64,000 bases of DNA from Sandaracinus sp. GTDB lineage: Bacteria; Myxococcota_A; Polyangia; Polyangiales; Houyiibacteriaceae. A program made the position numbers and the translations under genes. The notes beneath the pieces were generated by a model. The model worked only from the letters and a program-made list of their open reading frames with translations, was not told the DNA's origin and made no database searches. The stretch lies in NCBI GenBank assembly GCA_002699025.1, contig PABA01000089.1:47508-111507 (forward strand). The letters run 5' to 3'. Below, one piece after another: positions 1-64,000 of this stretch; the first letter of the stretch is position 1, and every line of letters starts with the position of its first letter.

Positions 1-1
1 C

Positions 2-124
2 GGCGGGCCGTGGGGGACGTGTGGGATGTCGACCAAGCGACTGGCGCGCACCGTCATCGAGCGCGTGGCCTTCGCCGCCCTCGACCCGGACGAGCGGCTG
101 GCCCTGCTCGTCGAGCTCGGCTGA
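2..124 (+). CDS. 3' end of an unidentified gene, cut by the window edge
   Basis: Only the last 40 codons are present. The frame is open from base 2 to a TGA at 122-124 and ends in DPDERLALLVELG. Almost every codon ends in G or C, as in the real genes of this window, which supports coding. An ATG at 26 could give a 32-residue peptide, but the frame stays open to the edge, so a truncated longer gene is more likely. No family was recognised. It converges on cheB, and nothing notable is seen in the 124 bases between them. Confidence 0.45.
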   Translation, partial: GGPWGTCGMSTKRLARTVIERVAFAALDPDERLALLVELG

Positions 125-248
125 GCGACGCCGCGCGACGCCTCACGACGCCGGTTCGAGCGGCGCCCGGCGCGCGGATCGAGGGCGGCGACCGAAACGG
201 CGATCGTCTGCCACGGAGCGGCGAGGCGGCGCGCCGCCCCACCCCGAC

Positions 249-1310
249 CTACCCCGCCGTCTCCACGATCTTCGCCGCGAGCCCCTCGAGGGGCACCACC
301 GCGTCCGCGAGGCCGAGGTCCACGACGGCCTTCGGCATGCCGTAGACGACCGAGCTCGCCTGATCCTGCGCGAGCACCTTGCCGCCGGCCGCCTTGATCG
401 CCTGCGAGCCGAGCGCGCCGTCTTTGCCCATGCCGGTCATCACGACGACCGTGATGCGCTTGCCGAGCCCCCGCGCCGCCGCCTGCAGGGTCACGTCCGC
501 GCTCGGGCGGCAGCCGTGCACGGGCGGCGTCTCCGTGAGCTTGATGCGCCCCGCCGCGTCGAAGACCAGGTGCCGATCGCCCGGCGCGACGTAGACGGTC
601 CCCGGCTCGAGCGCGTCGCCGGCCACCGCCTCGCGCACCTCGAGCCCGCTGATGCCGTCGAGGCGCTTCGCGAGCGCGCGCGTGAAGGCCTTCGGCATGT
701 GCTGCACGACGAGGACCGCGCCCGGGAAGTCGGCCGGGAGCCGCGGCACCACCCGCTCGAGGGCCGCCGGGCCGCCGGTCGAGACGGCGATCACCACCAC
801 CGGGAAGTCGCCCCGGGCGCTCGGTCGCGGCGTGGCGCGCTGGGTCGGCGCCGGCGCCCGCTCCCGCGTCGGCCCGCTCGCCAGCGCCTTGGCCACGGCC
901 GGCTTCGAGCGCGACGCCGCGCGGATCTTCCGGAAGAGCTCCTCCTTCACGCCGCTGAGATCGGTCGAGACCTCGCCGTCGGGCTTCGGGATGAAGTCCA
1001 CGGCCCCGGCGGCCAGCGCGTCGAGCGTCTCCTGCGCGCCCTCCTGCGTGTGCGCCGAGAGCATGAGGATGGGCACGGGCTCGTCCGCGAAGATCGCCCG
1101 GATGGCCTCGACGCCGTTCATGCGCGGCATGTTGAAGTCCATCGTCACGACGTCGGGCCGGAGCTCCTTCACCTTCTGCACGGCCTCGGCGCCGTCCTTC
1201 GCCTGTCCGACGACCTCGATCTTCGGGTGGCTCTCGAGCGTGCGCTTCACGGCGATGCGCATGAAGGCGCTGTCGTCCACGACCAGCACGCGGACCTTCG
1301 AATCACTCAT
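249..1310 (-). CDS. cheB: CheB: chemotaxis response regulator protein-glutamate methylesterase
   Basis: The protein has 353 residues. An N-terminal receiver domain (about 1-125) has the acidic pair D12-D13, a likely phospho-acceptor D58 in TMDFNMP, and a KP motif. A Pro/Ala/Arg-rich linker leads to the C-terminal methylesterase domain (about 165-350). Its catalytic triad is visible: S177 in AVSTGGP, H204 in VVQHMP and D297 in GMGKDG. CheB removes methyl groups from, or deamidates, glutamates of chemoreceptors when its receiver is phosphorylated by CheA. No cheA, cheR or receptor gene lies in the window, so the partner cluster is either off the left edge or elsewhere. The next gene upstream on the same strand, 69 bp away, is a receiver-cyclase protein, so the two may be cotranscribed. 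Confidence 0.95.
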   Translation of the reverse strand: MSDSKVRVLVVDDSAFMRIAVKRTLESHPKIEVVGQAKDGAEAVQKVKELRPDVVTMDFNMPRMNGVEAIRAIFADEPVPILMLSAHTQEGAQETLDALAAGAVDFIPKPDGEVSTDLSGVKEELFRKIRAASRSKPAVAKALASGPTRERAPAPTQRATPRPSARGDFPVVVIAVSTGGPAALERVVPRLPADFPGAVLVVQHMPKAFTRALAKRLDGISGLEVREAVAGDALEPGTVYVAPGDRHLVFDAAGRIKLTETPPVHGCRPSADVTLQAAARGLGKRITVVVMTGMGKDGALGSQAIKAAGGKVLAQDQASSVVYGMPKAVVDLGLADAVVPLEGLAAKIVETAG

Positions 1311-1379
1311 CGCTCGCCACTCCTCCCCATCCGCGCGTCCCGCCCGACCGGGGCACCGACCCGCGCTCCGCTCGCCCGC

Positions 1380-3146
1380 TCACCAATCGTCGTCATCGTC
1401 GTCCTCGACGAGCCCGACGAGCACGTAGCCCGTCACCGGCTCGGCGATGCCCTTCAGCTCGAGCCCCTCGAGGGGCTCCACCTTCACGTGCTCCTTCACC
1501 CGCGCCCAGGTGTCGGCGCTCAGGAGCACGCCGCCCTTCGGCGCCTTCGACTCGTGGCGCTGCGCTCGATTCACCGTGTCGCCGATGACCGTGTAGTCGC
1601 GCCGCACGAAGCGGCTCCCGAGGTCGCCGCGCACACAAGGCCCGCTGTTGACGCCGATGCGCATCTTCAGCGGCGGCCCCTCGTGGATCGCGTTGTACAC
1701 GTCGAGGGCCCGCTGCATCTCCCAGGCCGCCTTCGCCGCCCGCAGCGCGTGGTCCTCCTCGAGCTCGGGCGCGTCCTCGAACACCGCCATGATCGCGTCG
1801 CCGATGAACTTGTCGATGTCACCGCCGCGCGCCTGGATGACCGGGCACATCGCGTCGAAGTAGCCGTTGAGCCGCTCGACGACGGCGCCCGCGTCCATCT
1901 GCGCGCTCATGGCCGTGAAGCCCGCCAGGTCGCTGAAGAGGATGCTCATGGTCCCCTCCTTCGCGCGGTACGAGAACATCTCCCCGGCCGCCTGCGCCTC
2001 GGCCGCCTTCGCCGCCGCCTGGCTGATGTAGAGGCGCGAGGCCTCCTTGTAGGCCTGCAGCCGCCGCTCGGCGAGCATGCGCTCGACCATGGCCACGCAC
2101 TTGTCGGCGCTGAAGGGCTTGACCAGGTAGGCCGTGAGCCCGGCGGCGCGCATCTGGGCCCGGTCGCGCTTGGTGTCGCGCGCCGTGAGCATGAGCACCG
2201 GGAGCTCGCCGAGGCGCTCGTCGCGCTTGAGGGCGTGCACGAGCTCGAAGCCGGTCATGCGCGGCATGTCGTAGTCCGTGACGACGAGCTCGAAGGGATC
2301 GGCCGCGTCGATCTTCAGCGCGTCGAGGGCCTCGCGCCCGTCCCGCGCCGTCGTCACCTCGAAGCCCTGCCGCGTCAGCGCGTCGGCGACGAGGTGACGG
2401 ATGGCCGGCGAGTCGTCGACGACGAGCACGCGCTCGCGCCCCCCGAGGGCCTTCTCGGCGATCAGGTCGCGCACCCGCATGAGCAGGTCCTCGGGCACGA
2501 CGGGCTTGACCAGGTAGTCGTCGGCGCCCACGTCGAAGCCGCGCTCGAGATCCGCCGCCTCGCCGAGGCTCGAGCAGATCAGGACCGGCAGATGCGCCGT
2601 GTCCGGGTGCGTCTTGAGCGCGTGGCAGACTTCGTAGCCGTCCTGGCCGGGCATCTCGACGTCGGTGATGACGAGGTCCGGGCGCGCCTCGGGCACCAGG
2701 GCGAGGGCCTGGTCTCCGTCGTAGGCGTGGACGACCTCGTAGCCGGCGTCTTCGAGGATGGGCGTGACGTGCCGGTGCACGAGATCGCTGTCGTCGGCGA
2801 GGAGCACGACGCGGGTCGAGCGCGTGGAGACGCCCAGCGCGCCGAGCACGTCGCCGGCCTGGAAGGGCACGGGGAGGAAGCCGGCGAGGCGGGCGGCACG
2901 GGCGGCCTCTCGATCGGCCTCGTCGAGGGAGACGAGCACGCTGGGGATCGGGGGCGCCTCGTCGAGGGCGTCGCCGCCGGGCAGGCGCCGCGCGACGAAG
3001 GCCGCGGCGGGCGGGGCGCCGTCCTCGAGGGCCGCGTCGAGGGCCGCCCGATCCCGGGCGCGCAGCACCTCGTGCCCGGCGCTCCGGAGCGGCTTCGCGA
3101 GCGCCTCGGCGAGCGTGTGGGTGGCGGCTGCGACGACGACTCGCAC
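1380..3146 (-). CDS. Multi-receiver response regulator with class III adenylate/guanylate cyclase domain
   Basis: The protein has 588 residues. A degenerate receiver-like segment (about 1-105) lacks an obvious acidic pocket. Two intact receiver domains follow: one starts at VVLLADDSD with phospho-acceptor region VITDVEMP, the other at VLVVDDSPAI with VVTDYDMP. Each has a late Lys-Pro (LVKPV, LVKPF). A helical linker precedes a C-terminal class III nucleotide cyclase domain (about 400-575). That domain has the first metal aspartate in LFSDLAGFT, the second in DKFIGDAIMAVF, and the GDTVNRAQR segment. The protein should make a cyclic nucleotide in response to phosphorelay input. It is soluble, with no signal peptide, and ends in an acidic VEDDDDDDW tail. 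The hybrid kinase starting 71 bp away on the opposite strand is a plausible partner. Confidence 0.9.
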   Translation of the reverse strand: MRVVVAAATHTLAEALAKPLRSAGHEVLRARDRAALDAALEDGAPPAAAFVARRLPGGDALDEAPPIPSVLVSLDEADREAARAARLAGFLPVPFQAGDVLGALGVSTRSTRVVLLADDSDLVHRHVTPILEDAGYEVVHAYDGDQALALVPEARPDLVITDVEMPGQDGYEVCHALKTHPDTAHLPVLICSSLGEAADLERGFDVGADDYLVKPVVPEDLLMRVRDLIAEKALGGRERVLVVDDSPAIRHLVADALTRQGFEVTTARDGREALDALKIDAADPFELVVTDYDMPRMTGFELVHALKRDERLGELPVLMLTARDTKRDRAQMRAAGLTAYLVKPFSADKCVAMVERMLAERRLQAYKEASRLYISQAAAKAAEAQAAGEMFSYRAKEGTMSILFSDLAGFTAMSAQMDAGAVVERLNGYFDAMCPVIQARGGDIDKFIGDAIMAVFEDAPELEEDHALRAAKAAWEMQRALDVYNAIHEGPPLKMRIGVNSGPCVRGDLGSRFVRRDYTVIGDTVNRAQRHESKAPKGGVLLSADTWARVKEHVKVEPLEGLELKGIAEPVTGYVLVGLVEDDDDDDW

Positions 3147-3217
3147 CGCGCGAGGCTACCGCCGACGGGCCCCACGCCCAAGCGGCGGAGGCATCGGCGC
3201 TGGGGTATGCTCGGCGC

Positions 3218-5089
3218 GTGGCCGCTCTCCGTGCGCTCGTCGTGGACGACTCCTCGTCCATGCGCCGCCTGCTGGAAGAGGAGCTCCGGGAGCTCGACTT
3301 CGACGTGGAGTCCGTCGGCAGCGCCGAGGAGGCGCTCGCCCTGCTCGCGCACCGCCCGGCCGAGCTCCTCCTCGTGGACTGGACGCTGCCCGGCATGTCC
3401 GGCCTCGAGCTCACGCGCCTGATCCGCGCGCGCCCCGACGGGGACGTGCCGGTCATCCTCGTGGTGACGGGCCGGCGGGAGCCGGACGATCTCGGGGCGG
3501 TCCTGGACGCCGGCGCGAGCGACTACCTGGCCAAGCCCGTCGACCCCGAGCAGCTCCAGCGCCGCCTGCTCATCGCGCGGCGCCACGCGGAGCGCACGCA
3601 GCGCGCCCGGGCCGACCGGCGCGCGCTGGAGGAGGCCGAGCGCGCCTTCGAGCAGCTCGTCGACGCCGCGCCGGACGCGATCCTCGTTCACCGCCGCGGC
3701 GAGGTGGTCTACGCCAACCGCGCGCTCCTGCGCTTTCTCGATCGGGCCACGGAGAGCGTCGTCGGCGCGCGCCTCGCGAGCCTCGTGCTCCCCGACGATC
3801 ACGGCCTGCTCGGGGAGCTCCCGCTGGAGGACGATGCCACCCTCCGCCTGCTCCACCGGGACGGCACCGTGCGCACGATCGAGGTGGCCGCCGTGGCCAT
3901 GCGCTTCCGCGGCGAGCCCTCGGTGGCCCTGCTGATGCGCGACCTCACGCAGCGGCGCGCGACGCAGTCGCGGCTGATGGCGGCGGACCGGCTGGCGAGC
4001 GTCGGCACGTTGGCGGCGGCGATCGCGCACGAGCTGAACAACCCGCTCGCCTACGTGCTCTCGAACATCGGCCTGAGCCGGGAGGAGCTGGAGCGGGCGC
4101 CGACCGACGCGCGCCTCCGCTTGGTCCGCGCGCAGCTCGATGAGGCCGCCGAGGGCGGGCGGCGCATGCGGGACATCCTGCGCGACCTCCGCACCTTCAC
4201 GGTGCGCGAGGAGGACGTCGAGGGGCCGCGGGCAGCCGACCTCCAGGGCGTGCTCCGTTCGTCGATCCATCTCTGCTGGAACGCCATCCGGCATCAGGGG
4301 ACGCTCGAGCGACGCTTCGGCGAGGTCCCGCCCGTCGACATCACGGAGTCGCGCATGGGGCAGGTGTTCCTGAACCTGCTCATGAACGCGGCGGAGGCGC
4401 TCGAGGGCGGCGGCGAGATCGAGGTGCGCACGGAGACCGACGCCGAGGGCTGGGCGCTGGTGACGGTTCGCGACACGGGCAAAGGGATCGCGCCGGAGGA
4501 CATGGCGCAGATCTTCGAGCCCTTCTTCTCGCGGAAGGCCGAGGGGACGGGCCTGGGCCTCGCCATCTGCCACGACATCGTGCTGGCCGCCGGGGGCGAG
4601 CTGGCCGCCGAGAGCACCCCCGGGCGCGGCTCGACCTTCACCGTGCGCCTGCCTCCGGCGGAGCGCCGCCCCGCGCGGCCCGCGGTCGAGGTCGCGCCCC
4701 CGCGGCGCGAAGAGAAGTCCAAGGCGCGCGTGCTGGTGATCGACGACGAGGAGCTCGTCGGGCGCTCGCTGGCGCGGGCCCTGATGAAGCACGAGGTCGA
4801 GGTCCTGCAGGCGGGCGCGGCGGCGATCGAGCGGCTCACGGGGACGGCGGCGCCCGAGCTCGACATCATCCTCTGCGACGTGATGATGCCCGGCACCAGC
4901 GGCATCGACGTCTACCGCGCGGTGCTCGCGCACGACCCGGCGCTCGCGAAGCGCTTCGTCTTCATGACCGGCGGCGCCTTCGGCTCCCAGGCGCGCCGCT
5001 TCCTCGACGCCTCCGAGCGGCCGGTCCTCGACAAGCCCTTCGACCTCGGGCAGGTGCGCGAGCTCGTCGAGGAGTACGCCCGCCGCTGA
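3218..5089 (+). CDS. Hybrid sensor histidine kinase (receiver-PAS-HisKA-HATPase-receiver)
   Basis: The protein has 623 residues and a GTG start. Domains in order are a receiver (about 1-120, acidic pair in VVDDSSS, acceptor in LLVDWTLP), a PAS sensor (about 135-255) and a HisKA domain. The phospho-accepting histidine is near residue 271 in AIAHELNNPLA. The HATPase_c domain (to about 485) has MNAAEAL as N-box, GKGIAPED as G1 and GTGLGLAICHD as G2. A C-terminal receiver follows (about 505-623, VLVIDDEE and ILCDVMMPG). There are no membrane segments, so this is a cytoplasmic kinase probably driven through its N-terminal receiver. It diverges from the receiver-cyclase gene across a 71-bp gap that must contain both promoters. 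The cognate regulator is not proven. Confidence 0.92.
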   Translation: MAALRALVVDDSSSMRRLLEEELRELDFDVESVGSAEEALALLAHRPAELLLVDWTLPGMSGLELTRLIRARPDGDVPVILVVTGRREPDDLGAVLDAGASDYLAKPVDPEQLQRRLLIARRHAERTQRARADRRALEEAERAFEQLVDAAPDAILVHRRGEVVYANRALLRFLDRATESVVGARLASLVLPDDHGLLGELPLEDDATLRLLHRDGTVRTIEVAAVAMRFRGEPSVALLMRDLTQRRATQSRLMAADRLASVGTLAAAIAHELNNPLAYVLSNIGLSREELERAPTDARLRLVRAQLDEAAEGGRRMRDILRDLRTFTVREEDVEGPRAADLQGVLRSSIHLCWNAIRHQGTLERRFGEVPPVDITESRMGQVFLNLLMNAAEALEGGGEIEVRTETDAEGWALVTVRDTGKGIAPEDMAQIFEPFFSRKAEGTGLGLAICHDIVLAAGGELAAESTPGRGSTFTVRLPPAERRPARPAVEVAPPRREEKSKARVLVIDDEELVGRSLARALMKHEVEVLQAGAAAIERLTGTAAPELDIILCDVMMPGTSGIDVYRAVLAHDPALAKRFVFMTGGAFGSQARRFLDASERPVLDKPFDLGQVRELVEEYARR

Positions 5090-5162
5090 GCGCGGGAGCG
5101 AGGCCGCGCCGGGACGGCTCTCGCGCAGGGAGCGCGCGCCGGAGCGCGAATCGCGGGACGGA

Positions 5163-5197
5163 CAAAGAAATCCGCCGCCCTCCGAAGAGGACGGCGG
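5163..5197 (-). terminator. Rho-independent terminator of the tRNA gene
   Basis: Read on the minus strand, a hairpin with arms ending CCGCCGTCCTC and GAGGGCGGCGG around a TTCG-type loop (5172-5197) is followed by the T-rich stretch ATTTCTTT. It begins 7 bases beyond the tRNA 3' end, which fits termination of the tRNA transcript. Confidence 0.75.
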
Positions 5198-5203
5198 CGA
5201 CGG

Positions 5204-5277
5204 TGCCGATGGCTGGAGTCGAACCAGCGACCTAGCGCGTATGAAACGCCCGCTCTAGCCACCTGAGCTACATCGGC
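5204..5277 (-). tRNA. tRNA with anticodon CAT (probably elongator tRNA-Met)
   Basis: The 74-nt minus-strand sequence folds as a full cloverleaf. The 7-bp acceptor stem is GCCGATG/CATCGGC. The D arm is GCTC/GAGC with a 9-nt loop. The anticodon loop TTCATAC gives CAT, and its stem closes with G-T wobbles at both ends. The T arm is GCTGG/CCAGC around TTCGACT. The discriminator is A. Only CC, not CCA, follows in the genome, so the terminal A would be added after transcription. A paired first base argues against initiator tRNA-fMet. A lysidine-modified tRNA-Ile reading ATA cannot be excluded from sequence alone. Confidence 0.93.
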
Positions 5278-5292
5278 GCCAAAGGGAGCGGG

Positions 5293-5321
5293 AGTATGTG
5301 CAGGGCGCGCGGCTTCCGCAA
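5293..5321 (-). promoter_or_regulatory. Probable sigma-70-type promoter of the tRNA gene
   Basis: On the minus strand a TTGCGG box (5316-5321) is followed after 17 bases by CATACT (5293-5298), about 15 bases upstream of the tRNA 5' end. The spacing is ideal and the match moderate (3 of 6 and 4 of 6 to consensus). Confidence 0.45.
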
Positions 5322-5349
5322 GAAGAATCGGCGAGCGGCGCGCGTTGCG

Positions 5350-5680
5350 CGCCGCCGGGGCCGGGTGGGGGTCCGGCGCTCCGCGGAGATGGGGGCAGAG
5401 GTCGCGCGACAGCCGAGCTTCGAAGGAGCGGCGGCGATGGGGGTCGGGGAACTGGGGCGCGTTCGACGTGCCGAGGGGCCCGGAGAGGCTCGGGCGCTCC
5501 GGGGAGATGGGGTCGATGTCGCGCAGCTGCGGCGCGCGCCGCCGGGCCGGGTGGGGGTCCGGCGCTCCGCGGAGCCGGGGCCGAGGTCGCGCGACGGTGG
5601 GGCTGCGGGGGAGGCAGCGATGGGGGAAGGGGAGCTGCGGCGCGTCCGACGCGCGCCTCACGTGCGCCGCGATCCGAACA
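5350..5680. repeat. Degenerate GC-rich tandem repeats in a 785-bp gene-free region
   Basis: The region 5278-6062 holds no convincing gene. Within it a roughly 92-bp unit recurs in degenerate form. GGGTGGGGGTCCGGCGCTCC occurs at 5363 and again at 5549. GAGGTCGCGCGAC occurs at 5398 and 5583, and a weaker intermediate copy lies near 5490. The right part (5690-5870) is C-rich. ORFs crossing it on both strands are arginine/proline-rich and look non-coding. Confidence 0.5.
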
Positions 5681-6062
5681 CGCGGCCGCACCGCGATCCC
5701 ACTCGGCACAGTTCCCCGACCCCCATCCGCCCCGGCCTCCCTGCTCCGCCCCCGCCACGCCACCCACCCCGCCCTCCCCGAAGCCCCCCGACCGCCGCCC
5801 CCGAGAAGAGCGACGGCGGCGCCAGAGGCGCGGCCGGCCGCGACCCCCCCACGCGACGGCGGCGCCGCTAGGCGCAGCCGCCGCGTGTGCAGGCGTCGTA
5901 CTGGAAAGGCGCCCAGCCATGGCAAATCGCGCGGCCTCCACAGCCGGGGGACGCATGCACGAGATGAAAGGGAATTCCCCACGGTGTAGGTGAGGCACGC
6001 ACCTTGCTCCCGAAGTCCAGCGCAAGGAGGGGCCGAGGGCCCCGTTCATTCCAAGAGGAAAC

Positions 6063-7577
6063 ATGCACACCGGACTTCGCTTCACTCTCTGTCTCGCCCT
6101 CGTGGGCTGCGCCGCGCAGCCCGCCAAGGACGGCGGCGAGCTGACCACCACCGAGCTCGAGCTGCGCCGCGGTGGCGCCGCCGACTCGGCCAACCCCATC
6201 GACCAGGGCGCGCTCGCCTGGTGCGACTGGGTCGACGGCGAGCTGAGCCGCCGCGCCCCCTACCACCTGTGGACCTTCTCCACCGAGGCGGGCTGCGACG
6301 ACCTCCTCGTCGACCTCGCCAGCCGCGAGGGCTTCGACACCTACGCCCTGCTCTACCGCGTCGTGCCCGCCGCCCACGGCGGCCGGCCCAGCTACGAGCT
6401 CGTGGCCACGAACGACGACTGCTACGACGGCACGCTCAACAGCTGCATCGAGGGCGAGCTCCCCGCCGGCGAGTACGTCGTCGCCGCGACCACCTACCCG
6501 TTCATGCGCTGGGGCATCCGCCAGGAGGCCACCTACTCGCTCCGCGTCGTCTGCCGCGACGGGGCCGGCGAGTGCGTCGACCCGGACGAGCCCACGGAGG
6601 TCGTCTGCGGCGGCTTCCGCGGCGCCAGCTGCGACGAGGGCGAGTACTGCCACTTCGAGCCCTCCGCGACCTGCGGCTGGGCCGACGCCACGGGCATCTG
6701 CCGCCCGACGCCGGAGATCTGCCCGGCGGTCGTGATCCCGGTCTGCGGCTGCGACGGCCGCACCTACAACAACAGCTGCGAGGCGAACGGCGCCGGCACG
6801 AGCGTCCTCCACGAGGGCCCCTGCGAGGACGAGCCCGAGCCCGAGCAGCTCTGCGGCAGCCGCGGCCTCGAGCCCTGCCCCGAGGGCACCTTCTGTGCCT
6901 GGGCCCCGGAGGCCATGTGCGGCGCCACGGACATCCCCGGCACCTGCGAGCCGATGCCCGAGGCCTGCACGCGCGAGTACGCGCCGGTCTGCGGCTGCGA
7001 CGGCCGCACCTACTCGAACGCCTGCATGGCGGCCAACCACGGCATCAGCGTCGCCAGCGAGGGCGAGTGCGAGGATCCCTTCGCCGGTGAGGGCGAGCTC
7101 TGCGGCGGCATCGCCGGGGTCCTCTGCGCCGACGGCCTCGTCTGCGACATGAGCGCCAACGACTTCTGCGGCGCCGACCTCGCGGGCACCTGCGTCGTCG
7201 ACGAGCCCACGGCCTGCACGCGCGAGTACGTGCCGGTCTGCGGCTGCGACGGCGTCACCTACTCCAACGACTGCGAGCGCCGGGCGGCCCACGTGGCCCT
7301 CGACCACGCGGGCACCTGCGAGGGCGCGGGCGCCGGTGAGGGCGAGCTCTGCGGCGGCATCGCCGGCTTCGTCTGCGCCGACGGCCTCGTCTGCGACATG
7401 AGCGCCAACGAGTTCTGCGGCGCCGACCTCGCGGGCACCTGCGTCGTGGACGAGCCGACCTTCTGCACGGCCCTCTACGACCCGGTCTGCGGCTGCGACG
7501 GCCGCACCTACTCGAACGACTGCTGGCGTCGGGCCGCCTACGTGCCCCTCGACCACGTCGGCGCCTGCGAGCGCTGA
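6063..7577 (+). CDS. Secreted lipoprotein with four Kazal-like domains
   Basis: The protein has 504 residues. A signal peptide ends in a lipobox (LALVGC), so it is probably a lipoprotein. Residues about 40-165 resemble a beta-rich pre-peptidase-type domain (WTFSTEAGCDDLLVDL, then ELVATNDDC). Four cysteine-rich modules follow, each with a Kazal signature such as PVCGCDGRTYNNSC, at about residues 225, 308, 391 and 473. Each is preceded by a smaller six-cysteine module. Kazal domains usually inhibit serine proteases. Here the role could be protection against the cell's own secreted proteases or those of prey, which is inference. Modules 3 and 4 are near-identical, showing recent internal duplication. 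An AGAGGA ribosome site lies upstream. The gene ends in a strong terminator and is probably monocistronic. Confidence 0.85.
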   Translation: MHTGLRFTLCLALVGCAAQPAKDGGELTTTELELRRGGAADSANPIDQGALAWCDWVDGELSRRAPYHLWTFSTEAGCDDLLVDLASREGFDTYALLYRVVPAAHGGRPSYELVATNDDCYDGTLNSCIEGELPAGEYVVAATTYPFMRWGIRQEATYSLRVVCRDGAGECVDPDEPTEVVCGGFRGASCDEGEYCHFEPSATCGWADATGICRPTPEICPAVVIPVCGCDGRTYNNSCEANGAGTSVLHEGPCEDEPEPEQLCGSRGLEPCPEGTFCAWAPEAMCGATDIPGTCEPMPEACTREYAPVCGCDGRTYSNACMAANHGISVASEGECEDPFAGEGELCGGIAGVLCADGLVCDMSANDFCGADLAGTCVVDEPTACTREYVPVCGCDGVTYSNDCERRAAHVALDHAGTCEGAGAGEGELCGGIAGFVCADGLVCDMSANEFCGADLAGTCVVDEPTFCTALYDPVCGCDGRTYSNDCWRRAAYVPLDHVGACER

Positions 7578-7599
7578 GCGAGAGCCCGTCGAACACGCC

Positions 7600-7640
7600 G
7601 CGAGGCCGCGCTCCTTCGGGGGCGCGGCCTCGCGCTTTCC
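7600..7640 (+). terminator. Strong rho-independent terminator after the Kazal gene
   Basis: Arms GCGAGGCCGCGC and GCGCGGCCTCGC form a perfect 12-bp stem around a TCCTTCGGGG-type loop (7600-7633), followed by GCTTTCC. It lies 22 bases after the stop codon. Confidence 0.8.
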
Positions 7641-7680
7641 GTCACGCCCCGCGCGCGCCGGCCGTGGTACTCCCGTCCCC

Positions 7681-9087
7681 ATGGAGCTCTGCGACGTCGG
7701 TGTGATCGGCCTGGGGGTCATGGGGCGAAACCTCGCCCGGAACTTCGCGCGCCAGGGGCAGAAGGTCGCCGGCTACGACCTCGACCCGGAGGCGGGGCCG
7801 CGGCTGGTCGCCGCCGAGCCGAGCGGCGACTTCGCCATCGCCGCGGACGCGAAGGCCTTCGTCGCCAGCCTCGAGCGCCCGCGCCGCATCCTGCTCATGG
7901 TCAACGCCGGCAAGGCCGTGGACGCCGTGCTCGACGCCCTCGACTCGCTCCTCGAAGAGGACGACGTCGTCATCGACGGCGGCAACTCGCTCTACGAGGA
8001 CACGGATCGGCGGAACGCGCGCGCCGAGGGGCGCCCCTGGCGCTTCGTCGGCATGGGCGTGAGCGGCGGCGCGGAGGGCGCCCTGAAGGGCCCCTCGATG
8101 ATGCCCGGCGGGGATCGGGAGGCCTGGGAGCGGCTGAAGCCCGTGCTCGAGGCGAGCGCCGCCGTGGGCGAGGACGGGCCCTGCGTGACCTACTGCGGGA
8201 GCGGCAGCGCCGGCCACTTCGTGAAGATGACGCACAACGGCATCGAGTACGGCGACATGCAGCTCATCGCCGAGACGACGATGCTGCTCCGACGTGGGCT
8301 CGGGAAGAGCGGCGCCGAGGTGGCCGAGATCTTCGGCGTCTGGAACGAGGGCGAGCTCGAGAGCTTCCTGATCGAGATCACCGGGCGCATCTTCGCGCGG
8401 CCGGACCCGAAGGACCCGGCGCGGCTCCTGGTCGACCAGATCCTCGACCGGGCCGGCCAGAAGGGCACGGGGCGCTGGACCGTCATGGCCGCCGTGGAGA
8501 TGGGCATCCCCGTCCCGACCATCGCGGCCGCCGTCGACGCGCGCGGGCTGAGCTCCTTCAAGGCGCTCCGCGAGCGGGCCGAAGAGGCCATCGGGCTCGA
8601 GCGCCCCGGGCCGGAGAGCCTCGCGGGCGTGAGCGTGGAGGATCTCCGGGACGCGCTCTACGGAGCGAAGATCGCGAGCTACACGCAGGGCTTCGCCATG
8701 CTCCGGGCGGCGAGCGAGGAGCGCGGCTACGGCATCGACCTCGGCGAGATCGCGCGCATCTGGACGGCCGGCTGCATCATCCGCGCGCGCTTCCTCGGGC
8801 GCATCCGGGAGGCCTACGCCGCCGATCCGGAGCTCGCGCTCCTCGCGCTCGCGCCGAGCTTCGCCGAGGATCTCGGGCGTCGCGCGCCCGCCTGGCGACG
8901 GGTCGTGAGCGCGGCCACGGCCGCCGGCCTGCCGATCCCGGGCCTCGCCGCCTCGCTGACCTGGCTCGACACGCTGACCACGGCGAAGGGCACGGCGAAC
9001 GTCATCCAGGCGCAGCGGGATTACTTCGGCAGCCACACCTACCGGCGCGTCGACGACCCGGACACGCCCGTGCACACGGACTGGTGA
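7681..9087 (+). CDS. gnd: 6-phosphogluconate dehydrogenase (decarboxylating)
   Basis: The protein has 468 residues, the usual length of the long-form enzyme. It converts 6-phosphogluconate to ribulose-5-phosphate in the oxidative pentose phosphate pathway. The N-terminal Rossmann fold has GLGVMGRNLARN. Catalytic and substrate motifs are present: DGGNSLYEDT, the GVSGGAEGA segment, and the Lys-His-Asn region VKMTHNGIEYGDMQ. The all-helical C-terminal domain ends normally. The second beta strand ends in VAGYDLDPE, with an Asp at position 33 where NADP-dependent enzymes carry NRT. This suggests NAD preference (inference). No Shine-Dalgarno is evident directly upstream. Confidence 0.96.
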   Translation: MELCDVGVIGLGVMGRNLARNFARQGQKVAGYDLDPEAGPRLVAAEPSGDFAIAADAKAFVASLERPRRILLMVNAGKAVDAVLDALDSLLEEDDVVIDGGNSLYEDTDRRNARAEGRPWRFVGMGVSGGAEGALKGPSMMPGGDREAWERLKPVLEASAAVGEDGPCVTYCGSGSAGHFVKMTHNGIEYGDMQLIAETTMLLRRGLGKSGAEVAEIFGVWNEGELESFLIEITGRIFARPDPKDPARLLVDQILDRAGQKGTGRWTVMAAVEMGIPVPTIAAAVDARGLSSFKALRERAEEAIGLERPGPESLAGVSVEDLRDALYGAKIASYTQGFAMLRAASEERGYGIDLGEIARIWTAGCIIRARFLGRIREAYAADPELALLALAPSFAEDLGRRAPAWRRVVSAATAAGLPIPGLAASLTWLDTLTTAKGTANVIQAQRDYFGSHTYRRVDDPDTPVHTDW

Positions 9088-9117
9088 GCGGCCCGGCGGG
9101 CAGCGGCAGCGGGGCCC

Positions 9118-9160
9118 GCCGCCGGCGACGCCAGCCGCTCCACGCCGCGCCGCTCGGGCC
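9118..9160. repeat. 43-bp direct repeat, left copy, bordering the DUF3396 insertion
   Basis: The sequence beginning GCCGCCGGCGACGCCAGCC recurs at 10396-10438 in the same orientation with 40 of 43 bases identical. The two copies bracket the lower-GC DUF3396 gene. Confidence 0.75.
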
Positions 9161-9192
9161 GGCCGCCGGGACGATGAGAGGACACAGCAGGC

Positions 9193-10128
9193 TCATGGAT
9201 CGAACCGCGTGAGCCAAGCTTCCGTGCGACCGGTGTAGTCCCCGGAGAGGTTCAGCGCCGGCGTGTCGCTCGGGTCGACGAGCAGCGGTCGGACGGCAGC
9301 GAAGACCGACTCGTACTCCGGCAGGTCGTCCTTGCGGTTCACGTCTCCGAACGCGGGGCGATCACCGGCGCGCAGCACCACCCCCCGAGCAGGCTTCGTG
9401 ACCGAGACCTCGGCGTCGACGTTGCTCGCGATCGCCTCGGCCCCGTCGAGACGCATCGTGAAGTCGTCGTCGAGGAACGTCAGCCAACCGATGCCGCGGA
9501 GGTGGTCGTGGCCGGAGTTCGTCGCGTCGTTGACAGCGTCGGGGATGTCCAACCCCCGATGACGCATCGATTTGGCGTATGCGTGCTCGTGCGCTTCGTC
9601 GAGAAAATAACGAGAGCACTCGAGTCCGAATCCGGCCTGTCCGCTCTGGAACGGCACCGTGGACCAGATCTCCTCGGCGAAGCTCTGCATCTGGGCCGGG
9701 TCCTCGATTGCGAAATCGATGGGCAGGGAGATTCGAACGAGCGTTGCATCCTCCACCCGCTCGCCGTCGACTTCTTCGGCCCCCGCCAGGAGGAACAGGC
9801 TGGACGGAGCGTCGTTGTAGGCCTCGGCGTCCTCGAAGGAGATGAACACGTAGTCGTCGAGCGCGGCCCCGGGCTGCAACCATGTCTCGAGCATCGCCAG
9901 AGCACGCTTGGTGACCTTGCGGTGCTTGCTCATGTTCGCGGTGGCATAGAAGCGCAGCGCGTCTTCTCCCACGATGTCCCTGTAGCGCGTGAACGTATCG
10001 AGCAGGGGCAGCCCCAGCTCACTGACGGCCTCTTTGGCGAAGAAGCTGAGCGTGAAGACCAAGCGCGTGGCGATACTGTCGTCGTATCGCAGCTCGAGAT
10101 CGGCGGGAATCTGCGTCGCGTTTGGCAT
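9193..10128 (-). CDS. DUF3396 / type VI immunity family protein
   Basis: The protein has 311 residues, starting at the ATG at 10126-10128, which has GAGGAAA just upstream. A longer frame to 10227 adds only arginine-rich residues and is not used. The pattern matches the DUF3396 (type VI immunity) family. It has an N-terminal FYATANMSKHRKVTKRALAM-like segment, an acidic middle, and a C-terminal SRYFLDEAHEHAYAKSMRHR segment. RGLDIPD and IGWLTFLDDD then follow. Members protect against toxins delivered by type VI secretion. No T6SS structural gene lies nearby, so this is probably an orphan immunity gene. Its codon use is visibly less GC-rich than its neighbours, and it lies between 43-bp direct repeats, which suggests transfer. 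Confidence 0.75.
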   Translation of the reverse strand: MPNATQIPADLELRYDDSIATRLVFTLSFFAKEAVSELGLPLLDTFTRYRDIVGEDALRFYATANMSKHRKVTKRALAMLETWLQPGAALDDYVFISFEDAEAYNDAPSSLFLLAGAEEVDGERVEDATLVRISLPIDFAIEDPAQMQSFAEEIWSTVPFQSGQAGFGLECSRYFLDEAHEHAYAKSMRHRGLDIPDAVNDATNSGHDHLRGIGWLTFLDDDFTMRLDGAEAIASNVDAEVSVTKPARGVVLRAGDRPAFGDVNRKDDLPEYESVFAAVRPLLVDPSDTPALNLSGDYTGRTEAWLTRFDP

Positions 10129-10372
10129 GGTCGGTGGTTTCCTCGGCGTCCGTCTCTCGACACGTGCAGTTCGAGACCTTCTTGCTCTTCGCATCCTCCG
10201 GCGTCGCACACTCCACCTTCTCGACACCTTTGATCGTCTCCCCGTCCCGCGATTCCTTCGCGGGCGGATGGGACATTCCGAGCGTCACTCTGCTCGATTC
10301 GGCGGTGGAGTCGAACCTGAGCCACTCGCCTGAAGCGTCGTGGCGTCTCCCGGAACCTCCTCGCCAGCGGTT
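10129..10372 (-). pseudogene. Possible remnant of a toxin or other gene upstream of the DUF3396 gene
   Basis: On the minus strand one frame is open from a TGA at 10373-10375 down into the DUF3396 gene. It reads as ordinary protein: FDSTAESSRVTLGMSHPPAK and, further on, VECATPEDAKSKKVSNCTC. Beyond 10126 the same frame turns into an arginine-rich shadow of DUF3396 and stops at 10019. A GTG at 10286-10288 could start an 89-residue product. The beginning is cut near the right-hand direct repeat. It may be the C-terminal stump of the toxin that was paired with the immunity gene. That is inference, and the segment may not be translated. Confidence 0.3.
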
Positions 10373-10395
10373 TCAGCGGTTTGGGCACGGGGCAC

Positions 10396-10438
10396 GCCGC
10401 CGGCCACGCCAGCCGCTCCAAGCCACGCCGCTCGGGCC
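10396..10438. repeat. 43-bp direct repeat, right copy
   Basis: This is the second copy of the repeat at 9118-9160, with 3 mismatches. It lies immediately after the stop codon of the DUF2252-like gene, as the left copy lies just after gnd. Both copies therefore sit at gene 3' ends. Confidence 0.75.
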
Positions 10439-10439
10439 C

Positions 10440-11627
10440 TCACTCGTCGCGGTAGGCGCGCCAGCTCCGCGCCACCAACGCGGTCATGCGCCGCACCTCC
10501 TCGCGCAGCCAGCCCTCGCGCTCGCGGAGCCACTCGAGCTGGGCGAAGCGGAGCTGCGAGTCGAAGGGCGCCGCGATGAGCCGCACGTGGCCCCGGCCGA
10601 GCTGCACGCCGACGTCCCGCGCCAGCTCCCGCAGCTCGCCCCCGTCGCGCAGCGCGCCGAGCTCGAGCTCCCGGTAGTTGTGCGACCACTCCTGCACCCA
10701 GAAGGGCGGATCGTCGTGCGCCTCCGAGGGCGCCCGCGGCACGATGCCGAGGAAGGGGCTCGGGTTGGCGGTGAGCCGCGCGTGGGCGACGAGCACGCGG
10801 AAGCCCCCGCGCCCCGTGCCGCTCTGGACGCAGGGCACCATCGAGAGCTCGCGCACCTCCTTCGCCTCGAGCACGACGTCGTCGTTCGGCGCCTCGGTCC
10901 AGCCCTCGACGCGCGCCAGGAACTTCGGATCCAGCCGCGACCCGACCCCGCCCCGCAGCCGCCCGTAGCTCCGGAGCTCGAAGAAGTGGGCCGGCAGCTC
11001 CGGGTGCTCGACCTCCATCATGCGCCGGTAGCGGCCGTAGCCCTCCTCGATCTCCGCGCGCACGCGCGCGTCCTCGACCGGCTCCATGAGCTCCTCCACC
11101 TCCCGCAGGAAGGGCTCCCGATCGGCCGTGAAGGTCGCCTGCATGCGCGCCGCCACGGCCGGCGGGGGCTGCTCGGCCTCGGGCTCGCGGAGCGCATCCC
11201 GGTAGCCCTCGAGGAAGGCCGCGAAGGGCCCCGCGCCCTCGTCCCAGCCGCGCGCCCGCCGCACGATCTCGAGGCTCACGCCGAAGCGCACCAGATCGAT
11301 CGCCGCCGGCCCCTCCGTCGCGTCGTCGAAGTCGGCGAGGCCGCGCCCCTCGGGCGTGACCGCGTACTGCTCCACGTGGGCGTCGCCGTGGAGGTTCACG
11401 GTGGGCGCCGCCCGCACCGCGCCGCCGAGATCCGCGCAGACCTGGCGGGCGAAGGGGCGGTTGGCGAAACGGAAGAAGTCGTGCTCGCTCCGGGCCAGGC
11501 GCCGGCGCAGATCGGGCGCCGCCTCGAGCTCCTCCCGCTCCGCCTCGCTGGGCCCGAGGAGCGTGGGCGTCGCCGCGCCGCAGGCCACGAGGGCGAGCAG
11601 GGCGCCGTAGGAGACCGAGCGCGGCAC
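10440..11627 (-). CDS. DUF2252-like family lipoprotein
   Basis: The protein has 395 residues if started at the GTG at 11625-11627. This start gives a clean lipoprotein signal (LLALVACG). The longer frame to 11741 only adds translation of a 12-bp tandem repeat and was rejected. The body resembles the DUF2252 family: FFRFANRPFAR near the N-terminus, then the core VNLHGDAHVEQYAV and GLADFDDATEGPAAIDLVR. This core recalls the HGDxH and DFD of kinase-like phosphotransferases. The C-terminal part (VQEWSHNYRELEL and GRGHVRLIA) is also typical. No biochemical role is established for the family. The lipoprotein anchor implies the periplasmic side. It stands alone between the DUF3396 insertion and a divergent PLD-like lipoprotein gene. 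Confidence 0.7.
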   Translation of the reverse strand: MPRSVSYGALLALVACGAATPTLLGPSEAEREELEAAPDLRRRLARSEHDFFRFANRPFARQVCADLGGAVRAAPTVNLHGDAHVEQYAVTPEGRGLADFDDATEGPAAIDLVRFGVSLEIVRRARGWDEGAGPFAAFLEGYRDALREPEAEQPPPAVAARMQATFTADREPFLREVEELMEPVEDARVRAEIEEGYGRYRRMMEVEHPELPAHFFELRSYGRLRGGVGSRLDPKFLARVEGWTEAPNDDVVLEAKEVRELSMVPCVQSGTGRGGFRVLVAHARLTANPSPFLGIVPRAPSEAHDDPPFWVQEWSHNYRELELGALRDGGELRELARDVGVQLGRGHVRLIAAPFDSQLRFAQLEWLREREGWLREEVRRMTALVARSWRAYRDE

Positions 11628-11676
11628 GGGCGCAGCATACGCCACCCGGACGAGAACGCGACGCGGCGGTCGACCC

Positions 11677-11739
11677 GCCTCGATACTGGCCTCGATACTG
11701 GCCTCGAGACCGGCCTCGAGACCGGCCTCGGAACGGGCC
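11677..11739. repeat. 12-bp tandem minisatellite
   Basis: Five units: GCCTCGATACTG twice, GCCTCGAGACCG twice, then GCCTCGGAACGG, ending in GCC. It lies in the divergent promoter region between the DUF2252-like and PLD-like lipoprotein genes, so copy number could affect their expression (inference). Confidence 0.85.
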
Positions 11740-11804
11740 ACAGAACCCTCCCGGGCGACGAAGACGGAAGAGAACCCCCCTCACGCGTCGTATCCTCTCG
11801 TCCG

Positions 11805-13034
11805 ATGTCGGATCGACGCGCTTCCTTTCCCGCCCCGTCCCCCCTCTCCATCCTCCTGGCCCTCGCCCTCCTGGCCCTCGGCGCCTGCGGCGACGACGAC
11901 GGCCCCGGCCCGACCGGAGACGCCGGCCCGGGCGTCGACGCGAGCGCGCCCTTCGACGGCGGCGGGGGAGAGGCGGACGCCGCGACGGAGCCGGACGCCG
12001 GCGCCCCGGCGGACGCGGCCCCGGACGGCGGCACGGACGCGGGCATGGACGCGGGCCCGCCCTGCGCGTGCCCCACCCTCCCGACGACCTGCACCGGCCC
12101 GGTCGCCGGCCCGGTCTTCAGCCCCGAGGATCCGGCCTTCGGCGAGCAGCTCATGGAGGTGCTCGCCTGCGCCGACGAGTCGCTCCACATGGCGCTCTAC
12201 CTGCCCGGCTGGGACTGCATCGGCGACGCCCTCGCCGACAAGCTCGAGGCCGACGAGGACATCGTCATGGAGATCGTCGTCGACGACGACCAGTGCCCGA
12301 CCTTCGGGGGCACGCGCGACTGCGACATGCTCCGCGGCATCGCCGATCACCCGCGCGTGACGATCGTGGACGACGACCGGTCCGCGCTGATGCACCACAA
12401 GTACATCGTCGCCGACGGTACGAGCGTCTGGGTCTCGAGCGCGAACATGACCGAGGACAGCTTCTGCGAGGACCTCAACAACAGCGTGGTCATCGACGAC
12501 GCGACGATCGTCGGGCGCTTCGAGGAGGTCTTCCAGCGCATGTTCACGGACGGGAGCTTCGGCCCGGTGGAGCCCGAGGGGGTCACCGAGAGCGCGCCCT
12601 ACCGGCTCTACTTCAGCCCCGAGTCGCCGATCAGCTCGCCCTCGGGCTGGTTCACGGCGCTCACCGACGCCATCGCTGAAGCCGAGACCTCCGTGGACGT
12701 GATGATCTTCGCGCTGACGCGGGGCGAGATCAGCGAGGCGCTCGTCGCGGCGCACGAGCGGGGCGTGGAGGTGCGCGTGCTGAGCAGCTTCCGCTTCGGG
12801 GGAGAGGCGGCGATCCAGACGCTGCAGGACGCGGGCATCGACGTCCGCGTCGCCGACGTCCACCACAAGGTCATGATCCTCGACGGGGAGACCGTCGCGA
12901 CCGGGTCAGCGAACTGGTCGATGAACGCCTGGTCGAACAGCGAGAACAGCCTCTGGATCGCGGACGCGGACGTCGCGAGCGCCTTCACCGACGAGCTCGA
13001 TCGGGTCTGGGCCACGGCCTCGCCGGCGGAGTGA
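11805..13034 (+). CDS. Phospholipase D-like lipoprotein with two HKD motifs
   Basis: The protein has 409 residues. The ATG at 11805 gives a signal peptide with lipobox LLALGACG; upstream extensions of the frame are spurious. An Asp/Ala/Gly-rich linker (about 25-85) follows, typical of surface lipoproteins here. Two PLD half-domains each carry an HKD motif: HHKYIVADG with SSANMTEDS near residue 196, and HHKVMILDG with GSANWSMNA near residue 352. The fold hydrolyses or transfers phosphodiester bonds, on phospholipids or sometimes DNA. A lipid-anchored enzyme acting at the cell surface is inferred. A disulfide-rich start (CACPTLPTTC) suggests export. The substrate cannot be told from sequence. 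Confidence 0.85.
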   Translation: MSDRRASFPAPSPLSILLALALLALGACGDDDGPGPTGDAGPGVDASAPFDGGGGEADAATEPDAGAPADAAPDGGTDAGMDAGPPCACPTLPTTCTGPVAGPVFSPEDPAFGEQLMEVLACADESLHMALYLPGWDCIGDALADKLEADEDIVMEIVVDDDQCPTFGGTRDCDMLRGIADHPRVTIVDDDRSALMHHKYIVADGTSVWVSSANMTEDSFCEDLNNSVVIDDATIVGRFEEVFQRMFTDGSFGPVEPEGVTESAPYRLYFSPESPISSPSGWFTALTDAIAEAETSVDVMIFALTRGEISEALVAAHERGVEVRVLSSFRFGGEAAIQTLQDAGIDVRVADVHHKVMILDGETVATGSANWSMNAWSNSENSLWIADADVASAFTDELDRVWATASPAE

Positions 13035-13131
13035 CTCCGGGGCGCCGATTCGACCTCGGCGCCCGGCCGGAGCCGTCCTCATCTCGCGGGGCACGCTTGA
13101 GGGGCCGGCGCGCTCGGCATACCCTCGCCGG

Positions 13132-16074
13132 GTGAGGGGATGGATGCGTGTGGGCGCCGTCGCGGCGTGCCTTTGGGCAGCGGCGTGCGGCGATGACGAT
13201 GGGATGACGACGCCCGGGGGCGACGCCGGACCGGGCGGCTGCCTGACGGCGGCGGACTGCGACGACGGGCTCTTCTGCAACGGCGCCGAGCTCTGCCGGC
13301 CGGCCGATCCGCTCGCGGACGGTCGGGGGTGCGTGCCCGCCGAGCCCACCTGCGGCGAGGGCGTGGCGTGCGACGAGGAGACCGACGCCTGCATGCCCGG
13401 CTGCCCCGACGCCGACGAGGACGGCTTCGCCGACGCGAGCTGCGGCGGCGAGGACTGCGACGACGCCGACCCGAACCGCTTCCCCGGCAACCCGGAGGTC
13501 TGCGATCTCGAGGGGCACGACGAGGACTGTGACCCGGAGACGCTCGGGCCGGACGCGGACGGGGACGGCTACGTGGGCGCCCGCTGCTGCGCGCGCGAGG
13601 GCGACACCTTCCGCTGCGGCGAGGACTGCAACGACGGGCAGCGCCTCATCCAGCCGGACGGCCTCGAGATCTGCAACGGCTTCGACGACGACTGCGACGG
13701 CATGGTCGACGAGGAGCTCCTCGAGGACGGCTTCGAGGACGCGGACGGGGACCTGCACGGCGACCCGCGCGCGCCGACGAGCGGCTGCCCGGGCCGCGCC
13801 GGCTTCTCGACGGTCGGCGACGACTGCGACGACACGGAGCCGGGCGTCTGGGGGGGCCGCGCCGAGGAGTGCAACGGGCGCGACGACGACTGCGACGGCG
13901 CCATCGACGAGAACGTCGGCGAGCTCACCTATTGGCCCGACGTGGACGGCGACGGCTTCGGCGACCCGGACGGCGCCACCGAGACCGGCTGCATCGCGCC
14001 CGAGGGCTTCTCGCCCCTGCCGCTCGACTGCGACGACCGGGACCCGGAGGTGCGCTGGGGCGCCGAGGAGCGCTGCAACGGCGTCGACGACGACTGCGAC
14101 GGGATCCGCGGCTTCCAGGTCGGGCCCGGCGACTTCGAGGACGACGACCTCGACGGCGCACCGGACGCGGCCTGCGGGCTCGAGGTGGCGGACTGCGACG
14201 ACGAGGATCCGCGGGCGGCGCCGGACCTGAGCGAGGTCGAGCTCGACGGGGCGGACAACGACTGCGACCCGGAGACGCCCGACGCGAGCTGTGAGGCGGC
14301 GACCTGGTACGTGGACGAGGACGGCGACGGCTACGGCACGAGCGAGGCGCCGCGGGGCTGCGTCCAGGAGGCGGGCACGGCGCCGCGGGCCGGGGACTGC
14401 GACGACGGCGACGTGGCCGTGCGCCCGGGCGCGGCCGAGCGCTGCAACGGCGAGGACGACGACTGCGACGGGCAGATCGACGAGCTCGCGGACCCGCAGT
14501 GCGCCCTCCCGCGGGCCACCGGGCTCTGCGAGGAGGGGGCCTGCGCCATCGGAGTCTGCGAGAACCACTGGCTCGACTGCGACCCGGAGTCGCCGGGCTG
14601 CGAGACGGACGCCCTCTCGCCCATGAGCTGCGGCGGCTGCGACGTGGTCTGCGAGGACGACATGCCCGACGACATGGCGGCGCCCGGCTGCTTCCCCCAG
14701 CCCGGCATCCCGGCGGAGGCCTGCGGTGTCGGCTGCGTCGGCGGCTACGCGGACTGCAACGCGGATCCGGCGGACGGCTGCGAGGTGCTCCTGCCCGCAG
14801 ACCCGAACCACTGCGGCGCGTGCTTTCGGCGCTGCGACATCCCCGCGAACGCCGAGCCGACCTGCGTCGACGCGAGCTGCGGCTTCGAGTGCGAGCGGGG
14901 CTGGGAGGACTGCAACGGCGAGGTGGACGACGGCTGCGAGGTCTTCGTCGACGGCGACGCGACCAACTGCGGCAGCTGCGGGCGGGTCTGCCCGGACGGA
15001 AGCCCGGTCTGCGTCGGCGGCGCCTGCGTCGCGCCGCCCTGGACGAGCGACGAGAGCGAAGGCGACTTCATGCCGACGGAGGACACGGTGCTGCCCGCGG
15101 GCGTGCACCAGTTCCGGCGGGTCGTGATCCCTGCGGGCGTGCGCGTGACGACGAACCAGGACGGGGTCGGCGTGCTCGACATCCGCGCGACCGAGGAGGT
15201 CGTCATCGCGGGCGTGCTCGATCTCTCCGGGGCGCGCGGCGGCGACGCGGTCGACGGCAACCCGGGGGGCGGCGGGGACACCGGCTACCCGGACGGGACG
15301 CGCCCGGTGCGTCAGCCGGGCCGGGGCGGCCTCGGCGAGGCCGGCAGCCCGCCCGACTGCACGGGCTGGGGCGGCCAGAACGGCGGCGGCAGCTGGGGCG
15401 GCGGCGGCGGCGGCTACGCGGGCGGCGGCGGCGGCACGCGCGGCAGCTGCGATGGCGGCGACGGCGGCGGGCCCGACGGCGGGCTCGGCGGCGACCGGCC
15501 CGGCAACACGCGCAACCAGGGCCTGCCGGGTCGGGTCGACATCGCGTGCTACGGCGGCACCTTCGGCGGAGGCACCGTCGGCTACGGCAGCGGAGGCGGA
15601 GGCACGATCGGCAACGCGGCGGCCATGGACCGCGCGGTCGAGAGCACCTTCTACCCGGGCTCGGGCGGCGGCGGCGGGGCCGGGCCGGGCGCGAACGGCG
15701 GCGGCGGAGGCGGCAGCGGGGCCGTGCGCATCCACTCGCCGGTGCGGATCGTCGTGGAGATCAGCGGGGCCATCCTGGCGCGCGGCGGCAACGGCGGCGG
15801 CGGGGGGAGCTGCGATGGAGGCGGCGGGTCCGGCGGGGTCATCTACCTGAGCTCCCCGGAGCTCCAGCTCCAGGGCGAGCTCGACGTCGCCGGGGGCATC
15901 GGCGGGCGCACGGGCTGCAACGGGGGCGACGGCGGCATCGGCCGGGTGCGGCTGAGCACGGACCCGAACCGCTGCGACCTCGACGGCATCTTCACCGGCG
16001 TCGACGTGGTCCCGACGAGCTGCCGCGTCCACGACGCCGAGTGCGGGGTGTACATCGGGAGCTACCCGAATTGA
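13132..16074 (+). CDS. MopE-like metal-binding-motif lipoprotein with glycine-rich C-terminal half
   Basis: The protein has 980 residues. A GTG at 13132 (or an ATG at 13144) gives a signal peptide with lipobox CLWAAACG. The N-terminal two thirds hold many copies of the MopE-type motif, in forms such as DCDDADPNRFPGNPEVC and ICNGFDDDCDGMVDEE. These acidic, cysteine-containing calcium- or copper-type loops are common in secreted myxobacterial proteins. Further cysteine modules of the NCGSCGRVC type follow. The C-terminal 350 residues are very glycine-rich (runs such as GGGGGYAGGGGGTRG) within a beta-helix-like passenger (VLDIRATEEVVIAGVLDLSG). A surface structural or metal-binding role is inferred. 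Two paralogues of this build lie at 38613-43851. Confidence 0.85.
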   Translation: MRGWMRVGAVAACLWAAACGDDDGMTTPGGDAGPGGCLTAADCDDGLFCNGAELCRPADPLADGRGCVPAEPTCGEGVACDEETDACMPGCPDADEDGFADASCGGEDCDDADPNRFPGNPEVCDLEGHDEDCDPETLGPDADGDGYVGARCCAREGDTFRCGEDCNDGQRLIQPDGLEICNGFDDDCDGMVDEELLEDGFEDADGDLHGDPRAPTSGCPGRAGFSTVGDDCDDTEPGVWGGRAEECNGRDDDCDGAIDENVGELTYWPDVDGDGFGDPDGATETGCIAPEGFSPLPLDCDDRDPEVRWGAEERCNGVDDDCDGIRGFQVGPGDFEDDDLDGAPDAACGLEVADCDDEDPRAAPDLSEVELDGADNDCDPETPDASCEAATWYVDEDGDGYGTSEAPRGCVQEAGTAPRAGDCDDGDVAVRPGAAERCNGEDDDCDGQIDELADPQCALPRATGLCEEGACAIGVCENHWLDCDPESPGCETDALSPMSCGGCDVVCEDDMPDDMAAPGCFPQPGIPAEACGVGCVGGYADCNADPADGCEVLLPADPNHCGACFRRCDIPANAEPTCVDASCGFECERGWEDCNGEVDDGCEVFVDGDATNCGSCGRVCPDGSPVCVGGACVAPPWTSDESEGDFMPTEDTVLPAGVHQFRRVVIPAGVRVTTNQDGVGVLDIRATEEVVIAGVLDLSGARGGDAVDGNPGGGGDTGYPDGTRPVRQPGRGGLGEAGSPPDCTGWGGQNGGGSWGGGGGGYAGGGGGTRGSCDGGDGGGPDGGLGGDRPGNTRNQGLPGRVDIACYGGTFGGGTVGYGSGGGGTIGNAAAMDRAVESTFYPGSGGGGGAGPGANGGGGGGSGAVRIHSPVRIVVEISGAILARGGNGGGGGSCDGGGGSGGVIYLSSPELQLQGELDVAGGIGGRTGCNGGDGGIGRVRLSTDPNRCDLDGIFTGVDVVPTSCRVHDAECGVYIGSYPN

Positions 16075-16089
16075 TCACCGAACGAGAAT

Positions 16090-16480
16090 CCGTGCCCGTG
16101 CCCGTGCCCCTGCCCGTGCCCGCAGGCTGAAGGGGCTGAAGGGGCTGAAGGGCGCACGCGAAAACCCGTGCCCGTGCCCGTGCCCCTGCCCCTGCCCGCA
16201 GGCTGAAGGGGCTGAAGGGCGTACCCGCGAAGACCCGTGCCCCCACTGCCCCTGCCCCTGCCCCTGCCCCTGCCCGCAGCCTGAAGGGGCCGAGTGCTCT
16301 CCTCGCTCGGCTCTTCCGCCGGCGGGCACGGGCAGGGGCAGGGGCACGGGCACGGGTTTTCTGCCCTTCTGGCCACGGGCACGTCCTCGAGGCGGCTCCC
16401 GTACCGAGTGCTCTCCTCGCTCGGCCCTTTCGCCGGCGGGCACGGGCAGGGGCACGGGCACGGGCACGGGTGGCCGTTCT
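16090..16480. repeat. Hexamer minisatellites, two blocks in inverted orientation between convergent genes
   Basis: The region between two convergent genes is filled by runs of CCCGTG and CCCCTG hexamers, each run ending in CCCGCAGGC followed by TGAAGGGGCTGAAGGG. The left block (16090-16295) is in plus orientation with three units. The right block (about 16316-16480) is the reverse complement with two units. CCCCT..GCC..GGC..AGGGG can form a hairpin. Related blocks lie at 24396-24535 and 32560-32702, always at gene 3' ends. Confidence 0.85.
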
Positions 16481-16493
16481 CCGGGGTGGGCCT

Positions 16494-17921
16494 TCAGAGA
16501 TACGGCTGAAACAAGAACATGAAGCTGTGCCAGAAGCGGGCGAGCACGTTCTTCGTCGGCGCGTGCGGGCGGGCCGTCGCGATGCGCGCGTCGATGAGCG
16601 CCTCGAGCTCGGTGGCGAGCGCCGCGTCGTAGAGCTCGACGTTGGTCTCGAAGTTCAGGCGGAGGCTCCGCGGATCCCAGTTCGCCGACCCGACGAACGA
16701 CCAGCTCGAGTCGATGACGAAGAGCTTCGCGTGGTCGAAGGGCGGCGGCGTGCGCCAGACGTGCACCTCGTCGAGGCCGGCGTGGTCGAGCAGGTGCGCC
16801 ATGGCCCAGTCGATGAAGCGCAGGTTGCCTTCGGCGGGGATGACGACGTCGACCCGCACGCCGCGGCGGGCGGCCGTCTGCAGCGCGGCGAGGAGCGGCG
16901 CGTCCGGGAGGAAGTAGGGGCAGCAGACGGCGATGCGCTCGCGCGCCGTGACCAGCGCTGCGTGGATCGCCTGCCACGCTCGGTCGAACTCCTCGTCGGG
17001 CCCGTCCGTGACGACCCGCGCGATGGCCTCCCCGGGCGTCTCGAGGTCCTTCGGGAACCAGCTCGGCCCCGTGAGCCGCTCGCGCGCGATGAAGAACCAG
17101 TCCTCGGCGAAGCTCTGGCTGAGCTGCGCGACGACGGGCCCCTCGAGGCGGAAGTGCACGTCGCGGGTCGGGTGCGCGGGCTCGTCGGCGAGCACGTGGT
17201 CCGGGCGGATGTTGAGACCCCCGACGAAGCCGACGCGGCCGTCGACGACCATCACCTTCCGGTGCTGGCGGAGGTTCACGTAGGGCCAGCGCCAGGGGAA
17301 CAGCGCCGGCAGGAAGCGCGCCACGGTCACGCCGCGCCGCCGCAGCACCCGGTGGATCGCCGGTCGCCCGTAGCGGGTCCCCGCCGCGTCGACGAGCACG
17401 CGCACCTCGACGCCTCGCTCGACGGCCGCCGCGAGCGCCTCCACGAAGCGCGCGCCCGGCCCCTTCGCCTCGAAGATGTAGGTCTGGAGCGCGACGCTCT
17501 CCTTCGCCCCCTCGATGGCCGCGATCATCGCCGGGTAGGCGGCGTCTCCGTCCGGCAGGGTCGTGACGGAGTTGCCGCCGAGGAGGGGGCGCCGGGACAC
17601 CTGGCCGAGGGCCCGGGCGAGGGGCGCGAGCTCCGCTCCGACGGCCTCCGGCGTGAGCGCATGCGCGGGCGCGGCCATGGACGGCGGCCCCTCCGTCGGG
17701 ACGCCGAAGCGGGAGCGGAGCCGGGTGGCCCGCCGGCGGATGCGGTTGATGCCGAGGAGCAGGTAGAAGAACGCGCCGACGAAGGGCGAGAGCCAGGCGA
17801 GCGCGACCCAGCCGACGGTGCTCCGCGGGTCGCGCTTGGTCCAGAGCGCGTGCGAGGTCACGGCGCCGGCGGCGACGGCGGCCAGGGCGACGAGCAGCGC
17901 GTCCCGGAGGCTCTCGCTCAA
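16494..17921 (-). CDS. cls: Cardiolipin synthase-type phospholipase D (membrane)
   Basis: The protein has 475 residues and a TTG start at 17919-17921. The start overlaps the TGA of the upstream LOG-like gene as TTGA, which implies translational coupling. Two N-terminal hydrophobic segments (LLVALAAVAAGAVTS and VGWVALAWLSPFVGAFFYLL) match the cardiolipin synthase membrane region. Two HKD catalytic motifs follow, HRKVMVVDG at about H220 and HAKLFVIDS at about H397, the latter followed by GSANWDPRS. The enzyme should condense two phosphatidylglycerols to cardiolipin in the inner membrane. Longer frames extending into the upstream gene are shadows. The end, FMFLFQPYL, is typical of the family. 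Confidence 0.9.
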   Translation of the reverse strand: MSESLRDALLVALAAVAAGAVTSHALWTKRDPRSTVGWVALAWLSPFVGAFFYLLLGINRIRRRATRLRSRFGVPTEGPPSMAAPAHALTPEAVGAELAPLARALGQVSRRPLLGGNSVTTLPDGDAAYPAMIAAIEGAKESVALQTYIFEAKGPGARFVEALAAAVERGVEVRVLVDAAGTRYGRPAIHRVLRRRGVTVARFLPALFPWRWPYVNLRQHRKVMVVDGRVGFVGGLNIRPDHVLADEPAHPTRDVHFRLEGPVVAQLSQSFAEDWFFIARERLTGPSWFPKDLETPGEAIARVVTDGPDEEFDRAWQAIHAALVTARERIAVCCPYFLPDAPLLAALQTAARRGVRVDVVIPAEGNLRFIDWAMAHLLDHAGLDEVHVWRTPPPFDHAKLFVIDSSWSFVGSANWDPRSLRLNFETNVELYDAALATELEALIDARIATARPHAPTKNVLARFWHSFMFLFQPYL

Positions 17922-19129
17922 GCGCCCTCGCCGGCGTCTCCGCCTTCGCGCGCCGCGGCCTCGCCGTCGCCGCAGCCCTCGCCGCAGTGCGCGCCGCAGA
18001 AGGACCAGCCCCCGCCGACCTCGATCGGCGGGTTCGCCTCGAGGAAGGCGATGAGCCCCTCCGGATCGTCGGAGACCGCGATGCGCTTCGCGTAGGGGCG
18101 ACCGTCGGCGAGCTTCGCGAGGAGCGGCACGACCGGCTTGTCCTCGGTCCAGTACTTCACGTCGAAGAGGGCCATCGGGCTGACGAGCCCCTTCACCGTG
18201 CCGTAGTGGTTCTGGGCGGCGTCCTGGAAGATCTCCTGCACGGTCCCGGCCGCGCCCGGCGCGAAGACGATGCCGTGGGTCGCCAGGCTGACCAGGCCCT
18301 CCTCCCGGACGCTGTTGGCGAAGTACTTCGCGTGGTGCGAGGCGAAGGCGTTCGGCGGCTCGTGCCCGTAGAACCAGGTGGGCACGCCGAGGCTCGGGGC
18401 GGCCGGGCTCCCCCAGCGGGCGCGCACACGGAAGGCGGCGGCGAGGTGGGCCTCGTCCTTGTAGAGCGGCGCCTCGGCGAGCATGCGCACGGCGGCGACG
18501 AGGTCCTCGTCGGGGCGGCCGGCGAAGAAGGCGCCGAGGTGCGTGGCCTCCATGGCGCCCGGTCCGCCCCCGCTCGCGAGGAAGTGGCCGCGCTCGGCGA
18601 GGGCCCGCGCCATGCGCGCGACGGCCAGGTAGCGCGGCTCGTCGCGGCGCATGGAGTGGCCGCCCATGATGGCGACGACCTTCTCCTGCTCCGCGAGGAG
18701 CGCCTCCAGCGCGTCGGTGACGCCGTGGTCGTGCAGGCGCCGGGCGAGCGTCTCGCGGATCGAGTGCGGGTGCGCGCGGCCCGTCTCGACCCAGTGCCGG
18801 TAGACGCGCGCGTCCAGCGTGTCGCAGTAGGTGCAAGGCTCCGCCGGGTCGAAGCCCGCGAAGAGCTCCTCGGGCGTGTAGAGCGTCGCGCGCCAGGGGT
18901 CGAAGACGAAGCCCTCGAGGCGCGGGAAGACGATGGCGCCGCGGGCGACGAGATCCGCCGCCGCCTCGGGCGTGAGCGTGCAGCCGAGGAGCACGCCGTC
19001 GGCCACGTCGAGCCGCCGGAGCGCCTCCTCGTGGGGGCGCAGGTCGAGCGCCTGGAGGACGACGTTGTCGAGGGCGCGCGCCTCGCCCAGAAAGCGCTCG
19101 AGCTCCGCCTGCTCGTGGATCTCCCGCAT
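17918..19129 (-). CDS. LOG-like Rossmann-fold nucleotide-binding protein
   Basis: The protein has 403 residues and an ATG at 19127-19129. The central part resembles the LOG (lysine decarboxylase-like, nucleotide phosphoribohydrolase) fold: VVAIMGGHSMRRDEPRY as nucleotide-binding start and FLASGGGPGAMEATHLGA as the conserved glycine motif. The LOG signature PGGxGTxxE is changed to PGAAGTVQE, with Ala for the second Gly. An N-terminal 150-residue extension includes AEPCTYCDTLDARVY. The C-terminal tail is cysteine-rich (FCGAHCGEGCG), possibly a metal site. The exact reaction is unknown. The downstream cardiolipin synthase is coupled by TTGA, which may tie the pair to membrane or nucleotide stress (inference). 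Confidence 0.75.
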   Translation of the reverse strand: MREIHEQAELERFLGEARALDNVVLQALDLRPHEEALRRLDVADGVLLGCTLTPEAAADLVARGAIVFPRLEGFVFDPWRATLYTPEELFAGFDPAEPCTYCDTLDARVYRHWVETGRAHPHSIRETLARRLHDHGVTDALEALLAEQEKVVAIMGGHSMRRDEPRYLAVARMARALAERGHFLASGGGPGAMEATHLGAFFAGRPDEDLVAAVRMLAEAPLYKDEAHLAAAFRVRARWGSPAAPSLGVPTWFYGHEPPNAFASHHAKYFANSVREEGLVSLATHGIVFAPGAAGTVQEIFQDAAQNHYGTVKGLVSPMALFDVKYWTEDKPVVPLLAKLADGRPYAKRIAVSDDPEGLIAFLEANPPIEVGGGWSFCGAHCGEGCGDGEAAAREGGDAGEGA

Positions 19130-19260
19130 GGGCCGAATCGTCGGACCGCCCGCCGCCGGGCGCAAGCGCGAGCCGACGGGCCGGTCGCCGGGTGAACGCG
19201 CGTCGCTCCCGCCCTCGTCACGCCGCTCCCGCCCCCGTGATAGCGTCGATGGGAGCTTCG

Positions 19261-22200
19261 ATGCGCTCGTCTTCCATCGCACCCCCCGGCCGGCAGCCTC
19301 GCCAGATCGGCCACTACAAGGTGCTCCATCTCCTGGCGCGCGGTGGGATGGGAGACGTCTACCTCGCCCGCGATACGCGCCTCGGCCGGGTCGTCGCCGT
19401 CAAGCGCGCCTCCCTCGACCTCGCCGAGCGCCCGGAGGTGCGCAAGCAGTTCCTCCTCGAGGCGCAGGCCACGGCCCAGCTCGCGCACCCGAACGTCGTC
19501 ACCATCTACGACGTCGGCGACGACGGGGGCGTGCCCTGGGCCGCCTACGAGTACGTGGAGGGCCGCACGCTGGCGCGCCGGCTCCGCGACGGTGTCCCGA
19601 GCCGACCGGAGGCCATGCGCATCGCCCTCGACGTGGCCGCCGCGCTCGTCGCCGCCCACGACAAGGAGCTCATCCACCGCGACCTCAAGCCGGCGAACAT
19701 CATGATCGGCCGCGACGGACGGACGCGCGTGCTCGACTTCGGCATCGCCCGCTTCTTCCGCCGGGCGGAGGACGCGGACGCGCCGGGCGGCGAGGCGGAG
19801 GCGAGCGCCGAGGCCTTCCTCGGGACACCCGGCTACATGTCGCCGGAGCAGTGGCGGCACGAAGACCACATCGCCACGGACGTCTGGGCCTTCGGGCTCA
19901 TCCTCTGCGAGCTCTTCACCGGCGAGCCCCCGCTCAGCGGCCGCTCCCACGTCGAGATCCTGCGCATGATCACGACGGGCGAGCCCATCGCCCTCCCGAG
20001 CGCCGTCCAGCGGCTCCCACGGCCGCTCCAGGAGCAGATTCGCGCCTGCCTGCAGCTCGAGCCCGAGGCGCGACCGGCCATGTCCAGCGTCCTCGAGGCG
20101 CTGGAGGAGCTCGCCGAACGCCCGCAACGGGACGCGCCCGCCCCCCTCCCCGGCGACGCCCTCGCTCCCCTCGGCGCGGAGGACACCGACCGGCTCCTCG
20201 GCCGGGAGCGGGAGCTCGCCGCCCTCGACGAGGCGCTCGCGCTCCGCGCGCTCTGCTTCGTGGTCGGCGAGCCCGGCGCCGGCAAGACCTCGCTCGTCGA
20301 GGCGGGTCTGCTCCCGGCGCGCCGCGCGCGGGGGCAGCGCGTCGTCCGCTGCGCGCTCGGGGATCGGCCGCTCCGCGACCTCGCCTCGGCCCTGGTCGCC
20401 GAGGCCCGCGGCGCCGCGGACGCCACGCGCGTCGAACGGCAGGAGGTGACCGAGGTCGATCCCGGCGGCGAGCTGCCCGCCGAGCGCACCGTCGTCGACG
20501 CCATCCACGGCGAGCCGACGCGCGCCCGTCACGGCGGCCTGCTCCTCGACGCCGACGACCTCGGCGCGCACCTCCGCCGCGAGCCCGGCGTGCTCGCGCT
20601 CGCCCTCGAGACGCTCGCCTCGACCTGGCCGGAGGAGGGCCCCCGCCGGGGCGAGACCGAGACGCCTCGGCGCGAGGTCCTCCTCTGGATCGACGGGCTC
20701 GAGCGGGTCGTCGGGGACGAGGACGCGCGCACGCTCCTCGAGGCGCTCGAGCTCGCCACGCTCGGGCGCGACGAGGGGTGGCGCGTCGTGGCCTCCGTGC
20801 GCGCGGACGCTTTCGGTGCCCTCCCGCTCTCACCGCAGGGTCGCCGCCGGGCCGGGCTCGTGCAGGTCGAGGTTCCGGGGCCGGAGACGCTCCGCGCGAT
20901 CCTCCGGCGCAGCGTGGCGTCCTGGGGCTACGAGGTCGACGACGCGGAGGCGCTCGACGCGCTCGTGGCGCCGCTCGCGCAGGACCCCTTCGGCCTGCTC
21001 ATGCTCCAGGCCCTCCTCGCCGAGCTCTGGCTCCGCCGCGATCCGAGCCGCCGCGTCGTCGGGACGGGCGAGGCCGCGCGGGAGGGGCTCGCCCGGACGG
21101 CCTTCGCGAGGCACGCCGACGGCGTCTTCGACGCGCTCTCGCCCACGCAGCGCGAGAAGGCGCGGAGCTGGCTCGTCGAGCTCGGCCTGCCCATGTCGCG
21201 GCAGGTCCTCCAGCTCGACGCGCCGGACGCCGAGGAGCGCGCGGCCGTCGAGGCGCTCGTGAAGGGTCGGGTGCTCCGACCGGCCGGCACGGAGGGCGCG
21301 CTGACGCTCGCCCACCCGGCGCTCCCGCGCCTCTGGCCCCGGCTGGCGCGCTGGATCGCCGAGGCGGACGCGGACGCGGACCTCGCCCTCGAGCTCGAGG
21401 ACGCGGCGCGCCGCTGGAGCGAACGGGACCGGAGCGAGGAGGCGCTCCTGACGGGCGGGGCCCTCGAGCGCGCGGTCGGCCTGGCCGAGCGGCGGGCGCT
21501 CTCCCCGGAGACGCTCCAGTTCGTCCTCGAGAGCGAGGAGCAGGCGCGCCGCGCGGCCCGGCGGCGGCGCTGGCGTCGGCGCGGCGTGGTGCTCGGCGCC
21601 GTCGTCGCCGCGGCGATCTCGGGGGCCGTGTCGCTGCGTTACTCGGAGCGGGCCGAGGAGGCGCGGGCCGCCCAGCAGACCGCCGAGGAGAGCCGCGCGG
21701 CGCTCCTCGCCCAGAGCGCCATCCTCGAGCTCGAAGCCGGCCGGATCCGCTCGGCCCGCGCCCGCGCCCGCGCCGCGCTCGAGCGCCACGACACGCTCTC
21801 CGGGCGCCTCGCCTTCGAGCGCACCCGCCGGGAGCCGGTGCGCTGGCGGACGCGCTGGGCCGCCATCGGCTACGAGGTCGCGCTGGACCCCGAGCGGGAG
21901 CGGGCCTTCGTCGCGCTCCAGTCCGGCGAGCTGGCCGAGCTGGACCTCCTCACGGCGGCCGAGCGGCGGGTCCGCGTGCAGGACGACCAGGCCACCTGTC
22001 TCTCGCTCGAGGGCGACCGGCTCGTCGTCGGTGGCTACGACGGGACGCTCAGCGTGCTCGACCCGGACGCCCTCGACGAGGCGGCGAGCTTCCGGCGCAC
22101 CCTGCCCGGGCCCATCCTCCGGGTCGTCGCGCTGGCGGACGGTCGCGTGGCCGTGGCCCTGCGCAATCGGGGCGTGCTCCTCGTCGACCCGCGGGGCGAG

Positions 22201-24372
22201 CGCGCGGACCGGGCGCTCGTCCCCGACCTCGCGAGCGTCTTCGGGCTGGCCGCGACGGCGAACGGGCGCTGGCTCGGCGTGGCCGGGGAGACGGGCGAGC
22301 TCCACGTGGTCGACCTGCGCACGGATCGGGTGGCGTCGGTCGTGCCGCTCGGCGACCACGGCTCGGCGCAGGCGATGGCGACCGACGGGGCGCGCTTCGT
22401 GCTGGGCACCTCGAGCGGGACCGTGCTCGCGGTCGACTGGGCCCGCCGCGCGGTGGAGGCGCACGAGCTCCTCGACGGGCGGGTGCGCGCGCTGACCGTG
22501 GACGGAGAGCGCGTGCTGGCCGCCGACCTGAACGGCGGCCTCGCCTGGCTCGACCTCGGCACGGGGGCGAGCCGGCGCGTCGCCGACGTCCCCGGAGGTG
22601 TCGTCGGCCTGGACGCGGCCGGCTCCCGGGCCCTGCTCACGGGGCGCGATGGAGCGGTCTTGTTCGACTGGACGCGCCGCGCGCCAGCGGCCAGCCAGCC
22701 CCTCGAGCCGATCTATGGGCTCGCCTTCGACCCCGCCGGTCGCCGCGTCGTCGCCTCCCAGGGCGGCAGCCTGGTCATGCGTGCGCGCGAAGACGGGCGG
22801 CTCCTCCGCCGGGCCCGCCCCCTCCTCGACGTGGCCCAGGAGCTACGCTCGCTCGCCTGGGCGCCCGCCGGAGATCGGCTCGCGATCTGGGAGCCGGCCT
22901 GGGGCCTGGTCGTGGCCGACGCCGCCAACGGCGCCCGGCGCGGCCTCTTCCCGACCCCGGCCGTGGGCGCGCGCATCCCCGTGCTCTGGTCGTCGGATGA
23001 GGAGCTCCTCTACGCGGCACCGGACGGGCGCGTGGAGGTGCTCGGCGCCGAGACGCTGCGGCCGCGCCGCTCGGCCCGCGCCCCCGAGCCGGGGGTCGCG
23101 ACGAGCCTCGCGCGCGTGGACGGCCGGACCTTCGTCGGGCGACGCGACGGTCGGCTGCTCGAGGTCCGCGAGGTGGAGGGTGACGACGAAGGGCGAGCCC
23201 TCGAGGTCCTCGAGCGCCACCGCTTCGAGCACACCGTGCAGGCCATCGCCCCGCACCCGCTGGGCGGCCTGACCGTCATGCTCCGGAGCGGGGAGGTCGG
23301 CCGGCACGACGTCGACGACGGCGCCTGGCGACCCTTCGGGGACGCGGGCGTGCGCACGCTGGCCGCCGACCTCTGCGCCGACGGGGCGTACCTCGTCGCC
23401 GCCGGGACGGATGGCGCCTTGCACCGCTGGAACCTCCGCGACGGAAGCTACGCGCGCTTGCCGCTCTCCGAGCGCGAGCTCAACGCCGTGCGCTGCCGCG
23501 AAGGGGCCGTGGCCATCGGCGGCGACGCGGGCTTCGTGCACCTGATCGACGTGAGCTCGCTGGCGCCGCTCTGGCGCCACACGCTCTCCCCGGACGCGCC
23601 CGAGGTCGTGGCGCGCGACGAGGTCGACGGGGAGGCGTGCGAGGTCTCGGCGGATCGGCGCCTCCTCGGCCCCGGCATCGAGGGGCGGCTGGCCGGCGCG
23701 CCGAGCGCGGTGCTGCGGCGCGAGGACGCCTGCGTGACCGCCAACGGGGCCGGGGAGGTGCGCGTCTGGCGGCCCGGGGGCGGGTCGACGCGCCTCGCGG
23801 AGGGCGTGCGCGCCATCGCCCCGGCGACGGTGGGCCTCTGGTACGCCGACGGAGAGGGGCTCCACGAGGTCACGCTCGCCGGCGAGGTGCGCCGGGAGCT
23901 GCCCCTCCGGGACCGGGTCACGACCCTGGTGCCGCGAGGCGAGGAGGCGCTGCTGCTCGGGACGGAGGGCGGCGACGTCGTGCTGCTCGAGCTCCCCGCG
24001 GGGGAGGAGCGGGCGCGCATGTCCATCCGCCGGGGCGCGCGCGTCCGATCGCTCCGCCCGGGGCCGGCGGATACGGTGATGGTCGGCCTCGACTCGGGCC
24101 TCGTGCGCGTCGTGCACCTCGAGGCGCAGGCGGAGATCGGCACGCACCACCTGCACGGCTCGGTCCGGGAGCTCGCGCTGGAGGGCGACGTGCTCGTCGC
24201 GCGAAGCACGCTCGGCGACGAGTGGCGGGTCGAGCTCGACTACCTGGTGGAGCCCTACTGCGCGCTGATGCGGCGCGCGTGGGAGTCGGAGCCGCTGACG
24301 CTCGCCGAGGACGAGACGGTCGTGGCGGCGCCGGCGCCGGCGGGGCATCCGTGTTCGGGCGGGGGGCGCTGA
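19261..24372 (+). CDS. Giant Ser/Thr protein kinase with P-loop NTPase domain, TM segment and WD40-like propeller
   Basis: The protein has 1703 residues. The ATG at 19261 was chosen because GGGAG lies five bases upstream; an ATG at 19249 is the alternative. Residues about 16-285 are a Hanks-type kinase: glycine loop ARGGMGDVYLA, VAVKRA lysine, catalytic IHRDLKPANIM near 138, LDFGIA near 158, and the GTPGYMSPEQ activation segment. A STAND-like NTPase region follows, with Walker A GEPGAGKTS near 335 and a WIDGLER Walker-B-like stretch near 480. A single TM helix (about 776-795) is followed by a coiled alanine-rich segment. From about 860 to 1690 beta-propeller/WD40-like repeats follow. The kinase should face the cytoplasm and the propeller the periplasm, unless the hydrophobic segment does not span the membrane. 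Confidence 0.88.
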   Translation: MRSSSIAPPGRQPRQIGHYKVLHLLARGGMGDVYLARDTRLGRVVAVKRASLDLAERPEVRKQFLLEAQATAQLAHPNVVTIYDVGDDGGVPWAAYEYVEGRTLARRLRDGVPSRPEAMRIALDVAAALVAAHDKELIHRDLKPANIMIGRDGRTRVLDFGIARFFRRAEDADAPGGEAEASAEAFLGTPGYMSPEQWRHEDHIATDVWAFGLILCELFTGEPPLSGRSHVEILRMITTGEPIALPSAVQRLPRPLQEQIRACLQLEPEARPAMSSVLEALEELAERPQRDAPAPLPGDALAPLGAEDTDRLLGRERELAALDEALALRALCFVVGEPGAGKTSLVEAGLLPARRARGQRVVRCALGDRPLRDLASALVAEARGAADATRVERQEVTEVDPGGELPAERTVVDAIHGEPTRARHGGLLLDADDLGAHLRREPGVLALALETLASTWPEEGPRRGETETPRREVLLWIDGLERVVGDEDARTLLEALELATLGRDEGWRVVASVRADAFGALPLSPQGRRRAGLVQVEVPGPETLRAILRRSVASWGYEVDDAEALDALVAPLAQDPFGLLMLQALLAELWLRRDPSRRVVGTGEAAREGLARTAFARHADGVFDALSPTQREKARSWLVELGLPMSRQVLQLDAPDAEERAAVEALVKGRVLRPAGTEGALTLAHPALPRLWPRLARWIAEADADADLALELEDAARRWSERDRSEEALLTGGALERAVGLAERRALSPETLQFVLESEEQARRAARRRRWRRRGVVLGAVVAAAISGAVSLRYSERAEEARAAQQTAEESRAALLAQSAILELEAGRIRSARARARAALERHDTLSGRLAFERTRREPVRWRTRWAAIGYEVALDPERERAFVALQSGELAELDLLTAAERRVRVQDDQATCLSLEGDRLVVGGYDGTLSVLDPDALDEAASFRRTLPGPILRVVALADGRVAVALRNRGVLLVDPRGERADRALVPDLASVFGLAATANGRWLGVAGETGELHVVDLRTDRVASVVPLGDHGSAQAMATDGARFVLGTSSGTVLAVDWARRAVEAHELLDGRVRALTVDGERVLAADLNGGLAWLDLGTGASRRVADVPGGVVGLDAAGSRALLTGRDGAVLFDWTRRAPAASQPLEPIYGLAFDPAGRRVVASQGGSLVMRAREDGRLLRRARPLLDVAQELRSLAWAPAGDRLAIWEPAWGLVVADAANGARRGLFPTPAVGARIPVLWSSDEELLYAAPDGRVEVLGAETLRPRRSARAPEPGVATSLARVDGRTFVGRRDGRLLEVREVEGDDEGRALEVLERHRFEHTVQAIAPHPLGGLTVMLRSGEVGRHDVDDGAWRPFGDAGVRTLAADLCADGAYLVAAGTDGALHRWNLRDGSYARLPLSERELNAVRCREGAVAIGGDAGFVHLIDVSSLAPLWRHTLSPDAPEVVARDEVDGEACEVSADRRLLGPGIEGRLAGAPSAVLRREDACVTANGAGEVRVWRPGGGSTRLAEGVRAIAPATVGLWYADGEGLHEVTLAGEVRRELPLRDRVTTLVPRGEEALLLGTEGGDVVLLELPAGEERARMSIRRGARVRSLRPGPADTVMVGLDSGLVRVVHLEAQAEIGTHHLHGSVRELALEGDVLVARSTLGDEWRVELDYLVEPYCALMRRAWESEPLTLAEDETVVAAPAPAGHPCSGGGR

Positions 24373-24395
24373 GGGGGGCGGATCGAGCGGGCGGG

Positions 24396-24535
24396 GCTTC
24401 AGGGCCTTCGGCCTGCGGGCACGGGCAGGGGCACGGGCACGGGTTTCGCGGGCACGGGTTTCTTGGGGGCGTCAGGGCCTTCGGCCTGCGGGCACGGGCA
24501 GGGGCACGGGCAGGGGCACGGGTTTCTTGGGGGCG
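24396..24535. repeat. Hexamer minisatellite with an 80-bp duplication at the 3' end of the DAHP synthase gene
   Basis: Two copies of a block share AGGGCCTTCGGCCTGCGGG, then GGCACGGGCAGGGG-type hexamers, then GGGTTTCTTGGGGGCGTCAGGG. The second copy runs into the stop codon of the minus-strand DAHP synthase. The element is the reverse complement of the CCCGTG family at 16090, and GGCCTTCGGCC forms a small hairpin. Confidence 0.8.
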
Positions 24536-25933
24536 TCAGGGCATGCGGCGCGCGATCCGGAAGCTCATCTCCAGCGCCTGCCGGTAGTTCAGGCGCGGGT
24601 CACAGAGCGTCGCGTAGTTCCGCTCGAGGTCCTGCTCCGTCAGCCCGTCCGCGCCGCCGATGCACTCCGTCACGTCGTCGCCCGTGAGCTCGAAGTGCAC
24701 GCCGCCGAAGTACGTCCCCACCGCCTGGTGCACGGCCATGCAGCCCTCCACCTCGGCGAGGATGTTCTCGAAGTCGCGCGTCTTCCGCCCCGACTCGGTC
24801 GACACCGTGTTCCCGTGCATCGGGTCGCACATCCAGAGCACGCGCCGCCCGCTCCGCTCCACGGCCTCGAGGATCGGCGGCAGCCCGTCGCGCACCCGGC
24901 TCGCCCCCATGCGCGTGATGATCACCAGCTTGCCCGGCTCGTCGTCCGGGTTCAGCGCGCCGATCAGCTCGAGCACGGTCTCCGGCGTCGCCGTCGGCCC
25001 GACCTTCACGCCCACCGGGTTCCGGATCCCCCGGAAGAACTCGATGTGCGCCCCGTCGAGCTGCCGCGTCCGCTCGCCGATCCACGGCATGTGCGTCGTC
25101 AGGTCGTACCAGCCCTCGCGCCGCGGCACCTGGCGCGTCTGCGCGGACTCGTACCAGAGGTTCAGCCCCTCGTGGCTCGTGAAGAACTCGACGCGCTGGA
25201 GCTGCTTCGACACCGTCCGCTCGCCGAGCGACTCCATGAACGAGAGCGCCTGCTCCACCTCGCGCACGGTCCGCGCGTAGTCCTCGCGCAGCGAGGCCGA
25301 GAGGGTCGCGCTCTCCATGAAGCTGAGATCCCAGAACTCCGGGTGGTGCAGATCCGCGAAGCCGCTGTCCACGAGCGAGCGGATGAAGTTCAGCGTGAGC
25401 GCGCTCTTCTGGTAGGCCTCCACGAGCAGCGTCGGGTCCGCCTTCCGCGCCTCCGGCTCGAAGGGCGGGCGGTTCACCAGGTCGCCGAAGTAGCTCGGCA
25501 GCGAGAGCCCGTCGCGGGTCTCCAGGGGCTTGCTCCGCGGCTTGGCGTACTGCCCGGCGAAGCGCCCGATGCGCACCACCGGCCGGCCGCCGCCGTGGAT
25601 GAGCACCATGCTCATCTGCAGGAGGATCTTCAGCTTCGCCGCGATCGGATCGGGCCGGCAGTCGTCGAGGCTCTCGGCGCAGTCGCCCCCCTGCAGGACG
25701 AAGCGCCGCCCCTCCTGGGCCTCGGCGATGTGCTGCTTCAGCTTCTCGATCTCGAAGCTCGTCACCAGCGGCGGGAGCCGCCCCAGCATCTCGACCGCCG
25801 CCTTCAGGGCGCCCGGGTCCTCGTAGGGCACCTGCTGCGCCGCCGGCCGCGCCTGCCAGGACGTCGGCGTCCACGCGCCCCGGTCCTTCGTCGCCGCCCG
25901 CTCCGCGGCCGCGCTGCTCTCGCTCGTGCTCAT
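24536..25933 (-). CDS. aroG: Class II 3-deoxy-7-phosphoheptulonate synthase (DAHP synthase)
   Basis: The protein has 465 residues. The ATG at 25931-25933 starts MSTSESSAAAERAATKD; longer upstream frames are arginine-rich and unsupported. It condenses phosphoenolpyruvate and erythrose-4-phosphate in the first step of the shikimate pathway. Class II signatures are clear: LQGGDCAESLDDCRPD, the RIGRFAGQYAKPRS substrate segment, HEGLNLWYE, VGVKVGPTATPE, the LVIITRMGASRVRDGLP region and MCDPMHGNT for metal and phosphate binding. Length and order match plant/mycobacterial-type enzymes. It diverges from nadA across 244 bp of GC-rich DNA that contains a repeated CCGTCCGCACCCGTCG element and no further gene. 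Confidence 0.96.
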   Translation of the reverse strand: MSTSESSAAAERAATKDRGAWTPTSWQARPAAQQVPYEDPGALKAAVEMLGRLPPLVTSFEIEKLKQHIAEAQEGRRFVLQGGDCAESLDDCRPDPIAAKLKILLQMSMVLIHGGGRPVVRIGRFAGQYAKPRSKPLETRDGLSLPSYFGDLVNRPPFEPEARKADPTLLVEAYQKSALTLNFIRSLVDSGFADLHHPEFWDLSFMESATLSASLREDYARTVREVEQALSFMESLGERTVSKQLQRVEFFTSHEGLNLWYESAQTRQVPRREGWYDLTTHMPWIGERTRQLDGAHIEFFRGIRNPVGVKVGPTATPETVLELIGALNPDDEPGKLVIITRMGASRVRDGLPPILEAVERSGRRVLWMCDPMHGNTVSTESGRKTRDFENILAEVEGCMAVHQAVGTYFGGVHFELTGDDVTECIGGADGLTEQDLERNYATLCDPRLNYRQALEMSFRIARRMP

Positions 25934-26177
25934 GCGGGGGATCTTTGAGCGCATCGGCCCCGAGAGCAAACTCACGACCACGATCGCCCTGGCGCCTACC
26001 TCCCGCGACCGTCCCCGTCCCGCCCGCCGCGACCGCCGTCCGCACCCGTCGTCCCTCCGCGACCGCCCCCCGTCCGCACCCGTCGCGCCACGAGCGAGCC
26101 CGCGTTCCCGGCGTGCCCGGGCCACGCCCCCGGCGCCCGCCCCGCGCGCCCACTGACGGAAGCCGCCCTTCCGTCCT

Positions 26178-27653
26178 ATGGTCGCCCGCATGGCCGGCAC
26201 CTTCCCGACGCTCCGCATCACCCGCGACGACTTCGTCCCCGAGGGCAGCTTCGCGGAGACCCAGGCGACCTACCTCCGCCCCGACCCGACGATCGTGGCC
26301 GAGCTCGATCGGCTCCTCACGGAGAAGAAGATCGGCGTCGTCGCCCACTACTACATGGACCCGGAGCTCCAGGGCGTCCTCGCCGCCTGCGACTGGCCCC
26401 ACGTCGGCGTCTCGGACTCGCTCGTCATGGCCGCCCGCGGCATCGAGATGGCGAAGGCGGGCTGCCGCACCATCGTCGTGCTCGGCGTCGACTTCATGAG
26501 CGAGAACGCGCGGGCCATGCTCGACGCGGCCGGCTTCGAGGGCACGCCCGTCTACCGCGTCGCCGCCGACCCCATCGGCTGCTCCCTCGCGGAGAGCGCG
26601 GAGGCCCAGGCCTACGGCGCCTACCTCATGGAGGCGAAGGAGCACCCGAACCCGCTCCACGTCGTCTACATCAACACGAGCCTGGCCACGAAAGCCAAGG
26701 CCCACGCGCTCGTCCCGACGATCACCTGCACGAGCTCGAACGTGGTGCAGACCATCCTCCAGGCGGCCTCGCAGATCGACGGGGTGAACGTCTTCTTCGG
26801 CCCGGACACCTACATGGGCCACAACCTCCAGGCCATGTTCGAGGCGCTCGCGAAGATGGACGACGAGGCCATCCGGGCGATCCACCCGGACCACGACCGG
26901 GAGACGATCCGCGGGCTCCTCGAGCGCTACCACTACTTCCGCGAGGGGACCTGCATCGTCCACCACATGTTCGGCGAGGAGGTCGTGGAGCGGGTGCGCG
27001 AGGAGTACGCGGACGCCTTCGTGACGGCCCACCTCGAGGTGCCCGGCGAGATGTTCGCGCTCGGGCTCGAGAAGCAGCGGCACGGGGACGGCGTCGTGGG
27101 CAGCACGTCGAACATCCTCGCCTTCATCACGGAGAAGGTGGAGGCCGCGGCGGAGGCCGGCGAGGAGGGCACGCTGCGCTTCGTGCTCGGCACCGAGGCG
27201 GGGATGATCACGCCGATCGTGCGCGAGGTGCAGCGCATCCTGAACGCGCACGACGCGAAGTGCGACGCGGAGATCGTCTTCCCGGTGGCGAGTGAGGCCG
27301 TGGCCGAGACGGCGGACCCGAGCCTGCCCATCGTGCCGGGCGTCCAGGGGGGCGAGGGCTGCTCGACGGCCGGGGGCTGCGCGACGTGCCCCTACATGAA
27401 GATGAACACGCTCGACGCGCTCCTGGATCTCTGCCGGCGGGTGGAGGTGGCGCCGGGGGCCGACCTCGCGCCCTTCGAGCCGAAGAAGTACGTGGAGCGG
27501 ATCGACGGACAGACGGCGGCGGAGCTCGGCGGCGAGCCGATCCTGCACATGCGCCACTTCCAGCAGAACGGCGCGCTCCCGGAGGCGCTGGTCGAGGACG
27601 TGAAGGCGCGGGGCTCGCGGGCGAGCGGGCCGGGGGCGCGCGCGGAGAGCTGA
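26178..27653 (+). CDS. nadA: Quinolinate synthase NadA
   Basis: The protein has 491 residues, a long form of the family. It condenses iminoaspartate with dihydroxyacetone phosphate to quinolinate in NAD biosynthesis, using a [4Fe-4S] cluster. Conserved parts are VVAHYYMDPELQ near the N-terminus, CDWPHVGVSDSLVMAAR, the cluster cysteines in TITCTSSNVVQT and in GGCATCPYMKMN near the C-terminus, and GTEAGMITPIVR. The ATG at 26178 is used; another in-frame ATG at 26190 is possible. NadB and NadC are not in the window. Transcription probably ends at the hairpin at 27810. Confidence 0.95.
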   Translation: MVARMAGTFPTLRITRDDFVPEGSFAETQATYLRPDPTIVAELDRLLTEKKIGVVAHYYMDPELQGVLAACDWPHVGVSDSLVMAARGIEMAKAGCRTIVVLGVDFMSENARAMLDAAGFEGTPVYRVAADPIGCSLAESAEAQAYGAYLMEAKEHPNPLHVVYINTSLATKAKAHALVPTITCTSSNVVQTILQAASQIDGVNVFFGPDTYMGHNLQAMFEALAKMDDEAIRAIHPDHDRETIRGLLERYHYFREGTCIVHHMFGEEVVERVREEYADAFVTAHLEVPGEMFALGLEKQRHGDGVVGSTSNILAFITEKVEAAAEAGEEGTLRFVLGTEAGMITPIVREVQRILNAHDAKCDAEIVFPVASEAVAETADPSLPIVPGVQGGEGCSTAGGCATCPYMKMNTLDALLDLCRRVEVAPGADLAPFEPKKYVERIDGQTAAELGGEPILHMRHFQQNGALPEALVEDVKARGSRASGPGARAES

Positions 27654-27809
27654 GCCGGCGCGGGCGGAGAGTGGGGAGCGCGTGGAACACGTTTCTCACG
27701 GGCGACCGTAACGAGCACCTGCCCGCTCCGACGGAACGCATGAGGGGCGCGCACCCACGCCCCCTCTCCCCATCCACACCACCACGCATCCACACCACCA
27801 CATCCACAC

Positions 27810-27852
27810 GAGGCGCCCCGATCCACACACCATCGGGGCGCCTCACTTTATT
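27810..27852 (+). terminator. Perfect 13-bp-stem terminator downstream of nadA
   Basis: GAGGCGCCCCGAT and ATCGGGGCGCCTC pair perfectly around a 9-nt loop (27810-27844), followed by ACTTTATT. It lies 157 bases after the nadA stop. The intervening DNA contains CATCCACACCACCA repeats and no gene. Confidence 0.85.
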
Positions 27853-27870
27853 CGCGCGCTGCTCGCGGGC

Positions 27871-27974
27871 GCGTCTCTTCTCCGCGCTTCTCGCAGGCGC
27901 GTCTCTTCTCCGCGCGTCTCTTCTCCGTGCGTCTCTTCTTCGCGTGCCTCTTCGTCGCGCGTCCTCTTCGCGCG
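27871..27974. repeat. Degenerate 15-16-bp tandem repeat
   Basis: Six or seven units of GCGTCTCTTCTCCGC and variants (TTCTTCGC, CTCTTCGTCGC) lie between the nadA terminator and the end of the convergent gene at 28008. No gene is seen in 27654-28007. Confidence 0.75.
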
Positions 27975-28007
27975 CCGACCGGGCCCGCGGTCCCCGCGGC
28001 CCGGGCG

Positions 28008-29147
28008 TCAGCCGCGCGCCTGGAGGACGGCGCTCAGCATCGCGTGGAGCGCGTCGCCGTCGCCGCCGCAGGGCACCTTCACGGCGCGGCTCTGGAGCTG
28101 CGCGCGCACGGTCTTGCCCATGAGCCCCTTCGGCGGGTGCGCGGCCTGGAGCTCCTCGAAGGCGAAGCCGCAGGTCTCGTCGAACTCCTTGGCGTAGAGC
28201 GCGTCCGGCGTGAGCGCGACGGCGTCCTTGCCGGAGCCGAGGGCCGTCAGGTCGAGCACGGCCACGAGCGGCGCCTCGGCCCGGTGCGGGGGCAGGACGT
28301 GGGCGCGCACGTTCGCCTCGATCTTCGGATCGATGGGCGCGAGCTGCATGGTGGCGCTCTCGAAGGGCGCGCCCGCGGCCCGGAGCACCTCGCTGAAGTC
28401 CACGCCCGCCCGGTTCGGCGCTGCCGGCGCCGGCGCGCCGCCGAGCACGTACTCGTAGAAGAGGTCCGAGTAGCGCACGGGGCGGAGCGGCGCGTGCGGC
28501 GCCGTCGGCTGCCCCGTGAGCCAGCGCCCGAGGGCGCCGCCGAGCTGCACGAAGGGGCCGACGCCGACGCGCATCGGTCCGAGCATGCCGCCGTGGCTGC
28601 CCGCCTGGACGACGAGGTGCGAGCGGCCGTCGCCGAGCGCCATCAGCTGGGCCGTCCAGTCGTGGGCCCAGCTCTCCTTGCCACAGACCCAGACGTCCTC
28701 GAGCCCCTTCGCGGCGGCCTTCAGGCTCGGCTCGCCGTTCAGCCAGGTGGCGAGCTCCTCGTCGCCGCCTGCGTCCCAGCCCCAGCGCACGGTGGCCTGC
28801 CGGTAGACGATCGGCGAGCGCATGGCCCCCGGGAGCGCGACGTGGTGCTCGCCCGGGAGCGCGAGCTGCTGGGCGAAGGGCTGCACGTAGAGCTGGCGCA
28901 CGCCGCCCGTCTCGATGCCGTAGATCTGCACGCCATCGACGACGTGGTGGCTCCCCGCGAAGGGGCCGAGCACCTTCGACTTCAGCGCGTCCTTCATGGC
29001 GCCGCCGACGAGCTGGCCGACCGTCGCGCTCTCCGCGCGCCGCTCCTCGAAGCCGAAGACGCTCGAGCCGTGCGCCGCGATCTCTTGCCGGATCGCTTGC
29101 TGCGTGCGGTCGTAGGCCTGGGCGAGCGTGCCCGCGAGGAGTCCCAT
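28008..29147 (-). CDS. Uncharacterised cytoplasmic protein, 379 residues
   Basis: I do not recognise the family. The protein starts MGLLAGTLAQAYDRTQQAIR and shows strong third-position GC. It has no signal peptide, membrane segment or repeated motif. The middle is rich in His, Gly and Trp (VRWGWDAGGDEELATWL, WVCGKESWAHDWTAQL, LVVQAGSHGGMLGPMR) and looks like a globular enzyme or binding domain. The C-terminus (KVPCGGDGDALHAMLSAVL) is ordinary. It sits alone on the minus strand, convergent with nadA, and diverges from a MYXO-CTERM protein 68 bp away. A function cannot be assigned from sequence. Confidence 0.8.
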   Translation of the reverse strand: MGLLAGTLAQAYDRTQQAIRQEIAAHGSSVFGFEERRAESATVGQLVGGAMKDALKSKVLGPFAGSHHVVDGVQIYGIETGGVRQLYVQPFAQQLALPGEHHVALPGAMRSPIVYRQATVRWGWDAGGDEELATWLNGEPSLKAAAKGLEDVWVCGKESWAHDWTAQLMALGDGRSHLVVQAGSHGGMLGPMRVGVGPFVQLGGALGRWLTGQPTAPHAPLRPVRYSDLFYEYVLGGAPAPAAPNRAGVDFSEVLRAAGAPFESATMQLAPIDPKIEANVRAHVLPPHRAEAPLVAVLDLTALGSGKDAVALTPDALYAKEFDETCGFAFEELQAAHPPKGLMGKTVRAQLQSRAVKVPCGGDGDALHAMLSAVLQARG

Positions 29148-29215
29148 GCGCGGAGTCTACGACGCGCGCTCGCGGCCCTTCCCCGCGGCGGGCCCGGCCG
29201 ACTACGGTCCGCCCC

Positions 29216-30100
29216 ATGTCGCGCGCTCACGTCGCTCTCCTCGCGCTCGCCGCGCTGCTCTCCTCGCCCTCGGGGGCCGCCGCCGACGCGATCCTCGCGC
29301 CGCCCGCCGATTGCCCGCCCGGCGCCTTCGGGACGACCAGCCACGCTGGCACCTTCTGCGAGGCACGCACCTGCGCCGCGGACGCGGAGTGCGAGGACGG
29401 GCGCGTGTGCCGCGAGCAGCCCCTCTGCGTGCGCGAGGTGCGCGTCGAGTACGCGACCTACGGGAGCCGGGGGAACGTCGTGACCCACCGCGTGGCCACC
29501 GGCGTCTGCGGTGAAGGCGATGCATGCGCCCCGGTCGAGGGCACGGGCGTGCGCTTCCGCGGGAGCCATGGGGGCGAGCCCCTCGGCCCGCCGCGCTGTG
29601 TGCGCGCACGGCGCTGCGTCGCCCCGGGCTCGGCCGACGCCCCGGCCGCGAGCGGAGCAGAGCGGGCCGGAGAAGGGACCGCGGAGGACGGCACGGAGGT
29701 GGACGGCGCCGGCGAGACCGCCGCGTCGTCCGCCGGCGAAGCGACCGAGAGCGCCGGAGCGGCGGCGCCCGCGGACGACCCCGGCCCCGCGCACGCGAGC
29801 CACGAAGAGAGCGGAGGCTGCTCCACGGCCGGGACGCCCACCGGTGGAGCCTGGCTGCTGCTCGCGCTCGTCGGCCTGTCGCTCCGGCGCCGCCGCGACG
29901 GCCCCTCTCGCGGGTCGCGCCCTCGGGCCGCACAGCGGGCAGCACAGGGCGACAGCAGGCAGCACAGGGCGACCCCCGGGGATGCCCGGGGGCCACGCCC
30001 GTCGATCCCCGGGGGCCACGCGAGCCCGCGCGCCCCTTTCGCCCCGACGAAGCCTGACGCAGCGGAAAAATCCACCTCGTCGGCCGGGCGCCGACGCTAG
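29216..30100 (+). CDS. Secreted Cys-rich protein with MYXO-CTERM-like signal and an unusual basic tail
   Basis: The protein has 294 residues. A signal peptide (ALLALAALLSSPSGAAADA) is followed by a cysteine-rich region (about 35-145: FCEARTCAADAECEDGRVC) and an Ala/Glu/Gly spacer. Residues about 200-225 form a MYXO-CTERM-type sorting signal: ESGGCSTAG, then GGAWLLLALVGLSL, then RRRR. In such proteins the cluster of arginines normally ends the chain. Here another 67 Arg/Pro-rich residues follow, encoded by short duplicated DNA (GGCAGCACAGGGCGAC and CCCGGGGGCCACGC, each twice). The real stop may have been lost by repeat insertion. The protein is presumably surface-displayed, and its function is unknown. 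Confidence 0.75.
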   Translation: MSRAHVALLALAALLSSPSGAAADAILAPPADCPPGAFGTTSHAGTFCEARTCAADAECEDGRVCREQPLCVREVRVEYATYGSRGNVVTHRVATGVCGEGDACAPVEGTGVRFRGSHGGEPLGPPRCVRARRCVAPGSADAPAASGAERAGEGTAEDGTEVDGAGETAASSAGEATESAGAAAPADDPGPAHASHEESGGCSTAGTPTGGAWLLLALVGLSLRRRRDGPSRGSRPRAAQRAAQGDSRQHRATPGDARGPRPSIPGGHASPRAPFAPTKPDAAEKSTSSAGRRR

Positions 30101-30110
30101 AGTGGAGCCG

Positions 30111-32552
30111 ATGCGCTCCCCCCGCTTCTCGCGCTCCGCCCTCCCCCTCCACCTCTTCCTCGTCGCCCTCCTCGGCGCCTGCGACTGCTCGGACGACCCG
30201 ACGCCGATGCGCGAGTGCGCCTCCCGCGACGACTGCGCCGTCGGCGAGAGCTGCATCGACGGCGAGTGCGTCCCAGCCCCGGACGCCTCCATGCCCGAGA
30301 TGGACTCGGGCGGCCCCTGCCCCGAGGCGAGCCAGTGCGCGGGCGGGCGCCTCTGCTGTGCCGAGGGCGAGGAGTGCGTCGACGACTTCACCTGCGCGCC
30401 CCTCTGCGAGAACGCCCGCTGCGGCGACAACGGGCTCATCTGCTGCGACGCGGGCGAGATCTGCCTGGACGGCGTCGTCTGCGCCGCCGACTGCGCCGAC
30501 GACGAGGCCCTCTGCGGCGCCGACAACGACCTCTGCTGCGAGGCCGGCGACGTCTGCGTCGAGGACGCCTGCGTGACGCCGGGCGACGAGTGCGGCGACG
30601 ACTTCGACTGCCTCGAGGAGGACACCTACTGCGAGCCGACCATCGGCCGCTGCCTCGCGAACCCGAGCCCGCCGCTCTGCGAGGTGCGCCCGGACTTCGA
30701 CGAGGTGGCCCTCGACATCGAGTGGCACTGGGAGGGCGTCGACGTGGGGGGCGCCTTCTACGCGAACATCATCGCGGCCCCCGTCGTGGGCGACGTCTCC
30801 GGCGACGGCATCCCGGACGTGGTCGTGCCGGTCTACCGATCGAGCTCGCTCGGCGACACGGTGCTGGTCGCCATCCACGGGCGCACCGGCGAGACGCTCT
30901 GGGCCGCCGAGGGGAGCCTCGCGGCCGGCTCCCAGAGCACGCCCGCCGTGGCCAACCTGGACCCGAGCGACGAGGCGCTCGAGGTGGTCGCCTACACGAA
31001 CGGCGACGACCTGGTCGTGCTCGACGGCGACGGCATGACCGAGCTCGCGCGGGTCGTCGACGCGGCGGGGCCCAACTACGGCAACCCCTCGGTGCACGAC
31101 CTCGAGGGCGACGGCACGCCGGACGTGGTGCTCGGCGCGAACGCCTGGGCCTTCGAGCCCATGGGCGGCGGCTTCACGCTCCGCGAGCGCTTCACCTCGA
31201 ACGACTGCGGCCTCTCGGGCAGCGTCATCGACTCGGTGGTCGCGAACCTCGACGACGACCCGGAGCTCGAGATCACCTGCGGCGGCGTGGCCTACGACAC
31301 GGACGGCGGGCTGCTCTGGGGCTCGGCCGGGACGGTCGGCTTCGCGGCCGTGGCCGACCTCGACCTCGACGGCGCGCCGGAGGTGGTGATGGTGCGGAGC
31401 GGGCAGGTGAGCGTGCGCGACGGGGCGACGGGCGCGCTCCGCATGGGCACCGGCGGGAGCTGGTTCGATGGGGAGCTCCCGATCCCGGCGGGCGGCGTCG
31501 GGGGACCGCCGACCATCGCGGACTTCGACGGGGACGGGCTCCCCGAGATCAGCGCGGCGGGGCGGGGCGCCTACGCCGTCTACGACCCGGACTGCATCGA
31601 CACGCCCATCGCCGGGCGCGAGGCCGGCACCTGCGATCGAATGGACGGCACCACGGGCGCCATCCGCTGGTCCGCGCCGGTGCAGGATCTCTCGAGCTCG
31701 CGGACCGGCTCGAGCCTCTTCGACTTCCAGGGCGATGGGGTCGCCGAGGTCGTCTACAACGACGAGTGCTTCTTGCACGTCTTCGACGGGCGGCGCGGGG
31801 ACGAGCTGCTGATGGAGCCCTTCGCGAACAGCTCGCGGACCGGCTCCGAGTATCCGCTCGTGGTCGACGTGGACCGGGACGGGAACAGCGAGATCGTGGT
31901 GCCGGCGAACAACGACCAGATCGCGCGCGACAACTGCCGGGCGAGCTGGCGGGACGTCTTCGGCTACGCGAGCGACGACGAGATCCCCGAGCGCTTCCGG
32001 GACGGGACGCAGGGCATCTACGCGCTCGGCGATCCGGCCGACCGCTGGGTGCGCACGCGGCCGGTCTGGAACCAGTACGCCTACGCCGTGACGCACGTCG
32101 GCGATCGGGGGGATGTGCCGGCGGCGCCGCCCGAGAACTGGAGCGTCGAGGGGCTGAACAACTTCCGCCAGAACGTGCAGGGCGAGGGCGTCTTCAACGC
32201 ACCGAACCTGACGGTGGAGCTGGACATCGTCGCGGCATGCGGGCGCGGGGAGATCCGCATCTCGGCGCTGGTGCGCAACGAGGGGAGCCGGGGTGTGCCG
32301 GCGGGCGTGCCCGTGGAGATCGTGCAGACGGCGCCGGCGCCCGAGGCGTCGATCGCCATGCTGATGACGACCGTGCCGCTCCTGCCGGGCGGGAGCGAGC
32401 GGCTCACGGCGGTGGCGACCGAGGTGCCCTCCGACACGGACCTCACCTTCGAGGCGCGGGTCGACGGCGACGAGGCGACGAGCACCATCACCGAGTGCGT
32501 CGAGGACGACAACACGGCGATGGGAACGGAGATGTGCCCCGGCCTCCTCTGA
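30111..32552 (+). CDS. Surface lipoprotein with FG-GAP/VCBS-type repeats
   Basis: The protein has 813 residues. The ATG at 30111 gives a lipobox (LVALLGACDC). Residues about 30-190 are cysteine-rich EGF/Dickkopf-like modules (CAGGRLCCAEGEECVDDFTC and similar). The rest is a beta-propeller built of VCBS/FG-GAP repeats with calcium-loop motifs: GDVSGDGIPDVVVP, DLEGDGTPDVVLG, DLDLDGAPEVVMV, DFDGDGLPEISAAG and DVDRDGNSEIVVP. Such propellers resemble integrin-type adhesion heads. The C-terminal 100 residues (VELDIVAACGRGEIRISALV) look like a CARDB/Ig-like module. A role in adhesion or extracellular binding is inferred. It starts 10 bp after the MYXO-CTERM gene and may be cotranscribed with it. Confidence 0.88.
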   Translation: MRSPRFSRSALPLHLFLVALLGACDCSDDPTPMRECASRDDCAVGESCIDGECVPAPDASMPEMDSGGPCPEASQCAGGRLCCAEGEECVDDFTCAPLCENARCGDNGLICCDAGEICLDGVVCAADCADDEALCGADNDLCCEAGDVCVEDACVTPGDECGDDFDCLEEDTYCEPTIGRCLANPSPPLCEVRPDFDEVALDIEWHWEGVDVGGAFYANIIAAPVVGDVSGDGIPDVVVPVYRSSSLGDTVLVAIHGRTGETLWAAEGSLAAGSQSTPAVANLDPSDEALEVVAYTNGDDLVVLDGDGMTELARVVDAAGPNYGNPSVHDLEGDGTPDVVLGANAWAFEPMGGGFTLRERFTSNDCGLSGSVIDSVVANLDDDPELEITCGGVAYDTDGGLLWGSAGTVGFAAVADLDLDGAPEVVMVRSGQVSVRDGATGALRMGTGGSWFDGELPIPAGGVGGPPTIADFDGDGLPEISAAGRGAYAVYDPDCIDTPIAGREAGTCDRMDGTTGAIRWSAPVQDLSSSRTGSSLFDFQGDGVAEVVYNDECFLHVFDGRRGDELLMEPFANSSRTGSEYPLVVDVDRDGNSEIVVPANNDQIARDNCRASWRDVFGYASDDEIPERFRDGTQGIYALGDPADRWVRTRPVWNQYAYAVTHVGDRGDVPAAPPENWSVEGLNNFRQNVQGEGVFNAPNLTVELDIVAACGRGEIRISALVRNEGSRGVPAGVPVEIVQTAPAPEASIAMLMTTVPLLPGGSERLTAVATEVPSDTDLTFEARVDGDEATSTITECVEDDNTAMGTEMCPGLL

Positions 32553-32559
32553 CCAAGAC

Positions 32560-32702
32560 GACCCGTGCCCGTGCCCCTGCCCCTGCCCCTGCCCGCAGGC
32601 CAAAGGACCGAAAGCCCCTCCCGCTCGAACCACGGGGCGAGCCTTCAGGCCCACCCCCTGCCCCTGCCCCTGCCCGCAGGCCAAAGGACCGAAAGCCCCG
32701 CC
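32560..32702. repeat. Hexamer minisatellite downstream of the FG-GAP gene
   Basis: Two units of (CCCGTG/CCCCTG)n followed by CCCGCAGGCCAAAGGACCGAAAG lie in plus orientation, directly after the stop codon. This is the same family as at 16090 and 24396, but with CCAAAGGACC in place of TGAAGGGGC. The rest of 32553-32859 holds no gene. Confidence 0.8.
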
Positions 32703-32859
32703 CGCTCGAACCAGCGGCTGCCCTCACCTGCCCACCGAGCCCTCGCCGCCCCGGCCCCCGACCCGCCACGCCGCGACCCCCGCGGTCGAAGCCCGAACGA
32801 GCCCACGGCGCGCCCCCCTCGACGCCAACCGGCCAAAGCGAGACGCCCCGCGCCCACGC

Positions 32860-33984
32860 TCACCGATCGCGCCCCGGGCGCGCCTCCTTCATCCGCTGCG
32901 CCTCCCGCGCGGCCTCCTCCGCCCCCCGCGCGTCCCCGCGCAGGCGCCGGACCTTGGCGAGCTCCTCCCAGAGCGCCGAGGTGCCTCGGCGCGCGATGGC
33001 CGCGAGGAGGTCGGCCTCCGCGCCCCCGAGATCGCCGCGCCGCGCCCGGAAGACACCCCGCGCGTGAAGCGTGCGCGCGCACTCCTCGGGGCGCAGCGGC
33101 GGCGCGCCCCCCGGCACCGGCTCCCGGGACAGCGCCGCGACCGCCGCGTCGTGGTCCCGGACGGCCGCCTCGAGGTCACCACGACGCTCGGCGAAGAGCG
33201 CGCGCGTCGTGAGGTAGACGGCGCAGGGGTCGAGGCCGATCGCCTCCGCGAGGTCGGCGAGAGCCTCGGGAGCACCGGGGCCGGCCAGGATGGCGCGGCG
33301 GTGGAGCACCGAGGCGAGGGGCAGGGTGAGATACTGGCGCTCCGATTCCCGACGCCGCTTCCACGCCTCGTCGACGGCGTCACCCTCGTGGTCGAACGCC
33401 GCGACGGCAGCTCGGCCTCGCGCCACGGCGAGGTCTGGATCGATGGGCACGTGAACGCACCCCTCGAAGGGCGCGTCCATGCGCCGGGCGCGGGCGCGCC
33501 CCTTCAGCGACGCCACCGCCGCGAGCCGCTCGAGGGCCCGATCGGCGCGTCCGCCGCTCTCTGCGAGGGTCGTGTAGAGGGCGAGGCCGGACGGCTCGAA
33601 CCGCGTCGCGAGCTCGAACCACTCGAGGACGCAGCGCGCCGGAAAGACCCGGTTCGACGCGCCCAGGTGGAGTCCGATGGGCCCCGGCGCCGGGACGCGG
33701 ATGCTCACGCCCTCCTCCGTTCGGACGGGCTGGGCGCACTCGGTCCAGGCGACCACGCCGCGCCGGGCGAGACGGGAAGCGACGTCGAGCAGCTCGAGGG
33801 CCGCGTCCGCCAGCTCCTCGACGCGGAAGTCGCCGGCGACCTCGTACGAGGGGAGCGGTCCGACGTCGAAGAGCTGCACGCGCGGGTCCTCGAAGCCATC
33901 GAGGCGCTCGAGCATCGCTTCGATGGCGAGGTCGTCGAGGAAGCGGATCCGCAGCCACGCGGGCAGCTCCGCGCGCCAGCTCAT
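32860..33984 (-). CDS. TPR-like repeat protein, cytoplasmic
   Basis: The protein has 374 residues. The ATG at 33982-33984 overlaps the TGA of the small membrane-protein gene upstream (ATGA), implying translational coupling. The N-terminal 200 residues (LRIRFLDDLAIEAMLERL) match no family known to me. The C-terminal part contains helix pairs typical of tetratricopeptide repeats, such as SVLHRRAILAGPGAPEALAD, LYLTTRALFAERRGDLEAA-type and FRARRGDLGGAEADLLAA segments. It is probably a protein-interaction scaffold. As the last gene of a four-gene operon it may work with the membrane protein just before it (inference). Confidence 0.75.
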   Translation of the reverse strand: MSWRAELPAWLRIRFLDDLAIEAMLERLDGFEDPRVQLFDVGPLPSYEVAGDFRVEELADAALELLDVASRLARRGVVAWTECAQPVRTEEGVSIRVPAPGPIGLHLGASNRVFPARCVLEWFELATRFEPSGLALYTTLAESGGRADRALERLAAVASLKGRARARRMDAPFEGCVHVPIDPDLAVARGRAAVAAFDHEGDAVDEAWKRRRESERQYLTLPLASVLHRRAILAGPGAPEALADLAEAIGLDPCAVYLTTRALFAERRGDLEAAVRDHDAAVAALSREPVPGGAPPLRPEECARTLHARGVFRARRGDLGGAEADLLAAIARRGTSALWEELAKVRRLRGDARGAEEAAREAQRMKEARPGRDR

Positions 33985-34199
33985 CCCGCCTCTCGTCGGC
34001 GCATGACCACCGATACGGCGAGGGCCGCGAGGAGCAGCCCGGCGAACACCAGCCAGGCGACCTCCGGGAGGGGCTCCGGCTGCGGCAGGGGCGCGTCGTG
34101 CCACTCGGGCCGTCCAGGGTCGGGCGGAACGTCGGCGCGCGCGTGAGCCGCGGAGGCGAAGACGGCGAGCGCGGACGCCACGGGGACGCGGAGAAGCAT
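33981..34199 (-). CDS. Small single-pass membrane protein, 72 residues
   Basis: The ATG at 34197-34199 gives a signal-like N-terminus (MLLRVPVASALAVFASAAHA), a proline-rich stretch (DVPPDPGRPEWHDAPLPQPE), a hydrophobic segment (VAWLVFAGLLLAALAVSVVM) and the basic end RRREAG. The layout of exported spacer, TM and arginines resembles a short C-terminally anchored protein. Coding is supported by codon use and by the ATGA overlap with the next gene. No family was recognised. Confidence 0.65.
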   Translation of the reverse strand: MLLRVPVASALAVFASAAHARADVPPDPGRPEWHDAPLPQPEPLPEVAWLVFAGLLLAALAVSVVMRRREAG

Positions 34200-34278
34200 G
34201 GGCGAAGTCTGCCCCATCTGCCCCAGGCGCGCGCGCCCCCAGCCATGGCCGCTTCCGACCCCCTCCTCGGCGAGTCGC

Positions 34279-36204
34279 TCAGCGCCGCCGACGGCGGAGG
34301 CCGAAGGCGAGCAGGCCGAGGGCGAGCGCGCTCGCCGCGCCGCCCCCTTCGCCGCCGAGCCCGGCGCCGCTCGCGTGGCACCACGCGAAGCGCACGTGGA
34401 TCGGGGCCACGCCACCATCCGCACCGCCATCCGCTCCGGCCCCGGCGTCCGCCCCCGCGTCCCGAGTCGGCGCCCCCGCGTCGGGCCGCGCCACGCCCGC
34501 GTCGACCGGACCGATCGGGCCACCGTCGCTCGGGCCGATGGGACCGGCGTCGACCGGACCGATCGGTCCGCCGTCGCCGGGGCTGCCCGCGTCGCTCGGC
34601 GCGCCCGCGTCGACCGGCCCCGCGTCGGGCATGCCGGCGTCGGGCATGAGCGCGGTCAGGCGCAGGTCGAGCTCGTAGCTCCCCACGCTGTCGCGCCAGC
34701 CGTCCATGAAGAGGAAGTAGGTGCCCGCCTCGAGCTCGGTCTCGATGCGCGCGTCGCGCCGCGGGCCCCCGTCGTCGTCGCAGGCGAGCTCGCTGGCCGG
34801 GTCGTCGCACGCGCTCCGCAGGTGGAGCAGCGTGTCGAAGCCGCTCGCGTCGGCGCGCAGCCGATGGGGCCCGTCGAGCGTGAAGGTGTAGATCGTGTCG
34901 AGGCTCTCGCCGCCGCAGCTGCCCTCGCCGGCGTTGGTGCTCCGCGCGCCGTGCGTGCCGCGGAGCCGCTGGCGCGGGACCGTCGGCACCGCGATGGCCG
35001 TCGCGCACCGGTCGCCCTCGGCCGCCGGCACGCACGCGCCCGCGTCGCAGACCTCGCCCGGCACGCACTCCTCGAGCGTCTCGCTCACGCGGCCACAGCG
35101 GAGCCCCACGACGACGTCTCCCTCGCAGGCCGGCTCGAGGGGCGGCAGGCAGAGCCCCTCGGCCGAGCAGCTCGATCCGTCGGGGCAGGCGCCGGCCTCG
35201 CAACGCGGCTGGCAGGCGCCGGCGGCGCAGGCGTGCGTCGCCGGACAGTCCGCCGGGCCCCGGCAGGCGCGGCAGGTCGCGTCGACGCCCTCGCAGAGCG
35301 CCGTGGCCGCCCCCGCGCTGCAGAGCCCCTCGAGCGCCCGCGCGACGTAGGTGCACTCCTCCTCCGAGCCATCCCCGGGCCGGTCGGGCAGCACGCGGAC
35401 GATCTGACAGTCCCCCCGGCGGGTGTAGTCCCGCTCGCCGCGCACCAGGATGCCGACGACGTTGCCCTCCGCGTCGAAGACGCCGGAGCCGGAGTTGCCC
35501 CCGAAGGTGTCGAGGTTCGCGCCGAACCAGCGGAGGTCCCCCTCGTTCGGCGAGAGCACGACGCCGCCGTCGTCGATCTTCAGCGGCAGCCCGCTCCCGA
35601 AGCCGAGGACCACGAGCGGCTGGTCGACCGTCAGGGGCGCGTCCTCCAGGCGCACGGAGGCCGGCGCCCGCGCCGCGTCCACGGCCCGGTCGAGGCGCAC
35701 GACGGCGTAGTCGACGCCGCCGCCGTTCTGCTGGGCGACGAGCTCGGCGCAGCCGTAGACGTCGCTCGCGGCGATGTTCGCGAGGCGCCCGTCGGCCTCG
35801 TAGAAGTAGTCGAAGACGAAGCGCGTGTCGGCGCACTCGGCGGCCGTCTCCACGCAGTGGCCGGCCGTGAGCACGAGGTCGTAGTCGATCAGCGTGCCCG
35901 AGCAGTTCGCGCCCGTCGGCTGGTCGCGGAAGCGCTCGCCCTCGCAGAGGTTCCGCCGGCTCCCGAGCGTCTCGCCGAGGACGCGCACGTCCGTCGGGTC
36001 GCTCTCGTCGAGGCTCCGGGAGGGCACGAGGGCGACGATCGAGGCCTCGGCCCGCGCGCGCCAGTCGGCGCTCGGGTGGTCCCAGACGTCGCGCCGGTCG
36101 TCGTCGCCGTAGACGACCGCGCTCTCCGCCTCGCCGACGGGGGCCTCGGGCGCCTGGACGCAGGCGAGGAGCAGGGCGAAGGGCGCGAGGCGGGCGGCGC
36201 TCAC
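34279..36204 (-). CDS. Secreted trypsin-like serine protease with lipobox and C-terminal anchor
   Basis: The protein has 641 residues. A GTG at 36202-36204 overlaps the cysteine synthase stop as GTGA. The N-terminus (ALLLACVQAP) is a plausible lipobox. An S1-family domain carries the triad H116 (LTAGHC), D165 (VDYAVVRL) and S238 (GGNSGSG). Cysteine-rich modules follow (CPATHACAAGACQPRC), then a pre-peptidase C-terminal-like beta domain (IYTFTLDGPHRLRADASGFD) and a long Pro-Asp-Ala-Gly repeat stalk (DAGPIGPSDGGPIG). The end is a hydrophobic stretch and RRRRR. The end resembles a MYXO-CTERM signal but lacks the usual Gly-Cys directly before it. It is probably cell-surface displayed and used in proteolysis of prey or matrix. 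Confidence 0.85.
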   Translation of the reverse strand: MSAARLAPFALLLACVQAPEAPVGEAESAVVYGDDDRRDVWDHPSADWRARAEASIVALVPSRSLDESDPTDVRVLGETLGSRRNLCEGERFRDQPTGANCSGTLIDYDLVLTAGHCVETAAECADTRFVFDYFYEADGRLANIAASDVYGCAELVAQQNGGGVDYAVVRLDRAVDAARAPASVRLEDAPLTVDQPLVVLGFGSGLPLKIDDGGVVLSPNEGDLRWFGANLDTFGGNSGSGVFDAEGNVVGILVRGERDYTRRGDCQIVRVLPDRPGDGSEEECTYVARALEGLCSAGAATALCEGVDATCRACRGPADCPATHACAAGACQPRCEAGACPDGSSCSAEGLCLPPLEPACEGDVVVGLRCGRVSETLEECVPGEVCDAGACVPAAEGDRCATAIAVPTVPRQRLRGTHGARSTNAGEGSCGGESLDTIYTFTLDGPHRLRADASGFDTLLHLRSACDDPASELACDDDGGPRRDARIETELEAGTYFLFMDGWRDSVGSYELDLRLTALMPDAGMPDAGPVDAGAPSDAGSPGDGGPIGPVDAGPIGPSDGGPIGPVDAGVARPDAGAPTRDAGADAGAGADGGADGGVAPIHVRFAWCHASGAGLGGEGGGAASALALGLLAFGLRRRRR

Positions 36205-37106
36205 GAGAAGTACCTCTCGCCCGTGTCGCAGAGGATCGTGACCACCCGCTGGCCCGGCTCCATGCGCCGGGCCACCTCGCGGGCCGCGTGCACGTTGGCG
36301 CCAGCCGAGGGCCCGAGGAGCAGCCCCTCCTCGCGGGCGAGGCGCCGCATCATCCGGTCGGCCGCCAGGTCGGTGACGGTGACGATGTCGTCGATGAGCG
36401 ACTCGTCGAGCACCTCCGGGACGAAGCCCGCGCCGAGGCCCTGGATGCCGTGGAGGCCCGGCTTGCCGCCGCTGAGCACGGCGCTCGCGCGCGGCTCGAC
36501 GGCGACCAGGCGGAGGCCCTCCTTCCGTTCGCGGAGCACGCGCCCGACGCCCGTGAGCGTGCCGCCCGTGCCGACGCCGGCCACGAAGGCGTCGAGCTCG
36601 CCGCCGGTCGCCTCCCAGATCTCCTCGGCGGTCGTCTCCGCATGCGCCTCCGGGTTCGCCGGGTTGTCGAACTGGCCGACCCAGAAGGCGTCCTTCTTGC
36701 GCACCATCGCCTCGGCCTTCTCGACCGCGCCGGCCATGCCCTCCTCGGCGGGCGTGAGCACGACCTCGGCGCCGTAGGCCTTGAGGATGTCGCGGCGCGC
36801 CTGGCTCATGTCCTCGGGCATGATGATCGCGCAGCGGTAGCCGCGGACGGCGCAGATCATGGCGAGGCTGATGCCCGTGTTGCCGCTGGTCGCCTCGACG
36901 ATGGTGGCGCCCGGCTTCAGCTTCCCCTCGCGCTCGGCGCGGCGGATCATCCAGAGGGCCGGGCGGTCCTTGACGGAGCCGGCCGGGTTGGCGGATTCGA
37001 GCTTGCCGAGGACCTCGGCGCCGCCCTCGGGGCGGAGCTTCGGGAGCCGGACCAGGGGCGTGCCGCCGACGAGGTCCAGCACGCCGTCGAAGATGCGGTG
37101 CGCCAT
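36201..37106 (-). CDS. cysK: Cysteine synthase (O-acetylserine sulfhydrylase)
   Basis: The protein has 301 residues, the usual length, with an ATG at 37104-37106. This PLP enzyme makes cysteine from O-acetylserine and sulfide. The PLP lysine is in ANPAGSVKDRPA and the substrate loop is TSGNTGIS. The phosphate-binding glycine loop is GVGTGGTLTGVGR. The ending PGQRVVTILCDTGERYFS is typical of CysK. A CysM or cystathionine beta-synthase-like specificity cannot be excluded. It heads a four-gene minus-strand operon: protease (GTGA overlap), small membrane protein 79 bp further on, and TPR protein. A cysteine-biosynthetic gene coupled to a cysteine-rich secreted protease is unusual. Confidence 0.93.
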   Translation of the reverse strand: MAHRIFDGVLDLVGGTPLVRLPKLRPEGGAEVLGKLESANPAGSVKDRPALWMIRRAEREGKLKPGATIVEATSGNTGISLAMICAVRGYRCAIIMPEDMSQARRDILKAYGAEVVLTPAEEGMAGAVEKAEAMVRKKDAFWVGQFDNPANPEAHAETTAEEIWEATGGELDAFVAGVGTGGTLTGVGRVLRERKEGLRLVAVEPRASAVLSGGKPGLHGIQGLGAGFVPEVLDESLIDDIVTVTDLAADRMMRRLAREEGLLLGPSAGANVHAAREVARRMEPGQRVVTILCDTGERYFS

Positions 37107-37185
37107 GGCGCGCGAGCATAGCCGTGGGAGCGGGGCGGCGCATGCGGGGCCGACGCGCGGAGGGGGCCGTGCTATGCCTCGGCGC

Positions 37186-38073
37186 ATGACGCGCGCGCGC
37201 CTCCTGGTCCCCTTGCTCGCCACCTCGCTGCTCGCCGGCTGCACGGTCTCGCTCACGGTGTCGGGCTCCGCCTACACGCGGCCGACGAGCTGGGAGACCA
37301 CCGACCGGCCGCCGCCCCCGCTCCGCGAAGACGAGGAGCCCGGGGAGCGACCGGACCCGGCCGCGATCTGGGTCGGCGGACATTGGCTCTGGCAGGGGGG
37401 CGACTGGGTCTGGCAGCCCGGCAGCTGGAAGAAGCCGAACCCCGGCTACGTCTGGGAGCCGCCGGTCGTGGCCGCCGTCGAGGGGCGCTACCGCTACTAC
37501 CCGGGCTACTTCCGGCCGCGGGACGAGGCGCCGCCGCCCGTGTACCGGCAGCCCGACCAGATCCAGGTGCACGTGCCCGCGGCCATCGACGCGAACCGGG
37601 ACCTCCCGACGCGCGTGGTGGTCTCGCCCGCGCAGCCGGCGCCGCGCGACACGCTGGACCCGAGCCAGCTCGAGCGCCCGGAGGCGAGCATCGGCGAGGA
37701 CGATCCCGAGGCGCCGACGCCGCGGCTCGAGGAGGCCGGCGAGGGCGAAGCCGGGGGCGAGAGCGAGGGCGGCGAAGGCGAGGGTGAGGGCGGCGAGCTC
37801 ACCAACCCGAACCCCGACGCGACCCAGCCCGATCCGCAGACCGTCGCGCTCTCGTGCAGCCTGACCGTCGCGCGCGTGCCCCGGAGCGCCGGGAACTTCA
37901 CCGTCGCCGGCCACGGCTTCACCGAGGACGTGGTCGTGACCGTGGGCGGCAGCACCGCCGAGATCCGCCTGCGGACCGCCTCGCAGATCCAGGCGCGCAC
38001 GACGCGCGGCGGCACCGTGAAGGTCACCCGCGGCGACGACGTCGCCGAGTGCGGCAGCCTCGAGCTCTTCTGA
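37186..38073 (+). CDS. WXXGXW-type lipoprotein with acidic Gly/Glu linker
   Basis: The protein has 295 residues. The ATG at 37186 gives a signal peptide with lipobox SLLAGCTV. Residues about 60-105 are built of tryptophan/glycine repeats (IWVGGHWLWQGGDWVWQPGSW), as in the WXXGXW (YXWQ) repeat lipoproteins. A proline-rich part follows, then a low-complexity acidic linker (GEGEAGGESEGGEGEGEGG). A C-terminal beta domain (about 225-295) resembles an IPT/Ig-like module (SAGNFTVAGHGFTEDVVVTV). The function is unknown; it is probably an outer-membrane-attached protein. It diverges from cysK across 79 bp. Confidence 0.8.
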   Translation: MTRARLLVPLLATSLLAGCTVSLTVSGSAYTRPTSWETTDRPPPPLREDEEPGERPDPAAIWVGGHWLWQGGDWVWQPGSWKKPNPGYVWEPPVVAAVEGRYRYYPGYFRPRDEAPPPVYRQPDQIQVHVPAAIDANRDLPTRVVVSPAQPAPRDTLDPSQLERPEASIGEDDPEAPTPRLEEAGEGEAGGESEGGEGEGEGGELTNPNPDATQPDPQTVALSCSLTVARVPRSAGNFTVAGHGFTEDVVVTVGGSTAEIRLRTASQIQARTTRGGTVKVTRGDDVAECGSLELF

Positions 38074-38281
38074 GGGCACCCGCTCGCTGGCGCTCGCTAC
38101 TGCGCTCCGGTCGTCGCTGCGCTGCTCCCTGCGCGGCTCACCCGCGCGGGGCCAGCTCGGCCTCGCTTCGCGCGGTCGCGGTGCTCCGCTCCATCGACGG
38201 GAACCGGCGCTTTCCTCCGCTGGGGGTGCTGTGGCCCCAGCAGGGCCGCAGCCTGAGCAGGAAGCCCCAGCCCAAGCGAGA

Positions 38282-38398
38282 AGCCCGAGCTCGAGCAGGC
38301 AGCCCGAGCTCGAGCAGGCAGCCCGTGCTCGAGCAGGCAGCCCGAGCTCGAGCAGGCAGCCCGAGCCCGAGCCAGGCAGCCCGTGCTCGAGCAGAGGC
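38282..38398. repeat. 19-bp tandem repeat, with inverted relatives to about 38600
   Basis: Six units of AGCCCGAGCTCGAGCAGGC and variants lie between two convergent genes (gap 38074-38612, no gene). From 38450 to 38600 the reverse form recurs (CTCGGGCTCGAGCTC, GCTCCTGCTCGAGCTC), so the region can form large hairpins. The layout, inverted tandem repeats between convergent 3' ends, is the same as at 16090-16480. Confidence 0.8.
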
Positions 38399-38612
38399 CC
38401 GGACGTCGAGCCGGCGCATGTCGGGGGACGCTTTCGAGCGGGCGAAGGGGTGCTGCTCGGGGGCTCGGGCTCGAGCTCCCCGCTCGGGCTTGGGGTCGGG
38501 GGCTCCCTGCCGAGGCTCCTGCTCGAGCTCCGCGCTCGGGCTCGCGCTGCCTGCTATGGCTCCAGCTCCCAGCTCGGGAGCAGCCGCCTCGCGCGCCACT
38601 GCTCGCCCGCGC

Positions 38613-41312
38613 TCAGAACACCGCCACCGCCGCGTCGTCCCCGTCTCCCCCATCCGTCCCGCCGGCCCCAGGCGCGAACCCACCCGGCCCGCCTCGACCG
38701 GCCACGCCCGTCTCGTCGATCTCCACGCTCTCCAGCGCGTCGCGATATCCGCCGAAGTCGCCGCCCCGCGGCACGAGCACCACGCCGTGGCTGCCGCCGC
38801 CGCAGCCGCCGCCGCCGCCGCCGCCCACGCCGCCGCGCCCGCCGTCCCCGCCGCGCCCGCCGGTCCGCGCGCACCAGAAGCGCGCGCCCCCGCCGTTGCC
38901 GCCGCTCCCCGGCGTGCCGCCCGCCGCGCCCTGCCCGCCCGGGCCGCCCTGGCCTCCGCTCGCGGTCACGACGCGCACCGTCTCCTCGAGCGTCGGCCCC
39001 GCCGTCGCCCGCGCCGCGAGCCGCACGACCACGCCGATCGACGCCCCGCCGCCGGTCCCGCCGCGCGCCGCCGGCGCGCCGCAGCCGCCGCTCCCGCCGC
39101 CGCCGCCGCTCCCGCCGCTTCGGTCCTCGCAGCCGGGGCCCGTCCCGCCGATCACGGCGTAGCCCGCGCCGGCCGTGCCGCCGCCGCCGCCGCTCCCGTC
39201 GCTCCCGCCCGTGCCCGCCTCGCCGTCGCCGCCGCCGGCCCGCCCGGTCGCCGGGTCGAAGAGCGGCGCCGCGGCGCAGCCCTCGCCCCCGGTGCCGTCG
39301 ATGCCCTCGGCGCCGTCGCCGCCGCGCCCGCCGTTCCGCGGGAGGGTCGGGTTGTCGTCACAGAAGTTGCAGACGTTCCGGTTCGTCGGGGCGTTGTAGG
39401 TCAGCTCGCCGGCCTCCCCGGGGAGCGCGCCCCGCCCCGCCTGCGCGGCCGGGTTGGGCACGGCGTCCCGCAGCACGGCCGTGAAGTCGCAGACCCCGCC
39501 CACGGTGTAGTCCGTGCACCCCGCGTTGCCGCAGGCGCTCCCGTTGAAGCAGCCCGTGTCCGGGCAGTCGGCGGCGCCGCCGACCCCGCCGCTCACGTCG
39601 TTGCCGCCGGGGCAGACGTGCCCGCCGCCCCGCCCCGCGGCCACGCGGCCACAGCGCCCGGCGAGCGTCCCCGGGTTGCCCTCGCGGCCCGGCACGCCGT
39701 CGAGATCCTCGAGGCTCGCCCCGAGCGCGGCCAGCGCGTCGCTCGAGGAGCGCCCGCGCACCCCGTCCGCCCCGCGCCCGGCCAGCACGGTGAGCGCGGC
39801 GAAGGCCACGTCGGGCCCGCAGCCGTCCAGGTAGACCGCCGTGCTCCCGGCCCCCGGCCGCGTCGCGTCCGTCCCCTGCACCGTGAAGCCCTCGACCCGC
39901 GTCGGCGCGCTCACGTCGTGGCAGGTCAGGACCGGCGCCCCGGCCTCCGCGCCGCGGTTCTCGAGCACCACGGGGAAGAGCGCCAGGTCCCGGTCGCGGA
40001 AGTCCGGCCGGTAGCCGCCGAAGAGCGACACGCCGCCCACCACGTCCACGGCGCCCTCGTAGATGCCGCGCGCGACCAGCACGTCCTTGCCCTCGGCGTC
40101 GCCCCGCTCGAGCGCCGCCTGCACCGTCCGCATGGGGCGCTCGAGCGTGCCCGGGTTCGTGTCGCTCCCGGTCGTCGTCACGTAGACGTAGTCGTCGGTC
40201 TCGTCCGGCGCGCCGTCGCAGTCCGTGTCCCCGCCGACGGCCGGCGGCGGCCCGACGCCGTCGAAGCGCTCGCACTCGCAGCCGTTCGCGAGGATCCCGT
40301 CGACGTCCACGAAGCCCTCGAGGCACTCGACCACGCACTCGACCTCGCTCGGCCCGCGCGGCTCGCAGCGCGCCTCCATGTTCGGGCCCGGCTCGACGCA
40401 GGGCATGGCGCAGCCGCCGCAGTGGAGCCGATCCACGTAGCGCCCGGCCTCGTCGCGGAAGTCCTCGTCGAGCTGCCCGTCGCAGTCGTCGTCCTGCTCG
40501 TTGCAGGTCTCGCCGAGCACCGGCTCGCACTCCCCGAGCCCGTCCTCGGTGCAGACGCGCGCGCCGGCGCAGGCGTACTCCGGATCGCGCTCGACCAGGC
40601 AGGCGAGCTCGACGCCGATGGTCTCCGGCGTGCAGCCGCAGATGCCGCTCGTCGGCATGCACAGCCCGGCCTCGCAGGCGAAGCCCGCCGGACAGCCGAC
40701 CTCCATGCAGGGCGTCAGGCAGCGCCGCTCGCCCGTCTCCATCTCGCGGCAGGCGGCCCCGGGCTGGCGGAGCGCGCAGTCGGCGTCCTCCGTGCACGGC
40801 AGGCAGAGCGCGGGCACGTCCGGCGCGCAGGCGCCCTCGCCGGCCCGGTGCCAGCCCTCGGGGCAGGCGACCAGCACGCAGCGCGCCTCGCCGGCGACCC
40901 GATCGACCTCGCAGGCCGTCTCCGCCGCGGTCGGGAAGACGTCCGCGCAGGCCACGCCGCAGCCGCAGTGCTCGGCCGTGAAGTAGATCCCGTCCTCGTC
41001 GACGAAGTCCTCGTCGATGCGCCGATCGCAGTCGTCGTCGTCGAAGTTGCAGCTCTCCGGCGCGCCGCAGAGGTGGTGCTCGTAGCAGCCGCCCATGAGC
41101 GCGGCCCCGAGCGCGAGCGTCAACGCGCCCAGCCGGGAGGTGAGCCGAAGCCCGAGGCCCCGCTCGAGGAGCGCGGTGAGGAGCAGCCGTGCGACGCCGT
41201 CGAGCGGCCGCCCAGCGAGCCGCCGGCCAGTGAACCGCCCAGCAAACCGCCGCCCAGCGAAGCGCCTAGCGAACCGCCACTCAGCGAACCGCCACTCAGC
41301 GAACCAGGACAT
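38613..41312 (-). CDS. Glycine-rich MopE-like surface lipoprotein (paralogue B)
   Basis: The protein has 899 residues. The ATG at 41310-41312 lies inside the 3' end of the upstream paralogue, giving a 17-bp overlap. The first 40 residues translate a 15-bp DNA repeat (FAEWRFAEWRFARRFAGRRF) and precede a signal with lipobox ALMGGC, so the true start may be further inside at a non-ATG codon. Cysteine-rich modules with MopE-type motifs (TCNEQDDDCDGQLDEDF) follow. A right-handed beta-helix-like region is preceded by GSDTNPGTLERPMRTVQAAL, a DUF1565-type start. The C-terminal 300 residues are rich in GG (GGGGGGGCGGGSHG). A surface role is inferred. Confidence 0.8.
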   Translation of the reverse strand: MSWFAEWRFAEWRFARRFAGRRFAGRFTGRRLAGRPLDGVARLLLTALLERGLGLRLTSRLGALTLALGAALMGGCYEHHLCGAPESCNFDDDDCDRRIDEDFVDEDGIYFTAEHCGCGVACADVFPTAAETACEVDRVAGEARCVLVACPEGWHRAGEGACAPDVPALCLPCTEDADCALRQPGAACREMETGERRCLTPCMEVGCPAGFACEAGLCMPTSGICGCTPETIGVELACLVERDPEYACAGARVCTEDGLGECEPVLGETCNEQDDDCDGQLDEDFRDEAGRYVDRLHCGGCAMPCVEPGPNMEARCEPRGPSEVECVVECLEGFVDVDGILANGCECERFDGVGPPPAVGGDTDCDGAPDETDDYVYVTTTGSDTNPGTLERPMRTVQAALERGDAEGKDVLVARGIYEGAVDVVGGVSLFGGYRPDFRDRDLALFPVVLENRGAEAGAPVLTCHDVSAPTRVEGFTVQGTDATRPGAGSTAVYLDGCGPDVAFAALTVLAGRGADGVRGRSSSDALAALGASLEDLDGVPGREGNPGTLAGRCGRVAAGRGGGHVCPGGNDVSGGVGGAADCPDTGCFNGSACGNAGCTDYTVGGVCDFTAVLRDAVPNPAAQAGRGALPGEAGELTYNAPTNRNVCNFCDDNPTLPRNGGRGGDGAEGIDGTGGEGCAAAPLFDPATGRAGGGDGEAGTGGSDGSGGGGGTAGAGYAVIGGTGPGCEDRSGGSGGGGGSGGCGAPAARGGTGGGASIGVVVRLAARATAGPTLEETVRVVTASGGQGGPGGQGAAGGTPGSGGNGGGARFWCARTGGRGGDGGRGGVGGGGGGGCGGGSHGVVLVPRGGDFGGYRDALESVEIDETGVAGRGGPGGFAPGAGGTDGGDGDDAAVAVF

Positions 41313-43851
41313 CGACCGCTCCTCCCGCCTCGCCGTCCTCGGCCGCCGCGCCGCCGCCCCCGCCCTGACCGGCGAGCCCGCCGATCCCGACGCCGAAGGT
41401 GTTCTCGCTCTCCCAGCCGCCCACGTCGACGAGCCCGTTCCCCGTCACCCAGAGCCCCACGGAGGCGCCGCCGCAGCCGCCGCCGCCGCCGCCCCCGGGC
41501 CCGCCGGTGCCGCCGCGCCCGCCGCGTCCCCCGGGGAAGGGCCCGGCCAGCGTGGGGATGGAGCGGTCCTCCCGGGGCAGCTCGCCGCCGAGGCCGCCCG
41601 CGCCGCCACGACCGCCGTCGCCGCCCGCGCCGCCATCCCCGCCGCGCCCGCCGTCCTCGGCGCGGAGCGTCGCGTCCCGGAGCACGAAGGGGCGCACCGG
41701 GCCGTCGTCGGTGTAGCGCACGACGAGCGCCACGCTGGGGCCGCCACTGCTCCCCGGCGAGCCCGCCGCGCCCCCGCAGCCGCCCGCGCCGCCCCCGCCG
41801 CCGCCGCCGCCGAGCCCATCGGCGAACTCGCAGACGCCGTCGAACCATCGCATCTCCGCGCCGCCGCCCGCGCCGCCGCCGCCGCCGCCGCTCCCGGGCC
41901 GCCCCGCCGATCCGCCGCTCGCCCCCGCCGGCACCCAGTCGCCCGCGACGAAACGCCCGAAAGCGTCCCGGCAGCCCGCCCCCGCGCCCCCGGGGCGGCC
42001 GTCCGCGCCCGCCGTGCCCGATTGGGGCCCCGTGAACTCGGTCGGCACGCTGAAGTCGGCGAGCCCGCAGCAGACGGGCCGCGTGCAGCTCGAGCCGGTG
42101 ATCGGGCCCTGGCTGTCCTGCCCGCCCGCGCCGCCGCCGCCGGCGCCGCTCCCCCGCCCCGGCTCGCCGGAGGGCTGCCGGTTGGCGAACGTCGGGCAGG
42201 TCGGCGCCCCCCCGCGCCCGCCCGAGACGTCCACGCCCTCGCAGGTGTTCCGTCCGCCCTCGCCGCCCGCCACGACGTTCTCCGGCCCGCGGATGCAGGC
42301 GTTCGCGGCGTCCTCCACGGCCCCGCGCGGAGGCTCCCCCGGCGCGGCCGCCTCCGGCTCGGCCCCGGGCTCGCCGTCCACGCCGTTCATGCCGTTCCCC
42401 GGCACGCCCGCGCGCAGCTCGAGCTCGCTCATCCGCAGCCGCGGCCCCGGGTCGACCAGCACGGCCCCGAACGCCGCCGCCGAGGGCATGCGCGCGTCCC
42501 GACCCTGCAGCGTGATCCACTCGACCACCGTGTCCGTGCCGCCGACCCCCTCGGCCGTCAGCGCCGCCCCGCCCGGGCTCGGCGCGTCGCTCGGCGCGCG
42601 CACCTCCACGCGGAAGCCCGTCGGCTCGAGCGCCAGGTAGTCGCGCCGGTAGCCGCCGTGGAGCTTCACCCCGTCGCGCAGCTCGAGGCTCTCCGCGTAG
42701 GCGCCCGAGGCGACGAAGACGTGGGGGCGCGGCGCGTCCGTCTCGAGCGACTCGGCGGCCCGGTCGATGGCCACCTGGATCGTGCGGAGCGGCCGCGTCG
42801 GCGAGCCGGGCCCGGCGTCGTTCCCGTCCGGCGCCACGTAGAAGCTCTCGAGCACGATGCCGTCGGCCCCGTCGCAGTTCACGTCGAGGTCCTCGCCCAC
42901 GGCACCCACGGGCCCGGGCGCGTCGCTCAGCGCCGAGACCGTGCACTCGCAGCCCGTCGCGATGTCCCGATCGGCGTCGATCCGATCGCCGGGCATGATG
43001 CCGTCCGCCGCGTCCGGGCAGGCCAGCACACAGGTCGGCGCGAAGGGGTCGCCGCCGCAGACCAGGTCGCCCTCGGGGATGGTGCTCTCGGTGCAGTCGA
43101 CGCCGCACTCGCCGCAGTTCCGGATGTCGACCGAGTAGGCCCCGCGCGCGTCGACGAAGCCCTCGTCCACGGTGCCGTCGCAGTCGTCGTCGCTCGCGTT
43201 GCAGACCTCCTCGAAGGCGCCGCAGGCCGAGAGCACGCCGTCCTCGCAGCGCGCCTGGCCCGGGCAGCGAGCGCCCATGCCGTCGTCGAGGGCGCAGGCG
43301 AGGTCGAAGGTCTGGCCGGGCTCGCAGGCGCAGCTCCCGCCGGCGGGGATGCAGCGGTCCTCCATGCAGGCGTAGCCGTCCGGGCAGCCGAAGGCGCAGG
43401 TGACGACGCAGCGCCGCTCGCCGCCGACCTCGTCGCAGGCGGCGATGGCGAGGTCGCCGCAGTCGCCGTCGTCCGTGCAGGCGAGGCAGAGCCGGTCGAA
43501 GATCGGCACGCAGCGGCCCGTCGGCGAGGGCGCGAAGCCCTCCTCGCAGCGCGTCGCCACGCAGAGCGCGCTCTCCTCGACGACCGCGCACTCGGCCTCG
43601 AGGGCGCGCCCGCTCGGCGCGCAGGGCAGCCCGCAGCCGCCACAGTGATCGGGGTGCACGTAGCGGCCGGCCTCGTCGCGGAAGCCCTCGTCGACCCGCC
43701 CGTCGAGGTCCTCGTCGACGCCGCTGCAGACCTCCTCGCCGGGCTCGGGCCCGTCGAGCACGTCCGCGTCCACGAAGGGGTTCAGCCCCGTGCGGCCGCC
43801 GCAGCCGGCGAGCACGAGGGAGGCGAAGAGGAGGGCCGCGCCCGGGCGCAT
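41296..43851 (-). CDS. Glycine-rich MopE-like surface lipoprotein (paralogue A)
   Basis: The protein has 851 residues. The ATG at 43849-43851 gives signal MRPGAALLFASLVLAGC with a clear lipobox; the extension to 43935 was rejected. The domain order equals that of the downstream paralogue: MopE-type motifs (EVCNASDDDCDGTVDEGF), cysteine modules (NCGECGVDC), then GNDAGPGSPTRPLRTIQVAI at the head of a beta-helix region. A glycine-rich C-terminal third with GGRGGTGG runs ends the chain. The two genes therefore arose by tandem duplication and are probably cotranscribed. They are related to the gene at 13132-16074. Function is unknown; extracellular structural or calcium-binding is inferred. Confidence 0.85.
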   Translation of the reverse strand: MRPGAALLFASLVLAGCGGRTGLNPFVDADVLDGPEPGEEVCSGVDEDLDGRVDEGFRDEAGRYVHPDHCGGCGLPCAPSGRALEAECAVVEESALCVATRCEEGFAPSPTGRCVPIFDRLCLACTDDGDCGDLAIAACDEVGGERRCVVTCAFGCPDGYACMEDRCIPAGGSCACEPGQTFDLACALDDGMGARCPGQARCEDGVLSACGAFEEVCNASDDDCDGTVDEGFVDARGAYSVDIRNCGECGVDCTESTIPEGDLVCGGDPFAPTCVLACPDAADGIMPGDRIDADRDIATGCECTVSALSDAPGPVGAVGEDLDVNCDGADGIVLESFYVAPDGNDAGPGSPTRPLRTIQVAIDRAAESLETDAPRPHVFVASGAYAESLELRDGVKLHGGYRRDYLALEPTGFRVEVRAPSDAPSPGGAALTAEGVGGTDTVVEWITLQGRDARMPSAAAFGAVLVDPGPRLRMSELELRAGVPGNGMNGVDGEPGAEPEAAAPGEPPRGAVEDAANACIRGPENVVAGGEGGRNTCEGVDVSGGRGGAPTCPTFANRQPSGEPGRGSGAGGGGAGGQDSQGPITGSSCTRPVCCGLADFSVPTEFTGPQSGTAGADGRPGGAGAGCRDAFGRFVAGDWVPAGASGGSAGRPGSGGGGGGAGGGAEMRWFDGVCEFADGLGGGGGGGGAGGCGGAAGSPGSSGGPSVALVVRYTDDGPVRPFVLRDATLRAEDGGRGGDGGAGGDGGRGGAGGLGGELPREDRSIPTLAGPFPGGRGGRGGTGGPGGGGGGGCGGASVGLWVTGNGLVDVGGWESENTFGVGIGGLAGQGGGGGAAAEDGEAGGAVDVLVR

Positions 43852-43967
43852 GGCGCGCAGTGTAGTCGGCGCCGGGCCATCGTCGATGACGGCTTCTTTC
43901 ACCCGCCGCGCAGCGGGAGCCGGGGCCCCTGGCACGGCCGCCGAGGCCGGTGCACGATGGCCGCCCC

Positions 43968-44543
43968 ATGGCGCCGCCCTACCCCGTCCTGGAGACCGCG
44001 CGGCTCCGGCTCCTGCTCCCCCCGCCGGACCGGGCGCCGGCCGTGGTCGCCTACTTCACGCGCAACCGCGACCACCTCGAGCGCTGGGAGCCGGCGCGCC
44101 CCGAGGGCTTCTACGACGAGGAGACCTGGCGCGAGCGGCTGCGGCTCAACCGGGAGGAGCTCCGCGAGGGGCGGAGCCTGCGCCTCTTCCTGGAGACGCG
44201 CGAGGGCGGGCGGATCGTCGGCTCGGCGAACTTCACCAACATCCGCCGCGGCGTGCTCCACGGCTGCCAGCTCGGCTACGCCCTCGACGGCGAAGAGCAG
44301 GGCAAGGGGCTGATGGCCGAGGCGCTCGAGCGCGCCCTCCGCCACGTCTTCGAGGAGCTCGAGCTGCACCGGGTGGAGGCCAACTACCAGCCGACGAACG
44401 AGCGGAGCGGGCGGCTGCTCCGGCGCCTCGGCTTCGTGGTCGAGGGCTACTCGCGCGACTACCTCTTCATCGACGGCGCCTGGCGCGACCACGTGCGGAC
44501 GGCGCTGACCCGGCCCGACCCCTTCACGCCGCCGACGCCCTGA
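43968..44543 (+). CDS. GNAT acetyltransferase, RimJ/RimL type
   Basis: The protein has 191 residues from the ATG at 43968; a GTG at 43950 would add six. It begins ETARLRLLLPPPDRA, the usual RimJ/RimL start. Acetyl-CoA-binding parts are LGYALDGEEQGKGLMAEAL, holding the Q/RxxGxG/A-like pyrophosphate loop, and ELELHRVEANYQPTNERSGR. The final strands are GFVVEGYSRDYLFIDGAW and WRDHVRTAL. Members acetylate N-termini of ribosomal proteins or small substrates, and the target here is unknown. It diverges from the glycine-rich lipoprotein operon. Confidence 0.9.
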   Translation: MAPPYPVLETARLRLLLPPPDRAPAVVAYFTRNRDHLERWEPARPEGFYDEETWRERLRLNREELREGRSLRLFLETREGGRIVGSANFTNIRRGVLHGCQLGYALDGEEQGKGLMAEALERALRHVFEELELHRVEANYQPTNERSGRLLRRLGFVVEGYSRDYLFIDGAWRDHVRTALTRPDPFTPPTP

Positions 44544-44654
44544 AGGCGAGGGTGGGCGACGAGGAGGCCGGCGGGGACGGACGGCGAGGATGACCCGCGC
44601 GAATGGCCGGCGACGCTTGCGGAGCGCGGCCTCGCGACGCAGAGACTCGGCACC

Positions 44655-44963
44655 ATGAGCCAGCGCCTCGACATGCTCGACCAGATGATCGCGAAGGGCT
44701 CCGACGACCCCTTCGTCCACTACGCCCGCGCCATGGAGCTGCGGAGCCTCGAGCGCCTGGAGGACGCCCGCGCCGCCTTCGCCGAGGTGGCCGAGCGCTT
44801 CCCCACGTACGTGCCGACCTACCTGATGGCCGCCCAGGTCTGCGAGCAGCTCGCGCAGGAAGACGACGCGCGAAGCTGGGCCGAGCGCGGCATCGAGAAG
44901 GCGAAGGCCGCCGGAGACGCCCACGCCGCCGGCGAGCTCCAGGCCTTCCTCGACGAGCTCTGA
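44655..44963 (+). CDS. Small TPR protein, 102 residues
   Basis: The ATG at 44655 starts MSQRLDMLDQMIAKGSDDPF. The protein is a short all-helical chain with about two tetratricopeptide repeats: FVHYARAMELRSLERLEDAR and YVPTYLMAAQVCEQLAQEDD. DDARSWAERGIEKAKAAGD follows. Similar 100-residue proteins are common in Myxococcota and have no assigned function. It is the last gene before the CRISPR-Cas locus. Confidence 0.8.
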   Translation: MSQRLDMLDQMIAKGSDDPFVHYARAMELRSLERLEDARAAFAEVAERFPTYVPTYLMAAQVCEQLAQEDDARSWAERGIEKAKAAGDAHAAGELQAFLDEL

Positions 44964-45129
44964 CTCCGGCCGCAGCCGCTCCCCCGCGACCGCTCCGTTC
45001 GCCGGACCGGCGTCTTCCTGCGAGCCGCCTCGCCGGACCCACCCTCAGCGACGAACTCATCGCAAGGGCCGTCCCGAGAGCGCGCGACCAAGCTTCCGCG
45101 GCAATGAGGGCGCCTGCCACAATATCAAC

Positions 45130-45160
45130 TTACATGTCTCAGTACTAAGAGCGCTTGCGC
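45130..45160 (+). promoter_or_regulatory. Guide-matched target site (PAM plus protospacer-like sequence) at a likely promoter
   Basis: TTA (45130-45132) is followed by CATGTCTCAGTACT (45133-45146), identical to the first 14 nt of the pseudo-spacer at 45294. Over the first 28 positions 24 match, with mismatches at 15, 18, 24 and 25. Just upstream is an AT-rich CACAATATCAAC, unusual in this GC-rich DNA and usable as a -10 region, so Cascade bound here would block initiation. TTN is the PAM reported for type I-G systems. Confidence 0.75.
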
Positions 45161-45257
45161 CTCTTCTGGAGGGAGGCTACTCTCTGCTCGAGCGGCGACG
45201 GGGCTCGAAACGAAGCGCTCGGTGGGCCCGGGTAGTCCAAGTAGCGCCCCATTCGTC
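45133..45257 (+). ncRNA. Putative creT-like toxin RNA gene (unproven)
   Basis: This is the DNA between the target site and the pseudo-repeat. It contains a four-codon mini-ORF, ATG TCT CAG TAC TAA (45134-45148), overlapping the target, and a strong GGAGGGAGG (45168-45176) with no ATG close behind. One frame stays open from here through the pseudo-repeat and ends in the codons ATG TCT CAG TAC TGA within the pseudo-spacer. The position between target promoter and guide is that of creT in CreTA modules. Nothing in the sequence proves toxicity, so it could equally be a long 5' leader. Confidence 0.35.
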
Positions 45258-45330
45258 GTTCTCCGCCGGCCTCCCGGCCGGCCCCGTTGAAGCCATGTCT
45301 CAGTACTGAGTGCGCTCACGCGCACACAGA
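45258..45330 (+). ncRNA. creA/creR-like guide RNA: degenerate CRISPR repeat plus pseudo-spacer
   Basis: The 36-nt pseudo-repeat (45258-45293) keeps the last 12 bases of the array repeat exactly (CCCCGTTGAAGC), including the 8-nt crRNA 5' handle. It forms a hairpin CCGGCC-TCCC-GGCCGG in place of CCGTCGTC-TCCA-GACGACGG. The pseudo-spacer starts at 45294 (CATGTCTCAGTACTGAG) and matches the upstream target. No second full repeat follows, but CCGGCCGGGAGGC at 45335-45347 is the exact complement of 45269-45281. A weak CCCC-GGGG-TTT hairpin at 45361-45376 could end the RNA. A guide processed by the Cas6 part of Csb2 and loaded in Cascade is inferred. Confidence 0.75.
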
Positions 45331-45453
45331 CTAACCGGCCGGGAGGCGCGAGCACGAATGCCCCAAATCGGGGTTTCGGCACCACGCGGGTGTCAGTACC
45401 GTCGGCGACCCTGCGTCTCGTGGGTGTGACGGCGCAGCGCGACAGGGGTCGGG

Positions 45454-47793
45454 GTGAGTAGCTACGCAGAGTTCTTCGAGCGCGCGACGGGGTTCGCGCC
45501 CTTCCCATTCCAGGAGCGGCTCGGGGAGCGCTCGGGGCTGCCTCCCCGGCTCGAGGCGCCCACGGGCAGCGGCAAGACCGCGGCGATCGTCCTGGCCTGG
45601 CTCTGGCAGCGGCGCTTCGCGGGCCCAGAGCTCCAGGCCCGGACGCCGCGGAGGCTGGTCTACGCGCTCCCCATGCGCGTGCTCGTCGACCAGGTCGCCG
45701 ACGAGGTCCGCAGCTGGCTCTCGAAGCTCGACCTCGCGGAGGACGTGGGCGTGCACGTGCTTCGCGGCGGGCACGTCGACGAGAGCTGGGAGGCGGCACC
45801 CGAGCGCGACGCGGTCCTGGTCGGCACGCAGGACCAGCTCCTCTCCCGCGCCCTGAACCGCGGCTTCGCGATGAGCCGCTTTCGGTGGCCGATGCACTTC
45901 GCGCTCCTCCACAACGACGCCTGGTGGGTCCTCGACGAGGTCCAGCTCATGGGCGCGGGGCTCCGTACGGCGGCGCAGCTCGAGGGCTTCCGCCGGCGCT
46001 GGAGCGCCTACGGCCCGGTCGGCACCACCTTCATGAGCGCCACCCTCCGGCCCGAGTGGCTCGCCACCCCGGACCACCCGGCTCCCGAGGACGCGGTCGC
46101 CCTCGACACCGCCGACTGGGAGAAGCCCGCGCTGAAGCGCCGTACCGAGGCCTCGAAGCCGCTCGCGCGCTGCCCGCTCGAGTCCCCGAAGGAGAAGGCC
46201 CTCGCCGAGTGGATCGCCGAGCAGCACCGCCCCGGTACCCTGACCCTGGTCGTCGTCAACCGAGTGAAGCGCTGCCAGGCACTCGCCAAGGCGCTCCGGA
46301 AGGCCTCGAAGGCCGACGTGCAGGTCCTCCACTCCCGCTTCCGGCCCGCCGAACGCCGGATCGTCGAGGGCCTCCTCAAAGCGCCCACCGAAAGCGAAGG
46401 GCGCATCGTCGTCGCGACGCAGACTGTGGAAGCGGGCGTGGATCTCTCGGCCACGACGCTCATCACCGACCTCGCCCCCTGGCCCTCGCTCGTGCAGCGC
46501 TTCGGCCGCTGCAACCGCCGCGGCGAGGTCGACGACGCGAAGGTGTTCTGGCTCGACCTCGACACCACGAAGAAGAACGCCTCCGCGCCCTACACCCCGG
46601 AGGAGCTCGACGCCGCACGCGCGCACCTCGAGGGCCTCGCCGACGCGCGCATCGCGGGCCTCCCGAAGGTGGAGACCGAGTGGCCCTCCACGGACCTCCC
46701 GCGCGCGAGCGACCTGCTCGATCTCTTCGACACGGACCCGGACCTCGACGGCAACTTCGTCGACGTCTCGCGCTGGATCCGCGGCAGCGGGTCGACGGAC
46801 GCCAGCGTCTACTGGCGTACGCTCCCGAAGGCCGGCCCTGGCGCCGACGAGCCAGCGCCTCGCCCCGAGGAGCTCTGCCCGGTCGCCGTCCCCGCGCTCG
46901 CCGGCTTCGTCAAGAACCACCGAGGCTCGGTCTGGCAGTGGGACCCCCTCGAGGGCAGGTGGGCGCGCGCCCACATCGACCCCGGCGGACCGGCTCCGGG
47001 CTTCGTCACCGCCGGCAAGCGCTACCTCGTCGACGCGGCCGCCGGCGGCTACGACCCGGAGCTCGGCTGGGAAGAGAAAGCCAAGCCCACCCCGCCCGTC
47101 GAGGTCCCCACCGCGCCCCCAGAGCAGGCCTTCGAGGACGATCGGCGCTCCGAGCTGGCGGGCTACGTCCGCCTCAACGTCCACCTCCAGGACGCCCACG
47201 AGGCCGCCCGCGCACTCGTCGAAGCGCTCGATCTGCTGGACGCCGAGCGCGCCGAGCAGGTCGCCCGCGCCGCTGGCTGGCACGACCTCGGAAAGGCGCA
47301 CCCGGTCTTTCAGCTCGCTGCGGGAGGCCCAGGGCGACCCAACGCGCTCCTCGCCAAGGCCGTGAGCTTCCGCCGCTACGAGCGCCGCGGCTTCCGCCAC
47401 GAGCTGGTGAGCGCCCTGGCCGCCGTGGCCTCGGGTGAGAGCGACCTGGTGGCCTACCTCGCCGCCACCCACCACGGGAAGGTTCGCCTCGGCCTGCGAC
47501 CGCTCCAGTGGGCCGACGGCGGCGAGAGCGAGGAGCTCCGCGGCGTGTGCGCGGACGACGCGCTGCCGCCCGTCGAGACCCCGACCGGCTCCTCGAAGGC
47601 GCTCGAGGCCATGCCGCTCGACCTCGCCCAGCTCGGCCGCGGCCCCAGCGGCCCCAGCTGGTCCGAGCGCGCGCTCCGCCTCCTCGACGCGCTCGGCCCC
47701 TTCCGCCTCGCCTACCTCGAGACGCTCGTCCGCGTCGCCGACTGGCGGGCCAGCGCCGACCCCTCCGAGCTGCAGGAGCCGACCGATGCCTGA
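45454..47793 (+). CDS. cas3: Cas3 helicase-nuclease, type I-G, with C-terminal HD domain
   Basis: The protein has 779 residues and a GTG start preceded by AGGGGTCGGG. The SF2 helicase comes first: Walker A APTGSGKTAA near residue 36-45, motif II DEVQ near 161, motif III FMSATL, and VVATQTVEAGVDLS with QRFGRCNRRGE for motifs V and VI. The HD nuclease lies at the C-terminus (GWHDLGKAH near 609 and THHGK further on). This helicase-then-HD order is the reverse of classical Cas3 and is characteristic of type I-G. The enzyme unwinds and degrades DNA after Cascade recognition. It is the first gene of the operon, and the csx17 start overlaps its last 8 bases. Confidence 0.95.
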   Translation: MSSYAEFFERATGFAPFPFQERLGERSGLPPRLEAPTGSGKTAAIVLAWLWQRRFAGPELQARTPRRLVYALPMRVLVDQVADEVRSWLSKLDLAEDVGVHVLRGGHVDESWEAAPERDAVLVGTQDQLLSRALNRGFAMSRFRWPMHFALLHNDAWWVLDEVQLMGAGLRTAAQLEGFRRRWSAYGPVGTTFMSATLRPEWLATPDHPAPEDAVALDTADWEKPALKRRTEASKPLARCPLESPKEKALAEWIAEQHRPGTLTLVVVNRVKRCQALAKALRKASKADVQVLHSRFRPAERRIVEGLLKAPTESEGRIVVATQTVEAGVDLSATTLITDLAPWPSLVQRFGRCNRRGEVDDAKVFWLDLDTTKKNASAPYTPEELDAARAHLEGLADARIAGLPKVETEWPSTDLPRASDLLDLFDTDPDLDGNFVDVSRWIRGSGSTDASVYWRTLPKAGPGADEPAPRPEELCPVAVPALAGFVKNHRGSVWQWDPLEGRWARAHIDPGGPAPGFVTAGKRYLVDAAAGGYDPELGWEEKAKPTPPVEVPTAPPEQAFEDDRRSELAGYVRLNVHLQDAHEAARALVEALDLLDAERAEQVARAAGWHDLGKAHPVFQLAAGGPGRPNALLAKAVSFRRYERRGFRHELVSALAAVASGESDLVAYLAATHHGKVRLGLRPLQWADGGESEELRGVCADDALPPVETPTGSSKALEAMPLDLAQLGRGPSGPSWSERALRLLDALGPFRLAYLETLVRVADWRASADPSELQEPTDA

Positions 47794-49960
47794 GCTACGC
47801 CTGGAAGGCCTCGCCGAGCCCGTGCTCGCCAACTACCTCGCGGCCCTCGGCGTCTTCCGCGCGCTCGCCGAGCAGGCCGACCCCGAGGCCACGCTCCGCT
47901 TCGAGAGCACGGGCGTGCCCATCCTCGAGACGCGCCTCGAGCCCGACGCCTGGGTGCGCTGGGTGCTCGACGAGTGGCAGCCGAGCCCCATCGCCTCGCC
48001 CTGGAACAGCGGCGCCGGCTTCTACGGCTCGAGCAAGTCGGTGAAGTGCACCGACGGCGCGAAGCGAAACGGCGCGGAGCTGGTCGCCGCCACCACCGAC
48101 GCGCGCCTCGCGACCTACCGGAACGTGCTCGCCTGGTGCGGCGCCTTCCTCGGCGCCACCGGCTACCCGGACGCGATGGAGAAGGACGCCTTCCTCGCGC
48201 AGCTCCGCAATGAGGCTCCGGAAGCGCTCCTCCCGTGGATCGACGCCATCGGCGTCGTCGAGGACCGCGACGGCCGCCGCGAGGCCCGCTTCCTGGCCCT
48301 CCTCGGCTCGGGCGGCAACGACGGCCGCCTCGATCTCGGCAACAACTACATGATCCACCTCTGCCGCCTGCTCGACCTGGAAGGCGGCCTCATCGACCGA
48401 CCGAAGAAGCCCGCCGCCTGGTCCGAGGGGCTGCTCCGCGCGTTCCTCGGCGAGCGCGCGGTGGGCCTGCTGAACGACTCCGCCGGCCAGTTCGCGCCCT
48501 CCGGTCGCGCCGCCCCCAACTCGGACTCGGGGAGCAACTCCTACGAGGGCAAGAAGCAGCTCAACCCCTGGCTCTTCCTCTGGGCCGTCGAGGGCTCGCT
48601 CCTCTTCCGCGGCGCCACGACCCGTCGCCTCGGCTCCCACGGCCGCGCCAAGGCGGCCTTCCCCTTCCACGCGGACCGCATCGAGGCGGGCTTCGGCTCC
48701 GCCAGCCACGAGAAGGGCAAGGACGAGCTCTGGCTGCCCTTGTGGAACCGGCCGACCTCGGCGCCGGAGGTGGAGCGCCTCTTCGGCGAGGCCCGCGCGC
48801 AGGTCGGGCGCCGCCGAGCGCGCAACGGGCTCGACTACGCCCGCGCCGTGACCGGCCTCGGCGCCGTCCGGGGCCTGAGCGGCTTCCACCGCTTCGCCAT
48901 CCTGGAGCGCGCCGGCCAGTCCAACATCGCCATCCACTCGGGCGTCTACTACGCGCAGTCGTCGCGTGTCGTCGACCGGCTGCGCGAGCTCGACCCCTAC
49001 ATCCTCCGCTACCAATCGCTCGCCGGCGGTGACCACGCCCCCGCCCGTTTCCGCAGCGCGCTCCGGCGCTTCGAGGACGCGACCCTCGAGCTCGCGAGGC
49101 GACCGGCGCCGGCCCGCGTCACCGCCCTGCTCGCCGCGCTCGGGCGCATGCGCCGCGAAGAAGCCGCCGGCCTGCCAGACGACAGCCGGCTGCCCCGCTT
49201 CACCCTCCGGAGCGCCGAGTGGCTCGATGGCGCCGAACAGAGCGCCGAGCTGCGCATCGCCACCGCCCTCGCCGCGCTCGACGATGGCGGCCCGTTCGTG
49301 CGCACGCGCGCCTACCTCTGGCCGAGCTCCGATCACGCCATCGAAGGCGCGCCCCGCTCGAACCTGGCGCAGCTCGCGACCGCGCTGCTCCGCCGGCGGC
49401 TCCTCGACCATCGTGACCCCGCCCCCCGAGACCGCGGTCCCCGGGAGCTCTGCAGGCCGGCCGGGGGCGAATCCGCCGTCCGGGCGAGCGACGTCGTGCT
49501 CTGGCAGGAGGGCCGCGTCGACGAGGCGCTCTGCCTCGACCTCTTCTGGTGCTTCGCGGAGCTCCCGGCCTCCGCGCTCCACGGCTGGCTTCGCCGCCAG
49601 CCCGTCGAACGCGCCCTCCCGCCGACGCTCTCGCGCGGCTGGATGCTGCTCCGCCTCGCCGTCGAGGGCGCGCTCCCCGACGTCCATCGGGCGCCCGTCC
49701 GTCCGCCCCGGGGCCTCCTCGAGGCGTGGTCGGCCCGCAACACGCGCCGCGCCGTCGAGCGCGCCACCCACGTGCTCCGCGCCGCCGGCCGCCCCCCGAC
49801 TGCGCGCGGCCTCGACCGGGTGCTCGAGCGCGCGCCCACGCCCCGCGTCCTCGCCTCGCTCGCCCTCCCGCTCCCCGTGCCCCTTCTGGCCGCCATGGCC
49901 GACCTCATCCTCGCCCGCCCCGCGCGTGACGAACCGACTCCCAAGGAGATGACCCCGTGA
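47786..49960 (+). CDS. csx17: Csx17 (Cas8u2), large subunit of type I-G Cascade
   Basis: The protein has 724 residues. The ATG at 47786 lies inside the end of cas3. It starts MPELRLEGLAEPVLANYLAA, the usual Csx17 opening in which the LxG-LxxYLAALG pattern is conserved. Other typical segments are SPWNSGAGFYG, LDLGNNYMIHLC, PNSDSGSNSYEGKKQLNPW and SYEG-like turns. LSGFHRFAILERAGQSN follows further on. The subunit replaces Cas8 as the PAM-sensing large subunit of the I-G surveillance complex. No nuclease motif is evident. The stop overlaps the csb1 start as GTGA. Confidence 0.93.
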   Translation: MPELRLEGLAEPVLANYLAALGVFRALAEQADPEATLRFESTGVPILETRLEPDAWVRWVLDEWQPSPIASPWNSGAGFYGSSKSVKCTDGAKRNGAELVAATTDARLATYRNVLAWCGAFLGATGYPDAMEKDAFLAQLRNEAPEALLPWIDAIGVVEDRDGRREARFLALLGSGGNDGRLDLGNNYMIHLCRLLDLEGGLIDRPKKPAAWSEGLLRAFLGERAVGLLNDSAGQFAPSGRAAPNSDSGSNSYEGKKQLNPWLFLWAVEGSLLFRGATTRRLGSHGRAKAAFPFHADRIEAGFGSASHEKGKDELWLPLWNRPTSAPEVERLFGEARAQVGRRRARNGLDYARAVTGLGAVRGLSGFHRFAILERAGQSNIAIHSGVYYAQSSRVVDRLRELDPYILRYQSLAGGDHAPARFRSALRRFEDATLELARRPAPARVTALLAALGRMRREEAAGLPDDSRLPRFTLRSAEWLDGAEQSAELRIATALAALDDGGPFVRTRAYLWPSSDHAIEGAPRSNLAQLATALLRRRLLDHRDPAPRDRGPRELCRPAGGESAVRASDVVLWQEGRVDEALCLDLFWCFAELPASALHGWLRRQPVERALPPTLSRGWMLLRLAVEGALPDVHRAPVRPPRGLLEAWSARNTRRAVERATHVLRAAGRPPTARGLDRVLERAPTPRVLASLALPLPVPLLAAMADLILARPARDEPTPKEMTP

Positions 49961-50940
49961 CCGATCCGCTCGCCCTCGCCGACCAGCTCCTCGGCGGCTC
50001 CACCGCCCGGCTCCTCTACGAGACCGACCTCCGCGTCCTCACCGGCAGCCGCTTCCAGCCCACCGGCTTCCCCGATCTCGGCGCGGCCCTCTACCCCGAC
50101 CCGCACACCGGCGAAGACCGCCTGCTCGTCGAGTCCGCCCAGTCCATGGCGAACCGGCTCGAGAAGGTCTGCTGGGACGACGTCGAGGACGACCTGGTCG
50201 CCCCGCTTCGCGGCCTGCCTTACGTGCGCGTGAAGGGCGATGTCTCGAGCGCCTCCGTCCTCGAGGCGCATCGGCTGAACTCGCCGTACGTGCTCGCAGA
50301 CGAGGACTTCAAGGCGGCGTTCGAGGACGCAGCTGAACTCACTAGCGGCCAGGTCGATCGCCCCACCTACGCCCGGGCGCTCCTCCACTACGACCCCAAC
50401 TCGCTCGTCCACGGCTCCTTCATGTCGATGGTGAAGAAGGGCACGGCCCGCCTCGAGCGCATGCTCAGCGCCTTCATCGAGGCCGAGGGCGTGCAGATCG
50501 CAGCCAGCGGCGGGGTGAAGTTCGACCGCAACGACGTCTCCGGCAAGGACGCCGGTGGCTCCGCAGAGGGCTTCGGCAACGTGCCCTTCCACCGGAGCGA
50601 GTACGTCGCGCGGCGGATCTTCGCGGCCTTCAGCGTCGACCTGGCCGGGCTCCGGGGCCTTCGTCTCCCGGCCTGCGGCGCGCAGGTCGTGCTCCTCCTC
50701 GCGCTCTACAAGATCGCCCGCTTCCTGGACGCGCCGCAGCGGCTCCGCACCGCCTGCGACCTCGAACGCGACGCCGAGGCGACGCCGAAGGTGCGCCCGG
50801 AGAGCTTCGAGCTGCCGAGCGTCGAGGCGCTCCAGGAGGCGTTGCCGAAGGCCATCGCGAAGTGCGCCGCGGAGGGCTGCTTCGCCGACCCGGCCGTGAC
50901 CGAGGTGACCTACACCGCGAAGAAGAAGTCGAAGAAGTAG
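49957..50940 (+). CDS. csb1: Csb1 (Cas7), type I-G Cascade backbone
   Basis: The protein has 327 residues and a GTG start in a GTGA overlap with csx17. It has the Csb1/GSU0053 pattern: an RVLTGSRFQPTGFPDLGAAL opening, LLVESAQSMANRLE, SPYVL, then DPNSLVHGSFMS and RLERMLSAFIEAEGV. A lysine-rich end follows (YTAKKKSKK). Several copies should coat the crRNA spacer and pair it with target DNA. Cas7 subunits flip every sixth base of the guide, which matters for the mismatch pattern of the creA-like guide upstream. The csb2 ATG follows after 6 bases. Confidence 0.94.
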   Translation: MTDPLALADQLLGGSTARLLYETDLRVLTGSRFQPTGFPDLGAALYPDPHTGEDRLLVESAQSMANRLEKVCWDDVEDDLVAPLRGLPYVRVKGDVSSASVLEAHRLNSPYVLADEDFKAAFEDAAELTSGQVDRPTYARALLHYDPNSLVHGSFMSMVKKGTARLERMLSAFIEAEGVQIAASGGVKFDRNDVSGKDAGGSAEGFGNVPFHRSEYVARRIFAAFSVDLAGLRGLRLPACGAQVVLLLALYKIARFLDAPQRLRTACDLERDAEATPKVRPESFELPSVEALQEALPKAIAKCAAEGCFADPAVTEVTYTAKKKSKK

Positions 50941-50946
50941 GCCGCC

Positions 50947-52347
50947 ATGCCGGTCGCCCTCCATCTCCGCTTCCCCGCCGGCCGCTACCACGCGACCGGC
51001 TGGGGTCACCACGTCAATGAGGCCGCGCTCGACTGGCCGCCGGCGCCCTTCCGCCTGCTCCGCGCCCTTTACGCGCAGGCCTTCCGTCTCCCCGAGCGCC
51101 CGGAGCGCGAGCGGCTCGCGAGCCTCTTCGGCAAGCTCGCGCGGCCGCCCGCCTACCGCCTGCCCGACTACACCGAGGGACACACGCGCCACTACGTTCC
51201 GACCCAGACGATCCCGATCGAGAAGGGGCGCGTGCAGGTGCTCGACGCCTTCGCTGCGGTCCGCCCCACCGACACGCTCGTCGCCCAGTGGGACGCGAAG
51301 CTCTCGCCAGAGGAGGAGGCGCTCCTCGGCGCGCTCGCCGGCTCGCTGACCTACCTCGGCCGCGCCGAGTCCTGGTGCGAGGCGGTCCTCGGGGAGCCCG
51401 TCGAGGGCGCCGTCGGCCCGGGGGAGGGAGAAGGCGAGCCCGTGTCCCTCCTCGCCCTCTCCCGTGACTGCGACGACGTGCTCGCCAGCCTGGACACGCG
51501 GACCGACCTGCTCCGGAAGAAGAAGGCCGCGACTCCGCCCGGAACCACCTGGGTGCGCTACTTCGTGAAGCCGGCGGCCCGCCCCGTGCGCGCCCCTCGA
51601 CACGCGCGGGAGCGCCCCACGGCGGCGCTCTTCCAGCTCGACGCCGGCGCCCGGCCGCGCATCCTCGACGCCGTCGAGATCGGCCATCGCTTCCGGCGCG
51701 CGCTCCTCTCGAAGCGCGGCGACGGCCCCGCCCCCGTGCTCTCCGGCAAGCAGGGACGAGAGGCCCGGGAGAGCGGCCATCGCCACGCGCATTACCTGCC
51801 CTTCGACCTCGAGGGAGACGGGCGCATCACGCACCTGCTGCTCTGGGCCGAGGAGGGCTTCGACGCGCCGGCGCTCGAGGCCATGAGCGCGCTCCGACGC
51901 GTCTGGCGGGCACGCGACCGGGAAGACGCCCTCCAGGTGAAGCTGCTCGATGTCGGTCCGCTCGAGGAGCTCGACGCGCTGCCCCTCCTCTCGGCGCGGG
52001 GAGCCCGCCGCTGGCGAAGCCACACCCCCTTCCTCCTGATGCGGCACCCGAAGCGGCGCGGGGGGCAGCTCCGCGACGGCCCCGAGGACCAGCTCCGCCG
52101 CGAGCTCGCCCACCGCGGGCTCCCCGAGGCCACACGCATCGAGCGCCTCGACGCCCCCGTCCTCCGGGGCCCCCGCGTGCGCTGGCTCGAGTACCGCCGC
52201 TGGCGCGGCCGCCACAGCCCCGCCGTGCCCAGCCCCTACGGCTTCCGCATCGAGCTCGGCGAGCCCATCCGCGGCCCCCTGAGCCTCGGCTTCGGCGCCC
52301 ACTTCGGCCTCGGCCTCTTCGTGCCGGACGAAGGCGAGGAGCCGTGA
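50947..52347 (+). CDS. csb2: Csb2, Cas5-Cas6 fusion of type I-G
   Basis: The protein has 466 residues. The N-terminal half is Cas5-like (LHLRFPAGRYHATGWGHHVN, WPPAPFRLLRALYA). The C-terminal half is a RAMP of Cas6 type (SGHRHAHYLPFDLEGDGRI with a candidate catalytic His, and a final glycine-rich loop LGFGAHFGLGLF). The protein should cut the repeat at the base of its hairpin and hold the 8-nt 5' handle GUUGAAGC. No separate cas6 is present, in keeping with this fusion. Its substrate in this locus must include both repeat variants of the array and, if the guide is real, the GC-rich creA hairpin. The stop overlaps the cas4-cas1 start as GTGA. Confidence 0.93.
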   Translation: MPVALHLRFPAGRYHATGWGHHVNEAALDWPPAPFRLLRALYAQAFRLPERPERERLASLFGKLARPPAYRLPDYTEGHTRHYVPTQTIPIEKGRVQVLDAFAAVRPTDTLVAQWDAKLSPEEEALLGALAGSLTYLGRAESWCEAVLGEPVEGAVGPGEGEGEPVSLLALSRDCDDVLASLDTRTDLLRKKKAATPPGTTWVRYFVKPAARPVRAPRHARERPTAALFQLDAGARPRILDAVEIGHRFRRALLSKRGDGPAPVLSGKQGREARESGHRHAHYLPFDLEGDGRITHLLLWAEEGFDAPALEAMSALRRVWRARDREDALQVKLLDVGPLEELDALPLLSARGARRWRSHTPFLLMRHPKRRGGQLRDGPEDQLRRELAHRGLPEATRIERLDAPVLRGPRVRWLEYRRWRGRHSPAVPSPYGFRIELGEPIRGPLSLGFGAHFGLGLFVPDEGEEP

Positions 52348-54086
52348 CCGACCCCGCCGAGAAGGGCGAGACAACCGCTGCCCGCTCCGCCGCCCCGCGG
52401 GCCAAGCACCTGAAGGGGAAGCTCCCGCTCGTCGGCGCGCCGCCGGAGCTGGTGCCGGCGCGCATGGTCAACGAGGTGCTCTATTGCGAGCGGCTCGCGT
52501 ACCTCGAGTGGGCGCAGAAGGAGTTCGCCGACAACTTCTACACCGTGGAGGGACGCGCGGTGACGCACCGCCGCGTCGACCAGGGCGGCAAGCCACCCGA
52601 GGCGCCGTCGGCGGAGGCTCCCTGGGAGGCGCGCTCGGTCTGGCTCTCGTCGCAGGAGCTCGGGCTCACGGCGAAGGTCGACCTCGTCGAGGCGGACGGC
52701 GGGAAGGTGGCGCCCGTCGAGTACAAGCGCGGCAAGAAGCCGGACCTGGAGGAGGGCGCCTGGCTGCCCGAGCGGGCCCAGCTATGCGCGCAGGTGCTGC
52801 TCCTTCGTGCGCACGGGTACGAGTGCGAGGAGGCCTGGATCTGGTTCGCCGGGAGCCGGGCCAAGGTCGCCATCGCCATCGACGACGCGCTGGTGCAGAC
52901 GACACGCGAGGCCATCGCGCGCGTGCGCCGGGTGGTCGCCGAGGCTCGGCTGCCGGACCCGCTCGTCGACAGCCCGAAGTGCCGGGGCTGCTCGCTGGCC
53001 TCCCTTTGCCTGCCGGACGAGGTCCACGCCCTCCGGGAGAGGGTCACCCGGCGCCTGCGTCGCCTCCACCCCTCGCGCGACGACCGCGCGCCGCTCTACG
53101 TCGCCGAGAACGGCGCCAAGGTCGGCGTCCGCAAGCAGCGCCTCGTCGTCAAGAGCCGCGACGGCTCGAAGGCCGAGGTGCGCATCCCGAACACTACGCA
53201 CGTCTGCCTCTTCGGCAACGTGCAGGTCTCCACGCAGGCCATGCGCGCCCTGCTCTCGCGCGGCATCCCCATCGCGTTCTTCACCAGCGGCGGCTGGTAC
53301 TCGGGCCGGACCCTCCCACACGACTCCAAGAACGTGGAGCTCCGCGTAGCGCAGTACCGGGCCACCGGCGACGAGGCGTGGCGTCTGCGGCTCGCCCGCC
53401 AGCTCGTCCGCGACAAGATCCTCAACGCGCGCACGCTCCTCCGCCGCAACCACGCGAGCCCCTCCGAGGAGGCGCTCTTCGAGCTGAAGCAGCTCGCGCG
53501 AAAGGCCGCCGAGGCGCCCTCGCGGCGCGCGCTCCTCGGCATCGAAGGCACAGCCGCGCGCCGCTACTTCGCGGAGCTGACGGGCATGCTCAAGGGCGCG
53601 CCCGAGGTGCTCGCCACCTTCGACTTCAACGGCCGGAACCGGCGCCCGCCGAAGGACCCCATCAACGCGCTGCTCGGCTTCGCCTACGCGCTCCTCACCA
53701 AGGACTGGGCGCTGACCTGCCAGCTCGTCGGCCTCGACCCGCTGCTCGGCTTCTTCCACGAGCCACGCTTCGGCCGGCCCGCGCTCGCGCTCGACCTGAT
53801 GGAGCCGTTCCGCCCGCTGATCGCCGACAGCGCCGTCATCGGCGCCATCAACAACGGCGAGGTCGGTGCGCGGGACTTCCTCCTCTCGACGGTCGGCTGC
53901 AGCCTGACGGCTCGCGGGCGCCGGAAGCTCATCGGCGCCTACGAGCGGCGCATGAGCCAAACCATCACGCACCCCACCTTCGGCTACCGCATCAGCTACC
54001 GCCGCATCCTCGAGGTCCAGGCCCGCCTGCTCGGGCGGCACCTCCTCGGGGAGCTCGACGAGTACCCCAGCTTCCGCACACGATGA
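52344..54086 (+). CDS. cas4-cas1: Cas4-Cas1 fusion, adaptation integrase and PAM-trimming nuclease
   Basis: The protein has 580 residues with a GTG start. The N-terminal Cas4 (about 1-230) has the first cluster cysteine at C48 in EVLYCERLAYLEW, the nuclease core VDLVEADG and PVEYKRGKK, and three further cysteines in CRGCSLASLC near 213-222. Cas1 (about 240-580) has the metal-binding Glu in GIEGTAARRYF near 400, His in GFFHEPRFG near 471 and Asp in LALDLMEPFRP near 483. The fusion is typical of type I-G and selects spacers with the correct PAM while integrating them at the leader end. The next gene, cas2, overlaps as ATGA. Confidence 0.96.
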   Translation: MTDPAEKGETTAARSAAPRAKHLKGKLPLVGAPPELVPARMVNEVLYCERLAYLEWAQKEFADNFYTVEGRAVTHRRVDQGGKPPEAPSAEAPWEARSVWLSSQELGLTAKVDLVEADGGKVAPVEYKRGKKPDLEEGAWLPERAQLCAQVLLLRAHGYECEEAWIWFAGSRAKVAIAIDDALVQTTREAIARVRRVVAEARLPDPLVDSPKCRGCSLASLCLPDEVHALRERVTRRLRRLHPSRDDRAPLYVAENGAKVGVRKQRLVVKSRDGSKAEVRIPNTTHVCLFGNVQVSTQAMRALLSRGIPIAFFTSGGWYSGRTLPHDSKNVELRVAQYRATGDEAWRLRLARQLVRDKILNARTLLRRNHASPSEEALFELKQLARKAAEAPSRRALLGIEGTAARRYFAELTGMLKGAPEVLATFDFNGRNRRPPKDPINALLGFAYALLTKDWALTCQLVGLDPLLGFFHEPRFGRPALALDLMEPFRPLIADSAVIGAINNGEVGARDFLLSTVGCSLTARGRRKLIGAYERRMSQTITHPTFGYRISYRRILEVQARLLGRHLLGELDEYPSFRTR

Positions 54087-54376
54087 GCCGTCACGCCTAC
54101 CTCGTCAGCTACGACATCGCCGACGACCGCCGGCGGACGCACATCCACGAGCTGTGCCGAGGCTACGGCGAGCGGCTCCAGTACAGCGTCTTCCGCTGCG
54201 ACATGAGCCGTACCGAGCGAGTCGAGCTCGAGAGCGCGCTCTCGGAGGCGATCCACCACGAGGAGGACCAGATCCTCGTGATCGATCTCGGGCCTGTGGA
54301 GGGCCGCGCCCAGTGGTGCGTCCGTGCCATGGGCAAGCCCTACACGCCCCCTGACGGTGGGCCGGTCATCTTGTGA
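54083..54376 (+). CDS. cas2: Cas2, adaptation complex dimer subunit
   Basis: The protein has 97 residues, the usual length. It starts MSRHAYLVSYDIADDRRRTH with the conserved SYDI aspartate at the end of the first ferredoxin strand. YSVFRCDMSRTERVELESAL and QILVIDLGPVEGR follow. It bridges two Cas4-Cas1 dimers. It is the last gene of the operon and ends 195 bases before the first repeat. Confidence 0.96.
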   Translation: MSRHAYLVSYDIADDRRRTHIHELCRGYGERLQYSVFRCDMSRTERVELESALSEAIHHEEDQILVIDLGPVEGRAQWCVRAMGKPYTPPDGGPVIL

Positions 54377-54571
54377 CCCCCCGCGCGAGCGGTCCCGTGC
54401 GCTCCCGACCCCGGTCACCGCTCGCAGCCGCGCAACTCTTGAAAATCGAATAGGAAATTGCTCTCCTCCCCTCAGCCCACCCGTTCTTTGAGCCCCCCGA
54501 GCCCGGCTCCCTCCGGACCGCTCGCGATCCCCGCCCCAGCCCCTCGAGATCACTCGGGTCTCGAGAGACTC
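54377..54571 (+). promoter_or_regulatory. CRISPR leader
   Basis: The 195 bases between cas2 and the first repeat include an AT-rich stretch (54435-54461, with CTTGAAAATCGAATAGG) unlike the surrounding DNA. It is a likely array promoter and integration-factor site. The end next to the repeat reads CTCGAGAGACTC. The side is confirmed by the repeat 3' handle orientation and by repeat decay at the other end of the array. Confidence 0.8.
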
Positions 54572-57500
54572 CTCTCCGTCGTCTCCAGACGACGGCCCCG
54601 TTGAAGCTAGAAGACAGATATAGAGTGATAGATGATCTGGGAAATTACTCTCCGTCGTCTCCAGACGACGGCCCCGTTGAAGCGCGGAGGAGGTCTCGCG
54701 CCCGCACCTCGATGCGGTCGAACTCCTCTCCGTCGTCTCCAGACGACGGCCCCGTTGAAGCGATGTTGTCTACCGTCCCTGGGTGCTTCCAAACAAGCCC
54801 TCTCCGTCGTCTCCAGACGACGGCCCCGTTGAAGCTTATCCCGAGACGGGCGGGTGGGATCTCGTTCTTGTGCTCTCCGTCGTCTCCAGACGACGGCCCC
54901 GTTGAAGCGCAGCGCGGCCATCACCGCCGCGAGCTACAACGCCTATGCGCTCTCCGTCGTCTCCAGACGACGGCCCCGTTGAAGCGGCGAGGACATGCCG
55001 CCCTTCCGCAAGCTGGAGGTGGTGGACTCTCCGTCGTCTCCAGACGACGGCCCCGTTGAAGCCGCAGTGCGCGCATGTCGCTGCGGTCGGTAGCCCCGAG
55101 GCTCTCCGTCGTCTCCAGACGACGGCCCCGTTGAAGCCGATGCTGTCGGGCGCGCCCGTGACGAACCTCCACCCGCCCTCTCCGTCGTCTCCAGACGACG
55201 GCCCCGTTGAAGCGCGCGCCGTGTCGTGGTGCCGCTGGCGCCGAGTGTCGCGGCTCTCCGTCGTCTCCAGACGACGGCCCCGTTGAAGCACCTCGCGGCG
55301 GAGCTCCACGACCTGGGCCTCGATGGCCTCTCCGTCGTCTCCAGACGACGGCCCCGTTGAAGCGTGATGTAGGCTCGGCCGACGCTCCGCCAGAGCCCGT
55401 GCTCTCTCCGTCGTCTCCAGACGACGGCCCCGTTGAAGCGTGGACAGCGAGACGGCGACTCGTAAGGGCAGCTACCAGCCTCTCCGTCGTCTCCAGACGA
55501 CGGCCCCGTTGAAGCGACGAGCTCGCGGACCGCACGACTCGATCGGCCTGGCTGCTCTCCGTCGTCTCCAGACGACGGCCCCGTTGAAGCAGAGAACGAC
55601 GCTCCAGAGCGCGCGCCATCGAGCATCACCGCTCTCCGTCGTCTCCAGACGACGGCCCCGTTGAAGCGATCACGTCAACCTGGGCAGTCGACGGGGCGGC
55701 CGGTCTCTCCGTCGTCTCCAGACGACGGCCCCGTTGAAGCACGACACGACCTTAGGCGTTGAAACACGGTCAACTGTTCTCTCCGTCGTCTCCAGACGAC
55801 GGCCCCGTTGAAGCAACGCCTTTCTCCATTGGAAGATGCCGACTCAGAAGGTCTCTCCGTCGTCTCCAGACGACGGCCCCGTTGAAGCTTGAGGTAGAGC
55901 GGGTGGCTCGGCGCTCCACCCTTCGTGATCTCTCCGTCGTCTCCAGACGACGGCCCCGTTGAAGCGTGCAGCCCGGAGCACGTGTCCAGCCAGTGCCCCG
56001 CTCTCCGTCGTCTCCAGACGACGGCCCCGTTGAAGCGACCTCTCGGCGCCTTCGTCGATTCGAACAACGCGAACTCTCCGTCGTCTCCAGACGACGGCCC
56101 CGTTGAAGCCTGTCTGGATGCTCTTCTGCGGAACCCACTCATACTCCTCTCCGTCGTCTCCAGACGACGGCCCCGTTGAAGCCCCACGAGCACCACCCCC
56201 TCGCGAGCGCGCGTGAGCGCCGTGCTCTCCGTCGTCTCCAGACGACGGCCCCGTTGAAGCGCCGTGACCCACTCACCGGCCAGCGCGGTCGTCAGCCGGC
56301 CCTCTCCGTCGTCTCCAGACGACGGCCCCGTTGAAGCTCCAGCGTCTCGTCGTTGCGGCAGATGAGCTTCAGCCCTCTCCGTCGTCTCCAGACGACGGCC
56401 CCGTTGAAGCGGGAGAGCGAGCGCCGACTCCCACTCGTCGAGCAGGTCCTCTCCGTCGTCTCCAGACGACGGCCCCGTTGAAGCCACCCGCCGCCGTCGC
56501 ACTGCCCGGTGGCCCGCTGGTAGGCTCTCCGTCGTCTCCAGACGACGGCCCCGTTGAAGCTTCGAAGAGCTCGCGAAGGCGGACGAGGATGCGTTCATCG
56601 GCACTCTCCGTCGTCTCCAGACGACGGCCCCGTTGAAGCCAAGTCACCCTTGTACTTACCACTCCTACCATATACCTCTCCGTCGTCTCCAGACGACGGC
56701 CCCGTTGAAGCCGCTTGTATCACATTGTCGTGGAAATGCCGGATGGGCGCTCTCCGTCGTCTCCAGACGACGGCCCCGTTGAAGCCGGCAATGACTCTCG
56801 CCGTCACGAAATGCTCGGCTAGTCTCTCCGTCGTCTCCAGACGACGGCCCCGTTGAAGCTCGACCAGTCAGGCCAAGCGCGAGCGGGTCAACTGGCTGCT
56901 GCTCTCCGTCGTCTCCAGACGACGGCCCCGTTGAAGCAGGCGGCCCGTTCCCTTCGGGGGCTTGGTACCTCCGCTCTCCGTCGTCTCCAGACGACGGCCC
57001 CGTTGAAGCGAGTGCGAGTGCCCGCCCGAGTGGGAGCTCGAGGACGGGTCTCTCCGTCGTCTCCAGACGACGGCCCCGTTGAAGCATGCCGAGGTCGCGG
57101 AGCACGAGCGAGGTCCCCTGCGCGACTCTCCGTCGTCTCCAGACGACGGCCCCGTTGAAGCCTGCAGCTCGACGTTCCCGCCGCGTGCACGGTGTCGCTC
57201 TCTCCGTCGTCTCCAGACGACGGCCCCGTTGAAGCGTCATCGGCCCGGACTTCGACGTCGCCCGCGACGCCCTCCTCTCCGTCGTCTCCAGACGACGGCC
57301 CCGTTGAAGCGTCATGTACTTGACGAGCTCCGCCTCCACGCCCTTGCCTCTCCGTCGTCTCCAGACGACGGCCCCGTTGAAGCATCGGCGGTCCGGCCGG
57401 CGTCTGGGAACTCTTCGTCGGGCTCTCCGTCGTCTCCAGACGACGGCCCCGTTGAAGCTCCAGCAAGGTCAAGAGTCGCGCCGGTCACGTCGCGGTTCTC

Positions 57501-60500
57501 ACCCTCTCCGTCGTCTCCAGACGACGGCCCCGTTGAAGCCGGCAGGAGCGCGAGGGCTGGCTCGAGGACGAGTTTCACGACTCTCCGTCGTCTCCAGACG
57601 ACGGCCCCGTTGAAGCCGCCACCACTGGCGATTGCGCTTTTGCGCTTCCACTCTTTCAGTCCTCTCCGTCGTCTCCAGACGACGGCCCCGTTGAAGCCAG
57701 CGTCGGAGGCGGAGATCCTCGGGTGGCGCACGGCGGACTCTCCGTCGTCTCCAGACGACGGCCCCGTTGAAGCCACGCCCTTGCGCACGGCCCTCACGTC
57801 CACGACCGGCTCTCCGTCGTCTCCAGACGACGGCCCCGTTGAAGCTGCCAGATCCGACCGCTGGAAGGGCCGCTCAGTGACCGCTTCTCTCCGTCGTCTC
57901 CAGACGACGGCCCCGTTGAAGCACCAGAGTCGGCGGGAACTGTGACCTCACCATCTGACCGGTCCTCTCCGTCGTCTCCAGACGACGGCCCCGTTGAAGC
58001 CTGACGCTATTCGGCCACCGTTTGGCCACCTGTCGTCTCTCCGTCGTCTCCAGACGACGGCCCCGTTGAAGCACCGTCCCGTGGATCTGGCCAAGCGCCC
58101 GCAGCTGCGCCTGGTGCTCTCCGTCGTCTCCAGACGACGGCCCCGTTGAAGCAACTGGCGGCCGTACCGAGGGTGCACGGTCCATGCGCCCTCTCCGTCG
58201 TCTCCAGACGACGGCCCCGTTGAAGCGACGTCCAGGCGCTCGACACCGAGCTCCGCGCCATCCTCCTCTCCGTCGTCTCCAGACGACGGCCCCGTTGAAG
58301 CGTCAAGCAGCTCGGCGCGCACGTCGTGAGCGAGCAGCGCGCTCTCCGTCGTCTCCAGACGACGGCCCCGTTGAAGCTTGCGGCCGGCGCTGCCGCTCCG
58401 GATCTTCTCCACCTGGCCTCTCCGTCGTCTCCAGACGACGGCCCCGTTGAAGCGCCGGAGTGAGCTGGCCGACGGTACGGAGCGAGTGCCTCTCCGTCGT
58501 CTCCAGACGACGGCCCCGTTGAAGCGTGGAGCGTCGAGAAGGCCGCAGATTCATCCCGGCCAAGCCTCTCCGTCGTCTCCAGACGACGGCCCCGTTGAAG
58601 CCGGGCGCACGTCGCGGAGACGGCCTCGAAGCGTGCCTGGCACTCTCCGTCGTCTCCAGACGACGGCCCCGTTGAAGCTAGGCGTAGCGGCCGCGCACGG
58701 GCTGCACCACCGCGTCGTCGCTCTCCGTCGTCTCCAGACGACGGCCCCGTTGAAGCGCCTTCTCGATCGACACCACCGAGGCCTCGACCAGGAGGTTCTC
58801 TCCGTCGTCTCCAGACGACGGCCCCGTTGAAGCCTCGACGAGGTGGCGGCGTTCCCGCACGGCTCGCACGACGACTCTCCGTCGTCTCCAGACGACGGCC
58901 CCGTTGAAGCCTCCGCCGCACGCCCAACGACATCGAGCTCGAGCTCCCCGACTCTCCGTCGTCTCCAGACGACGGCCCCGTTGAAGCCGCGAGAGCGGGG
59001 GGGTTCGCGGGAAGCCCATGGTCAGGCGCTCTCTCCGTCGTCTCCAGACGACGGCCCCGTTGAAGCTCCGGCATCGTCCGCGTGACGACCGCGACCTCCT
59101 GACCTCTCCGTCGTCTCCAGACGACGGCCCCGTTGAAGCAGCGCACCGCCGCCGCGCTGGAAATGCCGGTTACGATCTCTCTCCGTCGTCTCCAGACGAC
59201 GGCCCCGTTGAAGCGGTCCTTGGCCTTCACCCGCAAGGTACGGCGCCTATCGGCTCTCCGTCGTCTCCAGACGACGGCCCCGTTGAAGCATGACCGAGCG
59301 CTTCGCGGGGCGCGAGTTCGGGCCCGACGACTCTCCGTCGTCTCCAGACGACGGCCCCGTTGAAGCGTGATCAACAGGACCAGCGACGCGAACATCACCC
59401 TCGAGCTCTCCGTCGTCTCCAGACGACGGCCCCGTTGAAGCATCTCCCCGTACCCCTTGACCCCGAGGCTTCGGGCGTGCGCGCTCTCCGTCGTCTCCAG
59501 ACGACGGCCCCGTTGAAGCTGCCACTCGTCGGAACGGCAGGCGTCCGCCCACCACCCGACCTCTCCGTCGTCTCCAGACGACGGCCCCGTTGAAGCCCGA
59601 GGAGGATCTTCGCGAGCTCGGCCACCGAGCCGGCCATCCTCTCCGTCGTCTCCAGACGACGGCCCCGTTGAAGCCATCGGACCGCCGCCGCGGTGAAGGC
59701 CGGGTTGTCCTGGCTGCTCTCCGTCGTCTCCAGACGACGGCCCCGTTGAAGCTCAACGAGCGGTGGCTGGCTCATCAGCGACCGGGAACCTCTCCGTCGT
59801 CTCCAGACGACGGCCCCGTTGAAGCCCCCGGTCGTAGACCCCCTGGCCTCGCGGCGGACGACTCTCCGTCGTCTCCAGACGACGGCCCCGTTGAAGCGGT
59901 CCTACTCCGCCGCCAGTCAGACCGCGGACATTGACTCTCCGTCGTCTCCAGACGACGGCCCCGTTAAAGCCAGTCGATCAGCACGAGATCGCCGTCCGCG
60001 CCCCGCCCGGCCTCTCCGTCGTCTCCAGACGACGGCCCCGTTGAAGCCTGTTCCTGCCACCACTGGTAGGTGTCCGGATCCCACACCTCTCCGTCGTCTC
60101 CAGACGACGGCCCCGTTGAAGCATGGTGCCCGTGACGCGGTCGAGAGAGCGGCAGTGGATCCTCTCTCTCCGTCGTCTCCAGACGACGGCCCCGTTGAAG
60201 CCTCATCATGTCGCACGCGCTGCTGACCCCGCGGCTCGGCGCTCTCCGTCGTCTCCAGACGACGGCCCCGTTGAAGCATCCGGATGACCAACGCCGTGCT
60301 CGGCGTGTTGGAGCGCCTCTCCGTCGTCTCCAGACGACGGCCCCGTTGAAGCGTGAGGATGGCCGCGCGCTTCTCGAGCGGACGCATCGGCTCCTCTCCG
60401 TCGTCTCCAGACGACGGCCCCGTTGAAGCGAGCTCGGCGCCTTCCTCGACGGCCTCCTCGAGGAGCCCCCTCTCCGTCGTCTCCAGACGACGGCCCCGTT

Positions 60501-63500
60501 GAAGCGCGACCGACGCCGTCACCGAGGCAGAGGTCACCTACCTGACTCTCCGTCGTCTCCAGACGACGGCCCCGTTGAAGCGATCCTGGTACGGCCGCGA
60601 GATGAGTCGCAAGCTCGGAGCTCTCCGTCGTCTCCAGACGACGGCCCCGTTGAAGCGTTCGCAGACGCTCGGCGGCGTCCTCGGTGAGCTTGGCCACTCT
60701 CCGTCGTCTCCAGACGACGGCCCCGTTGAAGCTGCAAGAAAATAGACCAGCTACACGACGCAGACTGGACTCTCTCCGTCGTCTCCAGACGACGGCCCCG
60801 TTGAAGCCTCTGCGTGTCGCGGAGCGCGTCGAGCACGCGCTGGAGCCTCTCCGTCGTCTCCAGACGACGGCCCCGTTGAAGCTACAGGGATGTCATAGTC
60901 AGAATTCATGGGCCCCACGACTCTCCGTCGTCTCCAGACGACGGCCCCGTTGAAGCGAGCTTACCGGCGGCGAACGTGGCGTGCTTGGGCCCGTGGACTC
61001 TCCGTCGTCTCCAGACGACGGCCCCGTTGAAGCAAGAAGGACCCCGAGCGCGCGGCGAACATCAGGCTGGTCTCTCCGTCGTCTCCAGACGACGGCCCCG
61101 TTGAAGCCCCTCGAGCTCCGGGCGGCCGCACCGGCCCAGCGCCGACTCTCCGTCGTCTCCAGACGACGGCCCCGTTGAAGCGTTTCGTCTGCCCGGCTTC
61201 CAGTTCCCTCCTCAGCCCAGCTCTCCGTCGTCTCCAGACGACGGCCCCGTTGAAGCACAGGCCTCGGCGGCCGTGCTCCCATGATGCCGCGGCATCTCTC
61301 CGTCGTCTCCAGACGACGGCCCCGTTGAAGCCGTGAGTACGACGGCACCACCGGCGTGGGTAGCTCGGCTCTCCGTCGTCTCCAGACGACGGCCCCGTTG
61401 AAGCAGGCTCTTCGGGTCCACGTACTCGTCAGGGGCGACTCTCCGTCGTCTCCAGACGACGGCCCCGTTGAAACGCGTCGGAGTAGTAGAGCTCGAGGGC
61501 GAGGTCCTCGGCCTCTCTCCGTCGTCTCCAGACGACGGCCCCGTTGAAGCCTCATGCGAAGAGCCTCGCGAGGCAGCCGAGGGGGCGGGCGGCTCTCCGT
61601 CGTCTCCAGACGACGGCCCCGTTGAAGCACGACGTGCGTCAGCGGGAGGCCCTCGCGGAGCTCGACTCTCTCCGTCGTCTCCAGACGACGGCCCCGTTGA
61701 AGCCAGGTGCCGCGGCAGCGGGCCCCGGGGCGGCCCCAGGCCTCTCCGTCGTCTCCAGACGACGGCCCCGTTGAGGCGCTGAACGCCTCTCCGTCGTCTC
61801 CAGACGACGGCCCCGTTGAAGCCCTATCAGTCGGCGCGACTCGCCGCCTGTATTGCATCTCTCCGTCGTCTCCAGACGACGGCCCCGTTGAAGCCTGCGG
61901 TGGCAGTGGGCCCCGGTCCCGAAGGGGGTGCGCCCTCTCCGTCGTCTCCAGACGACGGCCCCGTTGAAGCTCCCTCCGCGTCGCGGTGCTGTAGCTGGTA
62001 GCTAACTCTCCGTCGTCTCCAGACGACGGCCCCGTTGAAGCCGTCTCCCCGGCGCCCACACACTTGATAGCCTGTCGCTCTCCGTCGTCTCCAGACGACG
62101 GCCCCGTTGAAGCTTCTATGAGGTCAAGGCGACCGCTCCGTGTTCTGACGTTCTCTCCGTCGTCTCCAGACGACGGCCCCGTTGAAGCCGCGCACGTGTG
62201 CGCACGCCTAGGACGGCGACCAAATGGCCGCTCTCCGTCGTCTCCAGACGACGGCCCCGTTGAAGCGGAGTGGCTCCCTACAGGGAGATTCGTCTGGTAA
62301 AGGCCCTCTCCGTCGTCTCCAGACGACGGCCCCGTTGAAGCGACGCGGTCGTCCGCGATCTGGACGAAGCAGGTTTCCGTGTGCTCTCCGTCGTCTCCAG
62401 ACGACGGCCCCGTTGAAGCGAGCGCTGGTCCGCTGGGCGCGGTCGCGAGGCTACAGCGGGCCCGCTCTCCGTCGTCTCCAGACGACGGCCCCGTTGAAGC
62501 GGGCGAGCGATTCGTGACCCTCACGGTGCCGCACTCGGGCGCTCTCCGTCGTCTCCAGACGACGGCCCCGTTGAAGCGACGGGATGGCGCTCGAGCTGGT
62601 CCGCTGGCACGGCTCCCGCTCTCCGTCGTCTCCAGACGACGGCCCCGTTGAAGCCCTGGTCCGCGGCGTACTCGGGCGCCGCTCCACGATCCAGGCTCTC
62701 CGTCGTCTCCTGACGGCGGCACCGTTGAAGCGCGCAGTTCGAGGGCGCGCGGGGCCTTGGCGCCCTCTCCGTCGTCTCCTGACGGCGGCACCGTTGAAGC
62801 CCTAGGTATGCGCGCAATCGCGCACCGTGTCAGTGTGCGCTCCTCTCCGTCGTCTCCTGACGGCGGCACCGTTGAAGCGCGTGGACCCGGCCTGGTACGG
62901 CGGCGACGACGCGGTGGTGCTCTCCGTCGTCTCCTGACGGCGGCACCGTTGAAGCGAGCGGAGGTGGTCGAGGGGCGCCGTCAGCAAGGGCAGCTCTCCG
63001 TCGTCTCCTGACGGCGGCACCGTTGAAGCCACTTCACCTGGTCTGGGAGAACGACGTTACTCATTGCGGCTCTCCGTCGTCTCCTGACGGCGGCACCGTT
63101 GAAGCCGTCTACAGGCTAGCCCGGCGCCGCTCCCTAGTAGCCTCTCCGTCGTCTCCTGACGGCGGCACCGTTGAAGCGAGAGAAGGAACAGGTGCTCGTG
63201 GCCCCGCCCCGGGCGGTCTCTCCGTCGTCTCCTGACGGCGGCACCGTTGAAGCACGATCCGGACCTTCGCGTAGGCGTCGGCGACGTTGCTCTCCGTCGT
63301 CTCCTGACGGCGGCACCGTTGAAGCTGAACCTCTTCCTCGGCCTCATCGGCCTCCCCGAGCTCTCCGTCGTCTCCTGACGGCGGCACCGTTGAAGCTGCG
63401 TCGCGTAGATCGTCTCGGCGCCCATGCGACCGGCGACTCTCCGTCGTCTCCTGACGGCGGCACCGTTGAAGCGCGCAGTGTGACACGGTCCGCGTCTTCT

Positions 63501-63917
63501 GGCCCCCTCCCTCTCCGTCGTCTCCTGACGGCGGCACCGTTGAAGCGAGTGTTGCTCTCACTCGGGGCGGCCCGGGTATGTGTGCTCTCCGTCGTCTCCT
63601 GACGGCGGCACCGTTGAAGCACATCACGATTGGAGGGTTCCACTTTTGGTAAGCCACTCTCCGTCGTCTCCTGACGGCGGCACCGTTGAAGCGGCGACGA
63701 CGCGCCCCGCATCCGCCTGAAGCCGACCCTCTCCGTCGTCTCCTGACGGCGGCACCGTTGAAGCGCCAGGCCGTCGAGGCGGATCAGCAGGTCGAGGGCG
63801 CGCGCTCTCCGTCGTCTCCTGACGGCGGCACCGTTGAAGCAACTCGTAGCTGCCCGCCGTGAGGCGTCGCAGATCTGCCGCCTCTCCGTCGTCTCCTGAC
63901 GGGTAACCGTTCAGCCC
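54572..63917 (+). CRISPR. Type I-G CRISPR array, about 125 repeats in two sequence forms
   Basis: 36-bp repeats begin CTCTCCGTCGTC. In form A they continue TCCAGACGACGG and end CCCCGTTGAAGC. I count 108 form A repeats (54572 to 62654), then 17 form B repeats (62696 on). Form B differs at positions 16, 21 and 26. The hairpin CCGTCGTC/GACGACGG is 8 bp. Spacers are mostly 35-42 bp. Single variants end GTTAAAGC (59935), GTTGAAAC (61439) and GTTGAGGC (61742). The spacer after the last of these is only 9 bp. The final repeat at 63882 is degenerate after position 20, marking the distal end. ORFs across the array are artefacts of the repeats. Counts were made by eye and may be off by one. Confidence 0.99.
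62696..63917 (+). repeat. Leader-distal block of form B repeats
   Basis: Seventeen repeats read CTCTCCGTCGTC, then TCCTGACGGCGG, then CACCGTTGAAGC. The hairpin is kept through a G-T wobble. All three changes appear together from the first repeat of the block, with no intermediate form in the preceding 108 repeats. Confidence 0.95.
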
Positions 63918-63958
63918 CCTGCTTGAGCGCGTGATCCTGCCCGTGCGACTCGGAGTTC

Positions 63959-64000
63959 ATGACGACGACAACCGAGTCCCTGGCGCAGAAGATCGAGACC
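63959..64000 (+). CDS. Possible start of a gene cut by the right edge
   Basis: ATG at 63959 opens MTTTTESLAQKIET and runs off the window, with GGAG three bases upstream. Fourteen codons are too few for a family call. It would be the first gene beyond the array. Confidence 0.3.
   Translation, partial: MTTTTESLAQKIET

Follow-up and report, generated by a model that had tools for sequence, protein, structure and literature searches.

A solitary repeat upstream of cas3 as a candidate CreR-type guide gene in type I-G CRISPR-Cas loci

Why should a single degenerate CRISPR repeat stand upstream of cas3, apart from the array whose repeat it resembles, and could it serve as a guide gene directed at its own locus? 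In the present study, this question was addressed at a type I-G locus of Sandaracinus sp. (the window locus, called W where loci are compared). The window is the whole stretch of 64,000 nucleotides of contig PABA01000089.1 that was analysed. A complete type I-G operon, identified by NCBIfam matches, occupies part of its + strand and is followed by a long CRISPR array:

45454..47793, + strand: cas3g, the first gene of the operon (TIGR02621)
47786..49960, + strand: cas8g/csx17 (TIGR04113; start codon picked by eye)
49957..50940, + strand: cas7g/csb1 (TIGR02570)
50947..52347, + strand: csb2, a Cas5-Cas6 fusion and the predicted processing enzyme (TIGR02165)
52344..54086, + strand: cas4g-cas1g fusion (NF049935)
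54080..54376, + strand: cas2 (TIGR01573)
54572..63840, + strand: CRISPR array on the strand of the cas genes, with the repeat CTCTCCGTCGTCTCCAGACGACGGCCCCGTTGAAGC (from the sequence)

Type I-G has been described as the least well understood of the type I subtypes (PMC9638904). In the same report, the crRNA carries an 8-nt handle, Csb2 cuts 4 nt 3' of the repeat stem, the PAM is TTN, and each sixth base of the guide is flipped out and unpaired. CreR is reported as a crRNA-like RNA that is encoded by a mini-CRISPR separate from the array, is partly complementary to the cas promoter and represses cas (PMC13131331, PMC12948488, PMC12737573), and this cas autorepression has been described for types I-B, I-E and V-A (PMC13131331). 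One report places CreR in 'Type I and Type V-A' and calls it 'widely distributed in Type I', in statements that leave I-G unnamed (PMC12737573). Among the literature matches listed, which were mostly open papers with the primary CreR paper outside them, no CreR-like guide in type I-G was found.

One solitary repeat, GTTCTCCGCCGGCCTCCCGGCCGGCCCCGTTGAAGC, here called psiR1, lies between the upstream gene and cas3. It belongs with the following features:

45130..45132, + strand: TTA, the PAM of the target (from the sequence; TTN is the published I-G PAM, PMC9638904)
45133..45149, + strand: target, a 17-nt match to the guide (from comparison with the guide)
45155..45183, + strand: possible promoter TTGCGC-N17-TACTCT just 3' of the target (weak, inferred from a hexamer scan)
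45258..45293, + strand: psiR1, a degenerate repeat with an intact handle (from sequence and fold; at 45269-45293 Rfam CRISPR-DR16 matches below threshold, with E 0.18)
45286..45293, + strand: 8-nt handle GTTGAAGC, with the predicted Csb2 cut between 45285 and 45286 (geometry as reported in PMC9638904)
45294..45334, + strand: psiS, the guide, whose first 17 nt pair with the target (from comparison with the target)

A preliminary description of this DNA had recognised the solitary repeat at 45258-45293, and the repeat proved to be real. Its tail was said to keep the last 12 bases of the array repeat; the shared tail was confirmed, and its extent is 14 bases, not 12. Thus psiR1 and the array repeat have 14/14 terminal bases (GGCCCCGTTGAAGC) in common, including 8/8 handle bases, and only 0.06 chance occurrences of this 14-mer at one mismatch or fewer are expected in the window. 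The stem has indeed been rebuilt, with the core CCGGCC/GGCCGG around a TCCC loop as had been described, or alternatively as GCCGGCC/GGCCGGC, and psiR1 folded alone reaches -16.0 kcal/mol. The core stem preserves the spacing CCCC^GTTGAAGC, which is the Csb2 cleavage geometry reported for I-G, 4 nt 3' of the stem (PMC9638904). The predicted guide RNA starts with GUUGAAGC at 45286, with the handle followed by the guide from 45294. The end of psiR1 is 160 bp from cas3, and the distance to the first array repeat at 54572, given earlier as 9 kb, is 9.3 kb. Genome-wide, the 12-mer CCCCGTTGAAGC has 108 forward sites and 1 reverse site; among the matches listed, the sole site beyond the array and psiR1 is G000:C19:51245, which by eye has no repeat stem.

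The target, its TTA PAM and an inverted copy of the stem at 45335-45347 had been overlooked. The bases directly 3' of the handle, CATGTCTCAGTACTGAGTGCGCT, are found again at 45133 as CATGTCTCAGTACTAAGAGCGCT, compared with a mean of 0.00 matches in 100 shuffles. The target sits 161 bp upstream of the guide and the match begins precisely at guide position 1, with 14 contiguous matches from there and 24/28 over the first 28 positions; the mismatches fall at positions 15, 18, 24 and 25, and two of these four are flipped positions. In the 9.24-Mb assembly, rated 95.9% complete, PAM plus seed occurs at 1 site when up to one mismatch is allowed. For scoring, matches were counted over the 15 guide positions among 1-17 that are not multiples of six. 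Over the 1371 TTN sites of the window ahead of the array, the guide scores 14/15 once and 9 at the next best site. Of the window-locus array, 121 spacers reach at most 11/15 against the region upstream of cas3, compared with 14/15 for the solitary guide. We consider it probable, on this sequence evidence, that the unit is a CreR-type guide gene, whose RNA would lead the I-G Cascade to the TTA-flanked target upstream of cas3 and so repress its own cas operon.

Related loci were surveyed for comparable units. In total 118 loci were gathered: the window locus, 37 from its own phylum (Myxococcota) found by Cas3, which represent 37 of the 45 other genomes with a Cas3 match, and 80 found by a Cas7g alignment scan of contigs, which are the best 80 of at least 560 relatives. 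Cas7g relatives were found neither in viral contigs nor in the plasmids searched. Removal of 8 duplicates left 110 discovery loci carrying type I-G genes, the short ones cas3 alone. With arrays masked, sites within two mismatches of CCYCRTTGAAGC were examined for a TTN-flanked target within 600 bp, on both sides and both strands, with a score of at least 13; this cut-off was set after the first hits were seen and then fixed for the held-out sets. Such a target was present at 17 of 609 handle-like sites, compared with 2 of 5690 for 12 shuffled handles. One further locus, L124 (score 12), was retained by judgement, giving 18 discovery loci. A minus-strand pair in L033, also of score 12, was judged to be chance and dropped, and hits such as L145, L097 and one in L075, in which guide or target was array sequence, were removed by the masking.

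With rule and cut-off unchanged, held-out loci gave units in 4/31 and, in a second batch, 3/10, a rate which is no prevalence estimate because the genomes were drawn from groups having a unit. Duplicates had been removed from both batches (7 of 39 plus L200, leaving 31; 6 of 16, leaving 10). The shuffled handles gave 0/977 at a score of at least 13, and 2/768 and 0/209 at 12. Altogether the unit is present in 18/110 discovery and 7/41 held-out loci, that is 25 loci with differing guide sequences, and in 18/85 loci that have cas3 and at least 400 bp upstream of it. The carriers include what we take to be Gammaproteobacteria (L094, L105 and L114, the last from Thioalkalivibrio halophilus HL17), Planctomycetota (L106, L121, L126), Chloroflexota (L132), Bacillota (L124) and Myxococcota (L134). 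For the closest relative, G010, whose Cas3 is 62% identical, 955 bp upstream of cas3 could be inspected and contain no unit, so the distribution is patchy.

Other forms of the search were less selective. When the PAM and flip rules were left out, 33/609 real sites reached at least 14/17 compared with 147/4698 controls; the enrichment is modest and this search is too noisy to stand alone. A looser handle search near cas3 gave 16/2024 at 13 or more compared with 10/12058 controls and added one candidate, which was not counted. This candidate, L130 (Alicyclobacillus herbarius), is a possible unit with a seemingly lengthened handle (ATTGAAGGGAAGC) and a TTC-flanked target of score 13. Solitary handles at L039 (guide at -733 from cas3), L046 and L075 (guide at -457) had no convincing target within the search; L075 has another unit further upstream than its -457 handle.

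The pairing pattern across the 25 units is regular. At each of positions 1-5, 7-11 and 13-15, guide and target agree in 22-25 of the 25 units, at position 16 in 20/25 and at position 17 in 17/25. Agreement falls to chance level at position 6 (6/25), at position 12 (7/25) and beyond position 17 (3-11 of 25 at positions 18-36). The handle, the PAM and positions 1-17 except 6 and 12 were selection criteria of the search, and the counts at 6, 12 and beyond 17 are unbiased because these positions lay outside the selection. Dropping 6 and 12 from scoring gave 17/609 hits (controls 4/3128), compared with 8-9 (controls 0-4) for other pairs of positions six apart. The footprint is that expected of the I-G Cascade, in three blocks of five pairs in which positions 6 and 12 correspond to the flipped-out bases of the solved structure. 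Furthermore, the units of L105 and L219 could be aligned and their second repeats are nearly identical. At the paired positions 3, 8, 11 and 13 their guides carry different bases, and each difference is mirrored in the targets; positions 6, 12 and the marginal 17 have changed out of step. This change in step was seen in a single pair, and the regions around the two targets, which lie 365 and 481 bp upstream of their guides, failed to align. Together with the single PAM-flanked target and the recurrence of the unit, it supports the earlier suggestion of a self-directed guide resembling CreA or CreR, which would be produced by the Cas6 activity, here Csb2.

The position of the units also bears on what they might regulate. 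In all 18 discovery units the target is upstream of the guide, both sides having been searched. Seventeen units lie no more than 1.7 kb from cas3 on its 5' side; 9 of these share its orientation and 8 diverge from it. The unit of L138 lies between csb2 and cas4-1, as does its target, and may act on the adaptation genes instead of cas3. In the window and 8 other discovery loci the order is target, unit, cas3, with unit and cas3 on one strand; the guide is therefore probably cut out of the 5' leader of the same cas mRNA that it would repress. Four divergent loci (L109, L124, L132 and L159) have a target oriented like cas3, at a distance of 76 to about 300 bp from where the cas3 match begins; the target of L037 is oriented opposite to both guide and cas3. 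In L081, L106, L121 and L126, where the unit is divergent from cas3, the target follows the guide strand and points away from cas3; therefore, the repressed promoter could be that of the unit itself. L094 and L114 have the unit close to cas3 and a target-guide distance of 89 and 81 bp, hence the most likely start of the cas transcript is close to psiR1, with the guide inside the transcript.

The match at 45133-45149 may coincide with the cas promoter, and the promoter match in the window is weak. It reaches the 94th percentile of the locus, and such percentiles are only indicative because the comparison was with random locus positions, mostly coding; a stricter promoter scan of the window locus found no promoter. 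In 8 of 13 discovery loci with a guide-strand target (L075, L094, L106, L126, L134, L138, L142 and, weakly, the window locus), the best -35-like hexamer (TTGACA or a variant starting with TTG) begins 13-24 nt after the target start. The scan was scored with hexamer frequencies.

The proposed mechanism may be set out as follows. The unit would be transcribed, and Csb2 is predicted to cut at 45285/45286 and yield a guide RNA with the handle 45286-45293 and the guide from 45294. This RNA is predicted to bring the I-G Cascade to 45133-45149. There Cascade would bind and Cas3 would not cleave, because the pairing ends at about 17 nt, which corresponds to three Cas7 segments. Bound Cascade would block the promoter and likely reduce transcription into the cas operon. 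A guide borne in the leader would provide direct negative feedback, which abundant crRNAs or anti-CRISPR proteins would relieve.

The 3' side of the unit appears in two forms. In 18/25 units a second degenerate repeat follows at +38 to +44, with a hairpin of 7 bp or more; the corresponding count for random positions is 45/4556. These second repeats keep the hairpin and none of the 18 retains AAGC, the last four handle bases; psiR1 ends in AAGN in 25/25 units, psiR1 handles being a selection criterion. The window locus is outside these 18, with no self-folding second repeat, and has at +41 to +53 an inverted copy of the psiR1 stem, flanked by an outer stem:

45250..45256, + strand: 5' strand of the outer stem, CATTCGT, partner of 45354-45360 (predicted fold)
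45335..45347, + strand: anti-repeat in the place of the second repeat (its 13 nt, loop included, are the perfect reverse complement of psiR1 45269-45281)
45354..45360, + strand: 3' strand of the outer stem, ACGAATG, partner of 45250-45256 (predicted fold)

Bases complementary to psiR1 were also found downstream in L037 (14), L134 (10), L124 (8) and L081 (7), numbers equalled by 0-4 of 200 shuffles. L106, in which the hairpin is present, has 6 (P 0.045), and no significant psiR1 complement was found downstream in L109 and L033. In predicted ensembles of the window locus, L037, L081, L134 and L124, 14-18 pairs join psiR1 to the downstream element and at most 0.1 form inside either element. In the other 17 units folded, which together with these five cover the discovery loci and the first held-out batch, there are at most 0.3 cross pairs in 15 and about 2 in L109 and L176. 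The stretch of the window unit folds to -74.6 kcal/mol (z -3.8), with the outer stem and some folding of guide and handle; the guide is predicted to self-fold at 45310-45325, and part of the handle to pair with the seed.

From these folding models we infer that psiR1 and the anti-repeat could form a domain-swapped stem, whose base would look to Csb2 like the base of a normal repeat. Alternatively, their pairing may hinder Csb2, and at the window locus either this pairing or the folding of the guide could hinder Csb2 or Cascade. A fuller proposal, which we offer tentatively and with somewhat more doubt than confidence, is that type I-G carries its own CreR-like guides, which in the window locus, L037, L081, L134 and L124 would take a swapped-stem form with the second repeat turned into an anti-repeat. 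The duplex 45269-45281/45335-45347 would then present the Csb2 site and afterwards cap the 3' end of the guide, and the precursor in the window would be the 5' leader of the repressed cas mRNA. If true, the swapped stem is a new route to a crRNA-like guide from one stem.

Several known systems resemble the unit, and one of them suggests a different function. CreA of haloarchaeal type I-B is reported to pair at positions 1-5 and 7-11 next to a PAM, with 6 and 12 unpaired, and to have two degenerate repeats of which psiR1 is the more diverged; a comparable I-F unit has been described (PMC8501985, PMC9458426, PMC10097628). The present unit shares with CreA of CreTA (I-B, I-F) the psiR1-psiS-psiR2 layout and the PAM-flanked partial complementarity, and CreA and CreR guides are said to follow one grammar (PMC8501985, PMC10097628). 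The guide could thus be an antitoxin: the gene of a small toxin RNA (creT) would occupy the interval from the target promoter to psiR1 and be repressed by the guide, with the cell addicted to Cascade. The window would offer 74 nt from the weak -10 element to psiR1 and a single GTG-initiated frame of 22 codons, which opens at 45222 and stops within the handle, and a small RNA toxin is undetectable by inspection of spacing or frames. However, the unit adjoins cas3 in 17/18 discovery loci, no toxin gene was seen on inspection, and in L094 and L114, with target and guide only 89 and 81 bp apart, transcription would start at about psiR1, which leaves hardly any room for one. Since the targets adjoin cas3 and these two loci have so little toxin-gene room, the unit is closer to CreR than to CreA, and we regard the antitoxin as improbable.

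Two explanations that involve no working guide are less likely still. The 12-bp palindrome CTCAGTACTGAG occurs in two copies 161 bp apart upstream of cas3, the guide copy being perfect, and these might be ordinary repressor sites with a coincidental likeness to a repeat. Yet the match sets in precisely where the handle ends, a TTN PAM precedes the upstream copy, and the other 24 units have handle, PAM and the 6/12 gap pattern in common, even though by eye their guides differ from that of the window and from one another (L105 and L219 being alike); a pair of operators is thus very unlikely. We hold much the same doubt about a fossil, namely a decayed mini-array left by a rearrangement that is now neither made nor used. 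The psiR1 stem and 5' half have diverged, the second repeat of the window does not fold on itself and the nearest relative has no unit, as such decay would leave them, but handle and seed are intact, the target occurs once in the assembly, relatives have kept the paired positions, and the unusual pairing of psiR1 with the anti-repeat is common to five loci including the window.

For the favoured reading, a cas autoregulator of the CreR type, the likeness to CreR lies in a unit that derives from a repeat, stands apart from the array but close to the cas genes, and is partly complementary to a site upstream of cas3. Unlike CreR, the present unit belongs to a subtype, I-G, that uses Csb2 and lacks Cas5 at the 5' handle; pairing covers about 17 nt in three 5-nt blocks, the unit often apparently lies within the cas 5' leader, and the stem is swapped in the window and four other loci. 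The tracr-L of Cas9 is likewise a natural guide reported to repress a cas promoter (PMC8730458), but it belongs to a Cas9/tracrRNA system whose effector and RNA are unrelated to the I-G unit. The scaRNA of Francisella novicida also combines an ectopic degenerate repeat, short complementarity and repression (PMC9458426), whereas it is of type II and its target is a lipoprotein operon. If the favoured reading is true, RNA-guided cas autoregulation reaches type I-G, and the units reveal the way in which this subtype encodes it. The 25 guide/target pairs amount to a natural experiment in which evolution would have retained only the positions paired by the solved I-G Cascade. Furthermore, the 5+1 periodicity and the stop at about 17 nt open a 'bind but do not cut' rule to direct testing in I-G, and I-G cas expression is predicted to rise when anti-CRISPR proteins disable Cascade.

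Some additional features were observed in the flanks of the surveyed loci and in the array of the window. L105 and L106 have near the guide unit a gene resembling, by eye, a regulator of the WYL/HTH type, which may be a second layer of cas control. In the planctomycete loci L106, L121 and L126, the interval from target to cas3 contains an ORF of 171-192 aa that runs in the direction of cas3. In L142 a second, partial match to the C-terminus of cas3 (query residues 664-770) precedes the intact cas3 and lies about 1.6-2.0 kb upstream of the guide. In the window, GGCCCC of the array repeat is replaced by GGCACC ahead of GTTGAAGC in all 16 copies listed from 62718 to 63840, up to the window end. 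At 61764-61822 two repeat ends are 45 nt apart, the first with the one-base handle variant GGCCCCGTTGAGGC at 61764, a spacing that may be read as a shortened spacer or a deletion within the array.
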